In this document: positions 1 through 61,725 of the stretch, piece after piece | Numbering within the stretch: the stretch's first letter is position 1 | How the letters are laid out: the number at the start of each line of letters is the position of its first letter | Source of the DNA: Methanomicrobiales archaeon HGW-Methanomicrobiales-2 | GTDB lineage: Archaea > Halobacteriota > Methanomicrobia > Methanomicrobiales > Methanoculleaceae | Assembly: GCA_002839645.1 (NCBI GenBank) | Contig: PGYL01000023.1 | Span: forward strand, 1 to 61,725 | Length of the DNA: 61,725 nt | Direction of reading: 5' to 3' | Notes under the pieces: generated by a model | Database searches by the model: none | Told to the model about the DNA's origin: nothing | The model's input: the letters and a program-made list of their open reading frames with translations, nothing else | Position numbers and translations under genes: made by a program

Positions 1-53
1 AGGTAGTTCTGAACAATCTCCCAGAGATCATCGTCGATTTCCCGGAATACCAT
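1..53 (-). CDS. Probable transposase N-terminus, cut by the window edge
   Basis: On the minus strand an ATG at 53 opens a frame reading MVFREIDDDLWEIVQNYL that runs off the window. This resembles the N-terminus of IS5/IS4-type transposases (the D-D-L-W-E-I motif), so it is probably the start of an insertion sequence lying mostly outside the window. Only about 17 codons are visible, so the family is an inference. Its start sits only about 50 nt from the divergent hicA gene, so one end of the element should lie between them. Confidence 0.45.
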   Translation of the reverse strand, partial: MVFREIDDDLWEIVQNY

Positions 54-78
54 GATTCCCGGTTTTATCTGGGGGGAC

Positions 79-90
79 TTATAATTATAG
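79..90 (+). promoter_or_regulatory. TATA box for hicA
   Basis: An AT-rich TTATAATTATAG stretch in otherwise GC-rich DNA starts 25 nt before the hicA ATG. This spacing would give a leaderless or near-leaderless transcript. Confidence 0.4.
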
Positions 91-103
91 GATCACCTCA
101 TTC

Positions 104-325
104 ATGGGAAAATTACCGGTTATATCAGGAAAAGAAGCTGTTAAGGCCTTCTCAAAGATGGGCTGGACGGTTGCCCGCCAGACCGGCAGCCATGTTATTA
201 TGGTCAACCACGCATCTCCGGCCCTCCTCTCTGTCCCGGCTCATACCGAACTCAAGCGGGGAACGCTGAGAAACCTGATCGCCGATGCGGGCATGACTGT
301 CGAGGACTTTTTTTCGCTCCTGTGA
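104..325 (+). CDS. hicA: HicA-type mRNA interferase toxin
   Basis: The 73-residue protein has the HicA pattern: an early SGKEAVKAF helix, then GWTVARQTGSHVIM, in which the G-S-H carries the family's catalytic histidine, and a terminal L-R-N-L-I helix. HicA toxins cleave mRNA and have a double-stranded-RNA-binding-like fold. The normal partner HicB would be directly adjacent, but none is seen: upstream is a probable transposase and downstream is about 230 nt without a gene, then tRNA-Gly. The gene is therefore an orphan in this window. The family call is firm from the motif; whether the toxin is active is unknown. Confidence 0.8.
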   Translation: MGKLPVISGKEAVKAFSKMGWTVARQTGSHVIMVNHASPALLSVPAHTELKRGTLRNLIADAGMTVEDFFSLL

Positions 326-557
326 CTGCTCCCCCGCTTAGGGGGGCATCCGGAGTTTTTCAACCCCGACATCGGCAATGCTGTCGGTGGAGAAATCCAG
401 GTTCTTCTTCTCCGGCTTTCACCCATCCGAAGGCTCCAACCGGCAGGAGCCCTCATTACAGCAAGAAGGAAAACGATGAGGCGGTTAACATTCCGTACCG
501 ATTACCGACGCTCCGCTCTTAAGCGAAATTCAAAGAAGAATCGAACCTGTGTTCGGA

Positions 558-629
558 TGCGCCGACCGGGACTCGAACCCGGGTTTAGGCGTTGGCAACG
601 CCTAGTGATAACCACTACACTATCGGCGC
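558..629 (-). tRNA. tRNA-Gly (anticodon GCC)
   Basis: Read on the minus strand, the 7-bp acceptor stem pairs GCGCCGA with TCGGCGC. The anticodon stem AGGCG/CGCCT encloses the loop TTGCCAA (anticodon GCC), and the T arm is CCGGG-TTCGAGT-CCCGG. The discriminator base is A and CCA is not encoded. A CTTATTAG box about 50 nt upstream on the minus strand could be its promoter. Confidence 0.95.
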
Positions 630-798
630 ACGACTGTGCTTTCGCACTGTGTGCCTTACAACGTGGGATTCTCTGGCTAATAAGCCTATCGAAGCGCGAC
701 CCGGATCGGGTGATGCCGTCGCTGCAGGATCTCGTCCCCGGGCGGATTTTCCCCGGCATGAACTCCCCCGTGACGACGATCGCGCTGCGGTCGCGCGC

Positions 799-1491
799 CT
801 ACCGTCCCCCGTGGTCGAGCGCACTCCGGATGTTCCGGTTCGCAAGTATCCAGAGCCCCGGCGTCAGGACCAGGATGAAGACGGCCATGGCGTAGGCGAC
901 GATCTCGGCGGAGAAGAGCAGGAAGTTGAAGATGCCGTGCAGTATCATACCGAGAGCAAGCCCCCGGAGGATGGTCCCCGCCCGCCGCTCGGGGGCCATG
1001 AACTTGGCCCGGCCGAGGGCATAGCCCCAGACCCCGGAAAAAAGCGCGTGCCCGGGAACGGAGAAGATCGCGCGGACGACGATCGTGCCGAGGGCAAGCG
1101 ACGGCGACGTCAGGTATGCCGTAAAGACGTAGAGGACGTTTTCGAGCGATGCAAGCCCGAGGGCTGCGGCAGCGGCGTAGACGATGCCGTCCATCGGTTC
1201 GTCGAACTCGGCGTTCCGGTAGGCGAACCGGCGCACGACCGCGAACTTGCCGTACTCCTCGACGATCGGCGCGATGACGGCGCCCATGATCAGCGGTGAT
1301 AAGATAAAGAGGCCGAAGAATCCCTCGACGAAGGCCACCGGAAACGTGACGAGGACGCCGAGGAGGAAGAGTTTCACAATCAGGGCCGCCGGCTCGGGTT
1401 CGAATTTATCCCTGCGGTAAAAATACCACGCCCAGAATATCCCCGGTGCCAGCGCCAGGGCAAGGATCACCAGCGGCTCGATCTCGACCAT
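799..1491 (-). CDS. PrsW-family intramembrane metalloprotease
   Basis: This 230-residue protein is almost entirely hydrophobic, with about seven membrane segments. It carries the PrsW/CAAX-protease-like signatures APIVEEYGKF (EE pair near residue 77), a SLENVLY segment near residue 117, and later histidines in membrane helices (GHALF, GMILHGIFNF). PrsW-type proteases cleave substrates within the membrane; the bacterial prototype acts in anti-sigma-factor degradation, but the archaeal substrate is not known. It ends about 170 nt before tRNA-Gly on the same strand. The membrane-protein gene at 1601-2548 lies directly upstream on the same strand, so they may be co-transcribed. Confidence 0.8.
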   Translation of the reverse strand: MVEIEPLVILALALAPGIFWAWYFYRRDKFEPEPAALIVKLFLLGVLVTFPVAFVEGFFGLFILSPLIMGAVIAPIVEEYGKFAVVRRFAYRNAEFDEPMDGIVYAAAAALGLASLENVLYVFTAYLTSPSLALGTIVVRAIFSVPGHALFSGVWGYALGRAKFMAPERRAGTILRGLALGMILHGIFNFLLFSAEIVAYAMAVFILVLTPGLWILANRNIRSALDHGGR

Positions 1492-1587
1492 GTTGATCGT
1501 GGTTCATGGTTGCATACCGGAAGAGCCTTTCTCTTCAACAGGCCGCTTCGCAAGATAGCCTATAACAGGATCGCAAACGCTGTCAGG

Positions 1588-1600
1588 ACCAAAAAAAGGG
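1588..1600 (-). terminator. T-rich terminator of the membrane-protein gene
   Basis: On the minus strand a run of seven Ts directly follows the TAA stop at 1601-1603. Oligo-T tracts of this kind are the usual archaeal termination signal. Confidence 0.45.
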
Positions 1601-2548
1601 TTACTCGGGGAGGAGGCGGTACTCCGGGGCGAGCCCCTCGAGCACCAGCAGCCCGTAGTACCGGAAGAACGTGACGAACGGCACCGCAATCAGGAGCGCG
1701 ACCGGGATGGCGATGATGAGGTAGGGGATGAGGAGGACCAGGAGCAACGTGTTGATCATCTCCTGGATTGCAGCGAGGAGAACGATCCCGATGAGCACGA
1801 ACGGTATCGCGATGATCAGCAGTGCAAGGATGACCAGGATCGCCTGCACGATCGCGGCAATGAGGCCCAGCACGAACCTGGTGACGATGTAGACGACGGT
1901 CTGGCCGATATTGGCCGATATCATCCCGATAAGCCGCTGCCAGCCCTCGATGACCCCGCAGTCCTCACGGATCATGATCGGGACGACGAAGTCGTTGGTC
2001 AGGAAGAAGACGATCCCGAAGAGGAGGGCTGCGACCAGGACGAACGGGATGAACACAAGGATGAGTGCAGCACCGCCGACACCCGACCCCCCGATCCCGA
2101 CGAGCATGAGGATGAACGCCATTATGGCGAGGATCAGGATCAGCGTGAGGGCTGCCTCGAAGAGGAAGAGCCGCACTCCCTTTCCGAGCCGTTCCCCAAA
2201 GAAGGGCCTGATATGGATCTCACCCGTCCGGAGCATATCGACGAAGACGAACCGCATCGCCGCGCCGACGATCCACCAGATGAGGGCGATCGCAAGCACG
2301 ACGATGATGAACGCCACAAGGAGCGGCGCGATATCGGGGAGGGACTCCGCGAAGCCGGGCGGGAGGTCGCCCTCTCCGAAGTTGTACCCGGAGGTGTTTG
2401 GGAAACTGACGCCCCCTCCCACGAAGAGCGCGATCAGGGCCAGGCGGAGCCAGATTCCCCAATTTATGGGCCAGAGCAGGCTTTTGGTGCGCTGGAAGGC
2501 GCCATCCAGCCTGTTGAATGCATACATCTCTTCAGCCATACTAGTCAT
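1601..2548 (-). CDS. Polytopic membrane protein, DUF7544-like
   Basis: The roughly 315-residue product has a short charged N-terminus (AEEMYAFNRLDGAFQRTKSLLWP), one membrane segment, a G-rich loop, then several very long hydrophobic stretches rich in Ile, Leu and Val. It resembles the archaeal DUF7544/glycerophosphodiester-phosphodiesterase membrane-domain proteins, whose function is unknown. The longer open frame starts at 2620, but a TATA-like TTTATTAAAAG at 2580-2592 (minus strand) would put transcription start after that, so the ATG at 2548 or the one at 2539 is more likely. It is divergent from the tetrapyrrole operon. Confidence 0.65.
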   Translation of the reverse strand: MTSMAEEMYAFNRLDGAFQRTKSLLWPINWGIWLRLALIALFVGGGVSFPNTSGYNFGEGDLPPGFAESLPDIAPLLVAFIIVVLAIALIWWIVGAAMRFVFVDMLRTGEIHIRPFFGERLGKGVRLFLFEAALTLILILAIMAFILMLVGIGGSGVGGAALILVFIPFVLVAALLFGIVFFLTNDFVVPIMIREDCGVIEGWQRLIGMISANIGQTVVYIVTRFVLGLIAAIVQAILVILALLIIAIPFVLIGIVLLAAIQEMINTLLLVLLIPYLIIAIPVALLIAVPFVTFFRYYGLLVLEGLAPEYRLLPE

Positions 2549-2692
2549 GGAGAAAAGGGCGTTTTTGCCATTAAAACCTTCTTTTAATAAACCGGACCCA
2601 ACATCCCGGCTCCCGGGCATATGCCCGCGGGTTTTCGGGGCATCACGTTTTTCAACACCTTAATCTAGTCCGTTCACCACACTATAGAACGA

Positions 2693-3319
2693 ATGATCCC
2701 TCTCATGCTTGACCTGACGGGCAGGAGGGTGCTCATCTTCGGCGGAGGCGATGTCGGTGCCCGGAAGGCTGCGTACTTTGTGCATGAGGCGGAGGTGACG
2801 GTGATCAGCCGTTCTTTCTCGCCGGATCTTGAGGGCCTCGCGATCCACCGGCAGGAAGCCGACCTCTCGGCCCTCCCGGACGAGGCGCTCGGAGACCTCC
2901 TCGAGGGTGCGTTCCTCGCGGTAGCCGCGACACCGGACCCGGAACTCAACGACCGTATCGGGAGAGTCTGCGCCAGAACCGGCGTCCTCTTCAACAACGC
3001 CGCAGGCGTTCTCGGGGATGTCATCGTCCCTTCGGTCGTCCGGGGCAGCCGCTACCTGGTCGCGATCAGCACCCACGGGAAGAGCCCCGCCGTTTCGCGG
3101 TATCTCCGCATGCGGCTGGAGGCGGATTACGCGGACCTCGACCGGATGATCGACCTGCAGGAGGAGATGCGCTCGATGCTCCAGGAGTCCGAGCCGGTGC
3201 AGGCAGAGCGGTCCCGGATCCTCTGGAGCATCCTTGCGGACGAAGAGATCCGGGCAGCGCTTGCCTCCGACTACGGCCGGGCACGCGGACTGGCGATCGC
3301 GAGGTACCTGCATGCCTGA
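2693..3319 (+). CDS. Precorrin-2 dehydrogenase / sirohydrochlorin-type protein
   Basis: The 208-residue protein begins with the Met8p/CysG-N Rossmann pattern: LTGRRVLIFGGGDVGARKA, the GxGxxG NAD-binding loop, followed by EVTVISRSFSP. A GSRYLVAISTHGKSPAVSRY segment matches the family's central domain. It oxidises precorrin-2 to sirohydrochlorin with NAD, the precursor for siroheme-derived heme and for coenzyme F430. It opens the tetrapyrrole operon and overlaps hemA by 8 nt. No separate ferrochelatase domain is obvious, and the length matches the stand-alone dehydrogenase. The ATG at 2693 follows a weak TTAATCT box by about 30 nt. Confidence 0.88.
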   Translation: MIPLMLDLTGRRVLIFGGGDVGARKAAYFVHEAEVTVISRSFSPDLEGLAIHRQEADLSALPDEALGDLLEGAFLAVAATPDPELNDRIGRVCARTGVLFNNAAGVLGDVIVPSVVRGSRYLVAISTHGKSPAVSRYLRMRLEADYADLDRMIDLQEEMRSMLQESEPVQAERSRILWSILADEEIRAALASDYGRARGLAIARYLHA

Positions 3320-4583
3320 GTTCGTCACGACACCGCTCGCGCTCGCGGGCATGAACCACCACACCGCAGACATCGCCACGCTCGAGGCGTTCCGGTTCCC
3401 TGACGAGGCAGCGTTCCTCTGCGAGGCACGGGAGCGATTCAGGGGCGCCCTCCTGCTGCAGACCTGCAACCGCGTCGAGGTCCTGGTGCAGGGCGACGCA
3501 CGGAGCCTTGAAGGGTTCCTGCAGGAGCAGGGCCGACACGATTTCATGGTCATCGAAGGCGAGGCCGTGCCCCGCCACCTCCTGGAACTGGCCGCAGGCA
3601 TCGACTCCCTGGTCGTCGGCGAGGACCAGATCCTCGGGCAACTCAAACGAGCCCTCGCGACCGCGGAGGAGGCGGGGACCGCGAACAGCGTCATCGGGCT
3701 CTGCATCAACAAGGCGGTGCACGTGGGGGTCAGGATCCGGCGCCAGACGCAGATCAACCGGGGTGCGGTCTCCGTCGGTTCTGCGGCCGTGACGCTTGCG
3801 GAGAATCTTCTCGGCACCCTCCGCGACCGGCACATCCTGGTCGTCGGGAGCGGGGAAATGGGGCTGCTTGTCGCACAGGCGCTCTGTGCGAAGGGTCTCA
3901 CGGCCATCTACGTCGCCAACAGGACCTATGAGCACGCGGTGATGCTTGCGGATAAGATCGGAGGGCGGGCGGTCAACTTCAAGGACCTCTACCGCTACCT
4001 CGCGCTCTCCGACGTCGTCATCTCCTGCACCGCTGCGCCGCACCCGGTCATCCGCACGGAGGAGATCCTGGGGGTGATGGGGGAGCGCCTCTGGCCGCTC
4101 GACCAGCACCCCCGGCACCTGGTCCTCATCGACATCGCCCAGCCCCGCGACGTCGAGGAGGGGGTGCGGTCCATCGAAGGCGTACACCTCTTCACCATCG
4201 ACGACCTCAAAAACGTCAACGACGCTGCTATGGACTCCCGGAGGAGCGAGGCGGATCGGGCACGGGAGATCATCGACGAGGAACTCGACCACTTCATCCG
4301 GCTCCTCCGGCGGACGGCGGCCGACGAGACGCTCGCCCTCCTCTACACCTGGGCGGAGTCGATCCGGACGCGTGAACGCGACCGGGCACTCGCCCGTCTG
4401 GGTGGGGAGGACGGCCGCACGGCCGAGGTCGTCGACGACCTGACGCGGGCGCTCACCAAAAAGCTCCTCTCCGACGTGACGACAGCCATACGCGCGAGCG
4501 CGGAGTGCGGCGATATAGCAACAGCAGAGGCCCTGATGAGGGCGATTACCCGGGGAGAACCATGTTTCCAGAACGACGAATGA
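3312..4583 (+). CDS. hemA: Glutamyl-tRNA reductase
   Basis: The 423-residue enzyme reduces glutamyl-tRNA(Glu) to glutamate-1-semialdehyde with NADPH, the first committed step of C5 tetrapyrrole synthesis. The catalytic cysteine lies in LLLQTCNRVEV (Cys52). The glutamyl-tRNA contact segment DSLVVGEDQILGQLK follows, then a Rossmann loop ILVVGSGEMG, and a C-terminal helical dimerisation domain. The open frame extends upstream, but the ATG at 3312 gives the family-typical MPEFVTTPLALAGMNHHTA start and overlaps the preceding stop by 8 nt. It overlaps hemB by 22 nt. Confidence 0.96.
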   Translation: MPEFVTTPLALAGMNHHTADIATLEAFRFPDEAAFLCEARERFRGALLLQTCNRVEVLVQGDARSLEGFLQEQGRHDFMVIEGEAVPRHLLELAAGIDSLVVGEDQILGQLKRALATAEEAGTANSVIGLCINKAVHVGVRIRRQTQINRGAVSVGSAAVTLAENLLGTLRDRHILVVGSGEMGLLVAQALCAKGLTAIYVANRTYEHAVMLADKIGGRAVNFKDLYRYLALSDVVISCTAAPHPVIRTEEILGVMGERLWPLDQHPRHLVLIDIAQPRDVEEGVRSIEGVHLFTIDDLKNVNDAAMDSRRSEADRAREIIDEELDHFIRLLRRTAADETLALLYTWAESIRTRERDRALARLGGEDGRTAEVVDDLTRALTKKLLSDVTTAIRASAECGDIATAEALMRAITRGEPCFQNDE

Positions 4584-5545
4584 GACGGATACGGCGGCGG
4601 ATCATCCAGCCGCTCCTCCGCGAAACAGAACTCAGAAAGACCGACCTGATAGCGCCGGTCTTCCTGGACGAATCGATCAGCACACCGTTACCCATCGCCT
4701 CGATGCCCGGGCAGTTCCGCCACCCGGTGGACGGCGTCGCCGACTACTGCGAGCGCCTCGGAAACGCCGGTATCCGTGCGGTCCTCCTCTTTGGGGTTCC
4801 GGGCACAAAAGACAGCGAGGCGACCGAAGCCTACGCGGCTGGCGGTGTCATCCAGCGGGCCGTCCGAAAGATCAAGGAGCGGCTGCCGCAGATGGCGGTC
4901 ATGACCGACGTCTGCGCCTGCGAGTACACCGACCACGGCCACTGCGGCATTGTTGGAGAAACGGCCGACGGCCCCGACCTCCTCAATGATCCGTCGCTTG
5001 CACTGATGGCGCAGATAGCCGTCTCCCACGCAGAGAGCGGTGCCGACATCGTCGCGCCGTCGTGCATGCTCGACGGGATGGTGCAGGCGATCCGGCAGGC
5101 ACTCGACGCCGCCGGCTACCAGGACGTCCTGATCGTCTCCTACTCCTCGAAGTTCGCGAGCGCTCTCTACGGGCCGTTCCGTGACGCTGCGGACTCGGGG
5201 TTCGCCTTCGGGGACCGGACGACCTACCAGATCAACCCGGGCAACGCGCGGGAGGCGGTGATGGAGTCGGAACTGGATGCTGCCGAAGGAGCGGATATCC
5301 TGATGGTCAAGCCGGCCGGGCTCTATCTCGACATCCTTGCATCCCTTACAGGGTTCGGCCTGCCGGTGGCCGCCTACCAGGTGAGCGGGGAGTACGCTAT
5401 GATCAAGGCGGCCGCAGAGCGCGGGTGGCTTGACGAGCGGGCTGTCGCCCTCGAGAGCCTCACCGCCATCAAGCGCGCCGGGGCCGACCTGATCATCACT
5501 TACTTTGCAGAAGACGCAGCGAGGTGGCTTGATGAAGAGCAGTGA
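4562..5545 (+). CDS. hemB: Porphobilinogen synthase (delta-aminolevulinate dehydratase)
   Basis: The 327-residue enzyme condenses two 5-aminolevulinate molecules to porphobilinogen. Schiff-base lysines are visible at Lys197 ([17 protein letters not shown]) and Lys250 ([11 protein letters not shown]). The metal site [14 protein letters not shown] has Cys118, Cys120 and Cys128, indicating the zinc-dependent type. The start at 4562 ([10 protein letters not shown]) is chosen over the longer open frame because it follows GGGGAGAACC closely and matches the family N-terminus. It overlaps both hemA and hemL, showing translational coupling within the operon. Confidence 0.96.
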
Positions 5546-6776
5546 CCTCTTTAGCCGCGCACAGACCCTGATGCCGGGCGGCGTCAGCAGCCCCGTCCGG
5601 GCCATCAAGCCCTACCCGTTCTACGTGGAGCGCGCTGCAGGGTCGCACCTTGCGACCGTCGACGGCACCGATCTCATCGACTGCTGCCTCGGCTACGGCC
5701 CCCTCATCCTCGGCCACGCTCACCCGGCTATCCGGGAGGCGATCGAGCGCCAGCTTGAGAAGGGGTGGCTCTACGGCACGCCGTCGCCGCTCGAGATCGA
5801 CCTTGCGGAAGTCATCACCGGCGACCACCCCGGCATCGATATGGTCCGGTTCGTCTCGTCGGGCTCTGAGGCGACGATGGCCGCGATCCGGCTCGCCCGC
5901 GGCTATACGGGGAAGCAGGACATCATCAAGGTCGAAGGAGGGTTTCACGGCGCCCATGACGCGGTTCTCGTGAAGGCCGGGTCGGGGGCGACGACCCTCG
6001 GGGTGCCCGACTCCGCGGGCGTCCTCGCGGACCTCGTGGCGCATACCCGGCAGGTCCCCTACAACGACCCCGAGGCACTGGAGACGCTTCTTGCCAACGA
6101 CGACGTTGCGGCATTCATCCTCGAACCGATCATGGGGAACATCGGCCCCGTGCTCCCCGACGACGGCTACCTCGCCGATGTCCGGGAGATCACCGCCGCC
6201 CACGACGTCCTCCTCATCCTCGACGAGGTGATCACCGGCTACCGGGTCGGGATCGGCGGCGCGGAAGTGCTCTACGGGGTCAAACCCGACCTTGCGACGT
6301 TTGGCAAGATCATCGGCGGCGGCCTCCCCATCGGCGCCTTCGGAGGACGGCGCGATATCATGGAACTGGTCGCTCCTGCGGGGCCGGTCTACCAGGCCGG
6401 CACGTTCAGCGGCAACCCGGCGAGCCTTGCGGCGGGGTCTGCGACCCTCCGCCACCTCCACGAGCACCCGGAGATCTACCGGCGGCTCGACGACGCCACG
6501 CGGGCGATCGGCGAGGTCGCCGTGGATGCAGGGAAGGGCTCGTTTGTCAGGATAGGCTCGCTCTTCAAGCACTTCTTCAGGGACTCAGCCCCGCAGAACT
6601 ACCGGGAGGTCAAGGAGTGCGACACAGAGGCGTTCTCGCGGTTCTGGAGAGGAATGCTCGACGCCGGGGTCTTCCTTCCGCCGTCGCAGTTCGAGACGAA
6701 TTTTCTCTCGGCAGCACACACGGAATCGGATATCAGACAGATAACGGACGCATACGGATCATGTCTCTTCGCATAG
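5532..6776 (+). CDS. hemL: Glutamate-1-semialdehyde 2,1-aminomutase
   Basis: The 414-residue PLP enzyme isomerises glutamate-1-semialdehyde to 5-aminolevulinate. It shows the family N-terminus [12 protein letters not shown], the aminotransferase segment [17 protein letters not shown], the acidic PLP contact [12 protein letters not shown], and the Schiff-base lysine Lys259 in [19 protein letters not shown] at 5521-5527 is a strong ribosome binding site for the ATG at 5532, which overlaps the hemB stop. It overlaps the start of hemC by 16 nt. Confidence 0.96.
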
Positions 6777-7645
6777 GTACACGGGGAAGCGCTCTCGCGC
6801 TTGCGCAGACGAACAAGGTGGTCGGCATGCTCGCCGACCGGGGTATCGAGGCGGAGGTCGTCACGATCGCGACCGAGGGCGACACCGCGACGAACGTCCC
6901 GCTCCACGCCATCGGCGGGCAGGGAGTCTTCGTGCGGGCGCTCGACGATGCGATCCTCCGAGGCGAGATCGACGCCGCGGTGCACAGCATGAAGGACATC
7001 CCGGCGGCCCGGCCGGCAGGGCTCACCTGTTGCGCGGTGCTCGAGCGGGACTCTCCCGCCGACTTCCTTGCGCACGAGTGCCCCCTCGCCGCGGTGCACG
7101 TCATCGGCTCCTCAAGCACCCGGCGCCGCGCCCAGCTCCTCCGCGACGACCCATCTCTCGAAGTGAAGCAGCTCCGGGGGAACGTCGATACCCGGATACG
7201 GAAACTCCGCGAGGGGCAGTACGACGCCATCGTGCTTGCCGAGGCGGGCCTCCAGCGGCTCGGGCTCACGCTGCCGGGAGAACCCCTCCCCACGGACCGG
7301 TTCGTTCCGTCCCCGAACCAGGGCACCGTCGCGGTCGTCTGCCGCGACGAGCCGGCCGTCGCCGGCGCCTTCGCGGCGCTCGACCATGCCCCCACCCGCC
7401 TCGACGTGGAGATCGAGCGTGCCGTCATGGAGGAGGTCGGCGGCGGGTGCTTCACGCCGCAGGGGATCTACTGCCGGGATGGAGACCTGATCGCCGAGGT
7501 GCTCGCGCTTGATGGTTCCCGGTGGGAGCGGATCGAGCGGCACGTCGCGACCGTCGGCGAAGCCCGGGAGTGCGGGCGGGCGTTGCGCAGGCAGGCGGCC
7601 GACCTGATCCGGGAGGCCTATACGGCTCTCGGGGTGAAACCATGA
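6761..7645 (+). CDS. hemC: Hydroxymethylbilane synthase (porphobilinogen deaminase)
   Basis: The 294-residue enzyme polymerises four porphobilinogens to hydroxymethylbilane. It starts [16 protein letters not shown], contains the substrate-binding VHSMKDIP and [10 protein letters not shown] segments, and has the cofactor-bearing cysteine Cys230 in [11 protein letters not shown], to which the dipyrromethane is attached. The ATG at 6761 lies within the end of hemL. Its TGA overlaps the ATG of the following methyltransferase (ATGA), indicating coupling. Confidence 0.96.
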
Positions 7646-8391
7646 CTGGAAAAGCGTATCTTGTGGGGTCCGGCCCGGGCGGGCTCGGCCTCCTGACGAT
7701 AAGGGCCCGCGAGGTGATCGATGGAGCGGATGTCGTCCTCTACGACCAGCTCCCGGGCGAGGAGATCCTCGCAACGCTCCCCAGGAGCGCCGAGTTGATC
7801 GACTGCGGAAAGTACGGCGGCAGCCACACTCTGGAGCAGCACGAGATCGAGGCGCTGATGGTCGAGAGGGTGAAGGCGGGCAAAGTGGTCGTGCGCCTGA
7901 AAGGGGGCGACCCCTTCCTCTTCGGCCGCGGCGGGGAGGAGATCGAGACGCTCCGGGAGCACGGCATCAGGGTCGAGGTGGTGCCGGGAGTGACGAGCGC
8001 CATTGCCGTCCCGGAGATGGTCGGCATCCCGGTCACCCACCGGAAGTACGCGTCGCAGGTGACCTTCATCACCGGCCACGAGGACCCCACAAAGCCGGAG
8101 TCCGCCCTCGACTGGGAGGTCCTCGCCCGCCTGAAAGGGACCCTCGTCATCCTGATGGGGATAAAGAACCTCCCCGCCATCGCGGCGGCGCTCGCAGAGC
8201 ACGGGAAAGATCCCTCGACCCCGGTAGCAATCATCGAGCGGGGCCTCCGACCCGACCAGCGCGTGACGGTCGGGACCCTCGCCGATATCGCCGCGAAAGC
8301 CCGTGCCGCAGGCGTCCGGCCCCCGGCGGTGATCGTCATCGGGGGCGTCGTGAACCTGTATGACGGGGTTGAGGGGCAGGCAGCCCCCTGA
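7642..8391 (+). CDS. cobA: Uroporphyrinogen-III C-methyltransferase (SUMT)
   Basis: The 249-residue protein methylates uroporphyrinogen III at C2 and C7 with S-adenosylmethionine to give precorrin-2, the branch point to cobamides, F430 and siroheme. Family motifs are AYLVGSGPGGLGLLTIRA at the N-terminus, VVRLKGGDPFLFGRGGEE, VVPGVTSAIAVPEMVGIPVTHR and LMGIKNLPAI. It has no fused HemD domain, and no hemD follows: the operon ends here against a repeat array. Start and stop are clear from the ATGA overlap with hemC. Confidence 0.95.
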   Translation: MTGKAYLVGSGPGGLGLLTIRAREVIDGADVVLYDQLPGEEILATLPRSAELIDCGKYGGSHTLEQHEIEALMVERVKAGKVVVRLKGGDPFLFGRGGEEIETLREHGIRVEVVPGVTSAIAVPEMVGIPVTHRKYASQVTFITGHEDPTKPESALDWEVLARLKGTLVILMGIKNLPAIAAALAEHGKDPSTPVAIIERGLRPDQRVTVGTLADIAAKARAAGVRPPAVIVIGGVVNLYDGVEGQAAP

Positions 8392-8420
8392 TATAGCCTC
8401 TCTCGGGTAGAGTCCTGTAG

Positions 8421-9030
8421 TGGAAGGGGGCGGTGCCCGGGCGTTGCCGATGGGAGACCGTGCCCCCGGCCACACATCATTTTTCCCAGTGTCTCCCCAT
8501 ACAGTGGACCGTGGGGATATCGCCACTGGGGGAGGAGCTGACGGGGAGGGGGTTCCCCCCTCCCCTGTCTCCATCGTGTAAAGTTCTCTCCTCGTAAGCC
8601 CCACCCCGCCCGCGCTTCGCGCTCCTCCCCCGCCCCCCTGGGCGGGGGCAGTGCGTGGCGATACCCGGGGAAAAGCCGTGCCCCGGGGGCATGCATCGTT
8701 TTTCAGTATCTCCTCATAGCGGGGGGTGTCGCTACTGGGGGGAGGCTCGCCCCTCGCCTGTCTCCATCGTGTAAAACTCTCTCCATTTGCAGCCCCCACC
8801 CCCGGGGCAGGGCAGTGCCCAGGTGTTGCCGGAGAGGAAGCCGTGTCTGGGGAGGGGAACCAGAATTACGCCTTTTCCAGTATCTTCCCATACACTGGAC
8901 CGTGGGGGTATCGCCATTGGGGGAGGCGGCTCGCGGGGAGGGGGGAGCATCCCCCCTCCCCTGTTTCCACCAATCTGGGAACTCTATAACCCCCACCCCA
9001 CCCGGCCTTCGGCCTCCTCCCCCGCCCCCA
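8421..9030 (+). repeat. Three degenerate tandem copies of a dispersed GC-rich repeat
   Basis: The 734-nt gap between cobA and ilvD is filled by about three head-to-tail units (roughly 8421-8641, 8642-8808, 8809-9030). Each unit has a GGCAGTG...CCGTG box, then CAGTATCTYCCCATACASTGGACCGTGG (two near-perfect copies, one decayed). TATCGCCATTGGGGGAGG and a GGGGAGGGGG/CCCCCTCCCC hairpin follow, ending in CCCCACCCCGCCCGG and GCCTCCTCCCCCGCCCC. TATCGCCA at 8518-8525 is mirrored by TGGCGATA at 8656-8663. Single copies of the same unit occur at 17610, 25573, 31035 and 61685. No credible coding sequence is seen: open frames across it are compositional. Confidence 0.85.
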
Positions 9031-9125
9031 TCGTGCGGGAAAAATTCCTTCCTCCCCCCTGCACCACACCCGACAGCCGGAATACTCTTTTCTCCCCATG
9101 CGTTTACTCTCATACGAGGATCATC

Positions 9126-10769
9126 ATGCGGAGTGAGACGGTTAAGAAAGGCTACCAGCGTGCCCCGAACCGGGCGCTGCTCAGGTCGCTCGGCGTGACC
9201 GACCGGGAGATGGACCAGCCCTTCATCGGTGTAGCAAACGCGTACAACACGATCGTCCCCGGGCACACCCACCTCCGGTCCCTCTCGCAGAAGGTGCAGG
9301 AGGGCGTGGCGGCCGCGGGCGGCGTGGCGTTCGAGTTCGGGACCATCGGCATCTGCGACGGGATCGCCATGGGCCACGAGGGGATGCGGTATTCCCTTCC
9401 CTCACGGGAGAACATCGCCGATGCCGTCGAGTTGATGGTCGAGGCGCACCGGTTCGACGGCCTGATCTGCGTCGGCACCTGCGACAAGATCGTCCCGGGC
9501 ATGCTCATGGCGGCGGCGCGGTGCAACGTCCCGACGATCGTCGTCACCGGCGGCCCGATGCTCCCCGGCTACGCGGCGGGCCGCGAACTCTCCCTGATCG
9601 ACATCTTCGAGGGCGTGGGCCGCGTCGCCGCCGGCACGATGAGCGAAGAAGAACTCGGGGAGCTCGAGTGCGCGGCGATGCCCGGGTGCGGCAGTTGCCA
9701 GGGGCTCTATACCGCAAACACCATGGCGTGCGTGACCGAGGCGCTGGGCCTCTCCCTCCCCGGGTGTGCGGCCATCCCTGCGGTCGACGCGGCAAAGCTC
9801 CGCATAGCCCGGGAGAGCGGTGAGCGAGCGGTCGGCCTCGTCCGGGAGGGTATCCGCCCGCGTGACATCATCACGAAAACAAGCCTCGCGAACGCGATAA
9901 GGGTGGACATGGCGCTCGGAGGATCGTCGAACACGGTGCTCCACCTGATGGCCGTCGCCCTGGAAGCGGGCGTCTCCCTCGACCTCGAGACCTTCAACGC
10001 CGTCGCCGAGGCGACCCCGCACATCTGCCACATGCAGCCCGGCGGACCGCACTCCATGCTCGCCCTCCACCGGGCGGGAGGGATCCCTGCGGTCTTGAAG
10101 ATGCTCGAGCGCTACCTCGACGACGCCCCGACGGTCTCGGGCCGTTCAATCCTCGAGATCGCGAAGAACGCCCGGGTCGCCGACCCGGAGGTGATCAGGA
10201 CGGCCGACGCACCGGTCAGCCCTGCCGGCGGCCTGAAGATCGTGCGGGGCTCGCTCGCCCCCGACGGCGCCGTCGTCAAGTGCGCTGCCGTCCCTGCGGC
10301 GATGTGGCGGCACCAGGGGCCGGCACGGGTCTTTGACGGTGAAGCGGCAGCAATGGAAGCGATCCTCCACCGTGAGATTACGGAAGGCGACGTCGTCGTG
10401 ATCCGGTACGAAGGGCCTCGTGGAGGGCCCGGGATGCCCGAGATGCTCTCGCCGACCTCGGCGATGATGGGCCTCGGCTACGCCCGGGTCGCCCTGGTGA
10501 CGGACGGGCGCTTCTCGGGCGGGACCCGGGGGCCGTGCATCGGGCATATCGCCCCCGAAGCCGCGGTCGGCGGGCCGATCGCGCTTGTGGAGGACGGCGA
10601 CGAGATCGTGATCGACCTTTACGAGAAACGCCTCGACCTCTCGGTCGATGCAGCGACCCTGGAGGAGCGCAGACAGGCCTGGAAACCGCCGGCACGCCAC
10701 CTTACGGGTGTGCTCGCCCGGTACGCGCGGACTGTCGAGCAGGCGAACCTCGGCGCCGTCCAGAGGTAA
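9126..10769 (+). CDS. ilvD: Dihydroxy-acid dehydratase
   Basis: The 547-residue Fe-S enzyme dehydrates 2,3-dihydroxy acids in isoleucine and valine synthesis. Cluster-ligating cysteines lie in [11 protein letters not shown] and [17 protein letters not shown] substrate/Mg segment [13 protein letters not shown] and the C-terminal [21 protein letters not shown] complete the family signature. The open frame extends back into the repeat array, but the ATG at 9126 gives the canonical [19 protein letters not shown] start and normal length. It is apparently monocistronic, followed by a T-tract. Confidence 0.95.
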
Positions 10770-10770
10770 C

Positions 10771-10781
10771 CTCTTTTTTGT
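10771..10781 (+). terminator. T-tract terminator after ilvD
   Basis: CTCTTTTTTG directly follows the ilvD stop, an archaeal-type oligo-T terminator. Confidence 0.5.
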
Positions 10782-11090
10782 CGGGTAGTATCACGCCCCG
10801 GAGCACCGTTGGTGAGCCAGAACCGGAGATTTCAGCAGAGTTCATGTCCCCTCTCACGGGGAGCGCATGCTCCTCACCGGCATTGTGACCCCATCAAACA
10901 TCGGTTGTCGTTGACAAAACAGACTTGTTAGATATATTTTTTGTCGTACCGTGGTGCATTCAGTACCCCGCACCCTCATTCCGAGCATTGATGCATAGGG
11001 GTGTTCCGGTGTGTCTTGCGCCATCGCGAGCCGGAATGCCGTCCGTTTTCCCGGCTCCCGCACAGCCCTGCTCCCCACAATATCCAGCCG
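10782..11090. other. Intergenic stretch without a recognised gene
   Basis: About 310 nt between ilvD and the carbonic anhydrase promoter. It contains an AT-rich patch near 10925-10945 (GATATATTTTTTGTCG) that could be a promoter for a small RNA, but no conserved RNA structure or credible reading frame was recognised. Confidence 0.4.
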
Positions 11091-11103
11091 TATACATTTT
11101 TAA
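11091..11103 (+). promoter_or_regulatory. TATA box upstream of carbonic anhydrase
   Basis: TATACATTTTTAA stands out from GC-rich surroundings about 80 nt before the ATG at 11175. This implies a leader of roughly 55 nt that carries the ribosome binding site AGGAGT at 11161. Confidence 0.5.
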
Positions 11104-11174
11104 GCCCGGGAAGTAACCCCTTCTTCAGGCGTGCCTGTCCGAGACGGGTCCATGTCACTCAGGAGTACACACAG

Positions 11175-11756
11175 ATGATAGAGAAGTTTCTTGACGGTAA
11201 CAAGCGGTTCCTGGAAGAAGATTTCGCAAAAGACCCCGAACACTACGGCCCGCTGGCGTCAAGCCAGCACCCGACGATCCTCTGGATAGGGTGCTCCGAC
11301 TCAAGAGTAAATCCCGAGCGCATCACCGGTGCGAAGGCCGGGGAACTCTTCGTCCAGCGGAACATCGGCAACATCGTCCCGGTCCACGACTGGAACTTCG
11401 CGACCGTGCTTGAGTACGCGCTCAACCACCTCAAGGTCGGGGATATCGTCATCTGCGGGCACTCGGACTGCGGTGCTATAAAAGGGCTCGACCACGAGAG
11501 CACGGACGCATACATCCCGCTCTGGCTCAACAACGCGATGGAGGCGAAACGCCGTGTCGACGGCAGGATGCAGGTACCGAAGAAACCCGAAGAAGAGAAG
11601 ATCCGGCTGCGTCTCATTGAGATCGAGAACGTCGGCCTGCAGCTTGAGCACCTTCGCACCTACCCGCCGGTCAAGGTCGCGGAAAAAGAAGGACGGGTCC
11701 GGCTTCACGGCCTGTACTTCGACCTTGCGACCGGAGAGTTGAAGAAGATCTTCTAA
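11175..11756 (+). CDS. Beta-class carbonic anhydrase
   Basis: The 193-residue enzyme interconverts CO2 and bicarbonate. The zinc ligands and catalytic dyad are visible: Cys40-x-Asp42-x-Arg44 in WIGCSDSRVNP, and His96-x2-Cys99 in ICGHSDCGAIKG. The length and ELFVQRNIGNIVP segment match the plant-type beta class. The start at 11175 is supported by AGGAGT 9 nt upstream; the longer open frame has no family similarity. In a methanogen it would supply bicarbonate or CO2, for example to the nearby carbamoyl phosphate synthase. Its stop overlaps the stop of the convergent gene by 4 nt. Confidence 0.93.
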   Translation: MIEKFLDGNKRFLEEDFAKDPEHYGPLASSQHPTILWIGCSDSRVNPERITGAKAGELFVQRNIGNIVPVHDWNFATVLEYALNHLKVGDIVICGHSDCGAIKGLDHESTDAYIPLWLNNAMEAKRRVDGRMQVPKKPEEEKIRLRLIEIENVGLQLEHLRTYPPVKVAEKEGRVRLHGLYFDLATGELKKIF

Positions 11757-12097
11757 GATTTCTCAAGGGCATAATCAATCTCTTCTTTTATCAGATCGAG
11801 CGAGACCCTTCCGATCGATGTGAGCCTGCCGTTGACGAGAACGATCGGGATCGGAGGTTGGCGCTCCTCGATGATCGTTCTGATGTGGTCGGGCATCTCC
11901 TCATCGAGCAGCGTCGTCTTCACCTCGACCCTGTCGTCGTATCCGGCGAGAAGTTCGTCGCGCAGGGCGCTGATAGCATCCATCAGGCTATTCGACGGGT
12001 AACAGGTCTCAAGGCCGCACGATCTGGTCTCGTCGCAGGGAAACGGGCCGCATTCGGATTCCGCAAACCCAACAATCTCAACAGTCACTTCTGCCAT
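11753..12097 (-). CDS. Small cysteine-rich protein, possibly thioredoxin-fold
   Basis: The 114-residue product starts AEVTVEIVGFAESECGPFPCDETRSCGLETC and has a later cis-Pro-like IPIVLVNGRLTSIGRV segment. This layout (beta strand, Cys-rich turn, helix, strand with Pro) suggests a thioredoxin-like fold with a CxxxxC pair instead of CxxC. The exact family is not recognised. It lies 3 nt downstream of the flavoprotein gene on the same strand, so an electron-transfer or redox partnership is plausible. It converges with the carbonic anhydrase gene. Confidence 0.7.
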   Translation of the reverse strand: MAEVTVEIVGFAESECGPFPCDETRSCGLETCYPSNSLMDAISALRDELLAGYDDRVEVKTTLLDEEMPDHIRTIIEERQPPIPIVLVNGRLTSIGRVSLDLIKEEIDYALEKS

Positions 12098-12100
12098 GCA

Positions 12101-13003
12101 TCATCGGTGGGGGACCCGGGATATATTATTCTTCTTCTCGGGGAGCAGCGGGCGCAATGCCGCCCGGACGTCGCCTTCAACCCCCTCGATCCCGCTGACA
12201 TCCCGGGCCCGGTCAAGGTCGCCGATCAGCACCGGGCCGGCGGGACGGATGCCCAGGTTCCCCATGAAGGCGTCGACCACGCGTGTTACACAGACAAACG
12301 GTTCGGTCCCCCGCCGTCCCGCGACGGCGACGAGCAGGCCCCGGGCGTGGACCTCGCTCCCCAGTACCTTCTCCCGGGCGTGGAGCCACTGACAGCGGTC
12401 AATCACCGCTTTGAGGGTCGCCGGGACGGTGCCGGTATATACCGGGGTGCAGACGACGAGGACGGACGCGGACTCGAGCGCCCGGATGATCCGGGGCATA
12501 TCGTCGTCGACCGGGCAGTAACCGTAGTCGTAGCAGGTGTAACAGCCGATACACGGGCGGATCTCCATCTCCTGCAGGAAAAAGACCCGGGAAGAGAGAT
12601 CCGCCCGGGCGACCTCGTCGTCGCACCACGACGCGATCCGCGCGGAGTTCCCAGACCGGCGCGGGCTCCCCTGCAGGATGACGACATCGGCCGTGCCGCT
12701 GCCCGGGAGCTGGCGGGTAAAAACCCTTGGACGGGGGTAAATCCGGGGGCGGGCCGCCACGTCGTGCGCGAGCCGCGAGAAGACGATCTCCGCCGCCTGC
12801 CGGGCGTCGAAGAGGGAGGCCGGCGGCACCTCATAGGAGTTGATGGCATAGGTGTAAACCGTCTCGGTGCCGCAGAGGACCTCGACGGTATACCGGATCA
12901 TGCCCGGATAGATGCTTCCCAGGTCATCGAGGATGAGCCTGATGGTGAACGTCCCCTCAGGCGTCTCGATCGATCGAACCTTCTCTGCCGCGCTCTCGAC
13001 CAT
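12101..13003 (-). CDS. Iron-sulfur flavoprotein with extra N-terminal domain
   Basis: The roughly 300-residue protein has about 85 N-terminal residues of unrecognised sequence (ETPEGTFTIRLILDDLG...). These are followed by an NADPH-dependent FMN-reductase/flavodoxin-like domain beginning VVILQGSPRRSGNS, the FMN phosphate loop. The compact cysteine motif CIGCYTCYDYGYC (C-x2-C-x2-C-x5-C) matches archaeal iron-sulfur flavoproteins, which bind [4Fe-4S] and FMN. The open frame begins at a TTG at 13033; an AATATT box near 13031-13036 (minus strand) favours the ATG at 13003. It is followed by the small thiol-rich protein in an operon. Confidence 0.82.
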   Translation of the reverse strand: MVESAAEKVRSIETPEGTFTIRLILDDLGSIYPGMIRYTVEVLCGTETVYTYAINSYEVPPASLFDARQAAEIVFSRLAHDVAARPRIYPRPRVFTRQLPGSGTADVVILQGSPRRSGNSARIASWCDDEVARADLSSRVFFLQEMEIRPCIGCYTCYDYGYCPVDDDMPRIIRALESASVLVVCTPVYTGTVPATLKAVIDRCQWLHAREKVLGSEVHARGLLVAVAGRRGTEPFVCVTRVVDAFMGNLGIRPAGPVLIGDLDRARDVSGIEGVEGDVRAALRPLLPEKKNNISRVPHR

Positions 13004-13146
13004 TGTGCGTCCCTGGCGTTCAGCCGCCTTCAATATTTCGGGTTAATGCGGGTCGTCATTTCGTGTTACCGGCAGGGTTCCAGAGGCGGGCGTGCGATCT
13101 GTCATTAGCGTTAATAAGGAATCTGATCCACATGGTATGGTAATTC

Positions 13147-14202
13147 ATGAAGGCGGTTCTGGGTCTTGAAGACGGAACATTTGTTATAGGGAATGGTTTT
13201 GGCGTTGAGGGAACATGTTCCGGGGAACTCGTCTTTTCCACGCAGATGACCGGTTACATGGAGGCATTGACGGACCCCAGTTATGCCGGGCAGATTTTGA
13301 TGTTTACGTACCCCCTCATCGGGAATTACGGGGTAGATCTCCAGAATTTTGAGAGTCCGCGGGTTCACGCGCGCGGCTGTATCGCGCGTGAGATCGCGGC
13401 GGCGCCCGCGGCAGAACCCTCGGTTGCAGAATACTTCGAAGAAAACGGCCTTCTCGGGATATCGGGTGTCGATACCCGCAGTTTGACGATAAAGACCCGG
13501 ACGTCCGGCACCCTCCGGACATCTCTCATCGTCGGCAGCGAGGACGGCGAAGAAGCGGTCCGGCGCGCCCGGGCCGTCTCCCCGATCAGCGACGTCGACC
13601 TCATCGGGAGCGTCTCCTGCCCCGAGCCGTACCGGATCAGCGGCCCCGGAAAGCGGATCGCCGTCATCGACCTCGGGGTGAAGCGGCACATCCTTGCAAG
13701 CCTCAGGTACCGCGGCGCCGACATCCACGTCTTCCCGCACACCGCCACACCGGACGAGGTGATGGCGGTAGAGCCCGACGCACTCTTCATCACCAACGGC
13801 CCCGGCGACCCGAGGAGAGCAACGCACGCCATCCGGTGCGTCCGGGATCTGGCCGGCGAGTTGCCGGTCATCGGCATCTGCATGGGCATCCAGGTGGCTG
13901 CCCTGGCTCTCGGTGCCGAGACCTACAAGATGAAGTTCGGTCACCGGGGAACAAACCAGCCGGTCCGCTACCAGGACGGGAGCATCTACATCACCACGCA
14001 GAACCACGGTTTTGCGGTGGATGAAGAGACCCTGCCTGAGGGATGCGTTGTCTCGTACCGGAACGTGAACGACGGCACGGTCGAGGGGTTCGAGAACGCC
14101 GACCTCAATATCACCTGCGTCCAGTTCCACCCGGAGGCGCACGGCGGACCCCGGGATACGGAGATGCACTTCTTTGACCGCGTCTATAAGGAGATACCAT
14201 AA
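13147..14202 (+). CDS. carA: Carbamoyl phosphate synthase small (glutaminase) subunit
   Basis: The 351-residue subunit hydrolyses glutamine and passes ammonia to CarB for arginine and pyrimidine synthesis. The N-terminal CarA domain (MKAVLGLEDGTFVIG..., TGYMEALTDPSYAGQI) precedes a class I amidotransferase domain. The nucleophile is Cys245 in VIGICMGIQ, with His328 and Glu330 in VQFHPEA. Position 248 is Ile where most relatives have His (GICxGHQ); the catalytic triad is otherwise intact. The TAA and the carB ATG share one base. Confidence 0.95.
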   Translation: MKAVLGLEDGTFVIGNGFGVEGTCSGELVFSTQMTGYMEALTDPSYAGQILMFTYPLIGNYGVDLQNFESPRVHARGCIAREIAAAPAAEPSVAEYFEENGLLGISGVDTRSLTIKTRTSGTLRTSLIVGSEDGEEAVRRARAVSPISDVDLIGSVSCPEPYRISGPGKRIAVIDLGVKRHILASLRYRGADIHVFPHTATPDEVMAVEPDALFITNGPGDPRRATHAIRCVRDLAGELPVIGICMGIQVAALALGAETYKMKFGHRGTNQPVRYQDGSIYITTQNHGFAVDEETLPEGCVVSYRNVNDGTVEGFENADLNITCVQFHPEAHGGPRDTEMHFFDRVYKEIP

Positions 14203-17200
14203 TGCCGAAGAAGTCACACATCAAGAAAGTCCTCATCATTGGTTCCGGGCCTATCCAGATCGGACAGGCTGCGGAGTTTGACTTCTCGGGGTCGCAGGCC
14301 TGCCGCGCGCTCCGGGAAGAGGGTGTCAGGGTCGTCCTCGTGAACTCGAACCCGGCGACGATTCAGACCGACCCCGATACCGCAGACGTCATCTACATCG
14401 AGCCCCTGAAGGCCGATATCATAGCGAAGATCATCAAGAAGGAGAAGCCGGACGGGATCCTGAGCGGCATGGGCGGCCAGACCGGCCTGAACATGACGGC
14501 GGAACTCGCGGAGATGGGTGCGCTCGAGGGCGTGGAGATCCTGGGTACACCGCTTGAGGCGATCTACCGGGGAGAAGACCGGGAGCAGTTCCGGGACCTG
14601 ATGAACGCCATCGGCGAACCTGTCCCCCGGAGTATGATCCTCGAGAACATGAATCAGATCGACGAGGCGATCCGCGAGGTCGGTCTCCCCGTGATCATCA
14701 GGCCGGCGTATACCCTGGGCGGCTCCGGGGGCGGCGTGGCGCACACGCCTGAAGAGATGCGGCGGATCATCGAGATCGGCCTCAACCGTTCCCGGATCCA
14801 CCAGGTCCTGGTGGAGGAGAGCGTCGCCGGGTGGAAGGAGATCGAGTTCGAGGTGATGCGGGACGCATCCGATACCTGTATCATCGTCTGCGGCATGGAG
14901 AACGTCGACCCGATGGGCATCCACACCGGCGAGAGCGTGGTCGTTGCGCCCATCCTCACCCTGCGGGACGACGAATTCCAGACGCTCCGGACCGCCGCTA
15001 TCCGGATCATCCGGGCGCTTGACGTTCAGGGCGGGTGCAACATCCAGTTCGCCTTCAAGGACGGCGACTACCGGATCATCGAGGTGAACCCCCGGGTCTC
15101 GCGCTCGTCTGCGCTCGCGTCCAAGGCGACCGGATACCCGATCGCCCGGGTGGCGGCCAAGATTGCCATTGGCCTCCGGCTCGACGAGATCATGAACCCC
15201 GTGACCGGCGTCACCCCGGCATCCTTCGAGCCCGCCATCGACTACGTGGTGGTGAAGGTCCCGAGGTGGCCCTTTGACAAGTTCAAGTCCGCAGACCGGA
15301 CGCTCACCACGGCGATGAAGAGCACCGGCGAGGTGATGGCGATCGGGCGGACGGTTGAGGAGGCGTTCAAGAAGGCGCTCCGGTCGCTCGATAACGATAT
15401 GCAGCGACACACGAGCCCAAGCGAGATCCGGATGATCCTTACGTCTCCGACGGACGAGCGGTTCGGGTGCCTCTTCGATGCCTTCCGCGAGGGGTTCACG
15501 GTCAGGGAGGTTGCAGACCTCACGGCCATCACGCCGTTCTTTTTAGAGAAGATCAAGAACATCGTGGATCTCGAACGGAAACTCGATACCGCTTTTGCGC
15601 CCGAGGATGTCAGGAGCGCGAAACGCTACGGCTTCTCGGACGAGGAGTTGCAGGCGCTTACGGGAAAGACCGCCGATGAGATCGGGGCCCTCGCCGGGAG
15701 TCCGACCTACAAGATGGTGGACACCTGCGCCGCCGAGTTCCCGGCAACCACGCCCTACTTCTACTCCACCTGGGAGGACGGGTGCGAACTGACCCGGAAC
15801 GGCGCTAAAAAGGTGCTGATCCTGGGTTCCGGACCGATCCGGATCGGCCAGGGGATCGAGTTTGACTACTGCACCGTCCACGCGGTGATGGCGCTCCGCG
15901 AGGAAGAGGGGATCGAGGTTCATATCGTCAACAACAATCCCGAGACGGTCTCGACCGACGCCGATACATCCGACCGGCTCTTCTTTGAGCCGATGCAACT
16001 CGAGGATGTCATGAACATCCTCAAAAAGGACGAGTATTACGGTGTCATGGTCCAGTTCGGCGGCCAGAACTCGGTGAACCTGGCCATGCCGCTGGACGCG
16101 GAGATCAAGCGTCTCGGCCTTAAGACGAAGATCCTCGGCACGTCGCCCGACGCCATGGATGCGGCGGAAGACCGCGACCGGTTCAGCCGGCTCCTCACCC
16201 GGCTCGATATCCCGAGCCCGGCGAACAGTTCCGCCTACTCGGAGGAGGAGGCGCGGAAGATCGCCGGAGCGATCGGCTACCCGGTCCTGGTCAGGCCGTC
16301 CTACGTCCTCGGCGGGCGGGCGATGGAACTCGTCCATGACGAGACCGAACTTGAGTGTTATATCAAAGAGGCCGTCCGGGTGAGCAAGAAGCACCCGGTG
16401 CTGATCGACTCGTTCCTCCAGAGCGCTGTTGAGATCGACGTCGACGCGGTCTGCGACGGGACGGACGTCCTGATCGGCGGCATCATGGAGCATATCGAGT
16501 GGGCCGGGGTCCACTCCGGCGACTCGGCCTGCGTCATCCCGTCGCAGTCCCTCTCGCCCTCGGTGATCGCGCGGGTGCGCGACTACACGAAGAAGATCGC
16601 TCTCGGCCTCGGGGTCGTCGGGCTGATCAATATCCAGTACGCGGTCCGAAACGACGTGGTCTATGTGCTGGAGGCGAACCCGCGTGCGAGCCGGACCGTG
16701 CCGTTCGTCGCGAAGGCAACGGGCATCGCGCTCGCGAAACTCGCGGCAAAGGTAATGGTCGGCAGGAAACTTGCCGATATGGATGTCGCCGAGCGCGAGA
16801 TCGAGCACGTAGCGGTGAAAGAGGTACTCCTGCCCTTCAACAGACTCCCCGGCGTGGACACCGTCCTCGGGCCGGAGATGAAGAGCACCGGCGAGGTGAT
16901 GGGCATCGATTACGACTTCGGCCGGGCCTACTACAAGGCATGCACCGCCGCGGACAACACCCTGCCGACGACGGGAAACGTCTTCATCTCGGTGACGGAC
17001 GAGCAGAAGGAGGAACTCCTGCCCGTCGCGCGGAAACTCCGGGAACTTGGCCTCTCGCTCTACGGCACGAGCGGGACGGTCGACTTCCTCACCCAGAACG
17101 GCGTCGAGGCAAATCTGGTCAGGAAGGTCCAGGAAGGCTCCCCGAACGTCATCGATGCCATGCGTTCCGGCAACATCCGGCTGATCATCAACACCCCGGC

Positions 17201-17372
17201 GGACAAGGCATCCCGGCAGGACCATATCCAGATCATGCGGGCCGCCGTCGATTACGGCATCCCCTACATCACCACGCTCCAGGCGGCCCGGGCCGCGGCG
17301 ATGGCGATCGATGCCATCGAGCGCGAGGAGATCACCCTCGAGCCGCTCAGCCACTACATCGGGTCGGCGTAA
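14202..17372 (+). CDS. carB: Carbamoyl phosphate synthase large subunit
   Basis: The 1056-residue synthetase has the duplicated architecture: two halves, each starting with KVLIIGSGPIQIGQA or KVLILGSGPIRIGQG, each with an ATP-grasp domain. A C-terminal MGS-like regulatory domain follows (near residues 920-1056, GNVFISVTDEQKEE...). It makes carbamoyl phosphate from bicarbonate, ammonia and two ATP. Full length indicates a single fused gene, unlike some methanogens where carB is split. It is translationally coupled to carA and followed by a T-tract. argF, pyrE and pyrC, which use or continue from this product, are elsewhere in the window. Confidence 0.97.
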   Translation: MPKKSHIKKVLIIGSGPIQIGQAAEFDFSGSQACRALREEGVRVVLVNSNPATIQTDPDTADVIYIEPLKADIIAKIIKKEKPDGILSGMGGQTGLNMTAELAEMGALEGVEILGTPLEAIYRGEDREQFRDLMNAIGEPVPRSMILENMNQIDEAIREVGLPVIIRPAYTLGGSGGGVAHTPEEMRRIIEIGLNRSRIHQVLVEESVAGWKEIEFEVMRDASDTCIIVCGMENVDPMGIHTGESVVVAPILTLRDDEFQTLRTAAIRIIRALDVQGGCNIQFAFKDGDYRIIEVNPRVSRSSALASKATGYPIARVAAKIAIGLRLDEIMNPVTGVTPASFEPAIDYVVVKVPRWPFDKFKSADRTLTTAMKSTGEVMAIGRTVEEAFKKALRSLDNDMQRHTSPSEIRMILTSPTDERFGCLFDAFREGFTVREVADLTAITPFFLEKIKNIVDLERKLDTAFAPEDVRSAKRYGFSDEELQALTGKTADEIGALAGSPTYKMVDTCAAEFPATTPYFYSTWEDGCELTRNGAKKVLILGSGPIRIGQGIEFDYCTVHAVMALREEEGIEVHIVNNNPETVSTDADTSDRLFFEPMQLEDVMNILKKDEYYGVMVQFGGQNSVNLAMPLDAEIKRLGLKTKILGTSPDAMDAAEDRDRFSRLLTRLDIPSPANSSAYSEEEARKIAGAIGYPVLVRPSYVLGGRAMELVHDETELECYIKEAVRVSKKHPVLIDSFLQSAVEIDVDAVCDGTDVLIGGIMEHIEWAGVHSGDSACVIPSQSLSPSVIARVRDYTKKIALGLGVVGLINIQYAVRNDVVYVLEANPRASRTVPFVAKATGIALAKLAAKVMVGRKLADMDVAEREIEHVAVKEVLLPFNRLPGVDTVLGPEMKSTGEVMGIDYDFGRAYYKACTAADNTLPTTGNVFISVTDEQKEELLPVARKLRELGLSLYGTSGTVDFLTQNGVEANLVRKVQEGSPNVIDAMRSGNIRLIINTPADKASRQDHIQIMRAAVDYGIPYITTLQAARAAAMAIDAIEREEITLEPLSHYIGSA

Positions 17373-17390
17373 TCGGGCGCCCCGCACAAC

Positions 17391-17400
17391 CTTTTTTGTC
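17391..17400 (+). terminator. T-tract terminator after carB
   Basis: CTTTTTTGTC lies 19 nt after the carB stop, an archaeal-type termination signal. Confidence 0.5.
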
Positions 17401-17609
17401 CGATTGTTATCTTCTCGCCGCTCCGGGCCGATGAACCCACGCTGCCCGGGTTGAACGCGGTGATGAACGCCCGGAACGCCGTGGAGCGGATACCCACGGG
17501 GCAATCCGGATCGATGTCGTGAAAAAAGAGCTCTGTTGAACCCCTATTCTGGCCTTCATCCTTACCCTGATGAGGCTGGTGCCGGACCAGGCCTGTCCCT
17601 GGGACGACC

Positions 17610-17815
17610 TTTTATTCTCGGGCATGTCCTCATGCGGTGGACCGTGGTGGCTATCGCCATTGGGGGTGGGGCTGACGGGGAGGGGTCTCCCCCTCCCCTG
17701 TCTCGCGCGAAGATCCGCACACCTCATCGACCCCACCCCGCCCGGTCTCCGGCCTCCTCCCCCTTCCTGCGGGGTGGGGGCAGTCATGGCGATACGCGGT
17801 GGAAAGCCGTGCCCC
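17610..17815 (+). repeat. Dispersed GC-rich repeat, forward copy
   Basis: A solo copy of the repeat seen at 8421-9030 occupies much of the 499-nt gap between carB and the transporter gene. Order: ATGCGGTGGACCGTGG, TATCGCCA (17652-17659), the GGGGAGGGG/CCCCTCCCC hairpin, CCCCACCCCGCCCGG, GGGGGCAGT, TGGCGATA (17787-17794), GGAAAGCCGTGCCCC. The two 8-mers form an inverted pair about 135 nt apart. The rest of the gap (17401-17609 and 17816-17871) holds no recognised gene. Confidence 0.8.
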
Positions 17816-17871
17816 TGATTGCGGCCATCTGGAACAAACAGGGGGTTCAACAAAGCCGAAAAAAGAGGGGA

Positions 17872-18747
17872 TTATGCTGTCCCAAGCCAGGCCTGGACCT
17901 TGTCGCGGTTGGCGTCGACCCACTTCTGGGCGGCTTCCTCTTCGGACATGCCGCCTGCGATATCGGTCATGACCGAGGCGATATCCTCAGCGGTCCACTC
18001 GAACCGGGTCAGGATACCGTGGGCCTCCGGGTCGTCGGTCGCGAGACCCTGCCGTGCGAGGGTCACGATATCCTCGGCCCCGCCGTAGACACCCTTCTGG
18101 TCTTCAAGGAACTTGAGGTCGTAGCGGCCGAACTTCCAGTGCGGCGACCACCCGGTCACTGCGACCCACTCCTCATCGTTGATGGAGGAGGAGAGCTCCG
18201 TCGCCATGCCGGCACTGCTGCTGGCAACCAGCTCGTAGTTGAGGCCGTATTCATCGATAGCCTGCTCGGTCCGGGTCATGATGCCCGCGCCGGGTTCAAT
18301 GCCGACAATCCTGCCACCGAACTGATCGGCGACGCCGTTCATCTCCTCGATCGAGTTGATGGTCACGTAAGCCGGGACGACGAGTCCGATGCGTGCCGCT
18401 CCGGGGATGTTTTCATTGACGTAATCGATCCGGTCGCCGTACTTCTCCCAGTAACTTTCATGAGTGTGCGGGAGCCATCCGGTCGTCGTGAAGTCGACGT
18501 CGCCGTTGGCGAGCGCCTCAAAGAGCGGTCCTGCGTCGACTGCAACCAGCGTGACGTCGTATCCTGCCTCTTCAAAGACCTGCTTCATCACGTTGGAGCT
18601 GGCGATGGCGCAGTCCCAGGTGACGTAGCCGATGCTGACCTCCTTTTTGGGCTCGTTTGTCTGTGTGCCGGTACAACCGGCGGAGAAGAGGCAGAGCACC
18701 AGAACGATACCTGTCAGTGCGAGTGCGCTTCTCATCTTATAATCCAT
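17872..18747 (-). CDS. Glycine betaine/proline-type ABC transporter substrate-binding lipoprotein
   Basis: The 291-residue protein has a signal peptide ending in a lipobox (LFSAGC, Cys25), then an OpuAC-type domain: VSIGYVTWDCAIASSNVMKQVFE, TTGWLPHTHESYWEKYGDRI, and EWVAVTGWSPHWKF. Trp-rich segments of this kind form the aromatic cage for quaternary ammonium compatible solutes. It would capture betaine or a relative outside the membrane and deliver it to the permease encoded at 19147-19992. GGTGA precedes the start ATG by 6 nt. A 399-nt gap with two inverted repeats separates it from the permease gene, suggesting its own promoter or regulation. Confidence 0.9.
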   Translation of the reverse strand: MDYKMRSALALTGIVLVLCLFSAGCTGTQTNEPKKEVSIGYVTWDCAIASSNVMKQVFEEAGYDVTLVAVDAGPLFEALANGDVDFTTTGWLPHTHESYWEKYGDRIDYVNENIPGAARIGLVVPAYVTINSIEEMNGVADQFGGRIVGIEPGAGIMTRTEQAIDEYGLNYELVASSSAGMATELSSSINDEEWVAVTGWSPHWKFGRYDLKFLEDQKGVYGGAEDIVTLARQGLATDDPEAHGILTRFEWTAEDIASVMTDIAGGMSEEEAAQKWVDANRDKVQAWLGTA

Positions 18748-18770
18748 ATATGTTCACCGTGTAATTTTTG

Positions 18771-18827
18771 CCGCGAAATCGCGGCTAAATGGCATTCAGA
18801 GCCCGGCTAAGTGGGGTTCCGGGCTCT
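18771..18827. promoter_or_regulatory. Two inverted repeats upstream of the substrate-binding gene
   Basis: CCGCGA-AA-TCGCGG at 18771-18784 is a perfect palindrome 24 nt before the ATG (minus strand). A second perfect 9-bp stem, AGAGCCCGG/CCGGGCTCT with a 12-nt loop, spans 18798-18827. They could be operator sites or a 5' leader hairpin. Their position just upstream of one transporter gene, not the first gene of the cluster, suggests separate control. Confidence 0.45.
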
Positions 18828-19146
18828 CACGAACTGTCCGGACGACGTATGCGCCGATAGACCGGAAATAGAGCAGAGGTGGCAGTATGTGCCACTCCTG
18901 GCGTGTTTGCCCCCCAGGGCAAAAAGGCCAGATTTTGACCGCCTCAACGTATGGCCCTAACCCTATTTAGGTTTTACGGGTTCCGTTTTACAGATGGGGG
19001 CTCTCTTAAACCGGGTTTTGCGGGAAGAACGGCCATAAAACCATTCCCGATGCGCCGGCTATCCGTCATGTGTTTGAAGAGTATGAAAGAAGGTGCGGGA
19101 GGATGAGCAGACCGTTCGTTCTTCTCAAAGATATTATTGGGACAGG
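18828..19146. other. Gap between permease and binding-protein genes
   Basis: About 320 nt with no credible coding sequence on either strand. An AT-rich patch near 18955-18995 (CTATTTAGG, GTTTTAC) may hold the promoter of the minus-strand binding-protein gene. Confidence 0.35.
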
Positions 19147-19992
19147 TCACCGGCTCTCATCATGCTGCGGCACAAGGTTCTGGGTGATCCTATCTAAGAT
19201 GATTGCGAGGATTACGATAGCAAGCCCCGCCTCGAATCCCATGCCGATATTCACTCGCTGGATACCCACAAGCACCTGATAGCCGAGTCCTCTGGCACCG
19301 ATCATCGATGCGATGACGGTCATGGAGAGGGCGAGCATGATGCACTGGTTCACCCCTGCCATGATGGTGGGAAGCGCAACCGGGAGCTGCACCTTGAAAA
19401 GTTTCTGCCGGGCCGTGGTGCCAAAGGCATCTGCAACTTCGATCAGTTCGATCGGCACCTGCCGGATGCCGAGGTTGGTGAGGCGCAATGCCGGCGGTAT
19501 CGCGAAGACGACCGTTGCGATGATGCCTGGCACATTCCCGATCCCGAAGAAAATCACGGCAGGGATGAGGTAAACGAACGAAGGCATGGTCTGCATGAAG
19601 TCGAGGAACGGCCTGAGTGCAGCGTTCAGCGGATCGCTCCTTGCAGCCGCGATACCGAGCGGGAGCGATATCGCAAGCGCGAGCCCTGTCGATACGAGGA
19701 CGAGAGCGAGAGTGAGCATGGCGAGATCCCAGAGTTGGAGGTCCCAGATCAACAGCAGGCCGAGCGCGGTGAGCCCTGCCAGTTTGATGTCGCGCCGGGT
19801 GACGAGCCAGACCAGCACGCTCGTGAGGAGGATCAGGACGGGTGGCGGTATGGCGATCAGAAGGTCCTGGAACTCGCTGATGAGGAACCCGAGCCCTTCG
19901 CTGATGCCGTCGAGCAGCCAGCCGAAGTACTGCTCGATCCAGTCTACGAGCGCCTCGACGGCATCTCCCACGGGGATTTTAGGAAGTTGCAT
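19147..19992 (-). CDS. Glycine betaine-type ABC transporter permease
   Basis: The 281-residue OpuAB/ProW-like protein has an amphipathic N-terminus (VGDAVEALVDWIEQYFGWL) and about six membrane segments. The binding-protein-dependent transport signature is near residues 190-225 (EVADAFGTTARQKLFKVQLPVALPTIMAGVNQCIML). It forms the membrane channel of the compatible-solute importer. It overlaps the end of the ATPase gene by 14 nt, as expected in this operon. The permease reading frame is intact although the ATPase gene appears broken. Confidence 0.92.
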   Translation of the reverse strand: MQLPKIPVGDAVEALVDWIEQYFGWLLDGISEGLGFLISEFQDLLIAIPPPVLILLTSVLVWLVTRRDIKLAGLTALGLLLIWDLQLWDLAMLTLALVLVSTGLALAISLPLGIAAARSDPLNAALRPFLDFMQTMPSFVYLIPAVIFFGIGNVPGIIATVVFAIPPALRLTNLGIRQVPIELIEVADAFGTTARQKLFKVQLPVALPTIMAGVNQCIMLALSMTVIASMIGARGLGYQVLVGIQRVNIGMGFEAGLAIVILAIILDRITQNLVPQHDESR

Positions 19993-21175
19993 GGGTCTCC
20001 TCCCCCTTTCGTGCCAGAGCGGCGAGGATGGCGCCGCGTGATATGACTCCCTTGAGCCTGCCCGTGTCGTCCACTACCGCTATAGGGTAGGGGCTCTCGA
20101 CGATCAGCGAGATGATGTCGCCAAGCGATGCATCGGGAGCCACGATGGGAATGTCGGTGATGAGGATATCCGTCATCTGTTTTCCCTTCTTGACGGCTTC
20201 GGCGGCGTCGTCGAGCGTCACCCGGCCACGGAGCAGGCGCTGGCGGGTGACGACGAATATCCCCGGGATGTCGTGCTCCTCCATGAGGTGCAGGGCCACC
20301 CTCGGCCCTGCGGTGCATTGGGCAACCGGTTCGGGGTGGCGCATCACGTCGCTTGCCGAAAGAACCCGTGTCAAGTCCACGTCGGCGACGAACTTCTCGA
20401 CGTAGGCGTTCTCCGGGTTCGTCAGGATCTCTTCGGGGGTGCCGATCTGCACGATCGCACCGTCTTTCATCAGGGCGATGCGATCACCGAGTTTCAGGGC
20501 CTCATCGAGGTCGTGGGTGACGAAGATGATCGTCTTAGCCAGCCGCTGCTGGAGATCCAGCAGTTCATCCTGCATATCTCTCCTGATAAGCGGATCGAGA
20601 GCGCTGAACGCCTCATCCATCAGGAGGATGTCCGGGTCGCTCGTGAGCGCCCGGGCAAGCCCGACCCGCTGCTTCATGCCGCCGGAGAGGTGAGAGGGCA
20701 TGCTCGCCCCGTAACCGCCGAGCCCCACCATCTGAAGTATTTCTTCGGCTTTTTTGTGACGCTCGTCTGCCGGGATGCCCTGGATCTCAAGACCGAAGGC
20801 GACGTTGTCGAGAACCGTCCGATGCGGGAGGAGAGCAAAACTCTGGAAGATCATGCCTAACTTGCGCCGCCGGGTCGCTCGCAGTTCTTCCTGGCTCATC
20901 CCGACGATATCTTCCCCGTCTATGTGTATTTCGCCCCAGAAGCGTTGATTTCCCGCTCCCCGAGAGTCCCATCAGGACGAATGTTTCGCCCCGCATTACC
21001 TCAAAAGAGACGTTATTGAGGGCCAGTGTTGCACCGATCTCTTCGTAGATCTCCTGTTTTGAGCAGCCGGACCGGTGCAGCGCCAGCGCCTTCTCGGGAT
21101 CCTGCCCGAATATCCGGGTCAGGCCCCTTATACTGACGATTGGTTGTAACGATGTTGAGTCTTCTCTGGATACAT
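19979..21175 (-). pseudogene. Glycine betaine ABC transporter ATPase, frameshifted
   Basis: Homology to OpuAA/ProV ATPases spans about 21143-19979 but is broken. The Walker A part (ETFVLMGLSGSGKSTL) is in one frame. The rest, from GEIHIDGEDIVGMSQEEL through Q-loop, LSGGMKQRV signature, Walker B LLMDEAFSALDP and two C-terminal CBS domains, is in another. Near 20938-20945 about a dozen residues normally lying between GKSTL and GEI are missing, and the frame changes there. The upstream frame also has no ATG, GTG or TTG between 21215 and 20996; the only well-placed ATG (21175) is out of frame and stops after 15 codons. An intact open frame from 20899 lacks Walker A. It could be a real pseudogene or assembly errors. 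Confidence 0.75.
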
Positions 21176-21223
21176 TCTCAAAAATGACGGAACCCTCCGA
21201 CTCAGGATTTCTATTTTATCTGC

Positions 21224-21233
21224 CTTATAATTT
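21224..21233 (-). promoter_or_regulatory. TATA box of the betaine transporter ATPase gene
   Basis: On the minus strand AAATTATAAG lies about 50 nt before the ATG at 21175, in a locally AT-rich stretch. It is the only good promoter candidate for the ATPase-permease pair. Confidence 0.45.
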
Positions 21234-21614
21234 CGTGTTTTTGAAAATGCTCGCTATTAATTGGGATTTGTGTTTTTCCGGCATTTTGCGGCGCATTTAA
21301 TTATAGACTGCAACCCTGTCCGTTATCCTGCGATTTACAGGCATTTCGCCGATTATTCAGCGTATGAAGGTCATTTTACCGGATCCCGATCTCCGGGGCT
21401 CCCCGGGGAGAAGGGGCCCGGGGCTGGGGGTGCCGCCATGGTGGGTCTCCCGTGCACCCCGGTATCTTTTGGCCTCCGCAAATACCGGGAATGGTTGGGG
21501 TTCCTGCCGGTGCGCCCGTCCATACCACTTCTTTTATTGGGTGAAAGGTCATATCAATGTAGATTACTCCAGACTGTCTGTTAGACAGGAACCAGGAACG
21601 CGGAGATCAGTAAC
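21234..21614. other. Intergenic region before argG
   Basis: About 380 nt. The first third is AT-rich (the divergent promoter zone); the middle is GC-rich with a CCCCGGGG-type inverted repeat near 21395-21420. A frame of about 107 codons from 21261 shows no family resemblance and is not taken as a gene. TTTTATTGG near 21533 may be an argG promoter element. Confidence 0.35.
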
Positions 21615-22802
21615 ATGGAAAAGGGAAAAGTCGTCCTAGCATTTTCGGGAGGTCTCGACACCTCCATCTGTATCCCCCTCCTGCGCGAGCACTACGGGTT
21701 TGACGAGATCGTCACCGTTGCCGTCGACGTGGGCCAGCCCGAGGAGGAGATAACCCGGGCAACCGAGAAGGGCCGGAAGCTTGCAGACAAACACTACACC
21801 ATCGACGCCAGGGAGAAGTTCGTAGCGGACTATATCTTCCCCTCGATCAAGGCGAACGGGTCCTACGAGGGTTACCCGATGGGCACGGCGCTCGCCCGGC
21901 CGCTGATCGCCGAAGAGATCGTGAAGGTCGCAAAGCAGGAAGGCGCGTCAAAGATCGCACACGGGTGCACCGGGAAGGGAAACGACCAGCTCCGGTTCGA
22001 CTTCATCTTCAGGTCCGCCGGGTACGATATCATTGCACCGATGCGGGAGATGAACCTGACCCGCGAGTGGGAGATCTGCTACGCAGAGGAGCACAACGTC
22101 CCCGTGACCGTGGCGAAGGATAAGCCCTACAGCATCGACGAGAACTTCTGGAGCCGGAGCATCGAGGGCGGCAACCTCGAAGACCCGGCCTTCCACCCGC
22201 CTGAGGAGATCTACGCCTGGACGGTATCGCCATTCGCGGCCCCCGACGCTATGGAGGAGGTCCGGATCGAGTTCGAGAAGGGAATCCCGGTCGCTCTCAA
22301 CGGAAAGAGACTCCCTGGCATCGCCCTGATCCAGGAGTTGAACCGGATTGCTGGAAGGAACGGCGTGGGCCGCAACGACATGATCGAGGACCGGATCCTC
22401 GGCCTGAAGGCCCGCGAGAACTACGAGCACCCGGCCGCGACCGTCCTCCTTGCCGCGCATCGCGACCTCGAGCACCTCGTCCTGACGCGCTCGGAACTCG
22501 CGTTCAAGCATATCGTCGACGACAAGTGGTCGGAGCTGGCCTATATGGGGCTCGTGCATGAACCGCTCTTCTACGCGCTGAATGCGTTCATCGATAAGAC
22601 ACAGGAGCGGGCGAGCGGTTTCGTGGACATCGGCCTGTATAAGGGCAGCGTGAAGGTGCTCGGCCGGAGCTCGGATCTCGGGCTGTACTCGGACGACCTC
22701 GTCTCCTTCGACTCGACGACGATCGACCAGAACCACGCCGTCGGGTTCTCGAATTATTTCGGACTGCAGGCGCGCCTCTTCCAGAACCTCAAGAAGCGTT
22801 GA
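21615..22802 (+). CDS. argG: Argininosuccinate synthase
   Basis: The 395-residue enzyme joins citrulline and aspartate with ATP to give argininosuccinate in arginine synthesis. The PP-loop AFSGGLDTS is at residues 9-17, followed by the family segments [28 protein letters not shown] and [14 protein letters not shown]. Full length. It appears monocistronic and converges with the flavin-binding protein gene. Together with carAB and argF it gives most of the carbamoyl-phosphate-to-argininosuccinate route in this window. Confidence 0.96.
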
Positions 22803-22810
22803 AGGGGTGC

Positions 22811-23215
22811 CTACAGCACCTTCTTTCCGGCTTCTTTTCCCGGCGTGCATTCGAAGACGTCGGTGATCTTGATGACGATGAGCGATTTCGCCGGGTATTT
22901 ATGGCCCTTCGCTTTCACCTGGTCACGGAATTTCTCGTAATCGGCCCCGGACGTCTTGATCTCGGTATCGCCCTTCACCTGGAAGCAGCGCTTGGTCTCC
23001 TGATCGTAGAAGTAGAGGGCCACAACAGGGTTCTCTTTGAGGTTTTCAAGCGTCTTTACCATGTAGTTGTCCATGATCCAGACGGTATCGTCGGCGATGA
23101 GCTGTATCGACGCCATCGGCGCCACGTTCGGGACGCCGCTTTTCGATGCAGTAGCCATCGGCATGACTTTGGTTTTGTTAAATACTTCCTTAATCTCACC
23201 TGAAAGCGCAACCAT
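22811..23215 (-). CDS. Pyridoxamine 5'-phosphate oxidase-like FMN-binding protein
   Basis: The 134-residue product has the split-barrel PNPOx-like layout: MVALSGEIKEVFNKTKVMPMATAS, PNVAPMASIQLIADDTVWIMDN, KTLENLKENPVVALYFYD, and FQVKGDTEI. These proteins usually bind FMN or F420; the substrate is unknown. The open frame extends to 23455, but GAGGTGA sits ideally before the ATG at 23215 and only the part from there resembles the family. A TTATATATCG box at about 23300 (minus strand) may be its promoter. Confidence 0.85.
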   Translation of the reverse strand: MVALSGEIKEVFNKTKVMPMATASKSGVPNVAPMASIQLIADDTVWIMDNYMVKTLENLKENPVVALYFYDQETKRCFQVKGDTEIKTSGADYEKFRDQVKAKGHKYPAKSLIVIKITDVFECTPGKEAGKKVL

Positions 23216-23600
23216 ACGATTCACCTCTTCCTGGAAGCGGAACGAGCGCGGGGAGGCGCCAAAACCGTTTCCGGTAATGTGGTTATCCGCGCTATCGATA
23301 TATAAGAGCTCTGCCGGGGTCGCCGTTACCAGCCGATTTGACGTGAACCGGTAACGACGGAGTAGCTTCCGGCCCGCACCGGCAGGTCCAAAAATGCGGG
23401 GCGCAAGTGAGATGGGGTCTCCCTCGTTCCCACTGAAATCCTTTGGATTTCTCAAATCCCTGCCGTTTTGGTGACGCTAAAATCCCGCCCGAATCGGAAT
23501 AGCCCTCCTGGAGGGCAGGTACTCGAAGATCCGGCCGGGGAAGGAAGCCTGCTGGAGGGTCTCTGCTCTCTGTCTTTTAGATGCCTTATGCGAGTATGGA

Positions 23601-23610
23601 AAAATATAAG
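23601..23610 (+). promoter_or_regulatory. TATA box for methanogenesis marker 14
   Basis: AAAATATAAG ends 25 nt before the ATG at 23635, so the transcript is probably leaderless or nearly so. This supports that start over the upstream in-frame one. Confidence 0.6.
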
Positions 23611-23634
23611 CGGGCGGACAGGGAAAAGACTACT

Positions 23635-25131
23635 ATGTGTGCCCGCTTTCTGGAGCGCTTTTTCAAACCTACCCCGCACATCGTCGAAAGCCCGCCCCCG
23701 CCGTCGCTCTCCCACGGACCGGGCAACGGTGTTCCGGAGTACCGGGTGAAGCCCTACTTCATCGTGGCGTCTGTCGAGATGGGCAATACTACGACAAAGT
23801 GCATTCTGACCGGCACGAACCTGGAGACGGGCAGGTCCTACGTCATCAACAAGACCGTGACCATGAGCCGTGATGTCAGGCCACCAAAACCGGGCGAGAC
23901 GATCTTCGGGGCGACCCTGGACGGCACGGAACTGACGCGAGAATCGGTCACGGAACTGGTGCGCGACACCCTGCTCCAGTGTCACAAAGACGCTCACCTG
24001 AGTATCAAGGACGACCTGGACTTCGTTGTCAGGAGCACCGGCGTCGTGGCGGCGATGGATTCTCCCGACCAGGTCGGGGACTTCGTCATCGCTCTCGCGA
24101 ACGGCAGCCTCGAAGCCGGGGTTCCCCCGCGGAAGATGACGCCGCCGATGTCGATCGACAACCTCCCGCCGAAACTCCGGCAGTTCTCGTTTGCCGACAA
24201 GGTGGTCTTTATCGGCGCGGTGGCCGGCGTCGTGCCGCCGGTCGGGTGTACCGGCGTCGAGATGGTGGCAAACGAGATGGAAGGGGAGCTTGCGATGGCG
24301 GGCATCAAGGAGGGCGCCAAGTGGACGCCGGTCGATTTCCGGAACCCCTGCATATCCATCGACTTCGGGACCACGCTCGATGGACGGATCACGAGCGACG
24401 TTGCCCCGGACGAACCGAACCCCTTCGCCCAGACGACCGGGAACTTCTGCGGGCTTGCGGGTGCCATACCGGATGCGATCGTCCGGGGCACCGGGCTTGT
24501 AAAGAACCGGACGGGGACGGCCCTCGACCTCTTCGGCGACCACAGCATTCAGGGCGCGTTCGGGGGCAGGAAGCGGTCCGTCGTTGACGGCTACGTCGAC
24601 CGGTGCCACGAGCATATCGATATCCGGATCGTCCCGCCCGACCGGACGAGGTTCGGACGGGTCCCGGTCTGCGCCGAGGTGGCCGAAAAATCGGGCGTTG
24701 CTCTTATCGGGTGCGACTCGGGCGTCAACGGCAGCGAGATGCCGGCTCTCGAGGAGATCGGGCGCGAGATCCACGAGACGCACGGCATGGGCATGCTGAC
24801 CGAGGTCGTCGACCGGGTCTGCGCGAGGATGGCGCTCCGGCTCATCGATGTCGCCATCGAGCGGGGGATGGTCCCACCGAACTCGTCGATCGGGTTCACC
24901 GGGCGGGCGGCGATCTCGGGGAGGAAGCCCGAGTACATCCTCGCCGGCATCACGGAGCGGAACCTCTATGAGATCCCGAACGACCACCTGGTCTTTGTGG
25001 ATGACGGCCTTGCCCGGGGAGCGGCACTGATGGGGCGGTGCATGAACTCGCTCGGGAAGCCGAAGACCCCGCTCGGCGGCGTGCGGGGAGGGCCATGTAT
25101 TATGTCCCGCCGGATCAAAATAGGAAAGTAG
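23635..25131 (+). CDS. Methanogenesis marker protein 14
   Basis: The 498-residue protein matches methanogenesis marker protein 14, a family confined to methanogens and of unproven function. Characteristic stretches are ASVEMGNTTTKCILTGTNLE, RDVRPPKPGETIFGATLDG, PPMSIDNLPPKLRQFSF, SIDFGTTLDGRITSDVAPDE and SIGFTGRAAISGRKPEYIL. The GNTTTK and DFGTT loops and the GRAA segment suggest an actin/ASKHA-like nucleotide-binding fold, which is an inference. It is followed after about 10 nt by a small conserved gene, likely in one operon. Confidence 0.9.
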   Translation: MCARFLERFFKPTPHIVESPPPPSLSHGPGNGVPEYRVKPYFIVASVEMGNTTTKCILTGTNLETGRSYVINKTVTMSRDVRPPKPGETIFGATLDGTELTRESVTELVRDTLLQCHKDAHLSIKDDLDFVVRSTGVVAAMDSPDQVGDFVIALANGSLEAGVPPRKMTPPMSIDNLPPKLRQFSFADKVVFIGAVAGVVPPVGCTGVEMVANEMEGELAMAGIKEGAKWTPVDFRNPCISIDFGTTLDGRITSDVAPDEPNPFAQTTGNFCGLAGAIPDAIVRGTGLVKNRTGTALDLFGDHSIQGAFGGRKRSVVDGYVDRCHEHIDIRIVPPDRTRFGRVPVCAEVAEKSGVALIGCDSGVNGSEMPALEEIGREIHETHGMGMLTEVVDRVCARMALRLIDVAIERGMVPPNSSIGFTGRAAISGRKPEYILAGITERNLYEIPNDHLVFVDDGLARGAALMGRCMNSLGKPKTPLGGVRGGPCIMSRRIKIGK

Positions 25132-25140
25132 GATATGGTA

Positions 25141-25377
25141 ATGATGGCTGAAGAAGAACTCTACGATATGCTCGTCCCCCCGGGTGTGCCCCGCAAGATG
25201 ATCTACGACGTCGTCGATAAGTTCGACGTAGAAGTGGTTCGGCGGCAGCAGAAACTGTCGTTTGCGAACATGGACGGGGACGCGAGAGAACTGATTGCGT
25301 TCCGCGGGAAGAGAGAGGTCGTCGAAGAAGTGCAGAAGTACCTTTTCGAGCAGCTCAAAGAGTTCATCGCGGAATAG
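25141..25377 (+). CDS. Conserved small protein next to methanogenesis marker 14
   Basis: The 78-residue acidic protein (AEEELYDMLVPPGVPRKMIYDVVDKFDVEVVRRQQKLSF...) has no motif recognised. The predicted helix-strand pattern and a final KRE-VVEEVQKYLFEQLKEF helix are compatible with a small alpha/beta domain. An AGGA about 7 nt before the ATG at 25141 favours that start over the one at 25135. Its tight spacing after marker 14 suggests a shared operon and a possible partner role. A T-tract follows the stop. Confidence 0.72.
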   Translation: MMAEEELYDMLVPPGVPRKMIYDVVDKFDVEVVRRQQKLSFANMDGDARELIAFRGKREVVEEVQKYLFEQLKEFIAE

Positions 25378-25380
25378 ATA

Positions 25381-25396
25381 CACTTTTTTTCTTATT
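25381..25396 (+). terminator. T-tract terminator after the marker-14 operon
   Basis: A run of seven Ts followed by CTTATT begins 7 nt after the stop at 25377. Confidence 0.5.
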
Positions 25397-25572
25397 TACG
25401 CGCCGGGAATTCCGGCATGAGGCATGACCCGGACTCTACGGTGAAAACCGGGGTGATGATTGGAGGGGGAGTTGACACACCGGGACTATTTGAGGTCATT
25501 CTGGTACCCTCCTGGCAGAAAATCCCATCCGCGAATATTTCAGAGTTCTGCTCGTACTGGAACATCGCCTAT

Positions 25573-25765
25573 CCCCATGCACGGCTTTCCAGGGAATATC
25601 GCCACGCACTGCCCCCGCCCCACGGGGCGGGGGAGGAGACCGGAGGCCGGGTGGGGTGGGGGCTAGAGGTATCCCTTATGAGTTGGAGACAGGGGAGGGG
25701 GGATGCTCCCCCTCCCCGTCAGCCCCTCCCCCCATGGCGATACTCCCACGGTCCAGTGTCCCGGG
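25573..25765 (-). repeat. Dispersed GC-rich repeat, reverse copy
   Basis: In the 608-nt gap between the marker-14 operon and argF lies one inverted copy: GCACGGCTTTCC, TATCGCCA (25597-25604), GCACTGCCCCCGCCCC, GGGTGGGGTGGGGG, the GGGGAGGGGG/CCCCCTCCCC hairpin, CCATGGCGATA (8-mer at 25735-25742), CCCACGGTCCAGTGTCCC. No gene is credible in the rest of the gap (25397-25572, 25766-25985). Confidence 0.8.
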
Positions 25766-25985
25766 ATCTCTCACAGTTATGGCGCGTAGTTTGAGATGTT
25801 ACCCGGTTTCAAATCGCGACGATTCGCCAGAACAGAACAGAAGCACTGCTAGGCGCGAGTTGCACAGTTCACTAAAAATCCGTGCATGGGCCCTCCGTCA
25901 GGGGATACTGCGACGTCCTGGTCGGGAAGAGCCCATAACCGATTCCACCCGTTGAACCTGTGGGTGGAACGATCGTATCGGTGTT

Positions 25986-26915
25986 TTAGTCCGTAGAAGG
26001 CATGCCGCCCGCGATCAGCCGCACGAGCAGCGCCTTCTGCGCGTGGAGCCGGTTCTCGGCCTGGTCCCAGACGATGCTCTGCGGCCCTTCCAGCACCTCG
26101 TCGGTGATCTCCTCTCCGCGGTGGGCGGGGAGGCAGTGCATCACGAGAGCGTCGGGCGATGCCTGCGCAAGAAGGCGGGAATCTATCGTGTAACCCTTGA
26201 GGGCCCGCAGGCGCTCGGCACGCTCCTGTTCGTCGCCCATCGAGACCCAGATGTCGGTGTAGAGGACATCCGCGTCGCGGACCGCTTCCGCCGGGTCGGC
26301 GACGACGCTGACCCTGCCTCCTGCCGCCCGTGCCTTACTGATGACCGCATCGCCGGGCTGGTAACGCGGAGGGCTTGCGACCACGATCTCCATCCCGGTC
26401 AGGGCAGAGGAGAGTATCCACGAGTTGCAGACGTTGTTGCCGTCCCCGATCCAGGCGAGTTTCAGGCCGTGGAGATCGCCGAACCGCTCGCTCAAGGTCA
26501 TGATGTCGGCCAGCACCTGGCAGGGGTGCATGCGGTCCGATAACCCGTTGATGACCGGGACGGTCGAGTAGCGGGCGAACTCCTCGATGGTGGCGTGCTT
26601 ATAGGCGCGGATCATCACCGCGTCGACGTAGCGGGCAAGCACCCGTGCCGTATCCCGGATCTCTTCCCCCCGCCCGAGCTGCATATCCTGGGGGTTTAAG
26701 AAGAGTGCATGGCCCCCGAGGTCGGTCATCCCCACCTCGAACGAGACCCGGGTGCGGGTGGACGCCTTCTCAAAGATCATCCCGAGGCTCTTTCCCCTGA
26801 GGAATTCGTGCGCAGTCCCTGCACACTTCAGCCGCTTTACGCGCATTGCGTCGGCGACGATGCTCTCAAGTTCATACTCGTCGATATCGATGATCGAGAG
26901 AAAATCCTTCTTCAT
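25986..26915 (-). CDS. argF: Ornithine carbamoyltransferase
   Basis: The 309-residue enzyme transfers the carbamoyl group to ornithine, giving citrulline. The carbamoyl-phosphate loop [12 protein letters not shown], the [14 protein letters not shown] segment and the ornithine-site [16 protein letters not shown] are all present. The start at 26915 is preceded by GGAGAT, and the ATG overlaps the purD stop by 4 nt, so the two are translationally coupled. The longer open frame (from 26939) lies inside purD. Confidence 0.96.
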
Positions 26916-28204
26916 GCAATCTCCTTCATGTGCTGGCATCGCTTCTCGAGGATCTCGGAGGTGCCGATGTCTCTGCGGTAAAAGACGCGCCCTGAGACGG
27001 AAGATGCCGCCTTCTCGGCTATTGCTTCGGCTTCCTCGAGTGTCTCCCCCCTCCCGACGAACGCGAGCGTTCGCGATGTCTGGGTATAGAGCGTCCCGTC
27101 CCGCTCTTCGACGTTTGCGTAGTAAAGCAGGGCGTCGCCGTAGTCGCCGATAGTGAGGGGCTGGCGGGTCACCGGGGCCTCCGGGTAGCCCTCGGGGACG
27201 AGGTACTTGCAGACCGTCGCTCTGTTCGCGAACCGGACATGTGACGGCGAGAGGTCTCCATCGATGATATGGCGGACGATCCCGGAGAAGTCCGACTCCA
27301 GGAGCGAGAGGACGTTCATCGCCTCAGGGTCCCCGAAGCGGGCGTTAAACTCGATGACCCTGGGCCCCTCGCAGGTGTTCATGAACTGGCCGTAAAGGAT
27401 CCCGCGGTACGGCGTCCCCTCGGCCCGCATGGCCGCGACCATATCCTCCATGATCCGGAGCGCTCTCTCGTAGTCCGATTGGGTGACGAAGGGAAGCATG
27501 TGATCCGGCATGGAATATGAGCCCATGCCGCCGGTGTTCGGCCCCACATCCCCCTCGTATGCACGTTTGTGGTCCTGCACGAGCGGCATGGGCACCAGGT
27601 GCTCGCCATCGACAAACGCCTGGAGGGTGAACTCCTCCCCGATAAGCCGCTCTTCCAGCACGACCTCTCCCCCGATCTCCCGGGCATACTCGACGGCCCC
27701 CGCCACGTCGACGTGCTCGCCCATGATCCGCACACCCTTCCCACCGGTCAGGCCGATAGGCTTGACGGCGAGGTCGCCATTGTAGGCCTCGATGAACCGC
27801 CGTGCCTCCTCGGGGTCGTGGCAGACCCGGTATTCCGGGCACCCCGCGATCCCGTGCCGTTCCATCAGCCGGCGGCAGAACGCCTTGTCCGTCTCAAGCT
27901 TGGCCGCGGCACGGGTCGGCCCCATGCAGGGTATCCCCGCCTCCTCGAGGTGGTCGACGACGCCTGCCTCAAGGGGCGCCTCCGGGCCGATGACCGCAAC
28001 GTCAACTCCGCAATCGATGGCGAATGTAACTATCTTCGGGATATTGGTCTCTTTTTCGAGGAGCACCCGCTCCGAGAGCCGGGCAATCCCCGGGTTCTTG
28101 CGTGCCATGACAGAAAATATTCTCATGCCACTGTTGCAGGAAAGCGCCCTGGTGATCGCATGCTCCCTGCCACCACCGCCTACAACGAGTACTTTCATAT
28201 CCAT
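26912..28204 (-). CDS. purD: Phosphoribosylamine-glycine ligase
   Basis: The 430-residue ATP-grasp ligase makes glycinamide ribonucleotide in purine synthesis. It starts [17 protein letters not shown], with [30 protein letters not shown], the family core [18 protein letters not shown], and [14 protein letters not shown] for metal and ATP binding. Full length. Pairing with argF by a 4-nt overlap is an unusual gene combination but may simply reflect shared nucleotide/arginine demand. Confidence 0.96.
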
Positions 28205-28229
28205 CTATTCGCCTGCTCGTAAAAAATGT

Positions 28230-28742
28230 TTATCCGTCCATCAGTTCGCTGACCCGCACAAGAGCATGAAGCGACGCGCCTTTTTCTGCAAGTGCCTCAT
28301 GGGCGCCTGCTTCCCGGTCAACGACGGTCACGACCAGGTCTACGTGCGCGCCCGCGGCACGCAGCGCCGCGAGGCCGTACAGGGCGCTCCCCCCGGACGT
28401 GGTCACATCCTCGACAAGCAGCACGTTTTTGCCGCTCACTTCGCCGATGATCGTGCCGGATTTACCGTGGTCCTTCTCCGCTTTCCTGATGATCGCGAAC
28501 GGCCGGCCGCTCGCGAGCGAGACGGCCACGGCGATCGGTACGGCGCCGACCGCCACCCCGGCCACCATATCGAACTCCCATTCTTCGGCAATGGCTTTTC
28601 CGATTGCGGAAAGGATGGCGGGCTTCGTCGTTGCGGCTTTGATGTCGATGTAGTAGGGGCTCTGAGCTCCCGATGCAAGGACGAAGTCCCCGAACTCGAT
28701 AGCCCCGCTCTCAAGTAACAGTGTCGCGATTGGGTTTACCAT
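28230..28742 (-). CDS. pyrE: Orotate phosphoribosyltransferase
   Basis: The 170-residue enzyme converts orotate and PRPP to OMP. The PRPP-binding motif is VLLVEDVTTSGGS, and the N-terminal FVLASGAQSPYYIDIKAAT and RKAEKDHGKSG loop match the family. Its start overlaps the end of carS by 7 nt, so it lies in the carS-pyrE-purD-argF run on the minus strand; the gap to purD is 25 nt. Confidence 0.95.
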   Translation of the reverse strand: MVNPIATLLLESGAIEFGDFVLASGAQSPYYIDIKAATTKPAILSAIGKAIAEEWEFDMVAGVAVGAVPIAVAVSLASGRPFAIIRKAEKDHGKSGTIIGEVSGKNVLLVEDVTTSGGSALYGLAALRAAGAHVDLVVTVVDREAGAHEALAEKGASLHALVRVSELMDG

Positions 28743-29299
28743 GGTACCTCTTTAACTCCGATGTAATAGCCGATAATGTTCACTACCCGGTGAAGGAGGG
28801 GCGTCATGATGATGATCCAGACTGCAATGGGTAAGGTAATATTCCCAAACAACCATTGGGGATAAACCAGGAGGATAAGCAGGAAGGAACCGACAACCAG
28901 GTCGTACTGATCGGCCAGGAACCAGGATTCGCCCCGCTCTTTACCCAGTCTCCGCTTCAGGTAACTCTTGACGAGATCGCCGAGGAGCGCGCCTGTCGCG
29001 AGCAGCGTAACGGAGATGAAGGTCTGGTAGGGGAGTGCGGTCAGGCTGAACGTGAACCAGGCCCAGATCTCGACGAGACCCGCCAGTATTCCACAGAGGA
29101 CACCCCCGAAGAACCCCCGGTAAGTCTTGCCGTCGCCGAAGATTCTTCTTCCGTCACCGGATCTCCTGCCAAAGTCGATGGGTGTCCCGCCGCCGAAGAG
29201 TGCGGCCGCTGAGTTCGGCACGTATGCCGGAATCATGATCCACAACGCCGCGAGCCCGGAGAAGATCCAGTATCCGACGTCTGCATCGATAAGCGTCAA
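28736..29299 (-). CDS. carS: CDP-archaeol synthase (CDP-2,3-bis-O-geranylgeranylglycerol synthase)
   Basis: This roughly 187-residue membrane protein (DUF46/CarS) activates unsaturated archaeol phosphate with CTP. Visible are a first membrane helix, PAYVPNSAAALFGGGTPIDFG, the conserved FGDGKTYRGFFGG loop, the GDLVKSYLKRRLGKERGESWFLADQYD catalytic region and further helices. No ATG is in frame at the front: TTG at 29299 or 29311 must start it. TTTATATT at about 29318-29326 (minus strand) places transcription start near 29297, favouring leaderless use of 29299. It is divergent from the tetraether synthase-like gene. Confidence 0.9.
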   Translation of the reverse strand: MTLIDADVGYWIFSGLAALWIMIPAYVPNSAAALFGGGTPIDFGRRSGDGRRIFGDGKTYRGFFGGVLCGILAGLVEIWAWFTFSLTALPYQTFISVTLLATGALLGDLVKSYLKRRLGKERGESWFLADQYDLVVGSFLLILLVYPQWLFGNITLPIAVWIIIMTPLLHRVVNIIGYYIGVKEVPW

Positions 29300-29314
29300 T
29301 ACACAGTACAATCA

Positions 29315-29330
29315 GTAAATATAAAGATTA
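29315..29330. promoter_or_regulatory. Shared divergent TATA region, carS and tes-like gene
   Basis: AAATATAAAG read on plus and CTTTATATTT read on minus occupy the same bases. They lie about 23 nt from the carS TTG on one side and about 55 nt from the plus-strand ATG on the other. Two lipid genes may compete for or share TBP binding here. Confidence 0.55.
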
Positions 29331-29378
29331 AAGTGTCGAAATATGAGATACGAATGAATAGGTGGGCACGGTGAGAGA

Positions 29379-30848
29379 ATGCTGATAAAAAAGACAAAGA
29401 GCCTCTGCCCAACATGTGGTCGCGTGCTCGACGCCAATATCGTTGAGGAAGAGGGGAAGGTCTGGCTGGTCCGTACCTGCCCTGAACACGGCGCGTATCG
29501 GGCCATCTACTGGTCGGACGCAGAGATGTACCGGAGGTTCGACGCCTACGAACGCATTGGGGAGGGAATTTCGAACCCGCGGAAGATCGCTTCCCTGGAA
29601 GGGTGCCCGAACGACTGTGGTATCTGTCAGAATCACCGGTCAACGACGCTGCTCGCGAACATCGACCTGACGAACCGGTGTAACCTCAACTGTGACTTCT
29701 GCTTTGCGAATGCCCGGGCATGCGGTTACATCTACGAACCGACCTTCGACCAGGTCATCGGGATGCTGCGCATGCTGCGTGAGGAGAAGCCCGTGCCGAC
29801 GCTCGCCGTCCAGTTTTCGGGCGGCGAACCGACGATGCGTGACGATCTCCCCGAGATCATCCGGAAAGCGAAAGAACTCGGGCTGTGCCAGGTTCAGGTC
29901 GCGACGAACGGCATCAGGCTCGCGCAGGAGCCCGACTACGCCGCGCAGCTGAAGGCGGCAGGGCTCTCCACCGTCTACCTGCACTTTGACGGCGTAACCC
30001 GCGAGACGAACTTCAAACTCGCGAGCGACCGGCGGGCCATAGAGAACTGCGAGAAGATAGGCCTTGGAATGGTGCTGGTGCCCACGGTCATCAAGGGCAG
30101 GAACGACCACGAGGTGGGCGCCATCATCAGGTATGCCGCGGAGCATATCAAGACCATCCGGGGCGTCAACTTCCAGCCGGTGTCGTTCACCGGGGCCGCA
30201 AGCGAGGATGATGTCAGGAAAGAGCGGATCACCATCCCGGAACTCACGAAGCGGATCGAGGAGCAGACGGACGGCGTGATCAAGCAGGACTACTTCTACC
30301 CCGTGCCCTGTGTCGTCCCGATCTCCGAACTTGTCGAGGCGTATACGGGCAAACCCCAGATCACGTTCACCACGCACCAGCACTGCGGCGCAGCGACCTA
30401 TGTCTTCGTCACCGACGAAGGTATGGTTCCGATCAACAGGATGGTGGACGTCGACGCCTTCTTCGAGTCGGTCGAGAAGATGGCGACGAAACTCGCGAAA
30501 GGCGGGTCGCTTAACAAATATATGACCCTTGTCGAGGGCGTCAAGGATCTCTACGGTTCCACGAGAAATGCGGAGCAGGCGAGCACCGGGGAGTTCATAA
30601 AGTTGATAGGAAGGACCCTCGTGAAGCAGAACTTCGAGGCTCTGCGCGAGTTCCACTGGAACGCCCTCTTTATCGGCACGATGCACTTCATGGACAAGTA
30701 TAACTACGATCTCTCCCGGGTGGAGCGGTGCTGCATCCATTACGCGACCCCCGATGGCCGCCTGATCCCGTTCTGCACCTACAACAGCGGCCCGGTCTAC
30801 CGCGAGCAGGTCTGGAAAGCCTTCGCGCAGCCCCAGAAGGACGAGTGA
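29379..30848 (+). CDS. tes: Radical SAM tetraether lipid synthase-like protein
   Basis: The 489-residue protein closely follows the MJ0619 type, now known as tetraether lipid synthase, which joins archaeol chains to make GDGT. N-terminal Cys10, Cys13 and Cys34 (LCPTCGR...RTCPEHG) fit a rubredoxin-like iron site. CPNDCGICQNH (Cys76, Cys80, Cys83) supplies an auxiliary cluster, and CNLNCDFC (101, 105, 108) is the radical SAM CxxxCxxC. GGEPTMR and HFDGVT follow. C-terminal Cys451, Cys452 and Cys466 (RCCIHYATPDG...PFC) fit another cluster. Location beside carS supports a lipid role. Substrate not proven here. Confidence 0.83.
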   Translation: MLIKKTKSLCPTCGRVLDANIVEEEGKVWLVRTCPEHGAYRAIYWSDAEMYRRFDAYERIGEGISNPRKIASLEGCPNDCGICQNHRSTTLLANIDLTNRCNLNCDFCFANARACGYIYEPTFDQVIGMLRMLREEKPVPTLAVQFSGGEPTMRDDLPEIIRKAKELGLCQVQVATNGIRLAQEPDYAAQLKAAGLSTVYLHFDGVTRETNFKLASDRRAIENCEKIGLGMVLVPTVIKGRNDHEVGAIIRYAAEHIKTIRGVNFQPVSFTGAASEDDVRKERITIPELTKRIEEQTDGVIKQDYFYPVPCVVPISELVEAYTGKPQITFTTHQHCGAATYVFVTDEGMVPINRMVDVDAFFESVEKMATKLAKGGSLNKYMTLVEGVKDLYGSTRNAEQASTGEFIKLIGRTLVKQNFEALREFHWNALFIGTMHFMDKYNYDLSRVERCCIHYATPDGRLIPFCTYNSGPVYREQVWKAFAQPQKDE

Positions 30849-31034
30849 CGGCCTGCCCAATACGGAGACGGGGAGGGTGTTGATCGACCCCTCCCCGGGC
30901 GGCTGTTTTATGCGATGATGTTCTTTCTCGAGTTCCTGTCGTTCGTGTCTGGCAATTTCTGCAGTCACACCGACACGGATTTCAAGGGGACTGCGCACCT
31001 TGCACCTGCGGTGCTCGTGCTCTCGCCTTTCGAC

Positions 31035-31195
31035 CGATCGCGTATCGCCACGCACTGCCCCCGCCCCACAGGGGCGGGGGAGGAGGCCGGAGGCCGGGCG
31101 GGGTGGGGCTACAGGTATCTCGTTAATGAGATAGAGACAGGGGAGGGGGGCATGCCCCCTCCCCCCATGGCGATAGTCCCACGGTCCACTGCACG
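31035..31195 (-). repeat. Dispersed GC-rich repeat, reverse copy
   Basis: In the 421-nt gap after the tes-like gene: TATCGCCA (31043-31050), GCACTGCCCCCGCCCC, GGCGGGGTGGGG, a short ATCTCGTTAATGAGAT palindrome, the GGGGAGGGGGG/CCCCCTCCCCCC hairpin, CCATGGCGATA (8-mer 31168-31175), CCCACGGTCCACTG. It lacks the outer CACGGCTTTCC box seen at 25573. No gene is recognised in the rest of 30849-31269. Confidence 0.8.
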
Positions 31196-31269
31196 GTGTC
31201 TGTCCTTATTTCGGTTGCGGCATTTCCGGCACCCACACCTGGCAGTGCTCACGCTCCGCAGGGCTGATG

Positions 31270-32208
31270 TTACGGGAACGGCAGTTCGTATCCCTCGTCG
31301 TCCCCGAGGACGAGAGCGGCGATGGCGAGATCCTGTATCGCGAGTCCCGTGGAATCAAAGACCGTGATGGCGTCCGGGGACGACCGTCCTTTCTTCCCGA
31401 TAACGACCTCCCCGAGGGTTCCCGCGATCCGGCCGGGATCGTAGTGGCCGGTGGATACCGGGACATTAATCTCGCCCGAGTGGATGGCCTGGCTGAGGTC
31501 GTCGACGAAGACCTCAGCCTTCAACAGGAGCAGGGGGTCCAGTTCCTGTTTTCCGGGCGCATCCGCGCCGATCGTGTTGATGTGCGTCCCTTCGTGGACC
31601 CAGTCCGCCATCACGACCGGTTTCGTCGACGGCGTCGTCGTGGTCAGCACGTCGCAATCGCAGGCGCGCTCAATCGGGAGGCTCCGGGCGTTGTAGTCCG
31701 AGTAACGCGCTGCAAATGCCTCCGCGCTCTTCTCCGTCCTGCTCCAGACCAGAATCTCCTCGATCGTGAGCGCGGCTGCCATCGCCTCGACCAGCGCCTC
31801 CGCCTGCCGCCCGGCCCCTATGACGCCGAGGGTGACGGACTGCCGGGGCGCGAGGTACCTCGCTGCCACGGCGCCCGCTGCTCCGGTACGGATCGCTGTA
31901 AGTTCGGTGGCGTTGACGATCGCCCGGGGCGCACCCGTCTCCACATCGATGATGATCGTGAGCGCCATGACGGTGGGCAGGCCTCTCACGCGGTTGTGCG
32001 GGTGGACGTTGACGACCTTTACCCCGGCAATCCCGAGCGCCGGGAGGTATGCGGGCATCGTGCGGAAATCCCCGTTCCCGACGAACGTCACGTAGACCTT
32101 CGGTGGCATCTGAACGCCCCCTCTGCCGTGCTCGGCAAAAGCCGCCTCAACCGCTGAATTCACCTCGGCATACGACGGGTATCCGGCATGAACCGGGTAA
32201 TACTTCAT
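31270..32208 (-). CDS. Ornithine cyclodeaminase / alanine dehydrogenase family protein
   Basis: The 312-residue protein has the OCD/mu-crystallin pattern: KVYVTFVGNGDFRTMPAYLPALGIAGVKVVNVHP, TVMALTIIIDVETGAPRAIVNATELTAIRTGAAGAVA, the NAD loop LGVIGAGRQAEALVEA, and INTIGADAPGKQELD. Archaeal members include NAD-dependent L-alanine dehydrogenase and ornithine cyclodeaminase; sequence alone does not separate them here. It stands alone, flanked by a repeat and by the hydrogenase operon end about 200 nt away. Confidence 0.88.
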   Translation of the reverse strand: MKYYPVHAGYPSYAEVNSAVEAAFAEHGRGGVQMPPKVYVTFVGNGDFRTMPAYLPALGIAGVKVVNVHPHNRVRGLPTVMALTIIIDVETGAPRAIVNATELTAIRTGAAGAVAARYLAPRQSVTLGVIGAGRQAEALVEAMAAALTIEEILVWSRTEKSAEAFAARYSDYNARSLPIERACDCDVLTTTTPSTKPVVMADWVHEGTHINTIGADAPGKQELDPLLLLKAEVFVDDLSQAIHSGEINVPVSTGHYDPGRIAGTLGEVVIGKKGRSSPDAITVFDSTGLAIQDLAIAALVLGDDEGYELPFP

Positions 32209-32410
32209 CAGGCGATCACCCCTTGACGGCGGGGCGTCGGCCGTGCCCCCTGTGCGGTGTGGGAATCCATAGGCCTATCTCCAGCCCGCCGGGATATCAA
32301 CTGTTGGGTGCGAAAGAGCCCGGGTGGGAAACGCCTGCTCTGGCAGACCCTGCCGTATGGCTAAAAAAGAATGTGTTCTGGGCCGGAGTGGGGGGTGTTC
32401 GCCCCCTCTC

Positions 32411-33088
32411 TCAGGCCGGCCCGGTCTGCATGCCCCGTATCGAGAGCCGGATCAGACCGAGATTGGCGTCGGGCTTTGCGAGTATGCAGAGGGAGAGGTC
32501 ACCGTAAGGCGCGATGATGAGTTTCCCTCCCGGTGTCTCGAGGATCATCTGGGAGAGATTTCCCATCTCCATATCGGCGGTGATACGGGTGCCGGCGCGG
32601 AGCAGGTCTTCGGCGACCGCAGCCACCTGGTCAAAGTCCGCGGAGCCCACCGACTGAAGGCCAAACCCCTCGTGAAAGACCGAGACGGCAATGACGCCCG
32701 GCTGAAGTGCGATCTGATCGAGGCAGCTCGTCTCCGCCGAGCGGGCCCGGGCAGCAGCGGGTTTTGCTGCACCGTCTCCGCTTACGAGGCATCCCGTCTC
32801 ACGGGATGCCTCCCGGGCCGCCCCGGTCTCTTCGGCGGTGTACGCGATAAGTTCATAATTGAGCGAGGTCCGGTCAAGTAGATGCCTGTAAGCTTCGTCT
32901 CCACTGAGCAACAGGTTATTGTCGGTATCCTCGAACGCGGCTGCGTATGGATTCCCGTTCTGGACCAGGATAAAACCGGCCCCTTTGGGGCCATCGATAC
33001 GCACCGCTCCCGTGAAGTGAGGGCTGATCGAAGCAAGGGCCGCCATAGACCCCTGCAATCGCCCCAGTGAGACGCCGTCGGGTAGCAT
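32411..33088 (-). CDS. DUF2226-like plus roadblock/LC7 two-domain protein
   Basis: The first 90 or so of 225 residues (LGRLQGSMAALASISPHFTGAVRI..GAGFILVQNGNPYAAAFED) resemble the N-terminus of the protein encoded at 38268-38900 (FTGICTIVLGN...LVLNEGQVVLAEQGD), a DUF2226/PATAN-like pattern. A low-complexity linker follows. The C-terminal part (LDQIALQPGVIAVSVFHEGFGLQSVG...DMEMGNLSQMILETPGGKLIIAPYG) is a roadblock/LC7 fold. Roadblock proteins regulate small GTPases or act as scaffolds. It is the last gene of the hydrogenase operon, 4 nt after the stand-alone roadblock gene. Confidence 0.72.
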   Translation of the reverse strand: MLPDGVSLGRLQGSMAALASISPHFTGAVRIDGPKGAGFILVQNGNPYAAAFEDTDNNLLLSGDEAYRHLLDRTSLNYELIAYTAEETGAAREASRETGCLVSGDGAAKPAAARARSAETSCLDQIALQPGVIAVSVFHEGFGLQSVGSADFDQVAAVAEDLLRAGTRITADMEMGNLSQMILETPGGKLIIAPYGDLSLCILAKPDANLGLIRLSIRGMQTGPA

Positions 33089-33092
33089 CGTC

Positions 33093-33440
33093 TCACAGAG
33101 CAGCAGTTATCCGATCCCTGTTCTTCTTCAGTTCGTACCGGATTCGCCCGACGTTGACATTCGCGTTCGCCACGATGGCGATCAACTCGTCCTCCGAGAG
33201 CGGAGAGAGCAGGATGGGCCCGTTCTCCAGTTCGATGAGCATCTGGGACATTTCTCCCTTCCCGAGTTCGTTGCTCATTGCCTCAGACGTACCCATGCCG
33301 GTCGATGCCATGGCACCGAGAGCCTCTATGTCCACGTCCCCTGCAACGACACTCTCGATCACAAAGCCATCCCGCCCCGCCACGACTGCGGCGGTAACCC
33401 CGTCAAGTTTTAGAAATTCTCCCAGGATCTGTTTTAACAT
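33093..33440 (-). CDS. Roadblock/LC7 domain protein
   Basis: The 115-residue single-domain protein has the MglB-like roadblock pattern: helix LGEFLKLDGVTAAVVAGRDGFVIESV, GAMASTGMGTSEAMSNELGKGEMSQMLIELENGPILLSPLSEDELIAIVA. Bacterial MglB and archaeal relatives act on Ras-like GTPases; no GTPase gene is seen in this window. It sits 12 nt after the hydrogenase large subunit and 4 nt before another roadblock gene, so it is co-transcribed with the hydrogenase. Confidence 0.88.
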   Translation of the reverse strand: MLKQILGEFLKLDGVTAAVVAGRDGFVIESVVAGDVDIEALGAMASTGMGTSEAMSNELGKGEMSQMLIELENGPILLSPLSEDELIAIVANANVNVGRIRYELKKNRDRITAAL

Positions 33441-33452
33441 ACCTTCATCGCC

Positions 33453-34820
33453 TCACGTTCTTCTGATGCACTCAATCCGGAGGGGCATCTTTCCTATCGC
33501 GTGCGTTGCGCACGAGATGCAGGGGTCATACGCCCTGATGATCATCTCGATACGGTTTGCCGCCCCTTCAGTCAACGCTCCGTTCTCCACCACCCGGCGT
33601 GCCATATCCTCCACACCCCGGTCGATTGCGTAGTTGTTCTGGCAGGTCGCCACGATGAGGTTGCACCGCTCGATGATGCCGGCCTCATTGACGGTATAGT
33701 CGTGAATCAGGGTCCCCCGGGGAGCCTCGATGATCCCGACGCCCCGCCGGTTTACCACCTTCCCTGCCGGAGTCCGGATATCGGAACCGGTGATGCCGGG
33801 GTCCGAGAGCAACGCAACCGCCCGCTCGCACGAGGCGAGGAACTCGATGTAGCGTGCCAGGTGGTAGGCGAGCGCAGCCTGGGTGAGGGTGCCGAACCGC
33901 TGCCGGTACTCCGCGAGAGCAGCGTCCGCATGCTCCGTGCCCATCCTCTCCACGATGTTGAGCCGGGCGAGCGGCCCGACCCGGTAATAGTCTCCGCCCT
34001 TGAACCGGGCGAACTTCAGGTAGGACCAATCTTCCGAATACTCCTCGATGAAGTTCGTGTACTCCGGGCCTGAGAACGAACCTACTCTGCCTCCGTCCGG
34101 GCCGAGCATCGCAACAGGCCCGTCGCAGGTAGAGTGGAGCCCGTGATTGGTCATGCCCATGAATCCTGTCTTTACAGCCCCGATCTCCGTATCGACGCCG
34201 TCGAGGAGGCCGCGTGCGAGATCCCACCCCTCGCGGGCAATCGTGAGCGCTTCAGCCGCCATAACAGCCAGTTCCGCTCTCTTTCCTTCCGTGAGCGGCG
34301 TCGACATCCCTCCGGGGAGCGCGTTTGCCGGGTGGATGGGCTTGCCGCCGACCGCTTCCGTCAGGCGCTGGCCGAACTTCCGGACCGCGATCGCTTTCTT
34401 CGCGAGTTCCGGCGAGTGACGGGCAAGCCCGATGACGTTACGCGTCTCCGGGGAGCTGTCGTAGCCCAGGATGAAGTCGGGTGCCGCGAGCATGAAGAAG
34501 TGGAGGGCGTGGGAATGGATGAACTGGCCGACGCTGAGGAGTTCCCGGAGTTTCTTTCCGGTCGCGGGCGGCTCGACACCGAAGATCTGGTCGGTCGCCT
34601 TCGCCGCCGCCAGGTGGTGCGCCGAGGGGCATATCCCGCAGATGCGGGGCGTGATCCGGGGGGCTTCCTCGATTGCAGCGCCGATGAGGAATTTCTCAAA
34701 TCCTCTCAGTTCCACGACCTGGAAGTGGGCCGAGTCGACTTCTCCCTGGTCGTTGAGGTAGATCTTGACGCCGGCGTGGCCTTCGATCCGGGTCACCGGA
34801 CTGATCGTGATCTCCTTCAT
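33453..34820 (-). CDS. [NiFe] hydrogenase large subunit, group 3 (MvhA-like)
   Basis: The 455-residue subunit carries both nickel-binding motifs: RICGICPSAHH (Cys61, Cys64) and DPCISCATH (Cys434, Cys437, His440). Fifteen residues follow His440, the C-terminal peptide normally removed after nickel insertion; a matching maturation protease is encoded at 39001-39477. The start MKEITISPVTRIEGHAGVKIYL and GHAGVKI pattern fit F420-non-reducing (Mvh/Vhu, group 3c-like) enzymes. The F420-reducing subunit FrhB is absent nearby, as are MvhD and Hdr genes. The ATG overlaps the small-subunit stop by 4 nt. Confidence 0.9.
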   Translation of the reverse strand: MKEITISPVTRIEGHAGVKIYLNDQGEVDSAHFQVVELRGFEKFLIGAAIEEAPRITPRICGICPSAHHLAAAKATDQIFGVEPPATGKKLRELLSVGQFIHSHALHFFMLAAPDFILGYDSSPETRNVIGLARHSPELAKKAIAVRKFGQRLTEAVGGKPIHPANALPGGMSTPLTEGKRAELAVMAAEALTIAREGWDLARGLLDGVDTEIGAVKTGFMGMTNHGLHSTCDGPVAMLGPDGGRVGSFSGPEYTNFIEEYSEDWSYLKFARFKGGDYYRVGPLARLNIVERMGTEHADAALAEYRQRFGTLTQAALAYHLARYIEFLASCERAVALLSDPGITGSDIRTPAGKVVNRRGVGIIEAPRGTLIHDYTVNEAGIIERCNLIVATCQNNYAIDRGVEDMARRVVENGALTEGAANRIEMIIRAYDPCISCATHAIGKMPLRIECIRRT

Positions 34821-35737
34821 TTACTCCTCTCCTTAACGAGGTCCCGGATCTTTGACGTCTCTTTATCTTCCATGATCAGGCTCCCGATGGTGAAGGCGTA
34901 CATCGTGTGGGCGACGTCGTAGAGTTCCTTCTCCACCTCTTTCTGTGGCTTGTCGGTGAGATCCGAGATCCTCCTCACCATCATGCCGTGGATGTCCCGG
35001 CAGGGTTCACGGAGGATATCGAGCGACGGGCCGTTGCATCCGTGGCACGGGATGTTGTTTTTAGGGCACGACGCCCCGCATCTCCCGAAGGTGACGCTCC
35101 CGAGACAGAGATATCCCTGCCCGAGCAGGCAGTGCTCACGGTCGGGAACACCCTCGTGCCGCCGCTTGAGCGTCCAGTTATCGACCTGTCCCATGATCCT
35201 GTCGCACTCTGCACAGACGGATTTACGTGAGAGTTCGAGTGTATTGCCCGCGATCATTGCCGGGATGATCTGCTTTAAGAACGCCTCTTTCGGCGGGCAG
35301 CCCGTGACGTAGTAATCGATCTTTACGAGGTCTCCTAACGCAAACGCCCGGTAGAGGAACGGCGGCACATCCGTCGGGATAACCCCGTTGGGCTTCGTCG
35401 TTTCAACCTCCCGGTAGACGCAGGAGAAGAGGTCCTCGTTCGAGCTCAGCATCGAGAGGCCGGATATCCCGCCGTAGCAGGCGCAGGTCCCGAGCGCCAC
35501 GAGCGTCTTTGCTCGCTTCCGGATCTTCTCGAGGCGTTCGCGGTTCTCAACATTTCGGACGGCCCCGGTCACGAACGCGATGTCGATGCCCTCAGGGGGC
35601 TCTTTTACGTCCATAACTACCGGAGAGTAGACAATGTCCGCCTCCGCGACGACATCCAGGAGCATCTCGTGGAGATCGAGCACCGCAATCGTGCATCCCG
35701 AACACCCTGCCAGTTCTTCAATAGCGATCTTCATCAT
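34817..35737 (-). CDS. [NiFe] hydrogenase small subunit (MvhG-like)
   Basis: The 306-residue iron-sulfur subunit starts MMKIAIEELAGCSGCTIAVLDLHE, with the proximal-cluster pair Cys12 and Cys15. It also has GTCACYGG, TGCPPKEAFLKQ, a CAECDR pair, and a Cys-dense stretch (CLLGQGYLCLG, CGASCPKNNIPCHGCNGP). Together these fit three [4Fe-4S] clusters for electron transfer out of the active site. No twin-arginine signal is present, so the enzyme is cytoplasmic. It lies 6 nt after the V4R gene and is coupled to the large subunit. Confidence 0.9.
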   Translation of the reverse strand: MMKIAIEELAGCSGCTIAVLDLHEMLLDVVAEADIVYSPVVMDVKEPPEGIDIAFVTGAVRNVENRERLEKIRKRAKTLVALGTCACYGGISGLSMLSSNEDLFSCVYREVETTKPNGVIPTDVPPFLYRAFALGDLVKIDYYVTGCPPKEAFLKQIIPAMIAGNTLELSRKSVCAECDRIMGQVDNWTLKRRHEGVPDREHCLLGQGYLCLGSVTFGRCGASCPKNNIPCHGCNGPSLDILREPCRDIHGMMVRRISDLTDKPQKEVEKELYDVAHTMYAFTIGSLIMEDKETSKIRDLVKERSK

Positions 35738-35743
35738 TCCGCC

Positions 35744-36307
35744 TCATTTCAGAACCAGTTTCTTTAAGCAGGCATTCGGGCCGGTGTGGACGATCTCCAG
35801 TTTGGCTTTCCTGCCGGTGATCTCCTCGATCGCCCCGACGACGTAGCCGAAGAGGGTCTGGCAAAGCGGGCCGCCCTGGTCGAGACCGTTGCGCCGGAGC
35901 GTCTGGCGGACGATGCAGTCGTGGAAGACGAGATAGATGAAGGTCTCGCCGTTCTCCTCGATGATGAACGTCTCCTTATCCTCGGGCTTCCAGACCTCGA
36001 AGGAGTACTGGCCGCGGAGCAGGTCGGAGAGTTCGTGAAGCGCTCCCTCCACGTCATCGCGCTTCTGGAAGTACTTGGCGACCTCGTGGCCGAACTTCTT
36101 CCCGGCGCGGTAGGTGACTGCGTTTGCCCCCCTGCCTGCGATCTCCTCAAGTGACCTGATGATCAGGCCGTTGAGTTTCATCACGCCGTGGAGCGTCTGT
36201 TCCATTTCTTTTGGCTTCGGCGAGCAATCGAGGGGAATATCCTCAGAGCGATAGATGAGATCGGAGTGAAAGGCCTCATGCAGTTCATCGATGTATCCAC
36301 CGCTCAT
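35744..36307 (-). CDS. V4R (4-vinyl reductase) domain protein
   Basis: The 187-residue protein ends with the V4R-type region FHDCIVRQTLRRNGLDQGGPLCQTLFGYVVGAIEEITGRKAKLE.., with the characteristic conserved Cys residues, and a helical N-terminal half (KPKEMEQTLHGVMKLNGLIIRSLEEIAGRGANAVTYRAGKKFG). V4R domains bind small hydrophobic ligands or metals and occur in sensors and regulators. Its ATG overlaps the ferredoxin stop, and it precedes the hydrogenase small subunit, so it is part of the hydrogenase operon. Role unknown; a sensor or assembly factor is an inference. Confidence 0.8.
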   Translation of the reverse strand: MSGGYIDELHEAFHSDLIYRSEDIPLDCSPKPKEMEQTLHGVMKLNGLIIRSLEEIAGRGANAVTYRAGKKFGHEVAKYFQKRDDVEGALHELSDLLRGQYSFEVWKPEDKETFIIEENGETFIYLVFHDCIVRQTLRRNGLDQGGPLCQTLFGYVVGAIEEITGRKAKLEIVHTGPNACLKKLVLK

Positions 36308-36549
36308 CAGACCACCTTCCGGAGCATTTCACAGACCTTAATGTCGATATAGTGCCTCCGGGCAGCGTAGATGCCGCGGTGCTCGAGTGCCTGGGCCGGG
36401 CAGATCTCATGACAGGAGAGACATCCCATGCAGTTGTTCGGCCTGACCGCGACACTCACGTTGTTCTGGAGTTCGTACACGTGCATCGGGCAGTCTTTGA
36501 CGCAGAGACCGCATCCGACGCACGCGTCCTTATCCACATGTATATCCAT
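36307..36549 (-). CDS. 2[4Fe-4S] ferredoxin
   Basis: The 80-residue protein has two full cluster motifs: Cys10-13-16-20 (CVGCGLCVKDCP) and Cys40-43-46-50 (CMGCLSCHEICP). A C-terminal tail RRHYIDIKVCEMLRKVV extends past the clusters. The ATG at 36549 is chosen over 36576 because the TATA box at 36585-36600 would place transcription start near 36568. It is the first gene of the hydrogenase operon and a likely electron acceptor or conduit for the enzyme. Confidence 0.92.
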   Translation of the reverse strand: MDIHVDKDACVGCGLCVKDCPMHVYELQNNVSVAVRPNNCMGCLSCHEICPAQALEHRGIYAARRHYIDIKVCEMLRKVV

Positions 36550-36584
36550 TACGAGCCCTCTGAATGTGATTAACACTTCCTGCT

Positions 36585-36600
36585 ATTAAAAATATATAGT
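36585..36600 (-). promoter_or_regulatory. TATA box of the hydrogenase operon
   Basis: On the minus strand ACTATATATTTTTAAT lies about 36-50 nt before the ferredoxin ATG at 36549, a strong AT-rich box. Confidence 0.6.
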
Positions 36601-36914
36601 TTGTTCGCTGCAAAGATCTTCTTCTTGGAAGAGAATAACGGATTTTGTGCAATTATATCATACCTGTGGGTTATACAGGGATTCTGGGGATTCCTATGGG
36701 GTAATGGGCCCGCCCTTGAGTTGACGGTTGAAGAAGGCCGATAGGAAGGGCCGTTTTAGACCGTCTTCAGGACGCACCGTGCGGCCCCGGGGATAACCGG
36801 TACCGGTATGTTCGACTCAACGCCCGGGGAGGTCCGATCTCTGTCTGCCGCTGCAATACTACGTGAAGACCAAAAAGGGAAAGGCGGTGATGAGAGTGAT
36901 CGGCCGGACAGCCC
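36601..36914. other. Gap between the two halves of the hydrogenase locus
   Basis: About 310 nt without a recognised gene. It is moderately AT-rich in 36601-36690 and contains repeated TGGGGATTCC-like words near 36675-36700. It may contain upstream regulatory sites for the hydrogenase operon. Confidence 0.35.
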
Positions 36915-37703
36915 TCAGGCCTTTGCCCGGAAGAGAGCACGGGCAAGCCGATCGACGAAACTCTCCTGGTGTTCGGGCGTCTCTTCCTCGACGTACTCGA
37001 TGCCGGCTACATCCGCAGATATGCGCCTAAAGGCCCTCGATGCCCTGGATGCCGGGAACTTCACCACGATCGGCGTCCTTCCGGCAGACGCGCGCCGGAC
37101 GTTGGGGTCTTCCGGTATGACCCCGAGCACCCGGACCCCGAGGAGTTTCTCCATCTGTGCGCGGTTGAACTCGTCCCCACTACCGGCAACCCGATTGATG
37201 ATCGCCCCTTCGATGTGGCCGCCGACAGTCTCGGTCAGGATCTTTGTCTTTAAGGCGTCGACGATCGAGGAGATCTCGGGGTTTACGACAAGGATCACCC
37301 CGTCGGCAACAGTCAGGGGGATGACGCCGTCCTTGCTGATCCCCGCAGGAGCATCCAGGATCAGGATATCGAACTCGCTCACAAGGTCTGCCATGATATC
37401 CTTGAGCCGATCCGGGTTCGATTGCTGGAAGCCCTGTAAAGAGAGCCCGCACGGGACAACCTTCACGCCGAACGGCCCATCGTAGATGGCATCCCTGACG
37501 CGGGCTTTGCCTGCCAGCACCTCGTGCAGGGTCACCGGCAGATTCTCAAGCCCGAGAATGAGCCCGAGATTCGCCATGCCGACATCGGCATCCAGAATAC
37601 ATGTCTTCTTCCCATATTGAGCAAGCATCGGCCCCAGATTTGCTGTGACCGTTGTTTTGCCGGTACCGCCTTTACCGGACGCAATCGTGTAGACTTTTAC
37701 CAT
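36915..37703 (-). CDS. MinD/ParA-type P-loop ATPase
   Basis: The 262-residue ATPase has the deviant Walker A ASGKGGTGKTTVTANLG (signature lysine at the first GKG), switch I ILDADVGMANLGLILGL, and Walker B FDILILDAPAGISKDGVI. MinD/ParA proteins position complexes or assemble metal centres; some family members (Mrp/NBP35, CooC) insert metals. A C-terminal FVDRLARALFRAKA helix looks amphipathic, like MinD membrane-targeting sequences. It follows the membrane-anchored roadblock gene by 31 nt and precedes the hydrogenase operon, so it probably serves that system. Confidence 0.88.
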   Translation of the reverse strand: MVKVYTIASGKGGTGKTTVTANLGPMLAQYGKKTCILDADVGMANLGLILGLENLPVTLHEVLAGKARVRDAIYDGPFGVKVVPCGLSLQGFQQSNPDRLKDIMADLVSEFDILILDAPAGISKDGVIPLTVADGVILVVNPEISSIVDALKTKILTETVGGHIEGAIINRVAGSGDEFNRAQMEKLLGVRVLGVIPEDPNVRRASAGRTPIVVKFPASRASRAFRRISADVAGIEYVEEETPEHQESFVDRLARALFRAKA

Positions 37704-37734
37704 GTAATCACTCGTTGTCCTGATTGTTCCGGCC

Positions 37735-38256
37735 TTACACCCAGTGCTGCAGGGTGTCCCGGATGTCCTGTTCGAGTGTGCTCATCTGTTCAGCAGAGAG
37801 GTGTTCCGAAGGGTGGGCGATGCCGACCACCGTCTCCCCGTGGTGGGGGACTCCGAGGAGTTCAACTCCGGCCTCGTCATGCAATTTCCCCTGCGTGTAG
37901 AGATAACTGTACCGCGCAGCCTCGTCCTCGGCGCCGGGCCTCGTCGAGCCGATCAGGAGGCCGTCGACGGTCGCCAGCGTGAAGGACGAAAGACCATGTC
38001 TCTCGCTGATTGCACCGAGGGACCCCTCCAGGCTTCCTGTACTCCGGGGGTCGGTATCGCTGAGGAGGGGCATGGACCCGGCGGGGTCCGAAGGCTCCTC
38101 CGGTGTTACTGGAGCGCCCGGGGGATCGGGCCTCTGGAGAGTCTGAAAAATCCTCGCAAGGCAGTATGTAATACCGGCAAAGCCGACTACCGCCGCTATC
38201 ATGAGGAGGTTGAGGAAAAACTGGGTGTTGCCTGTCGAGTCCATTCTGGTGTCCAC
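37735..38256 (-). CDS. Membrane-anchored roadblock-like protein
   Basis: The 173-residue protein has one N-terminal membrane helix (FFLNLLMIAAVVGFAGITYCLA), a Pro-rich linker, and a C-terminal domain (SLEGSLGAISERHGLSSFTLATVDGLLIGSTRPGAEDEAARYSYLY...) with the helix-strand pattern of roadblock/LC7. It would tether a roadblock module to the membrane. It lies between the DUF2226-like gene (11 nt upstream) and the MinD-type ATPase gene. The fold call is by pattern and is moderate. Confidence 0.65.
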   Translation of the reverse strand: MDTRMDSTGNTQFFLNLLMIAAVVGFAGITYCLARIFQTLQRPDPPGAPVTPEEPSDPAGSMPLLSDTDPRSTGSLEGSLGAISERHGLSSFTLATVDGLLIGSTRPGAEDEAARYSYLYTQGKLHDEAGVELLGVPHHGETVVGIAHPSEHLSAEQMSTLEQDIRDTLQHWV

Positions 38257-38267
38257 TCCTGCATCGG

Positions 38268-38900
38268 TTACGTTTCTTTATCCTGGATGAGATGATCGAG
38301 ATGGATCCTCCGGAGCATATCCTTGCAGTTTACCCTGAAACTGCTGACCAGTTGATCGACATCCATCTCTTCCATGTTCTGGACGAGCGTGTCAATCTCG
38401 TCGCTTCCCGACCGGGACACCTCAGCCGTCTCCTCCACGGATTTCACTCCCGGCATGGGGATCTGGTGTACCCCGGGGGGCTGCTCTTGCCGGCGCTTCG
38501 GCGAGGCTGCCGAAACGGCCTTCTTCGGTGCGGCGGACGGCGTCGTCCCCCCCGGAGCGGCCTTACCCGTCGACGGTCTTCGCTGTCCTGCGGGATCACC
38601 GGTCATACATGGTCGGTTGAACTCCAGGGCGAGGCGGACCTGATCCGGCGTCAGAAGGTTCAACTCTGCTGCCACTTCGTTCTCTTCGCCCTTCAACATC
38701 ACGTCCAGCCCGTGCTGCCCCTTCAAGTCCCCCTGCTCGGCAAGCACCACCTGACCTTCGTTCAGCACCAGGGTAGCACTCTCGTTGCCAAGGACGATCG
38801 TGCAGATCCCGGTGAACTGTGCTGAGCCCATCTCTTCTATCAGGGCACGGGATGTCGTGGACTTGAGAAGGCGATGGAACCGACCGCGTGGCAGTTGCAT
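38268..38900 (-). CDS. DUF2226-like protein with Ala/Pro-rich linker
   Basis: The 210-residue protein has an N-terminal domain (LPRGRFHRLLKSTTSRALIEEMGSAQFTGICTIVLGN...LVLNEGQVVLAEQGD) of the DUF2226 type, and a disordered Ala/Pro/Lys linker at about residues 100-150. A C-terminal helical tail follows (SGSDEIDTLVQNMEEMDVDQLVSSFRVNCKDMLRRIHLDHLI). Its N-terminal domain is shared with the protein encoded at 32411-33088. It heads the three-gene group DUF2226, membrane roadblock, MinD. A GATATAAATGG box at about 38940-38950 (minus strand) may be the promoter. Confidence 0.72.
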   Translation of the reverse strand: MQLPRGRFHRLLKSTTSRALIEEMGSAQFTGICTIVLGNESATLVLNEGQVVLAEQGDLKGQHGLDVMLKGEENEVAAELNLLTPDQVRLALEFNRPCMTGDPAGQRRPSTGKAAPGGTTPSAAPKKAVSAASPKRRQEQPPGVHQIPMPGVKSVEETAEVSRSGSDEIDTLVQNMEEMDVDQLVSSFRVNCKDMLRRIHLDHLIQDKET

Positions 38901-39000
38901 TCAGACATCTTTAGTTCAGTAGTATGAAATAAATCTTGCCATTTATATCTTTGAAAATAAGCCAGATATGCAGAGATCGGGATGCTCCCGCGACGCGCCT

Positions 39001-39477
39001 TCAGAAGATACTCGCGGACTCCCCGGTCCACTCCTGCAGGATCCTCCGGATCACCTGCCCGGCAACCCGGATCCCCTCTTCGACCGCCGGGTCTATCTCC
39101 TGGCTGAACGCCTCAATCTCGCCTGCTTCAATGCCGACGGTCACGATATCGGAGGCATACCCGAGTTCGCGGGCTATCGCTACCACCTCCCCGATCCCGA
39201 TATCATGGAGCGCATATGCCGGGAGATCCCAGGATGGCGGCGCTTCAAACGTGAGGACGTCGCCGATACTGTCGCCGACACCTACCATCGCATCGACGAT
39301 CACCACCTTCTCGTATCCTTCCATCAGCGGGATCAGGCCAAAACCCCCGGTGCCGCCGTCGATCACGTCGACGGCAGGGAACTTCCCTTCGAAGAGCCGC
39401 ATCGTCAGGATCCCCGCCCCATCGTTTCCCATGAGGGGGTTGCCGCACCCGATGATACAGACCCGGTTCTTTGGCAT
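39001..39477 (-). CDS. Hydrogenase maturation endopeptidase (HybD/HycI family)
   Basis: The 158-residue protease removes the C-terminal extension of the hydrogenase large subunit after nickel insertion. The N-terminal CGNPLMGNDGAG motif (Asp19), DAMVG (Asp62) and HDIGIGE (His91) correspond to the nickel-sensing residues of the family. Its presence 100 nt upstream of the associated gene group, with a cleavable 15-residue tail on the large subunit at 33453-34820, makes that subunit the likely substrate. It is divergent from the ATP-grasp gene. Confidence 0.92.
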   Translation of the reverse strand: MPKNRVCIIGCGNPLMGNDGAGILTMRLFEGKFPAVDVIDGGTGGFGLIPLMEGYEKVVIVDAMVGVGDSIGDVLTFEAPPSWDLPAYALHDIGIGEVVAIARELGYASDIVTVGIEAGEIEAFSQEIDPAVEEGIRVAGQVIRRILQEWTGESASIF

Positions 39478-39553
39478 GGTATTCTTCCCTACCGATTATA
39501 TCCGGCAAGGTACAAAATGGTACTGAAATCCCTGTGAGGCCCGGGAGCGGGAT

Positions 39554-40357
39554 GTGAGACGCATGATCCATATCGTACCAAAACCGACCGATACGCCGGA
39601 CGACAACTCGACCGGCGCTGTTATACGGGAGCTGGAGAGAGCCGATGCCCGATACGGGGTCCTTGACCTCGGTGCAATCGACCCCCTCGACTCCGGGCTT
39701 GAGAATGAACTCGTATGGGTCTGCGGGATGCGGCAGGACGGGCATCAGTTCGAGACCTTAAACGTGCTCTCGCTCCATAACCGGGTGATCAATACGCCCG
39801 CGAGCATCGTTGCCTGTGCATCCAAAGTGATGACATCCGCGCTCCTCCTCGCAAACGGAGTGCGGACACCGGAAACGAGCTACATGCGATCGGAGACGCA
39901 GGCACGGGACTTTCTTATGCGGCATAAGAAGGTCGTCTATAAGCCGCTCTACGGGTACGACGGAAACGGTATCCGGTTGGTGACGAACCCCGACGACCTC
40001 GGGCCGGGACCCTGGTACCTGCAGGAGTACGTGCCAAATGACCGGGACTTTCGTGTCTTCGTCCTTGGCGGGGAGGCCGTCGGCGCGATAACCCGGGTAT
40101 CCGACACTCTGATGCACAACATCCACCAGGGCGGGATCGGTATGCCGGTCCCGATCGACGAGGAGATGCGCGCCATCACCGAGGCGTCGGCATCGGCGGT
40201 CGGGATCGACTACTGCGGCGTCGATCTCCTCCGGGACCGGGAAGGCTACACGGTCCTTGAGGTGAACGGGACGCCGAACTGGCACTGTATGGCGGCACCC
40301 ATCCCGAAGTTGCTCGCTACGTACCTCATCGAACGTGAACGCGAGATGCGTGCCTGA
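39554..40357 (+). CDS. RimK-like ATP-grasp ligase
   Basis: The 267-residue protein has the RimK-type ATP-grasp core: KKVVYKPLYGYDGNGIRLV, WYLQEYVPNDRDFRVFVLGGEAVGAITRVS, the loop HNIHQGGIGMPVP, and the metal site CGVDLLRDREGYTVLEVNGTPNW. RimK-like enzymes add glutamate or other amino acids to a carboxylate; in methanogens MptN and CofF modify tetrahydromethanopterin and F420. MptN-type activity is a candidate, not shown. The frame opens with GTG at 39554; the ATG at 39563 is an alternative start. Confidence 0.85.
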   Translation: MRRMIHIVPKPTDTPDDNSTGAVIRELERADARYGVLDLGAIDPLDSGLENELVWVCGMRQDGHQFETLNVLSLHNRVINTPASIVACASKVMTSALLLANGVRTPETSYMRSETQARDFLMRHKKVVYKPLYGYDGNGIRLVTNPDDLGPGPWYLQEYVPNDRDFRVFVLGGEAVGAITRVSDTLMHNIHQGGIGMPVPIDEEMRAITEASASAVGIDYCGVDLLRDREGYTVLEVNGTPNWHCMAAPIPKLLATYLIEREREMRA

Positions 40358-40426
40358 GGAGAGGATCGAAGGGGCTTAGCCCCCCGGTTGCCATATTGAT
40401 GGGTGAGACGTGGATATCGGGCGTTC

Positions 40427-40711
40427 TCAATCGAGATACTCGATCTCTTTTAAGGTCTTCTCTGCAAGTTCCTTCATCCGGGCTGAGATCCGGCCCGATG
40501 ACGAGAACTCCACATCTTTCATGGCATTCGCCAGTTCCGTTCCGAGCACGAATATAGCGTATTTATGCTCCATTTTGCTCTTATGCACCTGAGAAGGGTC
40601 TATCTTCAGCGCGTAATACTGCGAGAATTTCAATTCCGGGTTCTGCATTTCAAAAAAGTCTTTAATCTCAGTGAGAATCCCATGTAAGGCTATTAACTCT
40701 TCTTTGTGCAT
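40427..40711 (-). CDS. UPF0058 family protein
   Basis: The 94-residue protein (MHKEELIALHGILTEIKDFFE, KFSQYYALKIDPSQVHKSKMEHKYAIFVLGTELANAM) matches the archaeal UPF0058 family of unknown function. Conserved His residues suggest a metal site. GGAGAG precedes the ATG at 40711; the longer open frame to 40762 runs through the TATA box and is rejected. It sits between the ATP-grasp gene and dnaG and appears monocistronic. Confidence 0.85.
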   Translation of the reverse strand: MHKEELIALHGILTEIKDFFEMQNPELKFSQYYALKIDPSQVHKSKMEHKYAIFVLGTELANAMKDVEFSSSGRISARMKELAEKTLKEIEYLD

Positions 40712-40741
40712 ATTCTCTCCCAGAGATAAAAATGGTGGATG

Positions 40742-40758
40742 TAAATATATATAAATTT
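40742..40758 (-). promoter_or_regulatory. TATA box of the UPF0058 gene
   Basis: AATTTATATATATTTAC on the minus strand lies about 30-45 nt before the ATG at 40711. Confidence 0.6.
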
Positions 40759-40774
40759 GCACCCTCGATAGCCA

Positions 40775-41983
40775 TTATCCGATCTTTATAAGTCTGATGG
40801 ACAGGGGGCGCTTTATAATCCCCTTAAAGTCCCGGGCAGCCACGAACTCGAGGTCCCGTCCCCCGATCTGATCGAGGAGTTTCTGGTCGATGATGCGATC
40901 GACGACAAGCCCTTCAACATCGCCGTTCAGGTTCTGGAGTGCGCCCTCGACATCGGTAGCGTTCGATTCTAAGAGGACGGTGTAGTCCGGGGAGAGGAAC
41001 CGCGCAATCTTTCTGTCCCGGACATCGGCCATGTGCTCGCCGAGCGTCGAGGGCGGTTTTCGGCTCCCCTCTCTCCGGTCTCTCTGCTGCTCTGGCGGCT
41101 GCTCGTCTTCCGTTGCCGCGTATGCACCGGCAGGGGTCCGCTCCGCTCCCTCCTCGTCGGGGGTATGCTCGGTGATCACCTCCACGGGCACTTTGTTCCG
41201 GAGCGCCTTGACGATCTCCTTGCGGCTCATCTCCTCGACACTCTTTCCCCGCGGGCTGTATGCCACGAAGTCGATCTCGGCGACCTGCAGGAGTTCGCGG
41301 AGGATCAGTTCACCGCCCCGGTCCCCGTCGAGCAGGGTCGTCGCGGTCTTCTGCGAACAGAGGTCGATGATGATGCGCGGGACGTTGGTCCCCTCGACTG
41401 CAACCGCGTTCTTGATCCCGTAGCGCAGCAGGTTGATGACGTCGGCCCGTCCTTCGACGATGATGATGGCGTCGGAGGCCATGACGTTCGGACCGGCATG
41501 CACCCTCTCTTCACCGAGGTACTCGAGTTTCTCTATCCTGATGACTTCCCTGACCTCATCGAGCAGATCGTCGCTGTTTATAGCGCCTTCATCGAAGTCC
41601 TCGAGGAGTAGCTCTTTCGCGCGCTCGACGATCTTGCGCCGTTTGGTCACCCGGATATCCTCGATGCGGTCGACCTTCACCCGGGCAGTGCACGGTCCGA
41701 CCCGGTCGATCGTCTCGAGCGACGATGCCAGGAGCGCGGTCTCCGCCCGGTCGAGCGAGGACGAGATGAGTATTTCGCCTTTTGTCTCTCCCCGTTTCGT
41801 GGTTATCTGAACGTCTATCCTGCCGACGCGACCTGTTCTCTGTAAATCCCGCAGGTCGAGGTCTTCGCCGAGCAAACCCTCGGTTTGACCGAAGATGGCG
41901 CCCACTACGTCGGGCTTATCGACCACCCCCTCGATCTGCAGAGTAAGATGAATGAGGTACTTTGTAGTTTCTGGTGAATACAT
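40775..41983 (-). CDS. dnaG: Archaeal DnaG (DnaG-like primase)
   Basis: The 402-residue protein starts MYSPETTKYLIHLTLQIEGVVDKPDVVGAIFGQTEGLLG, typical of archaeal DnaG. It contains a TOPRIM domain: IIIVEGRADVINLLRYG with the catalytic Glu, and LLDGDRGGE with the DxD. Archaeal DnaG has RNA-priming activity in some species and associates with the exosome. A charged low-complexity linker (about residues 285-330) separates the TOPRIM core from the C-terminal domain. The strong site GGAGGAG directly before the ATG at 41983 decides the start over the TTG at 42058. Confidence 0.95.
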   Translation of the reverse strand: MYSPETTKYLIHLTLQIEGVVDKPDVVGAIFGQTEGLLGEDLDLRDLQRTGRVGRIDVQITTKRGETKGEILISSSLDRAETALLASSLETIDRVGPCTARVKVDRIEDIRVTKRRKIVERAKELLLEDFDEGAINSDDLLDEVREVIRIEKLEYLGEERVHAGPNVMASDAIIIVEGRADVINLLRYGIKNAVAVEGTNVPRIIIDLCSQKTATTLLDGDRGGELILRELLQVAEIDFVAYSPRGKSVEEMSRKEIVKALRNKVPVEVITEHTPDEEGAERTPAGAYAATEDEQPPEQQRDRREGSRKPPSTLGEHMADVRDRKIARFLSPDYTVLLESNATDVEGALQNLNGDVEGLVVDRIIDQKLLDQIGGRDLEFVAARDFKGIIKRPLSIRLIKIG

Positions 41984-42057
41984 GGAGTCTCCTCCTTGAA
42001 TGTAAATCTGATCGCCGTATGCCACGCAGGTATTCATGTGCGCGGGCATAGGGGTCA

Positions 42058-42070
42058 ATTATATATCTAG
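42058..42070 (-). promoter_or_regulatory. TATA box of dnaG
   Basis: TAGATATATAATT on the minus strand about 75 nt before the dnaG ATG; it implies a leader of roughly 55 nt with the ribosome binding site. Confidence 0.55.
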
Positions 42071-42237
42071 GGTGCAATTACTTAAATCAGATGGGGATTT
42101 AAACGCAAGATTTTTTAAAGCGGAAATCCAAAAAACAGGTCTCGCGAAGGGCGCATTTGAATATATCTCACTGTATAGTTCTCCCGTGATGAAAGCCGTT
42201 TCGCCACGGTGCTCCTGATTCATTTGTCCGTACCGGG

Positions 42238-42555
42238 TCACGCACCGGCGGCCTTCAGGCATGCCACCACATTGGATTTCGATACGTCGACGATCGCCAC
42301 GGTCTTTGAGGACGACGTGTGTCCGGCGATGATGCTCACGTCGGCGCGAGGTATGTGAAACGTCTCTGCGAGAAGGTCGATAATGGCGCGGTTGGCCTTT
42401 CCGCCGACGGCAGGGGCCGTCACCTGGCATCGAATACTCTTCCGCCACTCGTTGTATCCTGCCGGAAAAACAGACCGTTTTGCGCCTGCAGTTACGTCAA
42501 GCGCTATCACCACTCCGTGCGCGGTTTCGACGACGGCGTCGAGATAGGGTTCCAT
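42238..42555 (-). CDS. DUF167 (YggU/UPF0235) family protein
   Basis: The 105-residue protein has the family pattern: VIALDVTAGAKRSVFPAGYNEWRKSIRCQVTAPAVGGKANRAIIDLLAETF and DVSIIAGHTSSSKTVAIVDVS. Function is unknown; the fold is a compact alpha/beta domain. It lies upstream of dnaG on the same strand, separated by about 170 nt with the dnaG promoter, so it is probably a separate unit. Confidence 0.88.
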   Translation of the reverse strand: MEPYLDAVVETAHGVVIALDVTAGAKRSVFPAGYNEWRKSIRCQVTAPAVGGKANRAIIDLLAETFHIPRADVSIIAGHTSSSKTVAIVDVSKSNVVACLKAAGA

Positions 42556-42749
42556 AGAAAAGACCTCGTAAAGGGATGTCGCCCGGCACTAACGATCGAT
42601 GCTCACAGGCGGCTGCTGCCGATCCTCACCCGATCGTACCCATATGCCAGGCGTGCCTGTCGCGCACCTGGGTTGTCCCGCGGATCATATCCAGGCGTCT
42701 CGCCAGATGATCACCCGGGGACCTAAAGATGCGCTTTATCGGCTTTGTA

Positions 42750-44012
42750 TTATTTATTTTCCCGGGATAAATATCCTTGCCCGGGATACCACGCCGGAGC
42801 TCCCTCCCGGTAATCGCCGCGGGCGTAGGCCCGCTTCCCCCCGACGACCACCTCTTCCGGGAAGACTGCGTCGAGCCCCTCGAACGGCGACCAGCCGCAC
42901 TTTGCGTGGAGGCGCGAGGCGTCGATGCGGGTGACTTCGTCCGGGTAGAGGGCATAGTCCGCCCGGTCGCCCGGCTCGAACCCTGCGCGCGGGATGCCGA
43001 GGATGGCGGCGGGTTTCCACGACGTCTTCTCGATCACCGAGGCAAGGGTGATCTGCCTCCGGCGCACCGCCGCCATCAGGAGCGGCACCATCGTCTCGAC
43101 CCCGGGGATACCGGAGGGAGCTGTATCGAACGGCAGCGCCTTCTCGTGGAGCGTGTGCGGGGCGTGGTCCGAGGCGACGACGTCGATCGTATCCCAGCAG
43201 GACCAGAGACCGCGCCGGGTCTCTTCGTCCCTGATCGGGGGGTTCACCCGGGCCCGGGTGTCATCCGGATCAAACATGCCCTGCGCGAGGAAGAGGTGGT
43301 GCGGCGTCGCCTCCACCGTGCCGCGTGCGGCCTCGACCGAGGCGGCGGTGCTGAGATGGCAGAAGTGGAGCCTTATTTCAGCCGGGGCCAGGGCGGAGAC
43401 CGCCTGGACGGCCCGCGCCTCCCCTGCGCCGGAGCGTGCGCGGTCGTGGTCGGCGAGATTTGCCGGCGCCGGACCGATGACCTCCTCGGCGTGGACCGTG
43501 GCAAGCCCCCCGAGGGCATGGATGCGGGCAAAGAGTCCCTTGAGGGTATCCGGGTCGAGTCCCTCGCCGTAGCTCGACGGTGCCGCGAAGGTCTCGCCAA
43601 AGGCCATCGCGCCGGCATCGTACATGCCCGCGAGGTCGGCGCCCGGCGCGACGCCTGCGTTCACACCAAACCCGCAGACGGCATGCTCCTCCGCCTCGCG
43701 GATACGGGCCCGGAGGAGTCCGGGCGTGGTGATGGGGGGGACGGTGTTTGGCTGGTCGACGACCACCGTCACCCCGCCGGCGACCGCGCTCATGGTGCCC
43801 GTTCGCCAGTCCTCCTTCTCTGCCTGCACGCCTCCCCGCATGTGGACGTGCATATCGACTGCTCCCGGAAGACAGGTGAGCCTGCTGCAGTCGATCGTCT
43901 CATCGGCACGGACCGCTGCCCCGACGTGCCGGACGACACCCCCTGCGATGACGATGTCGGCGCGCCGTCCTGTCGGGAGCATCACGTTCCGGAGCACGAG
44001 ATCGGCGGTCAC
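42750..44012 (-). CDS. pyrC: Dihydroorotase
   Basis: The 420-residue class I-like dihydroorotase cyclises carbamoyl aspartate in pyrimidine synthesis. Zinc ligands are visible: DMHVHMRGG at about residues 50-60, an HAEE histidine, HFCHLSTA, and the catalytic Asp in VVASDHAPHTLHEKA. The start is GTG at 44012, sharing GTGA with the stop of the preceding gene; nothing upstream in the longer open frame resembles the family. With carAB and pyrE it covers much of the UMP pathway here. Confidence 0.93.
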   Translation of the reverse strand: MTADLVLRNVMLPTGRRADIVIAGGVVRHVGAAVRADETIDCSRLTCLPGAVDMHVHMRGGVQAEKEDWRTGTMSAVAGGVTVVVDQPNTVPPITTPGLLRARIREAEEHAVCGFGVNAGVAPGADLAGMYDAGAMAFGETFAAPSSYGEGLDPDTLKGLFARIHALGGLATVHAEEVIGPAPANLADHDRARSGAGEARAVQAVSALAPAEIRLHFCHLSTAASVEAARGTVEATPHHLFLAQGMFDPDDTRARVNPPIRDEETRRGLWSCWDTIDVVASDHAPHTLHEKALPFDTAPSGIPGVETMVPLLMAAVRRRQITLASVIEKTSWKPAAILGIPRAGFEPGDRADYALYPDEVTRIDASRLHAKCGWSPFEGLDAVFPEEVVVGGKRAYARGDYREGAPAWYPGQGYLSRENK

Positions 44013-44923
44013 CTGCAGCACACCGCCAGGTCGTCCCGGTTCGCGTAGTACACCTCGACCATGTACGCCGGGTGGTAACGCGTCTTTGATTCGCGGAGAC
44101 CGGGCACGCCCATGTCGCACTCCCGGTTGACGTAGCGGTAGCGGTCCCGGAGCCCCGCCGCCGTCTCGGTCGTGATCACTTTGTAGATGCTCGGGTAGGT
44201 CTCGGGGAGCGCTTTTTCGAAGTGGACGACCGCCATATCCGCGTTGACCTGCCCGACAATCGATAACGCGCCGATGGTTCCGCCGATCCTGACGATCCAT
44301 CCCTCAAGCCCGATATCAAAGAAGTGGGTCACGGCGAAGAGGATGGCTTCTTTTTCGGCCACGAGGATGGGCTCGGAGTCGCAGTCCCGCCACTCGCACC
44401 AGACGACCAGGAACTCCCAGACCTCGTCGATGTTGTCTTCCGTGATCTCTTCGACCGTATACGCATACTCCCGCCCAAACCGGTTAACCTGGCGTCGGAT
44501 GGTGGCATAGCCCTTTCCGGCGAGGTCGGCGAGGGCTTCGGTCCGGTAGATGTAGTCGAAGAAGTCCTGGTTTTCGTGCAGGGGAAGGGCCGGGTAGAGT
44601 TCCCGGATCAGCGCTTCATTTGCCGGGTCGAGGACCCACAGGGGTGTGACGCCGCCCTCCCTCACTGCGAGATCGATGACGTCCTCGACCAGGGTCGGGT
44701 TTTTAGGGCCGATCGGCATGCGAAACGACGTGATATTATTGATGGTGCTTGAGAGGACGATCGACCCTTCGACTGTTGCAAACCGGTAATCTGCATAATG
44801 GTTCCAGCAGATCATGTTCGCAAACGTGTTGTCGCTGTGCACCTGGGGGTACTGCCGGTAGTGCTCGCGGAAGAGGTCGCGATCGTCTAAGCTCACGGGT
44901 TTAAAGTCAGCAAATTTCAGCAT
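44009..44923 (-). CDS. DUF2156 protein (phosphatidylglycerol lysyltransferase C-domain-like)
   Basis: The 304-residue protein shows the DUF2156 double-GNAT layout: FKPVSLDDRDLFREHYRQYPQVHSDNTFANMICWNHYADYRFA at the front, and GYATIRRQVNRFGREYAYTVEEIT and VNRECDMGVPGLRESKTRYHPAYMVEVY at the end. Family members move aminoacyl groups to lipids or act as GNAT-fold transferases; the archaeal role is not known. It overlaps pyrC by 4 nt and follows an acetyltransferase gene by 3 nt, in one operon. Confidence 0.85.
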   Translation of the reverse strand: MLKFADFKPVSLDDRDLFREHYRQYPQVHSDNTFANMICWNHYADYRFATVEGSIVLSSTINNITSFRMPIGPKNPTLVEDVIDLAVREGGVTPLWVLDPANEALIRELYPALPLHENQDFFDYIYRTEALADLAGKGYATIRRQVNRFGREYAYTVEEITEDNIDEVWEFLVVWCEWRDCDSEPILVAEKEAILFAVTHFFDIGLEGWIVRIGGTIGALSIVGQVNADMAVVHFEKALPETYPSIYKVITTETAAGLRDRYRYVNRECDMGVPGLRESKTRYHPAYMVEVYYANRDDLAVCCR

Positions 44924-44926
44924 GTC

Positions 44927-45358
44927 TCACCAGTCTTTCGGATACCACCGCATGGGTATGTGTCCCTCCATTCTCCGGAACCCAAGCGCGGTGTAGAACG
45001 GCTCAGTCCCGGGTTCGGCGACAAGGGCGACCCAGGCGACACCTGCAGAGGTACAGTAATCCAGCAGCGCTGATAAGATCATCGTTCCGACGCCCCTGCC
45101 CCGGTGCCCGGGGAGGACGACCAGGTCCTGGATGTAGCCGTCCGAGACCCCGTCCGAGATCACCCTCCCCATGCCGACCGCTTTTCCGGTCGCAGGGTCG
45201 ATGGCGACGGCAAACACGAAACTCCCGGCGATGAGGGTGCCGAGGCTGGCAGGGTTCCATCTCTCGTCCCACCAGCCCCCCGCCCGGTAGAGGTCGGCGA
45301 TCGTCTCTACGTCCCAGACATCCACCAGGCGCACCTCGATGTCTGCTCCTTCCATCAT
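44927..45358 (-). CDS. GNAT family N-acetyltransferase
   Basis: The 143-residue protein has the acetyl-CoA-binding motif QDLVVLPGHRGRGVGTMILSALL and the C-terminal EPFYTALGFRRMEG typical of GNATs. Substrate unknown. It is first in the acetyltransferase-DUF2156-pyrC run, with 3 nt between it and the next gene. Confidence 0.88.
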   Translation of the reverse strand: MMEGADIEVRLVDVWDVETIADLYRAGGWWDERWNPASLGTLIAGSFVFAVAIDPATGKAVGMGRVISDGVSDGYIQDLVVLPGHRGRGVGTMILSALLDYCTSAGVAWVALVAEPGTEPFYTALGFRRMEGHIPMRWYPKDW

Positions 45359-45440
45359 TCACGCCTCTCCATAAGACTGCATAACAGCGATGTATAAATC
45401 AGCAGGATCGAGGGCAGATGTAAAAAGGTATGGTCGTCTC

Positions 45441-46436
45441 CTAGCAGACACGCGGGACCGGGTCGCCGATAGGCGGCTCGATGAACCGCTCTCCGCCGAT
45501 AGCGGTCCGCATTATCACGTTGGAACCTTCAACGACTTCGCCGACGATCGCGGCGTCCCGCCCATAGGGATGCTTCCGGAGCGCCGCGAGGACGGCCTCG
45601 GCGTCGCCGGGCGCGACCCCCATGACGACTTTGCCCTCGTTCGCCACTTCGAGCGGGTCGATGCCGAGCATACCGGCGGCGCTCCGGACGTTCGCCCGGA
45701 AGGGGAGGGCCTCTTCCTCGATGACGACGCCCACGCCGCTCTTTCTCGCCATCTCGTTGATGGCGTTTGCAAACCCGCCCCTTGTCGGGTCTTTCATGGC
45801 GTGGATATCCCCGGCGGCGAGCGCCCGCTCGACGAGCGTCCAGAGGGGGGCGACGTCGGAGTGGATCTGGCCGCCGAAGTCGAACCCCTCGCGGTGGGCC
45901 ATGATGGCGATGCCGTGGTCGCCGATGGTGCCGCTGACGATGATTTTGTCCCCGATCTCCAGGCTGTTGTCCCGCACCACCCGCTCGGCGACGCCGATGC
46001 CGGCGGTGTTGACGATGATGGTATCGAGCGCGCTCCGCTCGAGGACCTTGGTGTCACCCGTGACGAGGTTTGCCCCGCACTCGCCGAGTGCGGTATCCAT
46101 CGACGCGACGATCCGCTCGAGGTCGGCAACCTCGAAACCTTCGGGGATGACCATGCCGCACGAGAGGGCGATCGGCCGCCCGCCCATCATCGCAAGGTCG
46201 TTGATGGTCCCGCAGACGGCGATGCGCCCGATATCCCCGCCGGGAAAGAAGATCGGCGAGACTACGTGGTTGTCGGTCGTAAAAACGATGTTCTGGCCGT
46301 TCAAGGGGATGACCGCACCGTCGTCAAGCGACTCGAGCCCTATCCCCCCGGCGTTGTTGTGCTTGAGGTTGGTGATGACGCGCAAGAGCTCGCCCATCAC
46401 CTCGCCGCCGGCACCGTGCATGAGGTTGACTTTCAT
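45441..46436 (-). CDS. hypE: Hydrogenase maturation protein HypE
   Basis: The 331-residue protein dehydrates the carbamoyl group on its C-terminal cysteine to thiocyanate, the source of the cyanide ligands of the NiFe active site. It ends in PRVC, the required terminal Cys. LMHGAGGEVMGELL, LDDGAVIPLNGQNIVFTTDNHVV, HAMKDPTRGGFANAINEMA are family stretches. The start at 46436 (MKVNLMHGAGG) overlaps the hypA stop (ATGA). hypC, hypA and hypE form an operon; hypB, hypD and hypF are not in the window. Confidence 0.95.
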   Translation of the reverse strand: MKVNLMHGAGGEVMGELLRVITNLKHNNAGGIGLESLDDGAVIPLNGQNIVFTTDNHVVSPIFFPGGDIGRIAVCGTINDLAMMGGRPIALSCGMVIPEGFEVADLERIVASMDTALGECGANLVTGDTKVLERSALDTIIVNTAGIGVAERVVRDNSLEIGDKIIVSGTIGDHGIAIMAHREGFDFGGQIHSDVAPLWTLVERALAAGDIHAMKDPTRGGFANAINEMARKSGVGVVIEEEALPFRANVRSAAGMLGIDPLEVANEGKVVMGVAPGDAEAVLAALRKHPYGRDAAIVGEVVEGSNVIMRTAIGGERFIEPPIGDPVPRVC

Positions 46437-46774
46437 TCTTCGTCCACTTCTATCTCGATGTTTGTGACTACGATCTCCATACCTGTAACTATCTGCGGGA
46501 GTTTCCCGCACTGCGGGCAGACGAACCGCTCGCTTCCCTCATAGCCGCAGGGACAGCGGGTGCGCGCCTCGACGTCCCGGCACGAGAGCCGGGCGTTCGA
46601 AAAGAGCGGGTCGTCCTCGATGATGATCTTGAAGAGAAACTCCACCTGCTCGGGGTTCACCATCGCCATCTTGCCGACGTCTACGGAGACGCATTTGATC
46701 TCTTTTGCGCCGTTATCAAGCGCGGCCCGGCGGGCGGTCGTGTAGATGTCGTAGGCGATGCTGTACTCGTGCAT
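46433..46774 (-). CDS. hypA: Nickel chaperone HypA
   Basis: The 113-residue protein supplies nickel to hydrogenase. The nickel site is the N-terminal Met-His-Glu, so the ATG at 46774, giving MHEYSIAYDIY, must be the start; a GTG one codon earlier would mask the site. The zinc domain has CPCGYEGSERFVCPQCGK with two CxxC-like pairs. It shares one base with the hypC stop and is coupled to hypE. Confidence 0.94.
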   Translation of the reverse strand: MHEYSIAYDIYTTARRAALDNGAKEIKCVSVDVGKMAMVNPEQVEFLFKIIIEDDPLFSNARLSCRDVEARTRCPCGYEGSERFVCPQCGKLPQIVTGMEIVVTNIEIEVDEE

Positions 46775-47001
46775 CACTCCTCCGACATCGCCGCGTAGAC
46801 CTGCCTGAAGACCTCGCGGGTCTCAAGCCCCTCCTCTCTGCTGAGACGCTGGATGGCGAATCCGACGTGGACGAGCACGAACTCCCCGATTTTCACGTCC
46901 ACGAGGTCGAGCCTGACCTCCTGTTGCAGGTCTCCGAAGTCGACGACGCCGATGTTGCCCTCTTTTATCTCCAGTACCTCAGCAGGCATTGCAATGCACA
47001 T
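46774..47001 (-). CDS. hypC: Hydrogenase maturation chaperone HypC
   Basis: The 75-residue protein starts MCIAMPAEVLEIKEGNIGVVDFG, with the essential Cys2 that carries the Fe(CN)2CO precursor with HypD. The open frame goes back to 47040, but only the ATG at 47001 gives MC at the N-terminus; GAGGTC lies just before it. It is the first gene of the hypC-hypA-hypE operon and probably matures the hydrogenase encoded at 33453-35737, and others elsewhere. Confidence 0.94.
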   Translation of the reverse strand: MCIAMPAEVLEIKEGNIGVVDFGDLQQEVRLDLVDVKIGEFVLVHVGFAIQRLSREEGLETREVFRQVYAAMSEE

Positions 47002-47229
47002 GACCTCTCTTCCTCTCCTGTTATTTTGTCCGGGTGTCAAAAAAGGTTGACCTTACTGCACGGAGGGCCCGGGAGAGAAGCCGTTTTTGCCTGCGTTAAC
47101 TCCCGGGTTTCCCGTATCCTGGTACCATATCTCGGTCTGGAAGCGTAAAAAAGGTATGTTCGTCTCAGGGTCCGGTTCCTGTAGGGCCGGAGGGGGGGTG
47201 GCGGGGTGCGCAAAACCCGTTTCCCGCCA

Positions 47230-47853
47230 CTAGGCTGTCTTTTGAAACGTCGCCTCGATCTCGGCCCGGGGGAGGTCCCTGCCCCTGACCCGCATCTGCC
47301 AGCGGCATGTCCGGACCGAGACCGCCACGAGGGGTGCGAAGAGTTCCGCCGCCTCGTCTTCGGTGAAGTAGTGGGTGATGATGCCGTCGCCCCTCCGGAA
47401 GGTCTGCCGCTCCGTCTCCGTTCCTTTCCCGGCGCGCATATCCTCGATGGAGAACCCCCGGAAGAAGGCTGCGCCGCCGGGCCTGAGCACCCGGCAGACC
47501 TCGGATGCCACGGCCCTCCGGCCCGGGCCGGGCAGGTGGCCGGTGATGTGGACCAGGAAGACCGCATCGAAAGATGCCTTGCAAAACGGCAGGCAGCGGG
47601 CGTCGGCAACGGTGAGGCATGCCGCCGCCGTCCCCGGGTGCCGCCGGGCGAGAGCGACGGCATGGGGAGAGACGTCGACCGCGGTCACGCGCGCCGACCG
47701 CCGAAGAAGGGCCGCGAGGGTCTTGCCGTTCCCGCAGCCGAGTTCCAGGACGGCGGCATGAGCCGGAATGTCCGGGAGCGGCGCCGGCGCTCCGCCCCAG
47801 AGGTCTCCCCGCCTCCGGTAGTCGTCGTCCCAGGCGGACGCATGGGCAGTCAC
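47230..47853 (-). CDS. Class I SAM-dependent methyltransferase
   Basis: The 207-residue protein has the Rossmann methyltransferase motifs: AAVLELGCGNGKTLAALLRR (motif I), VTAVDVSPHAVALARR, CLTVADARCLPFCKASFDAVFLVHITGHL and CRVLRPGGAAFFRGFS. Substrate is unknown. It stands alone between the hyp operon and the exported-protein pair; 228 nt separate it from hypC. Confidence 0.85.
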   Translation of the reverse strand: MTAHASAWDDDYRRRGDLWGGAPAPLPDIPAHAAVLELGCGNGKTLAALLRRSARVTAVDVSPHAVALARRHPGTAAACLTVADARCLPFCKASFDAVFLVHITGHLPGPGRRAVASEVCRVLRPGGAAFFRGFSIEDMRAGKGTETERQTFRRGDGIITHYFTEDEAAELFAPLVAVSVRTCRWQMRVRGRDLPRAEIEATFQKTA

Positions 47854-48074
47854 GCCTCAGAGGTCGGTGCCGGCGGAGGATAATGGTTCGCGCTGTTGGG
47901 GCGGGGGGGAGTGAGGAAGGTCCCGATACCCTTCACATCTGCGCGCCGTTCCGGCAGGGCGTCCGGATACCTCCTCTAACTGCAGCCAGAATCCTGATCT
48001 CTCCTTAGAACGGTTCCGGAGCGCCGGCATCCGGGGAAGGTTTTTGTCCTGGAACGGGGAGATGTACAACCACT

Positions 48075-49274
48075 GTGGACCTCCCGGATGCCGTTGCAAT
48101 GATACTGGCCCTCCTGACCTTCACGGCCATCCTGTTCAGCCCCTCCCCGGTACCACCGGAGACGGCCGGCTTGGACACACCCGATGGCGGGCAGCCGGTC
48201 GCCGCCAACATCTCCTGTATCCTCGCCGGGGCTCTGGAGCAGCTCCAGAGCGGTTATCCCAACCTCACCCCCGGGCCCATGCCGGGGACGGCAGGCTCTC
48301 CCACCATCCCCGACGAGAACGAGACGTCTGAGAACAGCACGGTGCCCGCCCCGGACTACGACGATGACGAATTGGTCAGGCTGGTCGAAGAGAACAGCGT
48401 ATCGCTCATGCTGCTCTCCATGCAGAACATCTACGCCCTCTACGCCTGGGACGAGAAGCTGGCAAAGGAGAGTGCCGCGACGCTCCGCACGTTCGCAATG
48501 AGTCTTTTGAAGGATTCAGCGGCACTGGATGTCTCAGGCGACCGGGAAACCCTGAAGACCTCATTTACTCTTGCTCTCGAGTCGTATCGGGCGGCCGGCG
48601 AGGCGTTGCAGGGAAATGCCCCTCTCAACAGGACGATCGTGGATACAGCCCTCGAGGGGAACCGGCGGGGGTCCAACCAGCTCGGTGAAGCGTTTGGATA
48701 CCTGCAGTCTCCGGTGCTGGAGGCGCCCGAAGAGATCGTGGCGCCCAGTCTCTCCCTGCCCCGGTTATACGCCGGGTCCGCATCCGGGGAAGAACTGGCG
48801 CTCCTGCAGCGATACATCTACGAGGACCGGAGCCGTGCGAACGAGATCTCCCTGATACTGGAGTCGGCGAGGAGCACCGGTCTCTTCCACTTCGTTGACG
48901 GGAGTGGAAAAGTGGTTTTAGCAGAACCCGGGAGGATGTTCCTGCTGGTTAAGGTGAAAGTTACGAACCTGGCCCATAAAAGCGAGAACAGGATGTATAC
49001 CATACGGACCCCGGCCCCTCGCGATTTTACTCTCCGGTATCGTGGGACATCCTACTTCCCGATAACGCTGGCACCCGGGACGTCGCTTGGGGAGCCGTAT
49101 GCTGCGGCGACGCTGGGCCGGTACGAGGCGAAAACAGGATACATCGTCTTTGATGTTCCCGAGGCGCTCACTCCGGGTGAATGCTCACTCCAGGTGAGCC
49201 TCGGGGATGGTTCTCCTGTCTGGGCACTCGGGAAGACATTGCAGCCGGTTCCGTCCGCCGGCATGCTGCCCTGA
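48075..49274 (+). CDS. Exported protein, DUF4352-like, tandem paralogue 1
   Basis: The 399-residue protein has a hydrophobic N-terminal segment (VAMILALLTFTAILF), then a Pro/Thr/Asn-rich linker. A helical region follows (VEENSVSLMLLSMQNIYALY...LKDSAALDVSGDRETLKTSFTLALESYRAAGEALQGNAPLNRTIVD), and a C-terminal beta-rich domain (VVLAEPGRMFLLVKVKVTNLAHKSENRMYTIRTP...WALGK) resembling DUF4352 telokin-like folds. Start is GTG at 48075, with GGGGAG about 14 nt upstream. It is extracellular and paralogous to the next gene. Function unknown. Confidence 0.7.
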   Translation: MDLPDAVAMILALLTFTAILFSPSPVPPETAGLDTPDGGQPVAANISCILAGALEQLQSGYPNLTPGPMPGTAGSPTIPDENETSENSTVPAPDYDDDELVRLVEENSVSLMLLSMQNIYALYAWDEKLAKESAATLRTFAMSLLKDSAALDVSGDRETLKTSFTLALESYRAAGEALQGNAPLNRTIVDTALEGNRRGSNQLGEAFGYLQSPVLEAPEEIVAPSLSLPRLYAGSASGEELALLQRYIYEDRSRANEISLILESARSTGLFHFVDGSGKVVLAEPGRMFLLVKVKVTNLAHKSENRMYTIRTPAPRDFTLRYRGTSYFPITLAPGTSLGEPYAAATLGRYEAKTGYIVFDVPEALTPGECSLQVSLGDGSPVWALGKTLQPVPSAGMLP

Positions 49275-49358
49275 TCCCGGCATTCCGGGGTGGTGCCGTG
49301 CGGGTCTGCCAGCCCTATCGCAACGAATATCCGTTTTGTGAGCGATACGCTTACGACA

Positions 49359-50435
49359 ATGAGGGGCTCTCGCAGAGGGGTACTGCTGGCAATCGGTCTT
49401 ATCGGAGTGATCCTCTCCGGCGTTCTCCTCTTCCCGGGAGCATGGGCGGCGTTCTCTCCCTCTTTGCCGGAAAAGGAGGGTGGCGTTTCCGTGAACGCAT
49501 CTTCCCCTGGTCTGGTGCCGGGAAACGATACGGCCCTTCTCGCAGAACCCTTGAGCGACGACGATAGGCTGGAATCGCTGATCGCCGGGGCCAGTATACC
49601 GCTCCTGGAGGTCTCCGTGGAGCAGATCTGTTCCCTGTATGACCGGGACGACGCGGGGCTCCAGAGCCGGGCGGCCACTATGTCTTCCCTCGCGGACGGA
49701 TACCGAGCCGAGGCTGCCGCCCTCGAGGTCTCTCCTGATATGGCATCCGCATACGCGCAGTTTTTCGTTGCGCTCGACGAGTACGCCGCAGCCGCCACCC
49801 TGCTCAACGGGAGCACTCCCCTGAACCGGAGCGTGACGGACGATGCACTGGACCATCTTGCTCTCGGGGCCGAACACCTCTCTGAAGCCTTGCAGGAATG
49901 CAACCGCTCTCCTGCCGGGAATCCGGACGCTCCCACCGTCCCGATGAACCTCACCGGGGAGCCTGCTCTTCTGTTTCCCGGCGCTCTGCAGGTCGGCGAG
50001 CGGTTCCGTTACGATGATGCCCGCGGGGAGAACACTGCCTCGCTGATCGTCAGTTCGGTGACGTCGGTGGGGACATTCCAGACTTCCGGCACGAAGCCGA
50101 CCTTATACACGGCAGCGCCCGGGAACTCCTTCCTCCTCGTCGCTGTCAAGGCGAGCCATCTCGGCCATAAGGGAGAAGGCGCCAACACCCGTTTCCAGAC
50201 GCCCCGGGAGAGCGCGTTTACCCTCCACTACGCCGCTGAGACCTATCGTCCGTTAAAAGCGCCCGGGCCAACCCTGCGGGGCGGGTCGTACTCCGGGGTT
50301 CTTCTCGATCGACACGAGTCCGTCGAGGGATTCCTCTTCTTCGAGGTGCCGGAGGGCCTTGACCCCTCCCATGCGTACCTCGAGGCCGGCATCGGCAAGG
50401 AGAGCCCGGTCTGGGTTCTTGGCCGGGCGCCGTGA
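49359..50435 (+). CDS. Exported protein, DUF4352-like, tandem paralogue 2
   Basis: The 358-residue protein has an N-terminal signal/anchor (RGVLLAIGLIGVILSGVLLFPGAWA). It has the same order of parts as its neighbour: IPLLEVSVEQICSLY, AALEVSPDMASAYAQFFVALDEYAAAATLLNGSTPLNRSVTDDAL, then SFLLVAVKASHLGHKGEGANTRFQTP and SPVWVLG. The shared NAPLNRTIVD/STPLNRSVTD and ESPVWVLGR/GSPVWALGK words show a tandem duplication with strong divergence. ATG 49359 is chosen because the 23 residues before it lack signal-peptide character. Confidence 0.7.
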   Translation: MRGSRRGVLLAIGLIGVILSGVLLFPGAWAAFSPSLPEKEGGVSVNASSPGLVPGNDTALLAEPLSDDDRLESLIAGASIPLLEVSVEQICSLYDRDDAGLQSRAATMSSLADGYRAEAAALEVSPDMASAYAQFFVALDEYAAAATLLNGSTPLNRSVTDDALDHLALGAEHLSEALQECNRSPAGNPDAPTVPMNLTGEPALLFPGALQVGERFRYDDARGENTASLIVSSVTSVGTFQTSGTKPTLYTAAPGNSFLLVAVKASHLGHKGEGANTRFQTPRESAFTLHYAAETYRPLKAPGPTLRGGSYSGVLLDRHESVEGFLFFEVPEGLDPSHAYLEAGIGKESPVWVLGRAP

Positions 50436-50445
50436 CCTCCTCACC

Positions 50446-50925
50446 TCATCCCTGCAGGTCCCTCTGCCGCACGAATCGGAGCGACGCCGAGTTCATGCAG
50501 TAACGTGTATGGGTCGGCGGCGGCCCGTCGTCAAAGACGTGGCCCAGGTGGGCGTCGCACCGCCTGCAGAGCACCTCGGTCCGGCTCATGAAGAACCGGG
50601 TGTCGAGGTCTGTTCTGATGTTTAAGTCCGAGACGGGCTTTGTGAAACTCGGCCAGCCTGTGCCCGACTCAAACTTCGTCTTCGAGGAGAAGAGGTGGTT
50701 GCCGCAGCAGACGCAGACATACAGGCCGTCCTCCTTGCAGTCCCGGTACTTCCCGGTGAAGGCCGGCTCCGTGCCCTCATGCCGGGCAACGGAGAACTGC
50801 TCCGGCGTCAGCTGGCGCCGCCACTCCTCGTCGGATTTGACGACTCTCTCAACCTCTTCCACCTCTCGCGTTACGGCGTTGCAGACCTTCACGGTCCCGA
50901 TCGTCTCTACAGCCTCCCCGCTCAC
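50446..50925 (-). CDS. msrB: Peptide methionine (R)-S-oxide reductase
   Basis: The 159-residue enzyme repairs methionine-R-sulfoxide. The structural zinc Cys pairs are visible in VCVCCGNHLF and LCRRCDAHLGHVFDDG, the core ESGTGWPSFTKP is intact, and the catalytic cysteine is Cys143 in RYCMNSASLRF. Full length with a 35-residue N-terminal extension before the domain. It is convergent with the exported-protein pair. Confidence 0.95.
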   Translation of the reverse strand: MSGEAVETIGTVKVCNAVTREVEEVERVVKSDEEWRRQLTPEQFSVARHEGTEPAFTGKYRDCKEDGLYVCVCCGNHLFSSKTKFESGTGWPSFTKPVSDLNIRTDLDTRFFMSRTEVLCRRCDAHLGHVFDDGPPPTHTRYCMNSASLRFVRQRDLQG

Positions 50926-51033
50926 CAGTACTCCTCCCGGTCCCGGCTCCTTATCCGGAGAGCATATAAATCGTTGCCCCTGCCCCCACCCGGGCAGGGG
51001 GAGATCGTATCTCCCGGATACCCCTCCGGATCC

Positions 51034-51044
51034 GTTATATATCC
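51034..51044 (+). promoter_or_regulatory. TATA box of the lipoprotein gene
   Basis: GTTATATATCC begins 29 nt before the ATG at 51063, so the transcript is probably leaderless. A second box, GCATATAAATCG, lies near 50961-50972. Confidence 0.6.
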
Positions 51045-51062
51045 TCCGGTCGATGAACCATC

Positions 51063-51527
51063 ATGCAGGATGTCTCTCTTTCGGGAAAGAGCCTGATGGT
51101 TCTTCCGCTCCTCGCCTGCCTCGTCTGCGCTGCTCTCACGGCAGGCTGCATGGGGACCGCCGCGGGGCCGGAGGCGCAGGCCCCGACGCCGGAGGCGACA
51201 GTCTCCGCTCACACCACCTACTCGCCCGCCGGGCCGCAGCCGTCGTTCTCGGCCAGCGTCACCACGCCCGAGAAGCGTATGCGTACCGACGGATCCTGCT
51301 ACTGGACCATGACGGGGACGGTGACCAACAACGGTGATGCGCCCGCACGAAACGTCGTCATCCGGTTCATGCTCGTTGACGAGAACGATATGATCCGGGC
51401 GACCGAGACCGTTCTCGCTCCCCGGTTCCAGGCCGGCGAGACGAAGATATTCACGACCAACCCGCTCCCCGGCGACTGTGACCGGCAGTACCACGCCGAG
51501 ATCGACGTCACGCACGATATTCCGTGA
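51063..51527 (+). CDS. Lipoprotein with FxLYD-like beta domain
   Basis: The 154-residue protein has a signal peptide ending in a lipobox (LTAGC), a Pro/Ala/Thr-rich spacer, and a beta-rich domain: YWTMTGTVTNNGDAPARNVVIRFMLVDENDMI...FQAGETKIFTT. This matches the FxLYD-type pattern common in archaeal surface lipoproteins. Anchored on the outer face of the membrane; ligand unknown. It precedes the flavoprotein gene by 48 nt. Confidence 0.8.
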   Translation: MQDVSLSGKSLMVLPLLACLVCAALTAGCMGTAAGPEAQAPTPEATVSAHTTYSPAGPQPSFSASVTTPEKRMRTDGSCYWTMTGTVTNNGDAPARNVVIRFMLVDENDMIRATETVLAPRFQAGETKIFTTNPLPGDCDRQYHAEIDVTHDIP

Positions 51528-51575
51528 GGTGCTGGATTGGCATGATCTGATAGGTTCACCAACAGGAGATATGAG

Positions 51576-52244
51576 ATGAAGATCCTTGGAATCAATGGGA
51601 GCCCCCGCGCATCAAGGAGCCAGACGCTCCGGCTTGTCGAGGCCGTTCTCGACGGGGCAGGGAGTGCCGGGGCCGATGTGGAACTCGTGGATCTCTGCAA
51701 ACTCCAGATCGAGTACTGCAACGGATGCCTGGTCTGCTGCGAGCGGGGGGAGTGCGTCAAGAAAGACGACTTTGCCGGGTTGTACCAGAAGATGCTTTCA
51801 AGCGACGGGATCGTGTTCGGGTCACCCAACTACATCGATTCGGTGACTGCCCAGACAAAGACCATGCTCGACCGGATGGCGGACACCATTCACTGCCAGT
51901 TGTTCATCGGGAAATACGGGTGCGCCGTCGCCACGGCGGGCGGGTCCGGAGCGGACGAGATCGTGGCGTACCTCAACCGGGTCCTCCAGACTCTGGGCGC
52001 GAACACGGTGGGCGGTGTCGGCGTGGTCCTCGGGGGAGACCCGGAGACGATCGTGCCTGCGGAGGGGAGGGCCTACGAACTCGGCAAAAAACTCGCGAAG
52101 GCGATCGCAAACAAGGAGACCTATCCGGAGCAGGAGAAACTCCACGCCGCGATGCAGGAGCGGATGCGGGCCCTGGTCACGGCGAACAAGGACCGCTGGC
52201 ACCACGAGTACGATTTCTGGCAGGCAGCCGCCCGGACACCTTAG
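51576..52244 (+). CDS. Flavodoxin-fold NAD(P)H-dependent oxidoreductase / iron-sulfur flavoprotein
   Basis: The 222-residue protein starts MKILGINGSPRASRSQTL (FMN phosphate loop). It has a cysteine motif YCNGCLVCCERGEC (C-x2-C-x2-C-C-x4-C) close to the archaeal Isf [4Fe-4S] site, and GIVFGSPNYIDSVTAQTKTMLDR for FMN binding. Likely an electron carrier or oxygen/peroxide-linked reductase. The last 4 nt overlap the stop of the convergent HEAT gene. Confidence 0.85.
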   Translation: MKILGINGSPRASRSQTLRLVEAVLDGAGSAGADVELVDLCKLQIEYCNGCLVCCERGECVKKDDFAGLYQKMLSSDGIVFGSPNYIDSVTAQTKTMLDRMADTIHCQLFIGKYGCAVATAGGSGADEIVAYLNRVLQTLGANTVGGVGVVLGGDPETIVPAEGRAYELGKKLAKAIANKETYPEQEKLHAAMQERMRALVTANKDRWHHEYDFWQAAARTP

Positions 52245-54409
52245 GGCCTCTCTGCTTCCTTCGCGCGGATCTCGGTGATGATCCGCTGCAGCCCCTCCCG
52301 AACCTCCGGCCGCCCTTTTCCGGCCGCCAGGTCAAGTTCTGGGACCACCGCGTCGCCCATATCGATCAGGGCCCGTTCGGCCCGTTTTCTGACCGTGAGT
52401 GCGTCGTCCTGGAGCGCCAGGATGAGGGGGGCAACCGTTTCTTCTCCCCCTATCCGTTCGATGGCCCTGACGGCATTTGCCCGCACCTCTATCGAAGAGT
52501 CGGAGAGCGCCCCGGCAAGTACCGGCAGCGCATCGGCGCCGACCGCTTCCACCTCGGACCACCGACCCCGGGCCATGAGGTAGCGTGTCAGGTCCTCGCC
52601 GGTCTCCGGCTCCCAGCCGCCCGCTTCCAGCGCTTCGGCGACCCCCGCCCGGAACGTTGCGTCCCCCGTGTGGAGCGCTTCGATCAGGTGGGCCCGCATC
52701 GTATCCCCGGGGTCCTTTAAGGTCTCGAGTGCAGCATACCGGACCCGGTCATCCACATCGTTGAGCGCCAGGATCAACGGTTCGATGGCACGAAGGTCCC
52801 CGATGTAGCCGAGCGACCGGGCGGCGGCGATCTTGACCGCCTCATCCCTGTCCTGCAGCGCCAGGGCCAGCGGTTCTATCGCCTGCCTGCTCCCCATGTA
52901 GCCCAGCGCCTCCGCCACGGCTGCCCGGACCTCGCTGTCGGGTTCCTGGTGCAGGGAGCCGATCAGGGCTTCGATAGCCCGTTTGTTCCCGATCTTACCC
53001 AAATTGCGGGCGGCAACGAGCCGGACGAACCGGTCGGTGTCGCTCAGGGCGTCCATGAGCGGCGCGACCGCAGTCTCACGCATCTCCCCGAGGATACTGG
53101 CGGCAGCAGTCTGAACCTCCGGGTTCTCGTCCCTGAGCGCACGGATGAGGCCGTCCACAGCGGGGCGTCCCATCATAATGAGGCGTGTAGCGGCGCCGAG
53201 TTGCGTGTTCCAGTCCTTCTCCTTGAGCGCTCCGACAAGCGTATCGATCTCCTGCCGGCCGGACTGCTCAAACGCCTTCTTATCCTCCGATCGGACCGTT
53301 CTCTTCTTCTTAGGGGCACGCTCTTCCTCGCTGACCTGGCTGCCGAGCGTTCTCCGCCATACGTCTATTACCTGCCGTTTTCTGAGGGTGGCCGCTGCTT
53401 TTGCCCTCACATCTTCATCCTCATCCTCAAGGGCATAGAGCAGGACGTCGCCTGCCTCCTTATCCGGCACCTCTCCGAGGGCGTCGATCGCTGCAAGGCG
53501 CATCTCCTTCCTTCCCTTCCTCAGCACCAGAGCGAGGGGTTCGATTGCCAGGGAGCCAAACTCAGCGAGGGCCCGGGCAACGCTCCACCGGACTTCCGGC
53601 GCCTCGTCTCCCAGGTGGTCGATGAGGGCCGGGACCGACCCGGTTGCCCCGATGAGCCCTATCGCCTTTGCCGCTGTCACCCGGACAACCGGCACCGGAT
53701 CGTCCAGCGCCTCCTCAAGCTGCCCGAGCGCGTCACGACCAAAGATCGCGACGGCGTCTGCGGCGGCGACCCGGACGCCGTGATACCTGTCGCGGAAGAG
53801 GAGTATGAGCGGCCGAATCGAGCGGCGGTCGCCGATATGCCCGAGGGCACGGACAGCGGCGATCCGCACGTCTTCTCTTGCGTCGCGGAGGAGCAGGATC
53901 AGCGGCTCAACGGCAACGGTGTCCTTGATCTCGCCGAGCCCCTCCGCGGCGGCGATGCGGACCCCGTAGTGAGGGTCTTTGAGCGCCTCGATGAGATACC
54001 CGACCGCTTCGCTGCCCATGCCCTGCAGCGCAGCAATCGCCGCTGTCCTGACGCTTTCGTCGCTGCTCCTGAGCGCTTCAAGGCACCGTTCCAGTGGAGT
54101 TTTCTCGGGAACCGGCTCTTTTGCTTCGGGTTCCGGCATTTTTTGGGGGATCACCGGGATCTCAAGTTCCCGGGGCTTCCAGGCTTCCGGCTGGGGAACG
54201 GGTTCCTGCTCGGCTTCGTCGGTGCCGGCGATCTCCTCTTCAAACTCAAGCGGAATGAGCAGGTCCAGCGGGATCGAACCCACCGGGGCTGACGGCTCCT
54301 CCCTGAGCCGGGCCTTGACCTGTGCCCACGCCGCTTCCGCCTGCTGGCTCTCCTTGAGGAGATCTCCGAGACTTACGGCTGGTTTTGGCTCTTGTGCCGC
54401 CTGCTCCAC
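52241..54409 (-). CDS. HEAT-repeat protein, C-terminal part of a frameshifted gene
   Basis: The open frame of 722 codons encodes more than a dozen PBS-lyase-type HEAT repeats (D-x-x-x-x-V-R-x-A-A-A-x-A-L-G-x-I-G pattern), after a Pro/Glu-rich linker. It formally begins with GTG at 54409, but no ribosome site precedes it. The same frame continues upstream (PDSPKKPVEQAAQ), so it is probably the second half of one protein of about 1140 residues whose first half is at 54246-55667. HEAT arrays are protein-interaction scaffolds; phycobilisome-lyase relatives in archaea have no known substrate. Confidence 0.8.
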   Translation of the reverse strand: MEQAAQEPKPAVSLGDLLKESQQAEAAWAQVKARLREEPSAPVGSIPLDLLIPLEFEEEIAGTDEAEQEPVPQPEAWKPRELEIPVIPQKMPEPEAKEPVPEKTPLERCLEALRSSDESVRTAAIAALQGMGSEAVGYLIEALKDPHYGVRIAAAEGLGEIKDTVAVEPLILLLRDAREDVRIAAVRALGHIGDRRSIRPLILLFRDRYHGVRVAAADAVAIFGRDALGQLEEALDDPVPVVRVTAAKAIGLIGATGSVPALIDHLGDEAPEVRWSVARALAEFGSLAIEPLALVLRKGRKEMRLAAIDALGEVPDKEAGDVLLYALEDEDEDVRAKAAATLRKRQVIDVWRRTLGSQVSEEERAPKKKRTVRSEDKKAFEQSGRQEIDTLVGALKEKDWNTQLGAATRLIMMGRPAVDGLIRALRDENPEVQTAAASILGEMRETAVAPLMDALSDTDRFVRLVAARNLGKIGNKRAIEALIGSLHQEPDSEVRAAVAEALGYMGSRQAIEPLALALQDRDEAVKIAAARSLGYIGDLRAIEPLILALNDVDDRVRYAALETLKDPGDTMRAHLIEALHTGDATFRAGVAEALEAGGWEPETGEDLTRYLMARGRWSEVEAVGADALPVLAGALSDSSIEVRANAVRAIERIGGEETVAPLILALQDDALTVRKRAERALIDMGDAVVPELDLAAGKGRPEVREGLQRIITEIRAKEAERP

Positions 54410-55667
54410 GGGCTTTTTTGGGCTGTCGGGTGCGGGGCCCGCCGGCGTCGGGGGTTGCGGTGAGGGCTTTGGGGCATAATTCGGGCGTCCGTACCGCCCC
54501 GTACCGGGAGGAGTCTTCCTGCGCGGGCTGGCTCAGGGTTGTCTCTTCCTGGCGCCGCCGGATGTACGCGAGGGCATTCTGTGCCCGCTGTTGCCGTGCC
54601 GGATCCTTCGATCCGGCCTCCACGTAAAGAGCGCTGAGTGCGGGTTGCCCCAGTTGCCGCAACGCCTCGCTCGCCCCGGTACGGACCCCCGAATACTCCA
54701 CCTCCAGGGCCCGGATGAGCGGCAGGATGGCCACCCTTCCCATCCTGACAAGGCTGCTCCACTGCTCCTTCGCAATCAGGTACTCCGCTCTCTGGAGGTC
54801 GCTCTGCGGCACCCAGCCCAGCCGGCCGAGGGCCCATGCCGCCTCCATCCGGACCTGATGGTGGGGGTCATTGAGGGCTTCGGCCAGCGGGGGTTTCGCC
54901 CGGTCGTCACCCATCTCCCCGAGCGCCTCCACGGCGCGTATGCGGACAGTCATCTGGGGGTCCTTCACCGCCCTGACAAGCGCCGGGATAGCCCGGGAGT
55001 CATGGATCTTCCCGAGCGTCCGTGCCGACTCGCACCGTGTCCGGGGGTCCTTGCTGCCGAGGGCCGTGAGGAGGACCGGGACGGCTGCTCCCTGGAGTTT
55101 GGCGAGTTCCGTCCAGTCTTCCCGGAGGTAGTAAAACGCCACCTTCTCGGAGGTGTCGTCGGGCACCCATCGGAGTGAGGAGAGCACGTTTGCGGCCTCT
55201 CGCCGGACCGAATGGTTGCTGTCATGGAGCGCTTCGGAGAGGGACGGGACTGCCTTTCTGCCCATCCCCTGGAGAGCGATCACCGTAGCACGCCGGATCG
55301 CCGGCTGTTCGTGGTGCAGTGCGGGCAGCAGTGCTTCAACCATCGAGTCGCCCGTTCCCGCGATTGCGCCGGCGATGGATGCCTGCAGGGCAGGGCTTGC
55401 CCGGAGGATCAGGGCGAGGAACAGGGGAATGGAAGGAGTGCCGACCGAAGCAAGGGCCCCGGTCATCCGGGCCAGTGATGCGGGATTGGCGTTTTCGAGC
55501 GCTTTCTGGAGATCCGGGATGGCGGGGACCCCGAGGGCAGAGAGAGCCCGGGCCGCATCGGCGCGGTTACCCGGTTCTTGACTATCCAGGGCCGCGATCA
55601 GGCCGGGATAGTCTTTCGCCTGTCGTAACCCCTCGATGTTTGTGCGGAATTTATCAAAGAATGCCAT
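54246..55667 (-). CDS. HEAT-repeat protein, N-terminal part of a frameshifted gene
   Basis: The 473-codon frame starts MAFFDKFRTNIEGLRQAKDYPGLIAALDSQEPGNRADAARAL and contains about nine HEAT repeats to roughly residue 385 (RRRQEETTLSQPAQEDSSRYG). The last 80 or so codons are Arg/Pro/Gly-rich and look out of frame. Removing one copy of a 10-bp tandem duplication at 54487-54506 restores a continuous frame into the 52241-54409 part (SSRYGRPNYAPKPS...). Either a real frameshift or a sequence error; the large 164-nt overlap of the two frames supports this. Confidence 0.8.
   Translation of the reverse strand: MAFFDKFRTNIEGLRQAKDYPGLIAALDSQEPGNRADAARALSALGVPAIPDLQKALENANPASLARMTGALASVGTPSIPLFLALILRASPALQASIAGAIAGTGDSMVEALLPALHHEQPAIRRATVIALQGMGRKAVPSLSEALHDSNHSVRREAANVLSSLRWVPDDTSEKVAFYYLREDWTELAKLQGAAVPVLLTALGSKDPRTRCESARTLGKIHDSRAIPALVRAVKDPQMTVRIRAVEALGEMGDDRAKPPLAEALNDPHHQVRMEAAWALGRLGWVPQSDLQRAEYLIAKEQWSSLVRMGRVAILPLIRALEVEYSGVRTGASEALRQLGQPALSALYVEAGSKDPARQQRAQNALAYIRRRQEETTLSQPAQEDSSRYGAVRTPELCPKALTATPDAGGPRTRQPKKARGAGGTRAKTSRKSRRSPQGEPAGGSGVGTGQGPAQGGAVSPGGFDPAGPAHSA
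54487..54506. repeat. 10-bp tandem duplication at the HEAT-gene frameshift
   Basis: GTCCGTACCG and CCCCGTACCG are adjacent and share 8 of 10 bases. Deleting 10 bp joins the two HEAT frames exactly. Confidence 0.75.
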
Positions 55668-55844
55668 GTCGCTCCATAGAATGTGTCAGGGGTGCCGTTT
55701 GGCCAGATCTCTCTGTATTCAGACAATATTCTCTATCGGTAACCAATAAATCTTCCATTCCGTGCCCGACGGCGCGTAGCCGTCACAAATGGCCTCACCC
55801 CGCCCTGTTCGGGTTTTCTCGCGGCCAGATCCGGCCGATGCCAA

Positions 55845-55854
55845 TCTTTATCGG
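55845..55854 (+). promoter_or_regulatory. TATA box of the GalT-like gene
   Basis: TCTTTATCGG ends 26 nt before the ATG at 55880, consistent with a leaderless transcript. Confidence 0.5.
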
Positions 55855-55879
55855 TGCAAGATTGGTATACGGAAATTCT

Positions 55880-56932
55880 ATGGTCAAGCTTGATATCACC
55901 AGGCTGCCGGGCATTGTGAAGGAACTCGCGCCGGATATGGAAGAACTCGTCTCGCGGATCTACTCCTGGTATGTAGAACCCGGACACCTGGTCTTTCCTG
56001 ACGCAATGCGGGAGTGGGTGCGGGAGAAGTACGGCGATATCGAGACGCAGCAGATCGTCAGGGTGACCAACGACCAGACCGGCGAGAGCACGCTGTTTAA
56101 CTCCGTCCGGGCACGCCGCCCGGTGCTGACGCCCCGCGCCGAGGAGACACGGGACCTGCAGGCACTGGCGAAAGAAGGGCCGTTTTCAAACCCCTTAGAG
56201 GAGACGCCGGCCGACACGTTCGGGAGGATCGACGGCGACCACTGGATAACGGCGAGCAACATCGCCAAGTACGATTACCTCCATGCCATCATCATCGCAA
56301 AGGAGAGCAACCCGTACATCACCACGGAGCCGCAGATCGCCGATATGATCAGCGTGGCCATCCGCTGGTGCCAGGATGCGCACCGCAGAGACCCCCGTGC
56401 GGTCTACCCCTTCCTCATCTGGAATTTCCTCTGGCGCGCGGGGGCGAGCGTCGTGCATAACCATGCCCAGGTGCTGCTCACCCACCGTCCGTATGCCGCT
56501 CCGGCACGGATCGAGCGGGTCAGGGAAGAGTACCGGTGCCGTTACGGGAGCGAATACTACGACGACCTCTTTTTGGTCCACACCGCCGTCGGTCTCGGGC
56601 TCGTCTACAAAAATGCCCGGGTGATGGCGCATCTCACCCCGAGAAAAGAGCACGAAGTCGCGATCATCACGGAGTCGCCGCACGATCTCGCGGGGGCACT
56701 CGCAAAAGTGCTCGAGTGCTACCAGAACATCGGGGTCCAGAGTTATAACGCGGCGGTGTATATGCCGCCGCTCGAAGAACCGGGCCATTACGTCGCGTGG
56801 GTGGTAGACCGGGGCGACCTCCATTCCCGGACCTCGGATATCGGGGGGATGGAACTCTACGCGGGCACGCCCGTCGTCTCATCCGACCCGTTCCGCCTGA
56901 TGGAGCACCTCATAGCCGTCATGCTGCCGTGA
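55880..56932 (+). CDS. Galactose-1-phosphate uridylyltransferase-like HIT protein
   Basis: The 350-residue protein has the GalT-type HIT motif VVHNHAQVL (His193, His195, Gln197), an upstream YPFLIWNFLWRAGA helix, and HLTPRKEHEVAIIT plus NAAVYMPP in the second lobe. GalT-like enzymes exchange nucleotidyl groups on sugar phosphates. Archaeal members of this kind are poorly characterised and the true substrate is unknown. Only the part after the ATG at 55880 resembles the family. It converges with a glycosyltransferase gene, which suggests a sugar-metabolism role. Confidence 0.78.
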   Translation: MVKLDITRLPGIVKELAPDMEELVSRIYSWYVEPGHLVFPDAMREWVREKYGDIETQQIVRVTNDQTGESTLFNSVRARRPVLTPRAEETRDLQALAKEGPFSNPLEETPADTFGRIDGDHWITASNIAKYDYLHAIIIAKESNPYITTEPQIADMISVAIRWCQDAHRRDPRAVYPFLIWNFLWRAGASVVHNHAQVLLTHRPYAAPARIERVREEYRCRYGSEYYDDLFLVHTAVGLGLVYKNARVMAHLTPRKEHEVAIITESPHDLAGALAKVLECYQNIGVQSYNAAVYMPPLEEPGHYVAWVVDRGDLHSRTSDIGGMELYAGTPVVSSDPFRLMEHLIAVMLP

Positions 56933-56940
56933 GCGGGCGG

Positions 56941-58098
56941 TCAGCAGAGGAGCGTATCGTGCTTCGCGATCTTAGCGTACGCGTCCTCCATCCGCTCTGC
57001 AACGCGGCTCCACGGGAACTCTTTCTTCACCTTTTCGAGCCCCTCCCGGCCCATAGAGAGCGCTTTCTCGGGGGAATCCGCCACCCGGGAGAGCCCTTCG
57101 CCGATCGAGTCCGGGTGCGGCTGCACCTTGACTCCGTCGGTCCCGTGCTTGATGTTCTCGGAGAGGCCCCCGACATCGGAAGCGACGACGCACCGCCCGG
57201 CGCTCCACGCCTCGAGGAGCACAAGCCCGAACGGCTCGTTTCTGCTCGGGATGGCCACGATGTCGCTTGCGTTGAGGAGCTCCACGTACTCCGCATCGGC
57301 CAGTCGCCCGAGGAAACGGACGGGGAGCGACCGGGCCCGGGTCTCGAGGCCGCGGCGCATCTGCCCGTCGCCGATGAAGGCGAACTGACCGTCCGCGTGC
57401 TCCCGCAGAAGATGGGGGGCAGCATCCACCAGCATGTCGGGGCCTTTCTGCCATGCAAGCCTGCCGACAAAGAGTATCAGCGGGGAGTCGGGGTCAAAGC
57501 CGTAGTGCCGTTTCACCGCCTCCGCATCGACGTCTGCCTGGTAGTTGCCGGGCACGATGCCGTTTGCGACGACGTCGATCTTGGAGTCCGGGATGTCGTA
57601 GAGGTTCATGGCCTCCCGGCGGAGGGTCGAGGAGACCGCCGTTATGTGTTTGGCAATCGACGCTCCGTAGCGCTCAATCGCCGATATCTCGGAAAACGGC
57701 CATCCGCTGCTGAAACTGTTTCCGTTTCTCCCAAACTCCGTCGAGTGGTAGGTGAAGATGGTCTCCCGCTCCCGGAGCCGGCGGAGCACGTCGACCACAT
57801 GCCAGTCGTGGAAGTGCAGGAGGTCAAACGACGGTGTATCGAACTCGGCAAAGCGGTCGATCATCCCTCTGCTCATAGCGGAGCAGTACCGGACGATGTC
57901 CTCTCCCCCCGCCGGCCGGCAGTAGTGGTACCGGACCCCGTTAATCTCAGCGTCTCCTCCCTCTCCCCGGGTAAAAAAGTGCACCTCGTGGTTCTGTGCC
58001 AGCGTCTCGGCGAGGTTTGTCGCCGCGTTTGCGAGCCCGCCGACACGCTCGGCATACAACGACTCCCAGCAGAAAAATGCTATCTTAAGATGTTCCAT
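56941..58098 (-). CDS. Glycosyltransferase family 4 protein
   Basis: The 385-residue protein has the GT-B architecture of GT4: N-terminal KIAFFCWESLYAERVGGLANAATNLAETLA with the GGLA loop, LLHFHDWHVV, the second-domain start LILFVGRLAWQKGPDMLV, and the ExxxxxE motif in SRNEPFGLVLLEAWSAG. The closest style is glycogen/starch synthase-like GT4, but the donor is unknown. GGTGAGG lies 6 nt before the ATG at 58098; the ATG at 58113 is an alternative. 58114-58351 holds no recognised gene. Confidence 0.85.
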   Translation of the reverse strand: MEHLKIAFFCWESLYAERVGGLANAATNLAETLAQNHEVHFFTRGEGGDAEINGVRYHYCRPAGGEDIVRYCSAMSRGMIDRFAEFDTPSFDLLHFHDWHVVDVLRRLRERETIFTYHSTEFGRNGNSFSSGWPFSEISAIERYGASIAKHITAVSSTLRREAMNLYDIPDSKIDVVANGIVPGNYQADVDAEAVKRHYGFDPDSPLILFVGRLAWQKGPDMLVDAAPHLLREHADGQFAFIGDGQMRRGLETRARSLPVRFLGRLADAEYVELLNASDIVAIPSRNEPFGLVLLEAWSAGRCVVASDVGGLSENIKHGTDGVKVQPHPDSIGEGLSRVADSPEKALSMGREGLEKVKKEFPWSRVAERMEDAYAKIAKHDTLLC

Positions 58099-58351
58099 AC
58101 TATCCCTCACCATAAACAGTCAGGGCCTCGCCGATCCGTGGACGAAGCCCCATTAAATGTGCTTTCGGTCGTTTTCTCACGCGCCGGCAAAGCCGGCATA
58201 CTCTTCCGCAGGCGGCCCGGTGAATAAACGATCGAACCAACTGACCTGCAGTCGCTGCGCCTCATACTGCCTGAGAGGTGATATATCTTTCCCGAATTCT
58301 TCAAAACTGTCTGAATTGGGGGTTTTCCGGGCCCTTGCAGCAGGTGCCCGG

Positions 58352-58846
58352 TCAGGGGGAGGAGCGCATCTCTTTTAGGCGCTTCTCAAGGCCGGTGCTG
58401 TGCGAACCCATCCAGTAGAGTTTCCGGCACGCGGGGCACCACGAGAACTCCTTTCCGCGGGCCGACCGCGGGGCGTAGCGTGCCTCCCGGATCTCCCGTA
58501 CGGTGGCCGGCCGGAGGCGTGTGTTGCAGAGCGAACAGCGGCTCATCCTGAGCTCGGGCTCGATGAGGCCGAGGCCGGCGACCTGCCGGATCTGGTCCAT
58601 GACCTCTTCGGAAGCGATGTAGATCGCCTGCGCACCGCCCCGCCGTGCGAGTTCGCGGTCCCGGGTCAGGAGGAGCCGGTTGTCCCGGGAGGCGATCTCG
58701 AGGAGGAGCGTATCTTCCCGGGTGCTGCCCGGGGTGAGGCTGTTTGCACTCATCGTGTCGTAGCCCATGAACCGGAGGTAGCGGGTGAGCGTCCCGAGCA
58801 TCCTGTCGGCCAGGAACCTCCGGCGTTCACTGGATCTCCGAGACAT
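58352..58846 (-). CDS. Mut7-C RNase-domain protein with zinc ribbon
   Basis: The 164-residue protein starts with FLADRMLGTLTRYLRFMGYDT, then SREDTLLLEIASRDNRLLLTRDRELARRG, matching the PIN-like Mut7-C fold. Its Asp residues at DRMLG and TRDREL fit the acidic active site. A C-terminal zinc ribbon (CSLCNTRLRP...WCPACRKLYWMGSH) follows. These proteins are presumed RNases. The gene overlaps the end of the amrS gene by 20 nt, and only this frame resembles the family. Confidence 0.83.
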   Translation of the reverse strand: MSRRSSERRRFLADRMLGTLTRYLRFMGYDTMSANSLTPGSTREDTLLLEIASRDNRLLLTRDRELARRGGAQAIYIASEEVMDQIRQVAGLGLIEPELRMSRCSLCNTRLRPATVREIREARYAPRSARGKEFSWCPACRKLYWMGSHSTGLEKRLKEMRSSP

Positions 58847-59840
58847 ACTCGATACGCCCGCCGCATGCCGTGCAGGTATGGTCTTTGAGCCCCACGATCC
58901 GGACCGCATACCCCGACCGCTCGATGACGGGGCTGCCGCAGGTCGGGCAGTAGGTGTTCTCGTAGGGGTGGCCTCCGACGTTGCCGAGATACGGGTAGTT
59001 GATCCCGAGTTCTTTTGCACGCTCGTAGATCTTCTCGAGCTTCCCGATCTGGGTCGGTCTCGCCTCCAGCATCTTGTAGTCGGGATGGAACCGGGTGAAG
59101 TGCATCGGGGTATCGGGGCCGAGGTTATCGAGCACCCACCGGATAAGCGTCTCCATCTCTTCCATCGAGTCGTTCTGCCCGGGGATGACCAGCGTAACCG
59201 TCTCGACGTGCATCCCGAGTTCTTTTGCAAACGCCGTCGCGTCGAGGACCGGCTGCAGCCGTCCCCCGCAGACTTTCCGGTAGAAGGTGTCGGAGAACGA
59301 CTTGATATCGACGCGGAAGGCGTTGAGCATCCCGGAGATCTCGCGCAGCCCCTCTTCCGTTATGTAGCCGTTCGTGACGTAGACGGTCCCGAGGCCTTTT
59401 TCGCGCGCCAGCGTCCCCATCGCAAGCGGGTACTCGTGCCAGATGGCGGGCTCGTTATACGTCCAGGCGATGCTGGCGGAGTGGCTCGCAAGCGCCCGTT
59501 CGACGCCCTGCTCGGGGGAGAGGTCGCGGAGCGACTCCATCTCCAGCGTCTGCTGGGAGATGTGCCAGTTCTGGCAGTGCTCGCAGTGGAAGTTGCACCC
59601 GATGGTCCCAAGCGAATAGGAGAGCGTCCCGGGCAGGAAGTGGTAGAGCGGCTTCTTCTCGATGGGGTCGACCGCTTCGGCGATGATCTTGCCGAAGGTG
59701 GCGGCGTAGAGCGTGCCGCCGCGGTTGATGCGAACGCCGCAGACCCCCTGCTTGCCCTCCCGAATGGTGCACCGGTGAGCGCAGAGCGAGCAGCGGACGG
59801 TCTTATCCTCCAGTTTCTGGTAGAGTCGCGCCTCGTGCAT
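58827..59840 (-). CDS. amrS: AmmeMemoRadiSam system radical SAM enzyme
   Basis: The 337-residue protein has two N-terminal Cys pairs (VRCSLCAHRCTIREGKQGVCGVR) and the radical SAM motif CNFHCEHC (Cys82, Cys86, Cys89). AWTYNEPAIWHEY and a C-terminal zinc ribbon (YCPTCGSPVIERSG...HTCTACGGRIEY) follow. AmrS belongs to the conserved AMMECR1/Memo/radical SAM trio of unknown chemistry; its AmrA and AmrB partners are not in this window. Its stop lies inside the Mut7-C gene, so the two are coupled. Confidence 0.93.
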   Translation of the reverse strand: MHEARLYQKLEDKTVRCSLCAHRCTIREGKQGVCGVRINRGGTLYAATFGKIIAEAVDPIEKKPLYHFLPGTLSYSLGTIGCNFHCEHCQNWHISQQTLEMESLRDLSPEQGVERALASHSASIAWTYNEPAIWHEYPLAMGTLAREKGLGTVYVTNGYITEEGLREISGMLNAFRVDIKSFSDTFYRKVCGGRLQPVLDATAFAKELGMHVETVTLVIPGQNDSMEEMETLIRWVLDNLGPDTPMHFTRFHPDYKMLEARPTQIGKLEKIYERAKELGINYPYLGNVGGHPYENTYCPTCGSPVIERSGYAVRIVGLKDHTCTACGGRIEYVSEIQ

Positions 59841-59880
59841 ATGATCTCCGCGTGAGGGGAACCATGATAGTTATTGCGGG

Positions 59881-60030
59881 CTACCGCTCATCGCGCTCCT
59901 CGTCTTCGTACTCGACGACCAGCGCTCCGTGATACCCGCAACGCTTGCAGCGGTAGAGACAGCCGGTATAGCCGCCGGTAATTGCCCAGACCTCTGTGGA
60001 GTTGCATACGGGGCAGTGCAGCCTTTTCAC
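59881..60030 (-). CDS. 49-residue zinc-ribbon protein
   Basis: A small frame starting GTG at 60030 reads MKRLHCPVCNSTEVWAITGG, then GCLYRCKRCGYHGALVV and an acidic tail EYEDEERDER. Two CxxC pairs (CPVC, CKRC) make a rubredoxin/TFIIB-like zinc ribbon. It sits between amrS and the UMP kinase gene and is short enough to escape automatic prediction. A TATTATTATCC-like box at about 60055-60066 (minus strand) precedes it. Function unknown; nucleic-acid or protein contact is an inference. Confidence 0.75.
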   Translation of the reverse strand: MKRLHCPVCNSTEVWAITGGYTGCLYRCKRCGYHGALVVEYEDEERDER

Positions 60031-60071
60031 AACAGGTATATGAGCGATCTTAGGGATAATAATAAGGTGGA

Positions 60072-60776
60072 ATGAAGAAGATCGTCATATCTCTGGGCGG
60101 CTCGGTTCTGGTCCCTTCGCTTGAATCGAACAATATAAGCCGATATGTCTCTGTTCTCGAAAGGATCGCCGGAAAATGCCGCATTTTTATCGTCGTCGGC
60201 GGCGGCGGAGAGGCACGCCGGTACATCCGGGTTGCCCGTGACCTCGGTGTCGGTGAGGCGACGGCCGACGAACTCGGCATCCTGGTGACCCGATTGAACG
60301 CGCGCCTCCTGGTGGCCGGACTCGGGGATGCGGCCTACCCGCGGGTTGCAGAGAATTACACGGAGGCGAAGGAGTTCGCAGAGACCGGCCGGATCGTCGT
60401 CATGGGCGGCATCACTCCCGCGCAGACGACCGACGCCGTATCCGCGGTCCTCGCCGAGAGCGTCGGTGCCGATCTCCTCATCAACGCCACGTCGGTCAAC
60501 GGCATCTACAGCGCCGACCCGAAGAAGGATGCCGGCGCGGTGAGGCATGAGCACCTCACGCCGCAGGAGCTCCTCGATATCATCACCGGGGCGAGGATGA
60601 ATGCGGGCGCGAACATCGTGCTCGACATCGTGGCCGGGAAGGTCATCGAGCGGTCCGGGATTCCGCTGCTGGTGCTCGACGGCCGCGACCCGGAGAACCT
60701 CTACCGCGCGATCGTGGAAGGCGCTTACGTCGGCACCATCGTCTGTGAAGAATCTTCAAACCCCCTGCTGTCCTGA
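60072..60776 (+). CDS. pyrH: UMP kinase
   Basis: The 234-residue amino-acid-kinase-fold enzyme phosphorylates UMP to UDP. It shows the archaeal-type pattern: KKIVISLGGSVLVP, FIVVGGGGEARRYI, GEATADELGILVTRLNARLL, INATSVNGIYSADPKKDAGA and MNAGANIVLDIVA. The GGTGG 4 nt before the ATG is a modest ribosome site; TATATGA at about 60036 is a candidate TATA box. Divergent from the zinc-ribbon gene. Confidence 0.94.
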   Translation: MKKIVISLGGSVLVPSLESNNISRYVSVLERIAGKCRIFIVVGGGGEARRYIRVARDLGVGEATADELGILVTRLNARLLVAGLGDAAYPRVAENYTEAKEFAETGRIVVMGGITPAQTTDAVSAVLAESVGADLLINATSVNGIYSADPKKDAGAVRHEHLTPQELLDIITGARMNAGANIVLDIVAGKVIERSGIPLLVLDGRDPENLYRAIVEGAYVGTIVCEESSNPLLS

Positions 60777-60833
60777 ATCCCTCTTCCATCGGCAACTATT
60801 TTTGCCTGCTTCTCCAACATATGGTGGTACACG

Positions 60834-60908
60834 GGGGCAGTAGGGTAGCCTGGTCCATCCTAGAGCGTTTGGGACGCTTTGACGGCAGTTCGAATCTGCC
60901 CTGCCCCA
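60834..60908 (+). tRNA. tRNA-Pro (anticodon TGG)
   Basis: Acceptor GGGGCAG pairs with CTGCCCC. The anticodon stem GAGCG/CGCTT surrounds the loop TTTGGGA (anticodon TGG), and the T arm is GGCAG-TTCGAAT-CTGCC. The discriminator base is A and CCA is not encoded. It ends 5 nt before the nth start codon. Confidence 0.94.
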
Positions 60909-60913
60909 TCAGT

Positions 60914-61570
60914 ATGAACCTTGAAGCCGCCTGCGAGGTGTACCGCCGTCTTCTTCTGCAGTATCCCGTCATCGACGACAGGCGCCATTTTATCGAGTTT
61001 CATAACCCTTTTGAGTCGCTTATCCTCACCATCCTCTCGGCGCAGACGACGGACCGCTCGGTGAACGCCATCCGCGACGCCCTCTTTGCCCGCTACCCGA
61101 CGCCGGGGGCGCTGGCCCGTGCGGACCCCGAGGAGGTGGAGCCGCTCATCCACAGCATCGGGTTCCACCACGCGAAGGCCCGCTACATCGTCGGGACGGC
61201 GAGGAAACTCGTCGCCGACTTCGGCGGCGAGGTCCCGCGAACGATGGAGGAACTGCAATCGCTCCCCGGGGTGGGGAGGAAGACCGCAAACATCGTCCTC
61301 TCCCACGCGTTCGGGATCAACGTCGGCATCGCCGTCGATACCCACGTCCGCCGGGTCTCAAAGCGGATAGGGTTCACCGGGAGCACGAACCCCGACATCA
61401 TCGAGCGCGACCTCGTCGCCCTCTTCCCCGAGGAGGCCTGGCGGGACATCAACTACCTCCTCATCCGCCACGGGCGGGCTATCTGCACGGCGCAGAACCC
61501 GAAGCACGAGGAGTGCCTCGTCGCGGACCTCTGCCGGTATTACCGGGAGATGAAGGCCGGAGAGAAGTAG
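60914..61570 (+). CDS. nth: Endonuclease III (DNA glycosylase / AP lyase)
   Basis: The 218-residue enzyme removes oxidised pyrimidines and nicks abasic sites. The helix-hairpin-helix LPGVGRKTANIVL contains the catalytic Lys123, and Asp142 is in VDTHVRRVSKRIG. The C-terminal iron-sulfur loop reads C191-x6-H198-x2-C201-x5-C207, with His where the usual second Cys belongs. The start at 60914 is chosen because the longer open frame would begin inside tRNA-Pro. With only 5 nt after the tRNA it has no ribosome binding site of its own, so it is probably translated from the processed tRNA transcript or an internal start. Confidence 0.94.
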   Translation: MNLEAACEVYRRLLLQYPVIDDRRHFIEFHNPFESLILTILSAQTTDRSVNAIRDALFARYPTPGALARADPEEVEPLIHSIGFHHAKARYIVGTARKLVADFGGEVPRTMEELQSLPGVGRKTANIVLSHAFGINVGIAVDTHVRRVSKRIGFTGSTNPDIIERDLVALFPEEAWRDINYLLIRHGRAICTAQNPKHEECLVADLCRYYREMKAGEK

Positions 61571-61684
61571 ACCGGGCGGGGCCGGCGGTTTCGCCCCGTG
61601 CCGGCGAAGGAAGAAACGGCAAAAGTTTGCCTCTCGTTAGGTGCGCTTTGCGACGACGGAGCAGTAGGAAGCGGGGAAAAAGCC

Positions 61685-61725
61685 CGGTACACTGGACCGT
61701 GGGGATATCGCCATTGGGGGAGGGG
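61685..61725 (+). repeat. Dispersed GC-rich repeat, cut by the window end
   Basis: ACACTGGACCGTGGGGATATCGCCATTGGGGGAGG matches the left part of the forward repeat copies and continues past the window. It lies about 115 nt after nth. Confidence 0.75.

Follow-up and report, generated by a model that had tools for sequence, protein, structure and literature searches.

A gene for a radical SAM protein and the gene for CDP-archaeol synthase (carS) lie head to head in the window, the whole stretch of 61,725 nucleotides from Methanomicrobiales archaeon HGW-Methanomicrobiales-2 that was analyzed here. This arrangement raises the questions of whether the former gene encodes a true tetraether lipid synthase (Tes), whether both genes depend on a single promoter, and what such a promoter would bring about. 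The host genome comprises 2.78 Mb on 69 contigs, and its nearest relatives are members of Methanoculleus. Our results indicate that an authentic tes gene lies divergent from carS-pyrE, probably with one two-way BRE-TATA-BRE core between them, and that the two sides are likely to be expressed jointly. The features are listed in Table 1.

Table 1. Features of the carS-tes locus, with positions in the window
Feature	Positions	Strand	Basis
pyrE-like gene	28230..28742	-	ORF, named from sequence; overlaps the end of carS and is codirectional with it
carS (CDP-archaeol synthase)	28736..29299	-	PF01864, NF003114; TTG start at 29299
Divergent promoter core, no indels, nearly invariant	29300..29354		Aligned Methanoculleus sequences, about two dozen
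Putative BRE-like AGTAAA before the tes TATA	29314..29319	+	Sequence, fits RNWAAW; spacing also inferred
Shared TATA element, AAATATAAAG (+) / CTTTATATTT (-)	29317..29326		Sequence
BRE-like TTTAAT before the carS TATA	29327..29332	-	TTAAT conservation; fits 5/6 positions of RNWAAW
tes ribosome-binding site GGTGAG	29370..29375	+	Sequence; GGTGA kept without change in Methanoculleus
tes (tetraether lipid synthase; GDGT/macrocyclic archaeol synthase)	29379..30848	+	ORF, 489 aa
Rubredoxin-like Fe site C10xxC13...C34xxH37	29406..29489	+	Aligns with MJ0619 C9/C12/C33/H36 (PMC9433317)
N-terminal auxiliary [4Fe-4S] site C76-PND-C80-GI-C83 (CPNDCGIC)	29604..29636	+	Aligns with MJ0619 C73/C77/C80
Radical SAM CxxxCxxC, C101/C105/C108 (residues 101-108)	29679..29702	+	Sequence; aligns with MJ0619 C98/C102/C105
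C-terminal auxiliary cluster region M435, C451, C452, Y455, C466	30681..30776	+	Aligns with MJ0619 M439, C455, C456, Y459, C470

The product of tes scored 746.3 bits against the NF045702 'tetraether lipid synthase Tes' profile, whose equivalog cutoff is 450 bits. Its best relative of solved structure was MJ0619, a GDGT-macrocyclic archaeol synthase (7tol; E=4.9e-158), with 51% identity over 476 aligned residues. The roles of the MJ0619 residues used for comparison were taken from PMC9433317, where Met439 and Tyr459 are described as completely conserved in 1000 homologs. The equivalents of both (M435 and Y455) are present in the tes product together with all of the metal ligands listed in Table 1, and H86, beside C76-C80-C83, would match the His ligand of MJ0619. 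tes is the sole copy above the NF045702 cutoff in the genome; no second gene there came near the Tes family score, and the other radical SAM matches span approximately 90 to 160 residues. Judged by these features, the enzyme is an authentic Tes of an already known kind. The closest known enzymes are MJ0619 of Methanocaldococcus jannaschii (7TOL/7TOM), with which it shares homology over the full length, the metal ligands and the equivalents of Met439 and Tyr459 (PMC9433317), and the Tes proteins of Sulfolobus and Methanosarcina (PMC8941075). The setting of the gene differs from that in Methanosarcina acetivorans, where the reported neighbors of tes are genes for ferredoxin and GGR (PMC8941075), whereas the gene in the window is paired divergently with carS.

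In a maximum-likelihood tree of 47 proteins, whose midpoint root allows it to be read for grouping only and not as a dated history, the tes product fell inside a Methanomicrobiales Tes clade that groups with MJ0619. A sequence-only reading of this locus had called the gene tetraether synthase-like and had named the rubredoxin-like site, CPNDCGIC, CxxxCxxC and the CC...C set; profile score, structural match, alignment and tree agree that it is a genuine Tes, and each of these motifs was found and aligns with MJ0619. Grouping with non-Tes paralogs, which that reading had named as an argument against itself, was not seen in the tree. Its coordinates, 29299 to 30848, end correctly at the tes stop codon, but their left end is the start codon of carS, and the tes reading frame begins at 29379. 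The Tes proteins linked to carS formed one clade with support of 99/99, the exceptions within it being second copies and one locus of family f9. In the families that lie outside this clade, carS and tes are unlinked.

The tree and the profile searches also revealed unusual Tes-related genes. Four second copies from families f10 and f24 fell outside the Tes clade; these tes-like proteins (37-40% identity) form a clade of their own and behave as nonorthologous paralogs. A second true Tes, without carS beside it, is present in Methanoregula STB_131 (L047). In two genomes of family f9 (G201 and G248; loci L158 and L173), the tes match starts at profile position 102 within open frames of ~1035 aa, a pattern that the intein-containing Tes of NF045703 would give. 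One full-length Tes was found in family f14 (G224, L145), which is otherwise without tes in the sample. It recalls the unexplained halobacterial Tes homologs noted in PMC8941075.

The carS product exceeded the cutoffs of both family profiles (NF003114, 204.8 versus 148 bits; PF01864, 156.2 versus 22 bits), and the gene is present in a single copy in the genome. Downstream of TTG 29299, variation at the three codon positions among 21 relatives is 0.28/0.13/0.40, a protein-like pattern. We placed the start of carS at this codon because of this pattern and because relatives have in-frame stops upstream of it. Two other candidate starts were rejected: several relatives carry an in-frame stop between TTG 29311 and 29299, and ATG 29236, proposed by a crude gene finder, is ruled out by the codon-position variation and by conserved residues upstream of it. 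The two genes are indeed head to head, as had been read from the sequence, with 79 bp between their start codons. As in several other families, the single carS is followed by pyrE, and it differs from known CarS systems in its TTG start and in a transcript predicted to be leaderless. Of 71 testable Methanomicrobiales loci, 70 have pyrE after carS, as do several genomes with tes elsewhere; carS-pyrE is therefore probably the more ancient unit. CarS uses CTP, and a pyrimidine synthesis gene at its side plausibly makes sense.

We examined how far the divergent pair is kept. Our Methanomicrobiales set comprised 80 loci, five of which end too close to tes to be judged; carS is divergent from tes in 74 of the remaining 75. 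The sole exception, L047, is a second tes copy; it belongs to a Methanoregula genome in which the other one (L040) is linked. This agrees strongly with the sequence-only reading, which had named gene order in relatives as a check. The pair is also found in Methanospirillum stamsii (L070). In a wider count, which is a sample of one phylum only, carS and tes are divergent in families f7, f12, f15, f16, f19 and f20, with the exception of a single contig that stops short, and in half of the loci of f9; families f8, f10, f11, f14, f18, f22 and f24 had no linkage in the sample. Neither tandem nor convergent arrangements of carS and tes were found among the loci of Methanomicrobiales or of the phylum sample. 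The position of carS was determined independently of tes in 15 genomes. In 14 of these, all of the unlinked kind, it was not beside tes, which rules out short flanks as the cause of an unlinked tes; in the 15th (G263) it is linked and had already been counted as such. The simplest reading of this distribution would be a single joining of carS and tes, followed by occasional loss. Among the open-access papers that were searched, none mentions this linkage. What is new here is the head-to-head pairing kept over many families, while the enzyme and the promoter type are already known.

Among 21 Methanoculleus sequences, the block with the overlapping TATA elements is almost invariant, with many invariant columns, and indels are confined to the tes leader from approximately 29354 to the ATG, the length of which varies by several bases. 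The center of the core, AGTAAA-TATAAAG-ATTAAA, reads as BRE-TATA on the plus strand and as TTTAAT-CTTTATA on the minus strand. One TATA element with BRE-like flanks on both sides, conserved in Methanoculleus, is what a bidirectional core promoter calls for. The sequence-only reading had proposed that the TATA elements of the two genes overlap; both occupy the same bases within a rigidly conserved block, and the core promoters of carS and tes very probably overlap. Upstream of genes in this genome the preferred TATA sequence, from hexamer and octamer counts, is ATTTATAT (9 sense versus 1 antisense), and its best match within the core is on the carS strand. The distance from TTTATAT to TTG 29299 is shorter than the canonical one by a few bases. 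TTAATCTT may therefore be the carS box instead, or transcription may start inside the codon region; the exact carS box is uncertain. When a single mismatch was allowed to the pattern of the conserved block, the carS-tes site was the only one in the genome. With up to 2 mismatches there were 8 sites versus 5 for the reversed control, which gives no indication of a regulon carrying the same block in this genome.

Parts of the core can be followed beyond Methanoculleus. In Methanoculleus, TTAAT is found 27 nt ahead of the carS start, and the same spacing recurs in many Methanoregula-type loci and in many loci with Tes identity of only ~69%. A looser rule (TTAAT 18-32 nt before the carS start) is satisfied by 56 of 94 distinct Methanomicrobiales loci, a few of which are chance matches inside carS. 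In family f9, 6 of 12 linked loci have CGAAA-N14-TTTCG around one TATATC/TATAAT box, whereas another locus (L133) keeps the pair with a longer gap and two separated boxes. Methanomicrobium and Methanogenium loci have the same pair with much longer intergenic stretches. By this comparison, a shared TATA box is frequent among relatives without being required, and it cannot account for the linkage in general. Because some relatives that keep the pair have separate boxes, gene order is the more deeply conserved feature.

Other elements of the intergenic region were noted. An imperfect inverted repeat, GTRTC-N9-GATAC (29331-29351), is kept in Methanoculleus beside the inferred tes start, and its GTATC half is present in many other genera; it may be an operator. 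A short upstream ORF in the tes leader, ATGAGATACGAATGA, is not conserved. A sigma-70 scan was set aside as not applicable to archaea, and de novo EM motif discovery in ~180 upstream regions, for which gene starts were crude, returned coding-type GC motifs without a TATA box and was uninformative.

Archaea are already known to have bidirectional TATA promoters, and Warman et al. reportedly described bidirectional BRE-TATA-BRE promoters in 2021 (cited in PMC12825309). In the bidirectional promoters of Pyrococcus furiosus, a single near-symmetric TATA is flanked on each side by a BRE and the starts are 49-50 bp apart, and one such promoter was shown in vitro; TBP binds the TATA nearly symmetrically, and TFB sets the direction (PMC6640164). 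At the locus studied here, TBP would likewise bind the TATA, which is nearly symmetric, and the direction of transcription would depend on the side that TFB occupies. On the carS side, the constant spacing is consistent with a carS transcript that starts near TTG 29299 and has no leader or almost none. Constant spacing followed by a leader of variable length is consistent with tes transcription from near 29350, which would leave ~30 nt of leader. These starts, placed from conservation, would be ~50 bp apart. Because this spacing is that of Pyrococcus and because TBP and TFB behave as described (PMC6640164), both genes in Methanoculleus probably use one BRE-TATA-BRE core. In Pyrococcus, however, the second transcript was regarded for the most part as nonfunctional antisense RNA (PMC6640164), whereas here two conserved genes of one pathway face each other.

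A weaker candidate box on the plus strand, CGAAATATGAGATA (29337-29350), could be the box of tes itself. The two genes would then have separate adjacent promoters, with carS on TTAAT/TTTATAT and tes on CGAAATATGAGATA with a very short leader. The CGAAA there resembles an archaeal BRE, and Methanoculleus conserves the segment fairly well. This arrangement is nevertheless unlikely: the box varies (A/G and T/C changes), the segment is not kept in other genera, its distance to the ATG varies by several bases, and transcription would start in or beside the invariant GGTGA. That the linkage is a historical accident of general gene order conservation, without shared regulation, seems quite improbable. 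Gene order is stable within Methanomicrobiales, and carS-pyrE is conserved even with tes elsewhere, but the pair persists at 48-55% Tes identity over several families even as the downstream neighbor of tes changes (this neighbor being visible inside the fetched flank in 47 of 74 loci), and the promoter is more rigid than one gene would need.

The sequence-only reading had gone on to suggest a balance of tetraether content against archaeol synthesis, and this part is not supported. The phospholipids joined by Tes derive from the activated precursor that CarS supplies. The enzymes therefore act in series within one pathway, with CarS upstream, and joint expression is the simpler reading. MJ0619 acts on fully saturated archaeal lipids (PMC9433317). 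A shared promoter can lead to coexpression, competition or neither. Overlapping boxes bar assembly in both directions at once on one DNA molecule, and this raises the possibility of a reciprocal switch in which TATA occupied one way excludes the other, so that tetraether formation would rise when carS expression falls. We regard such a switch as very unlikely, although some reciprocity of expression is possible. Opposition would have no obvious benefit where CarS feeds Tes, relatives with separated boxes still keep the pair, and the absence of a regulator known to us for such a switch counts against it. Among E. coli bidirectional promoters, a side that is strongly activated can repress the opposite one, but at basal activity, too low for competition, none was measurable in the five promoters tested (PMC12825309). 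The preferred reading remains joint expression: with Tes joining the phytanyl tails of archaeal phospholipids, precursor supply by CarS and tetraether formation would be expressed together, most likely as the main consequence of the shared core, and the conservation of the pair suggests that both steps are switched on together. It is doubtful that the pair is a conserved regulatory module throughout a large Halobacteriota clade, in which the two-way core and its BREs, perhaps with a regulator at GTRTC-N9-GATAC, would set the ratio of diether precursor to tetraether.

Four Methanospirillum strains, members of the same order, contain 59-61% GDGT-0 among their core lipids (PMC11346949), and M. 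stamsii carries the same pair. On these grounds, the organism of the window likely makes tetraethers as well. The setting of the diether/tetraether ratio by archaea underlies GDGT-based temperature proxies. The promoter is short enough for dissection by point mutation and the pair is kept over many families, which makes transcriptional control of this ratio testable. Within the phylum, carS-tes gene order can also serve as a marker that tells true Tes from Tes-like paralogs.

Approximately 170 bp past the tes stop codon, at 31020-31210, lies a GC-rich interspersed repeat of ~150-190 bp that matched no Rfam family. Genome-wide it has 48 matches, of which ~40 are strong (75-94% identity); further copies in the window are at 25597-25758 and 8502-8667.
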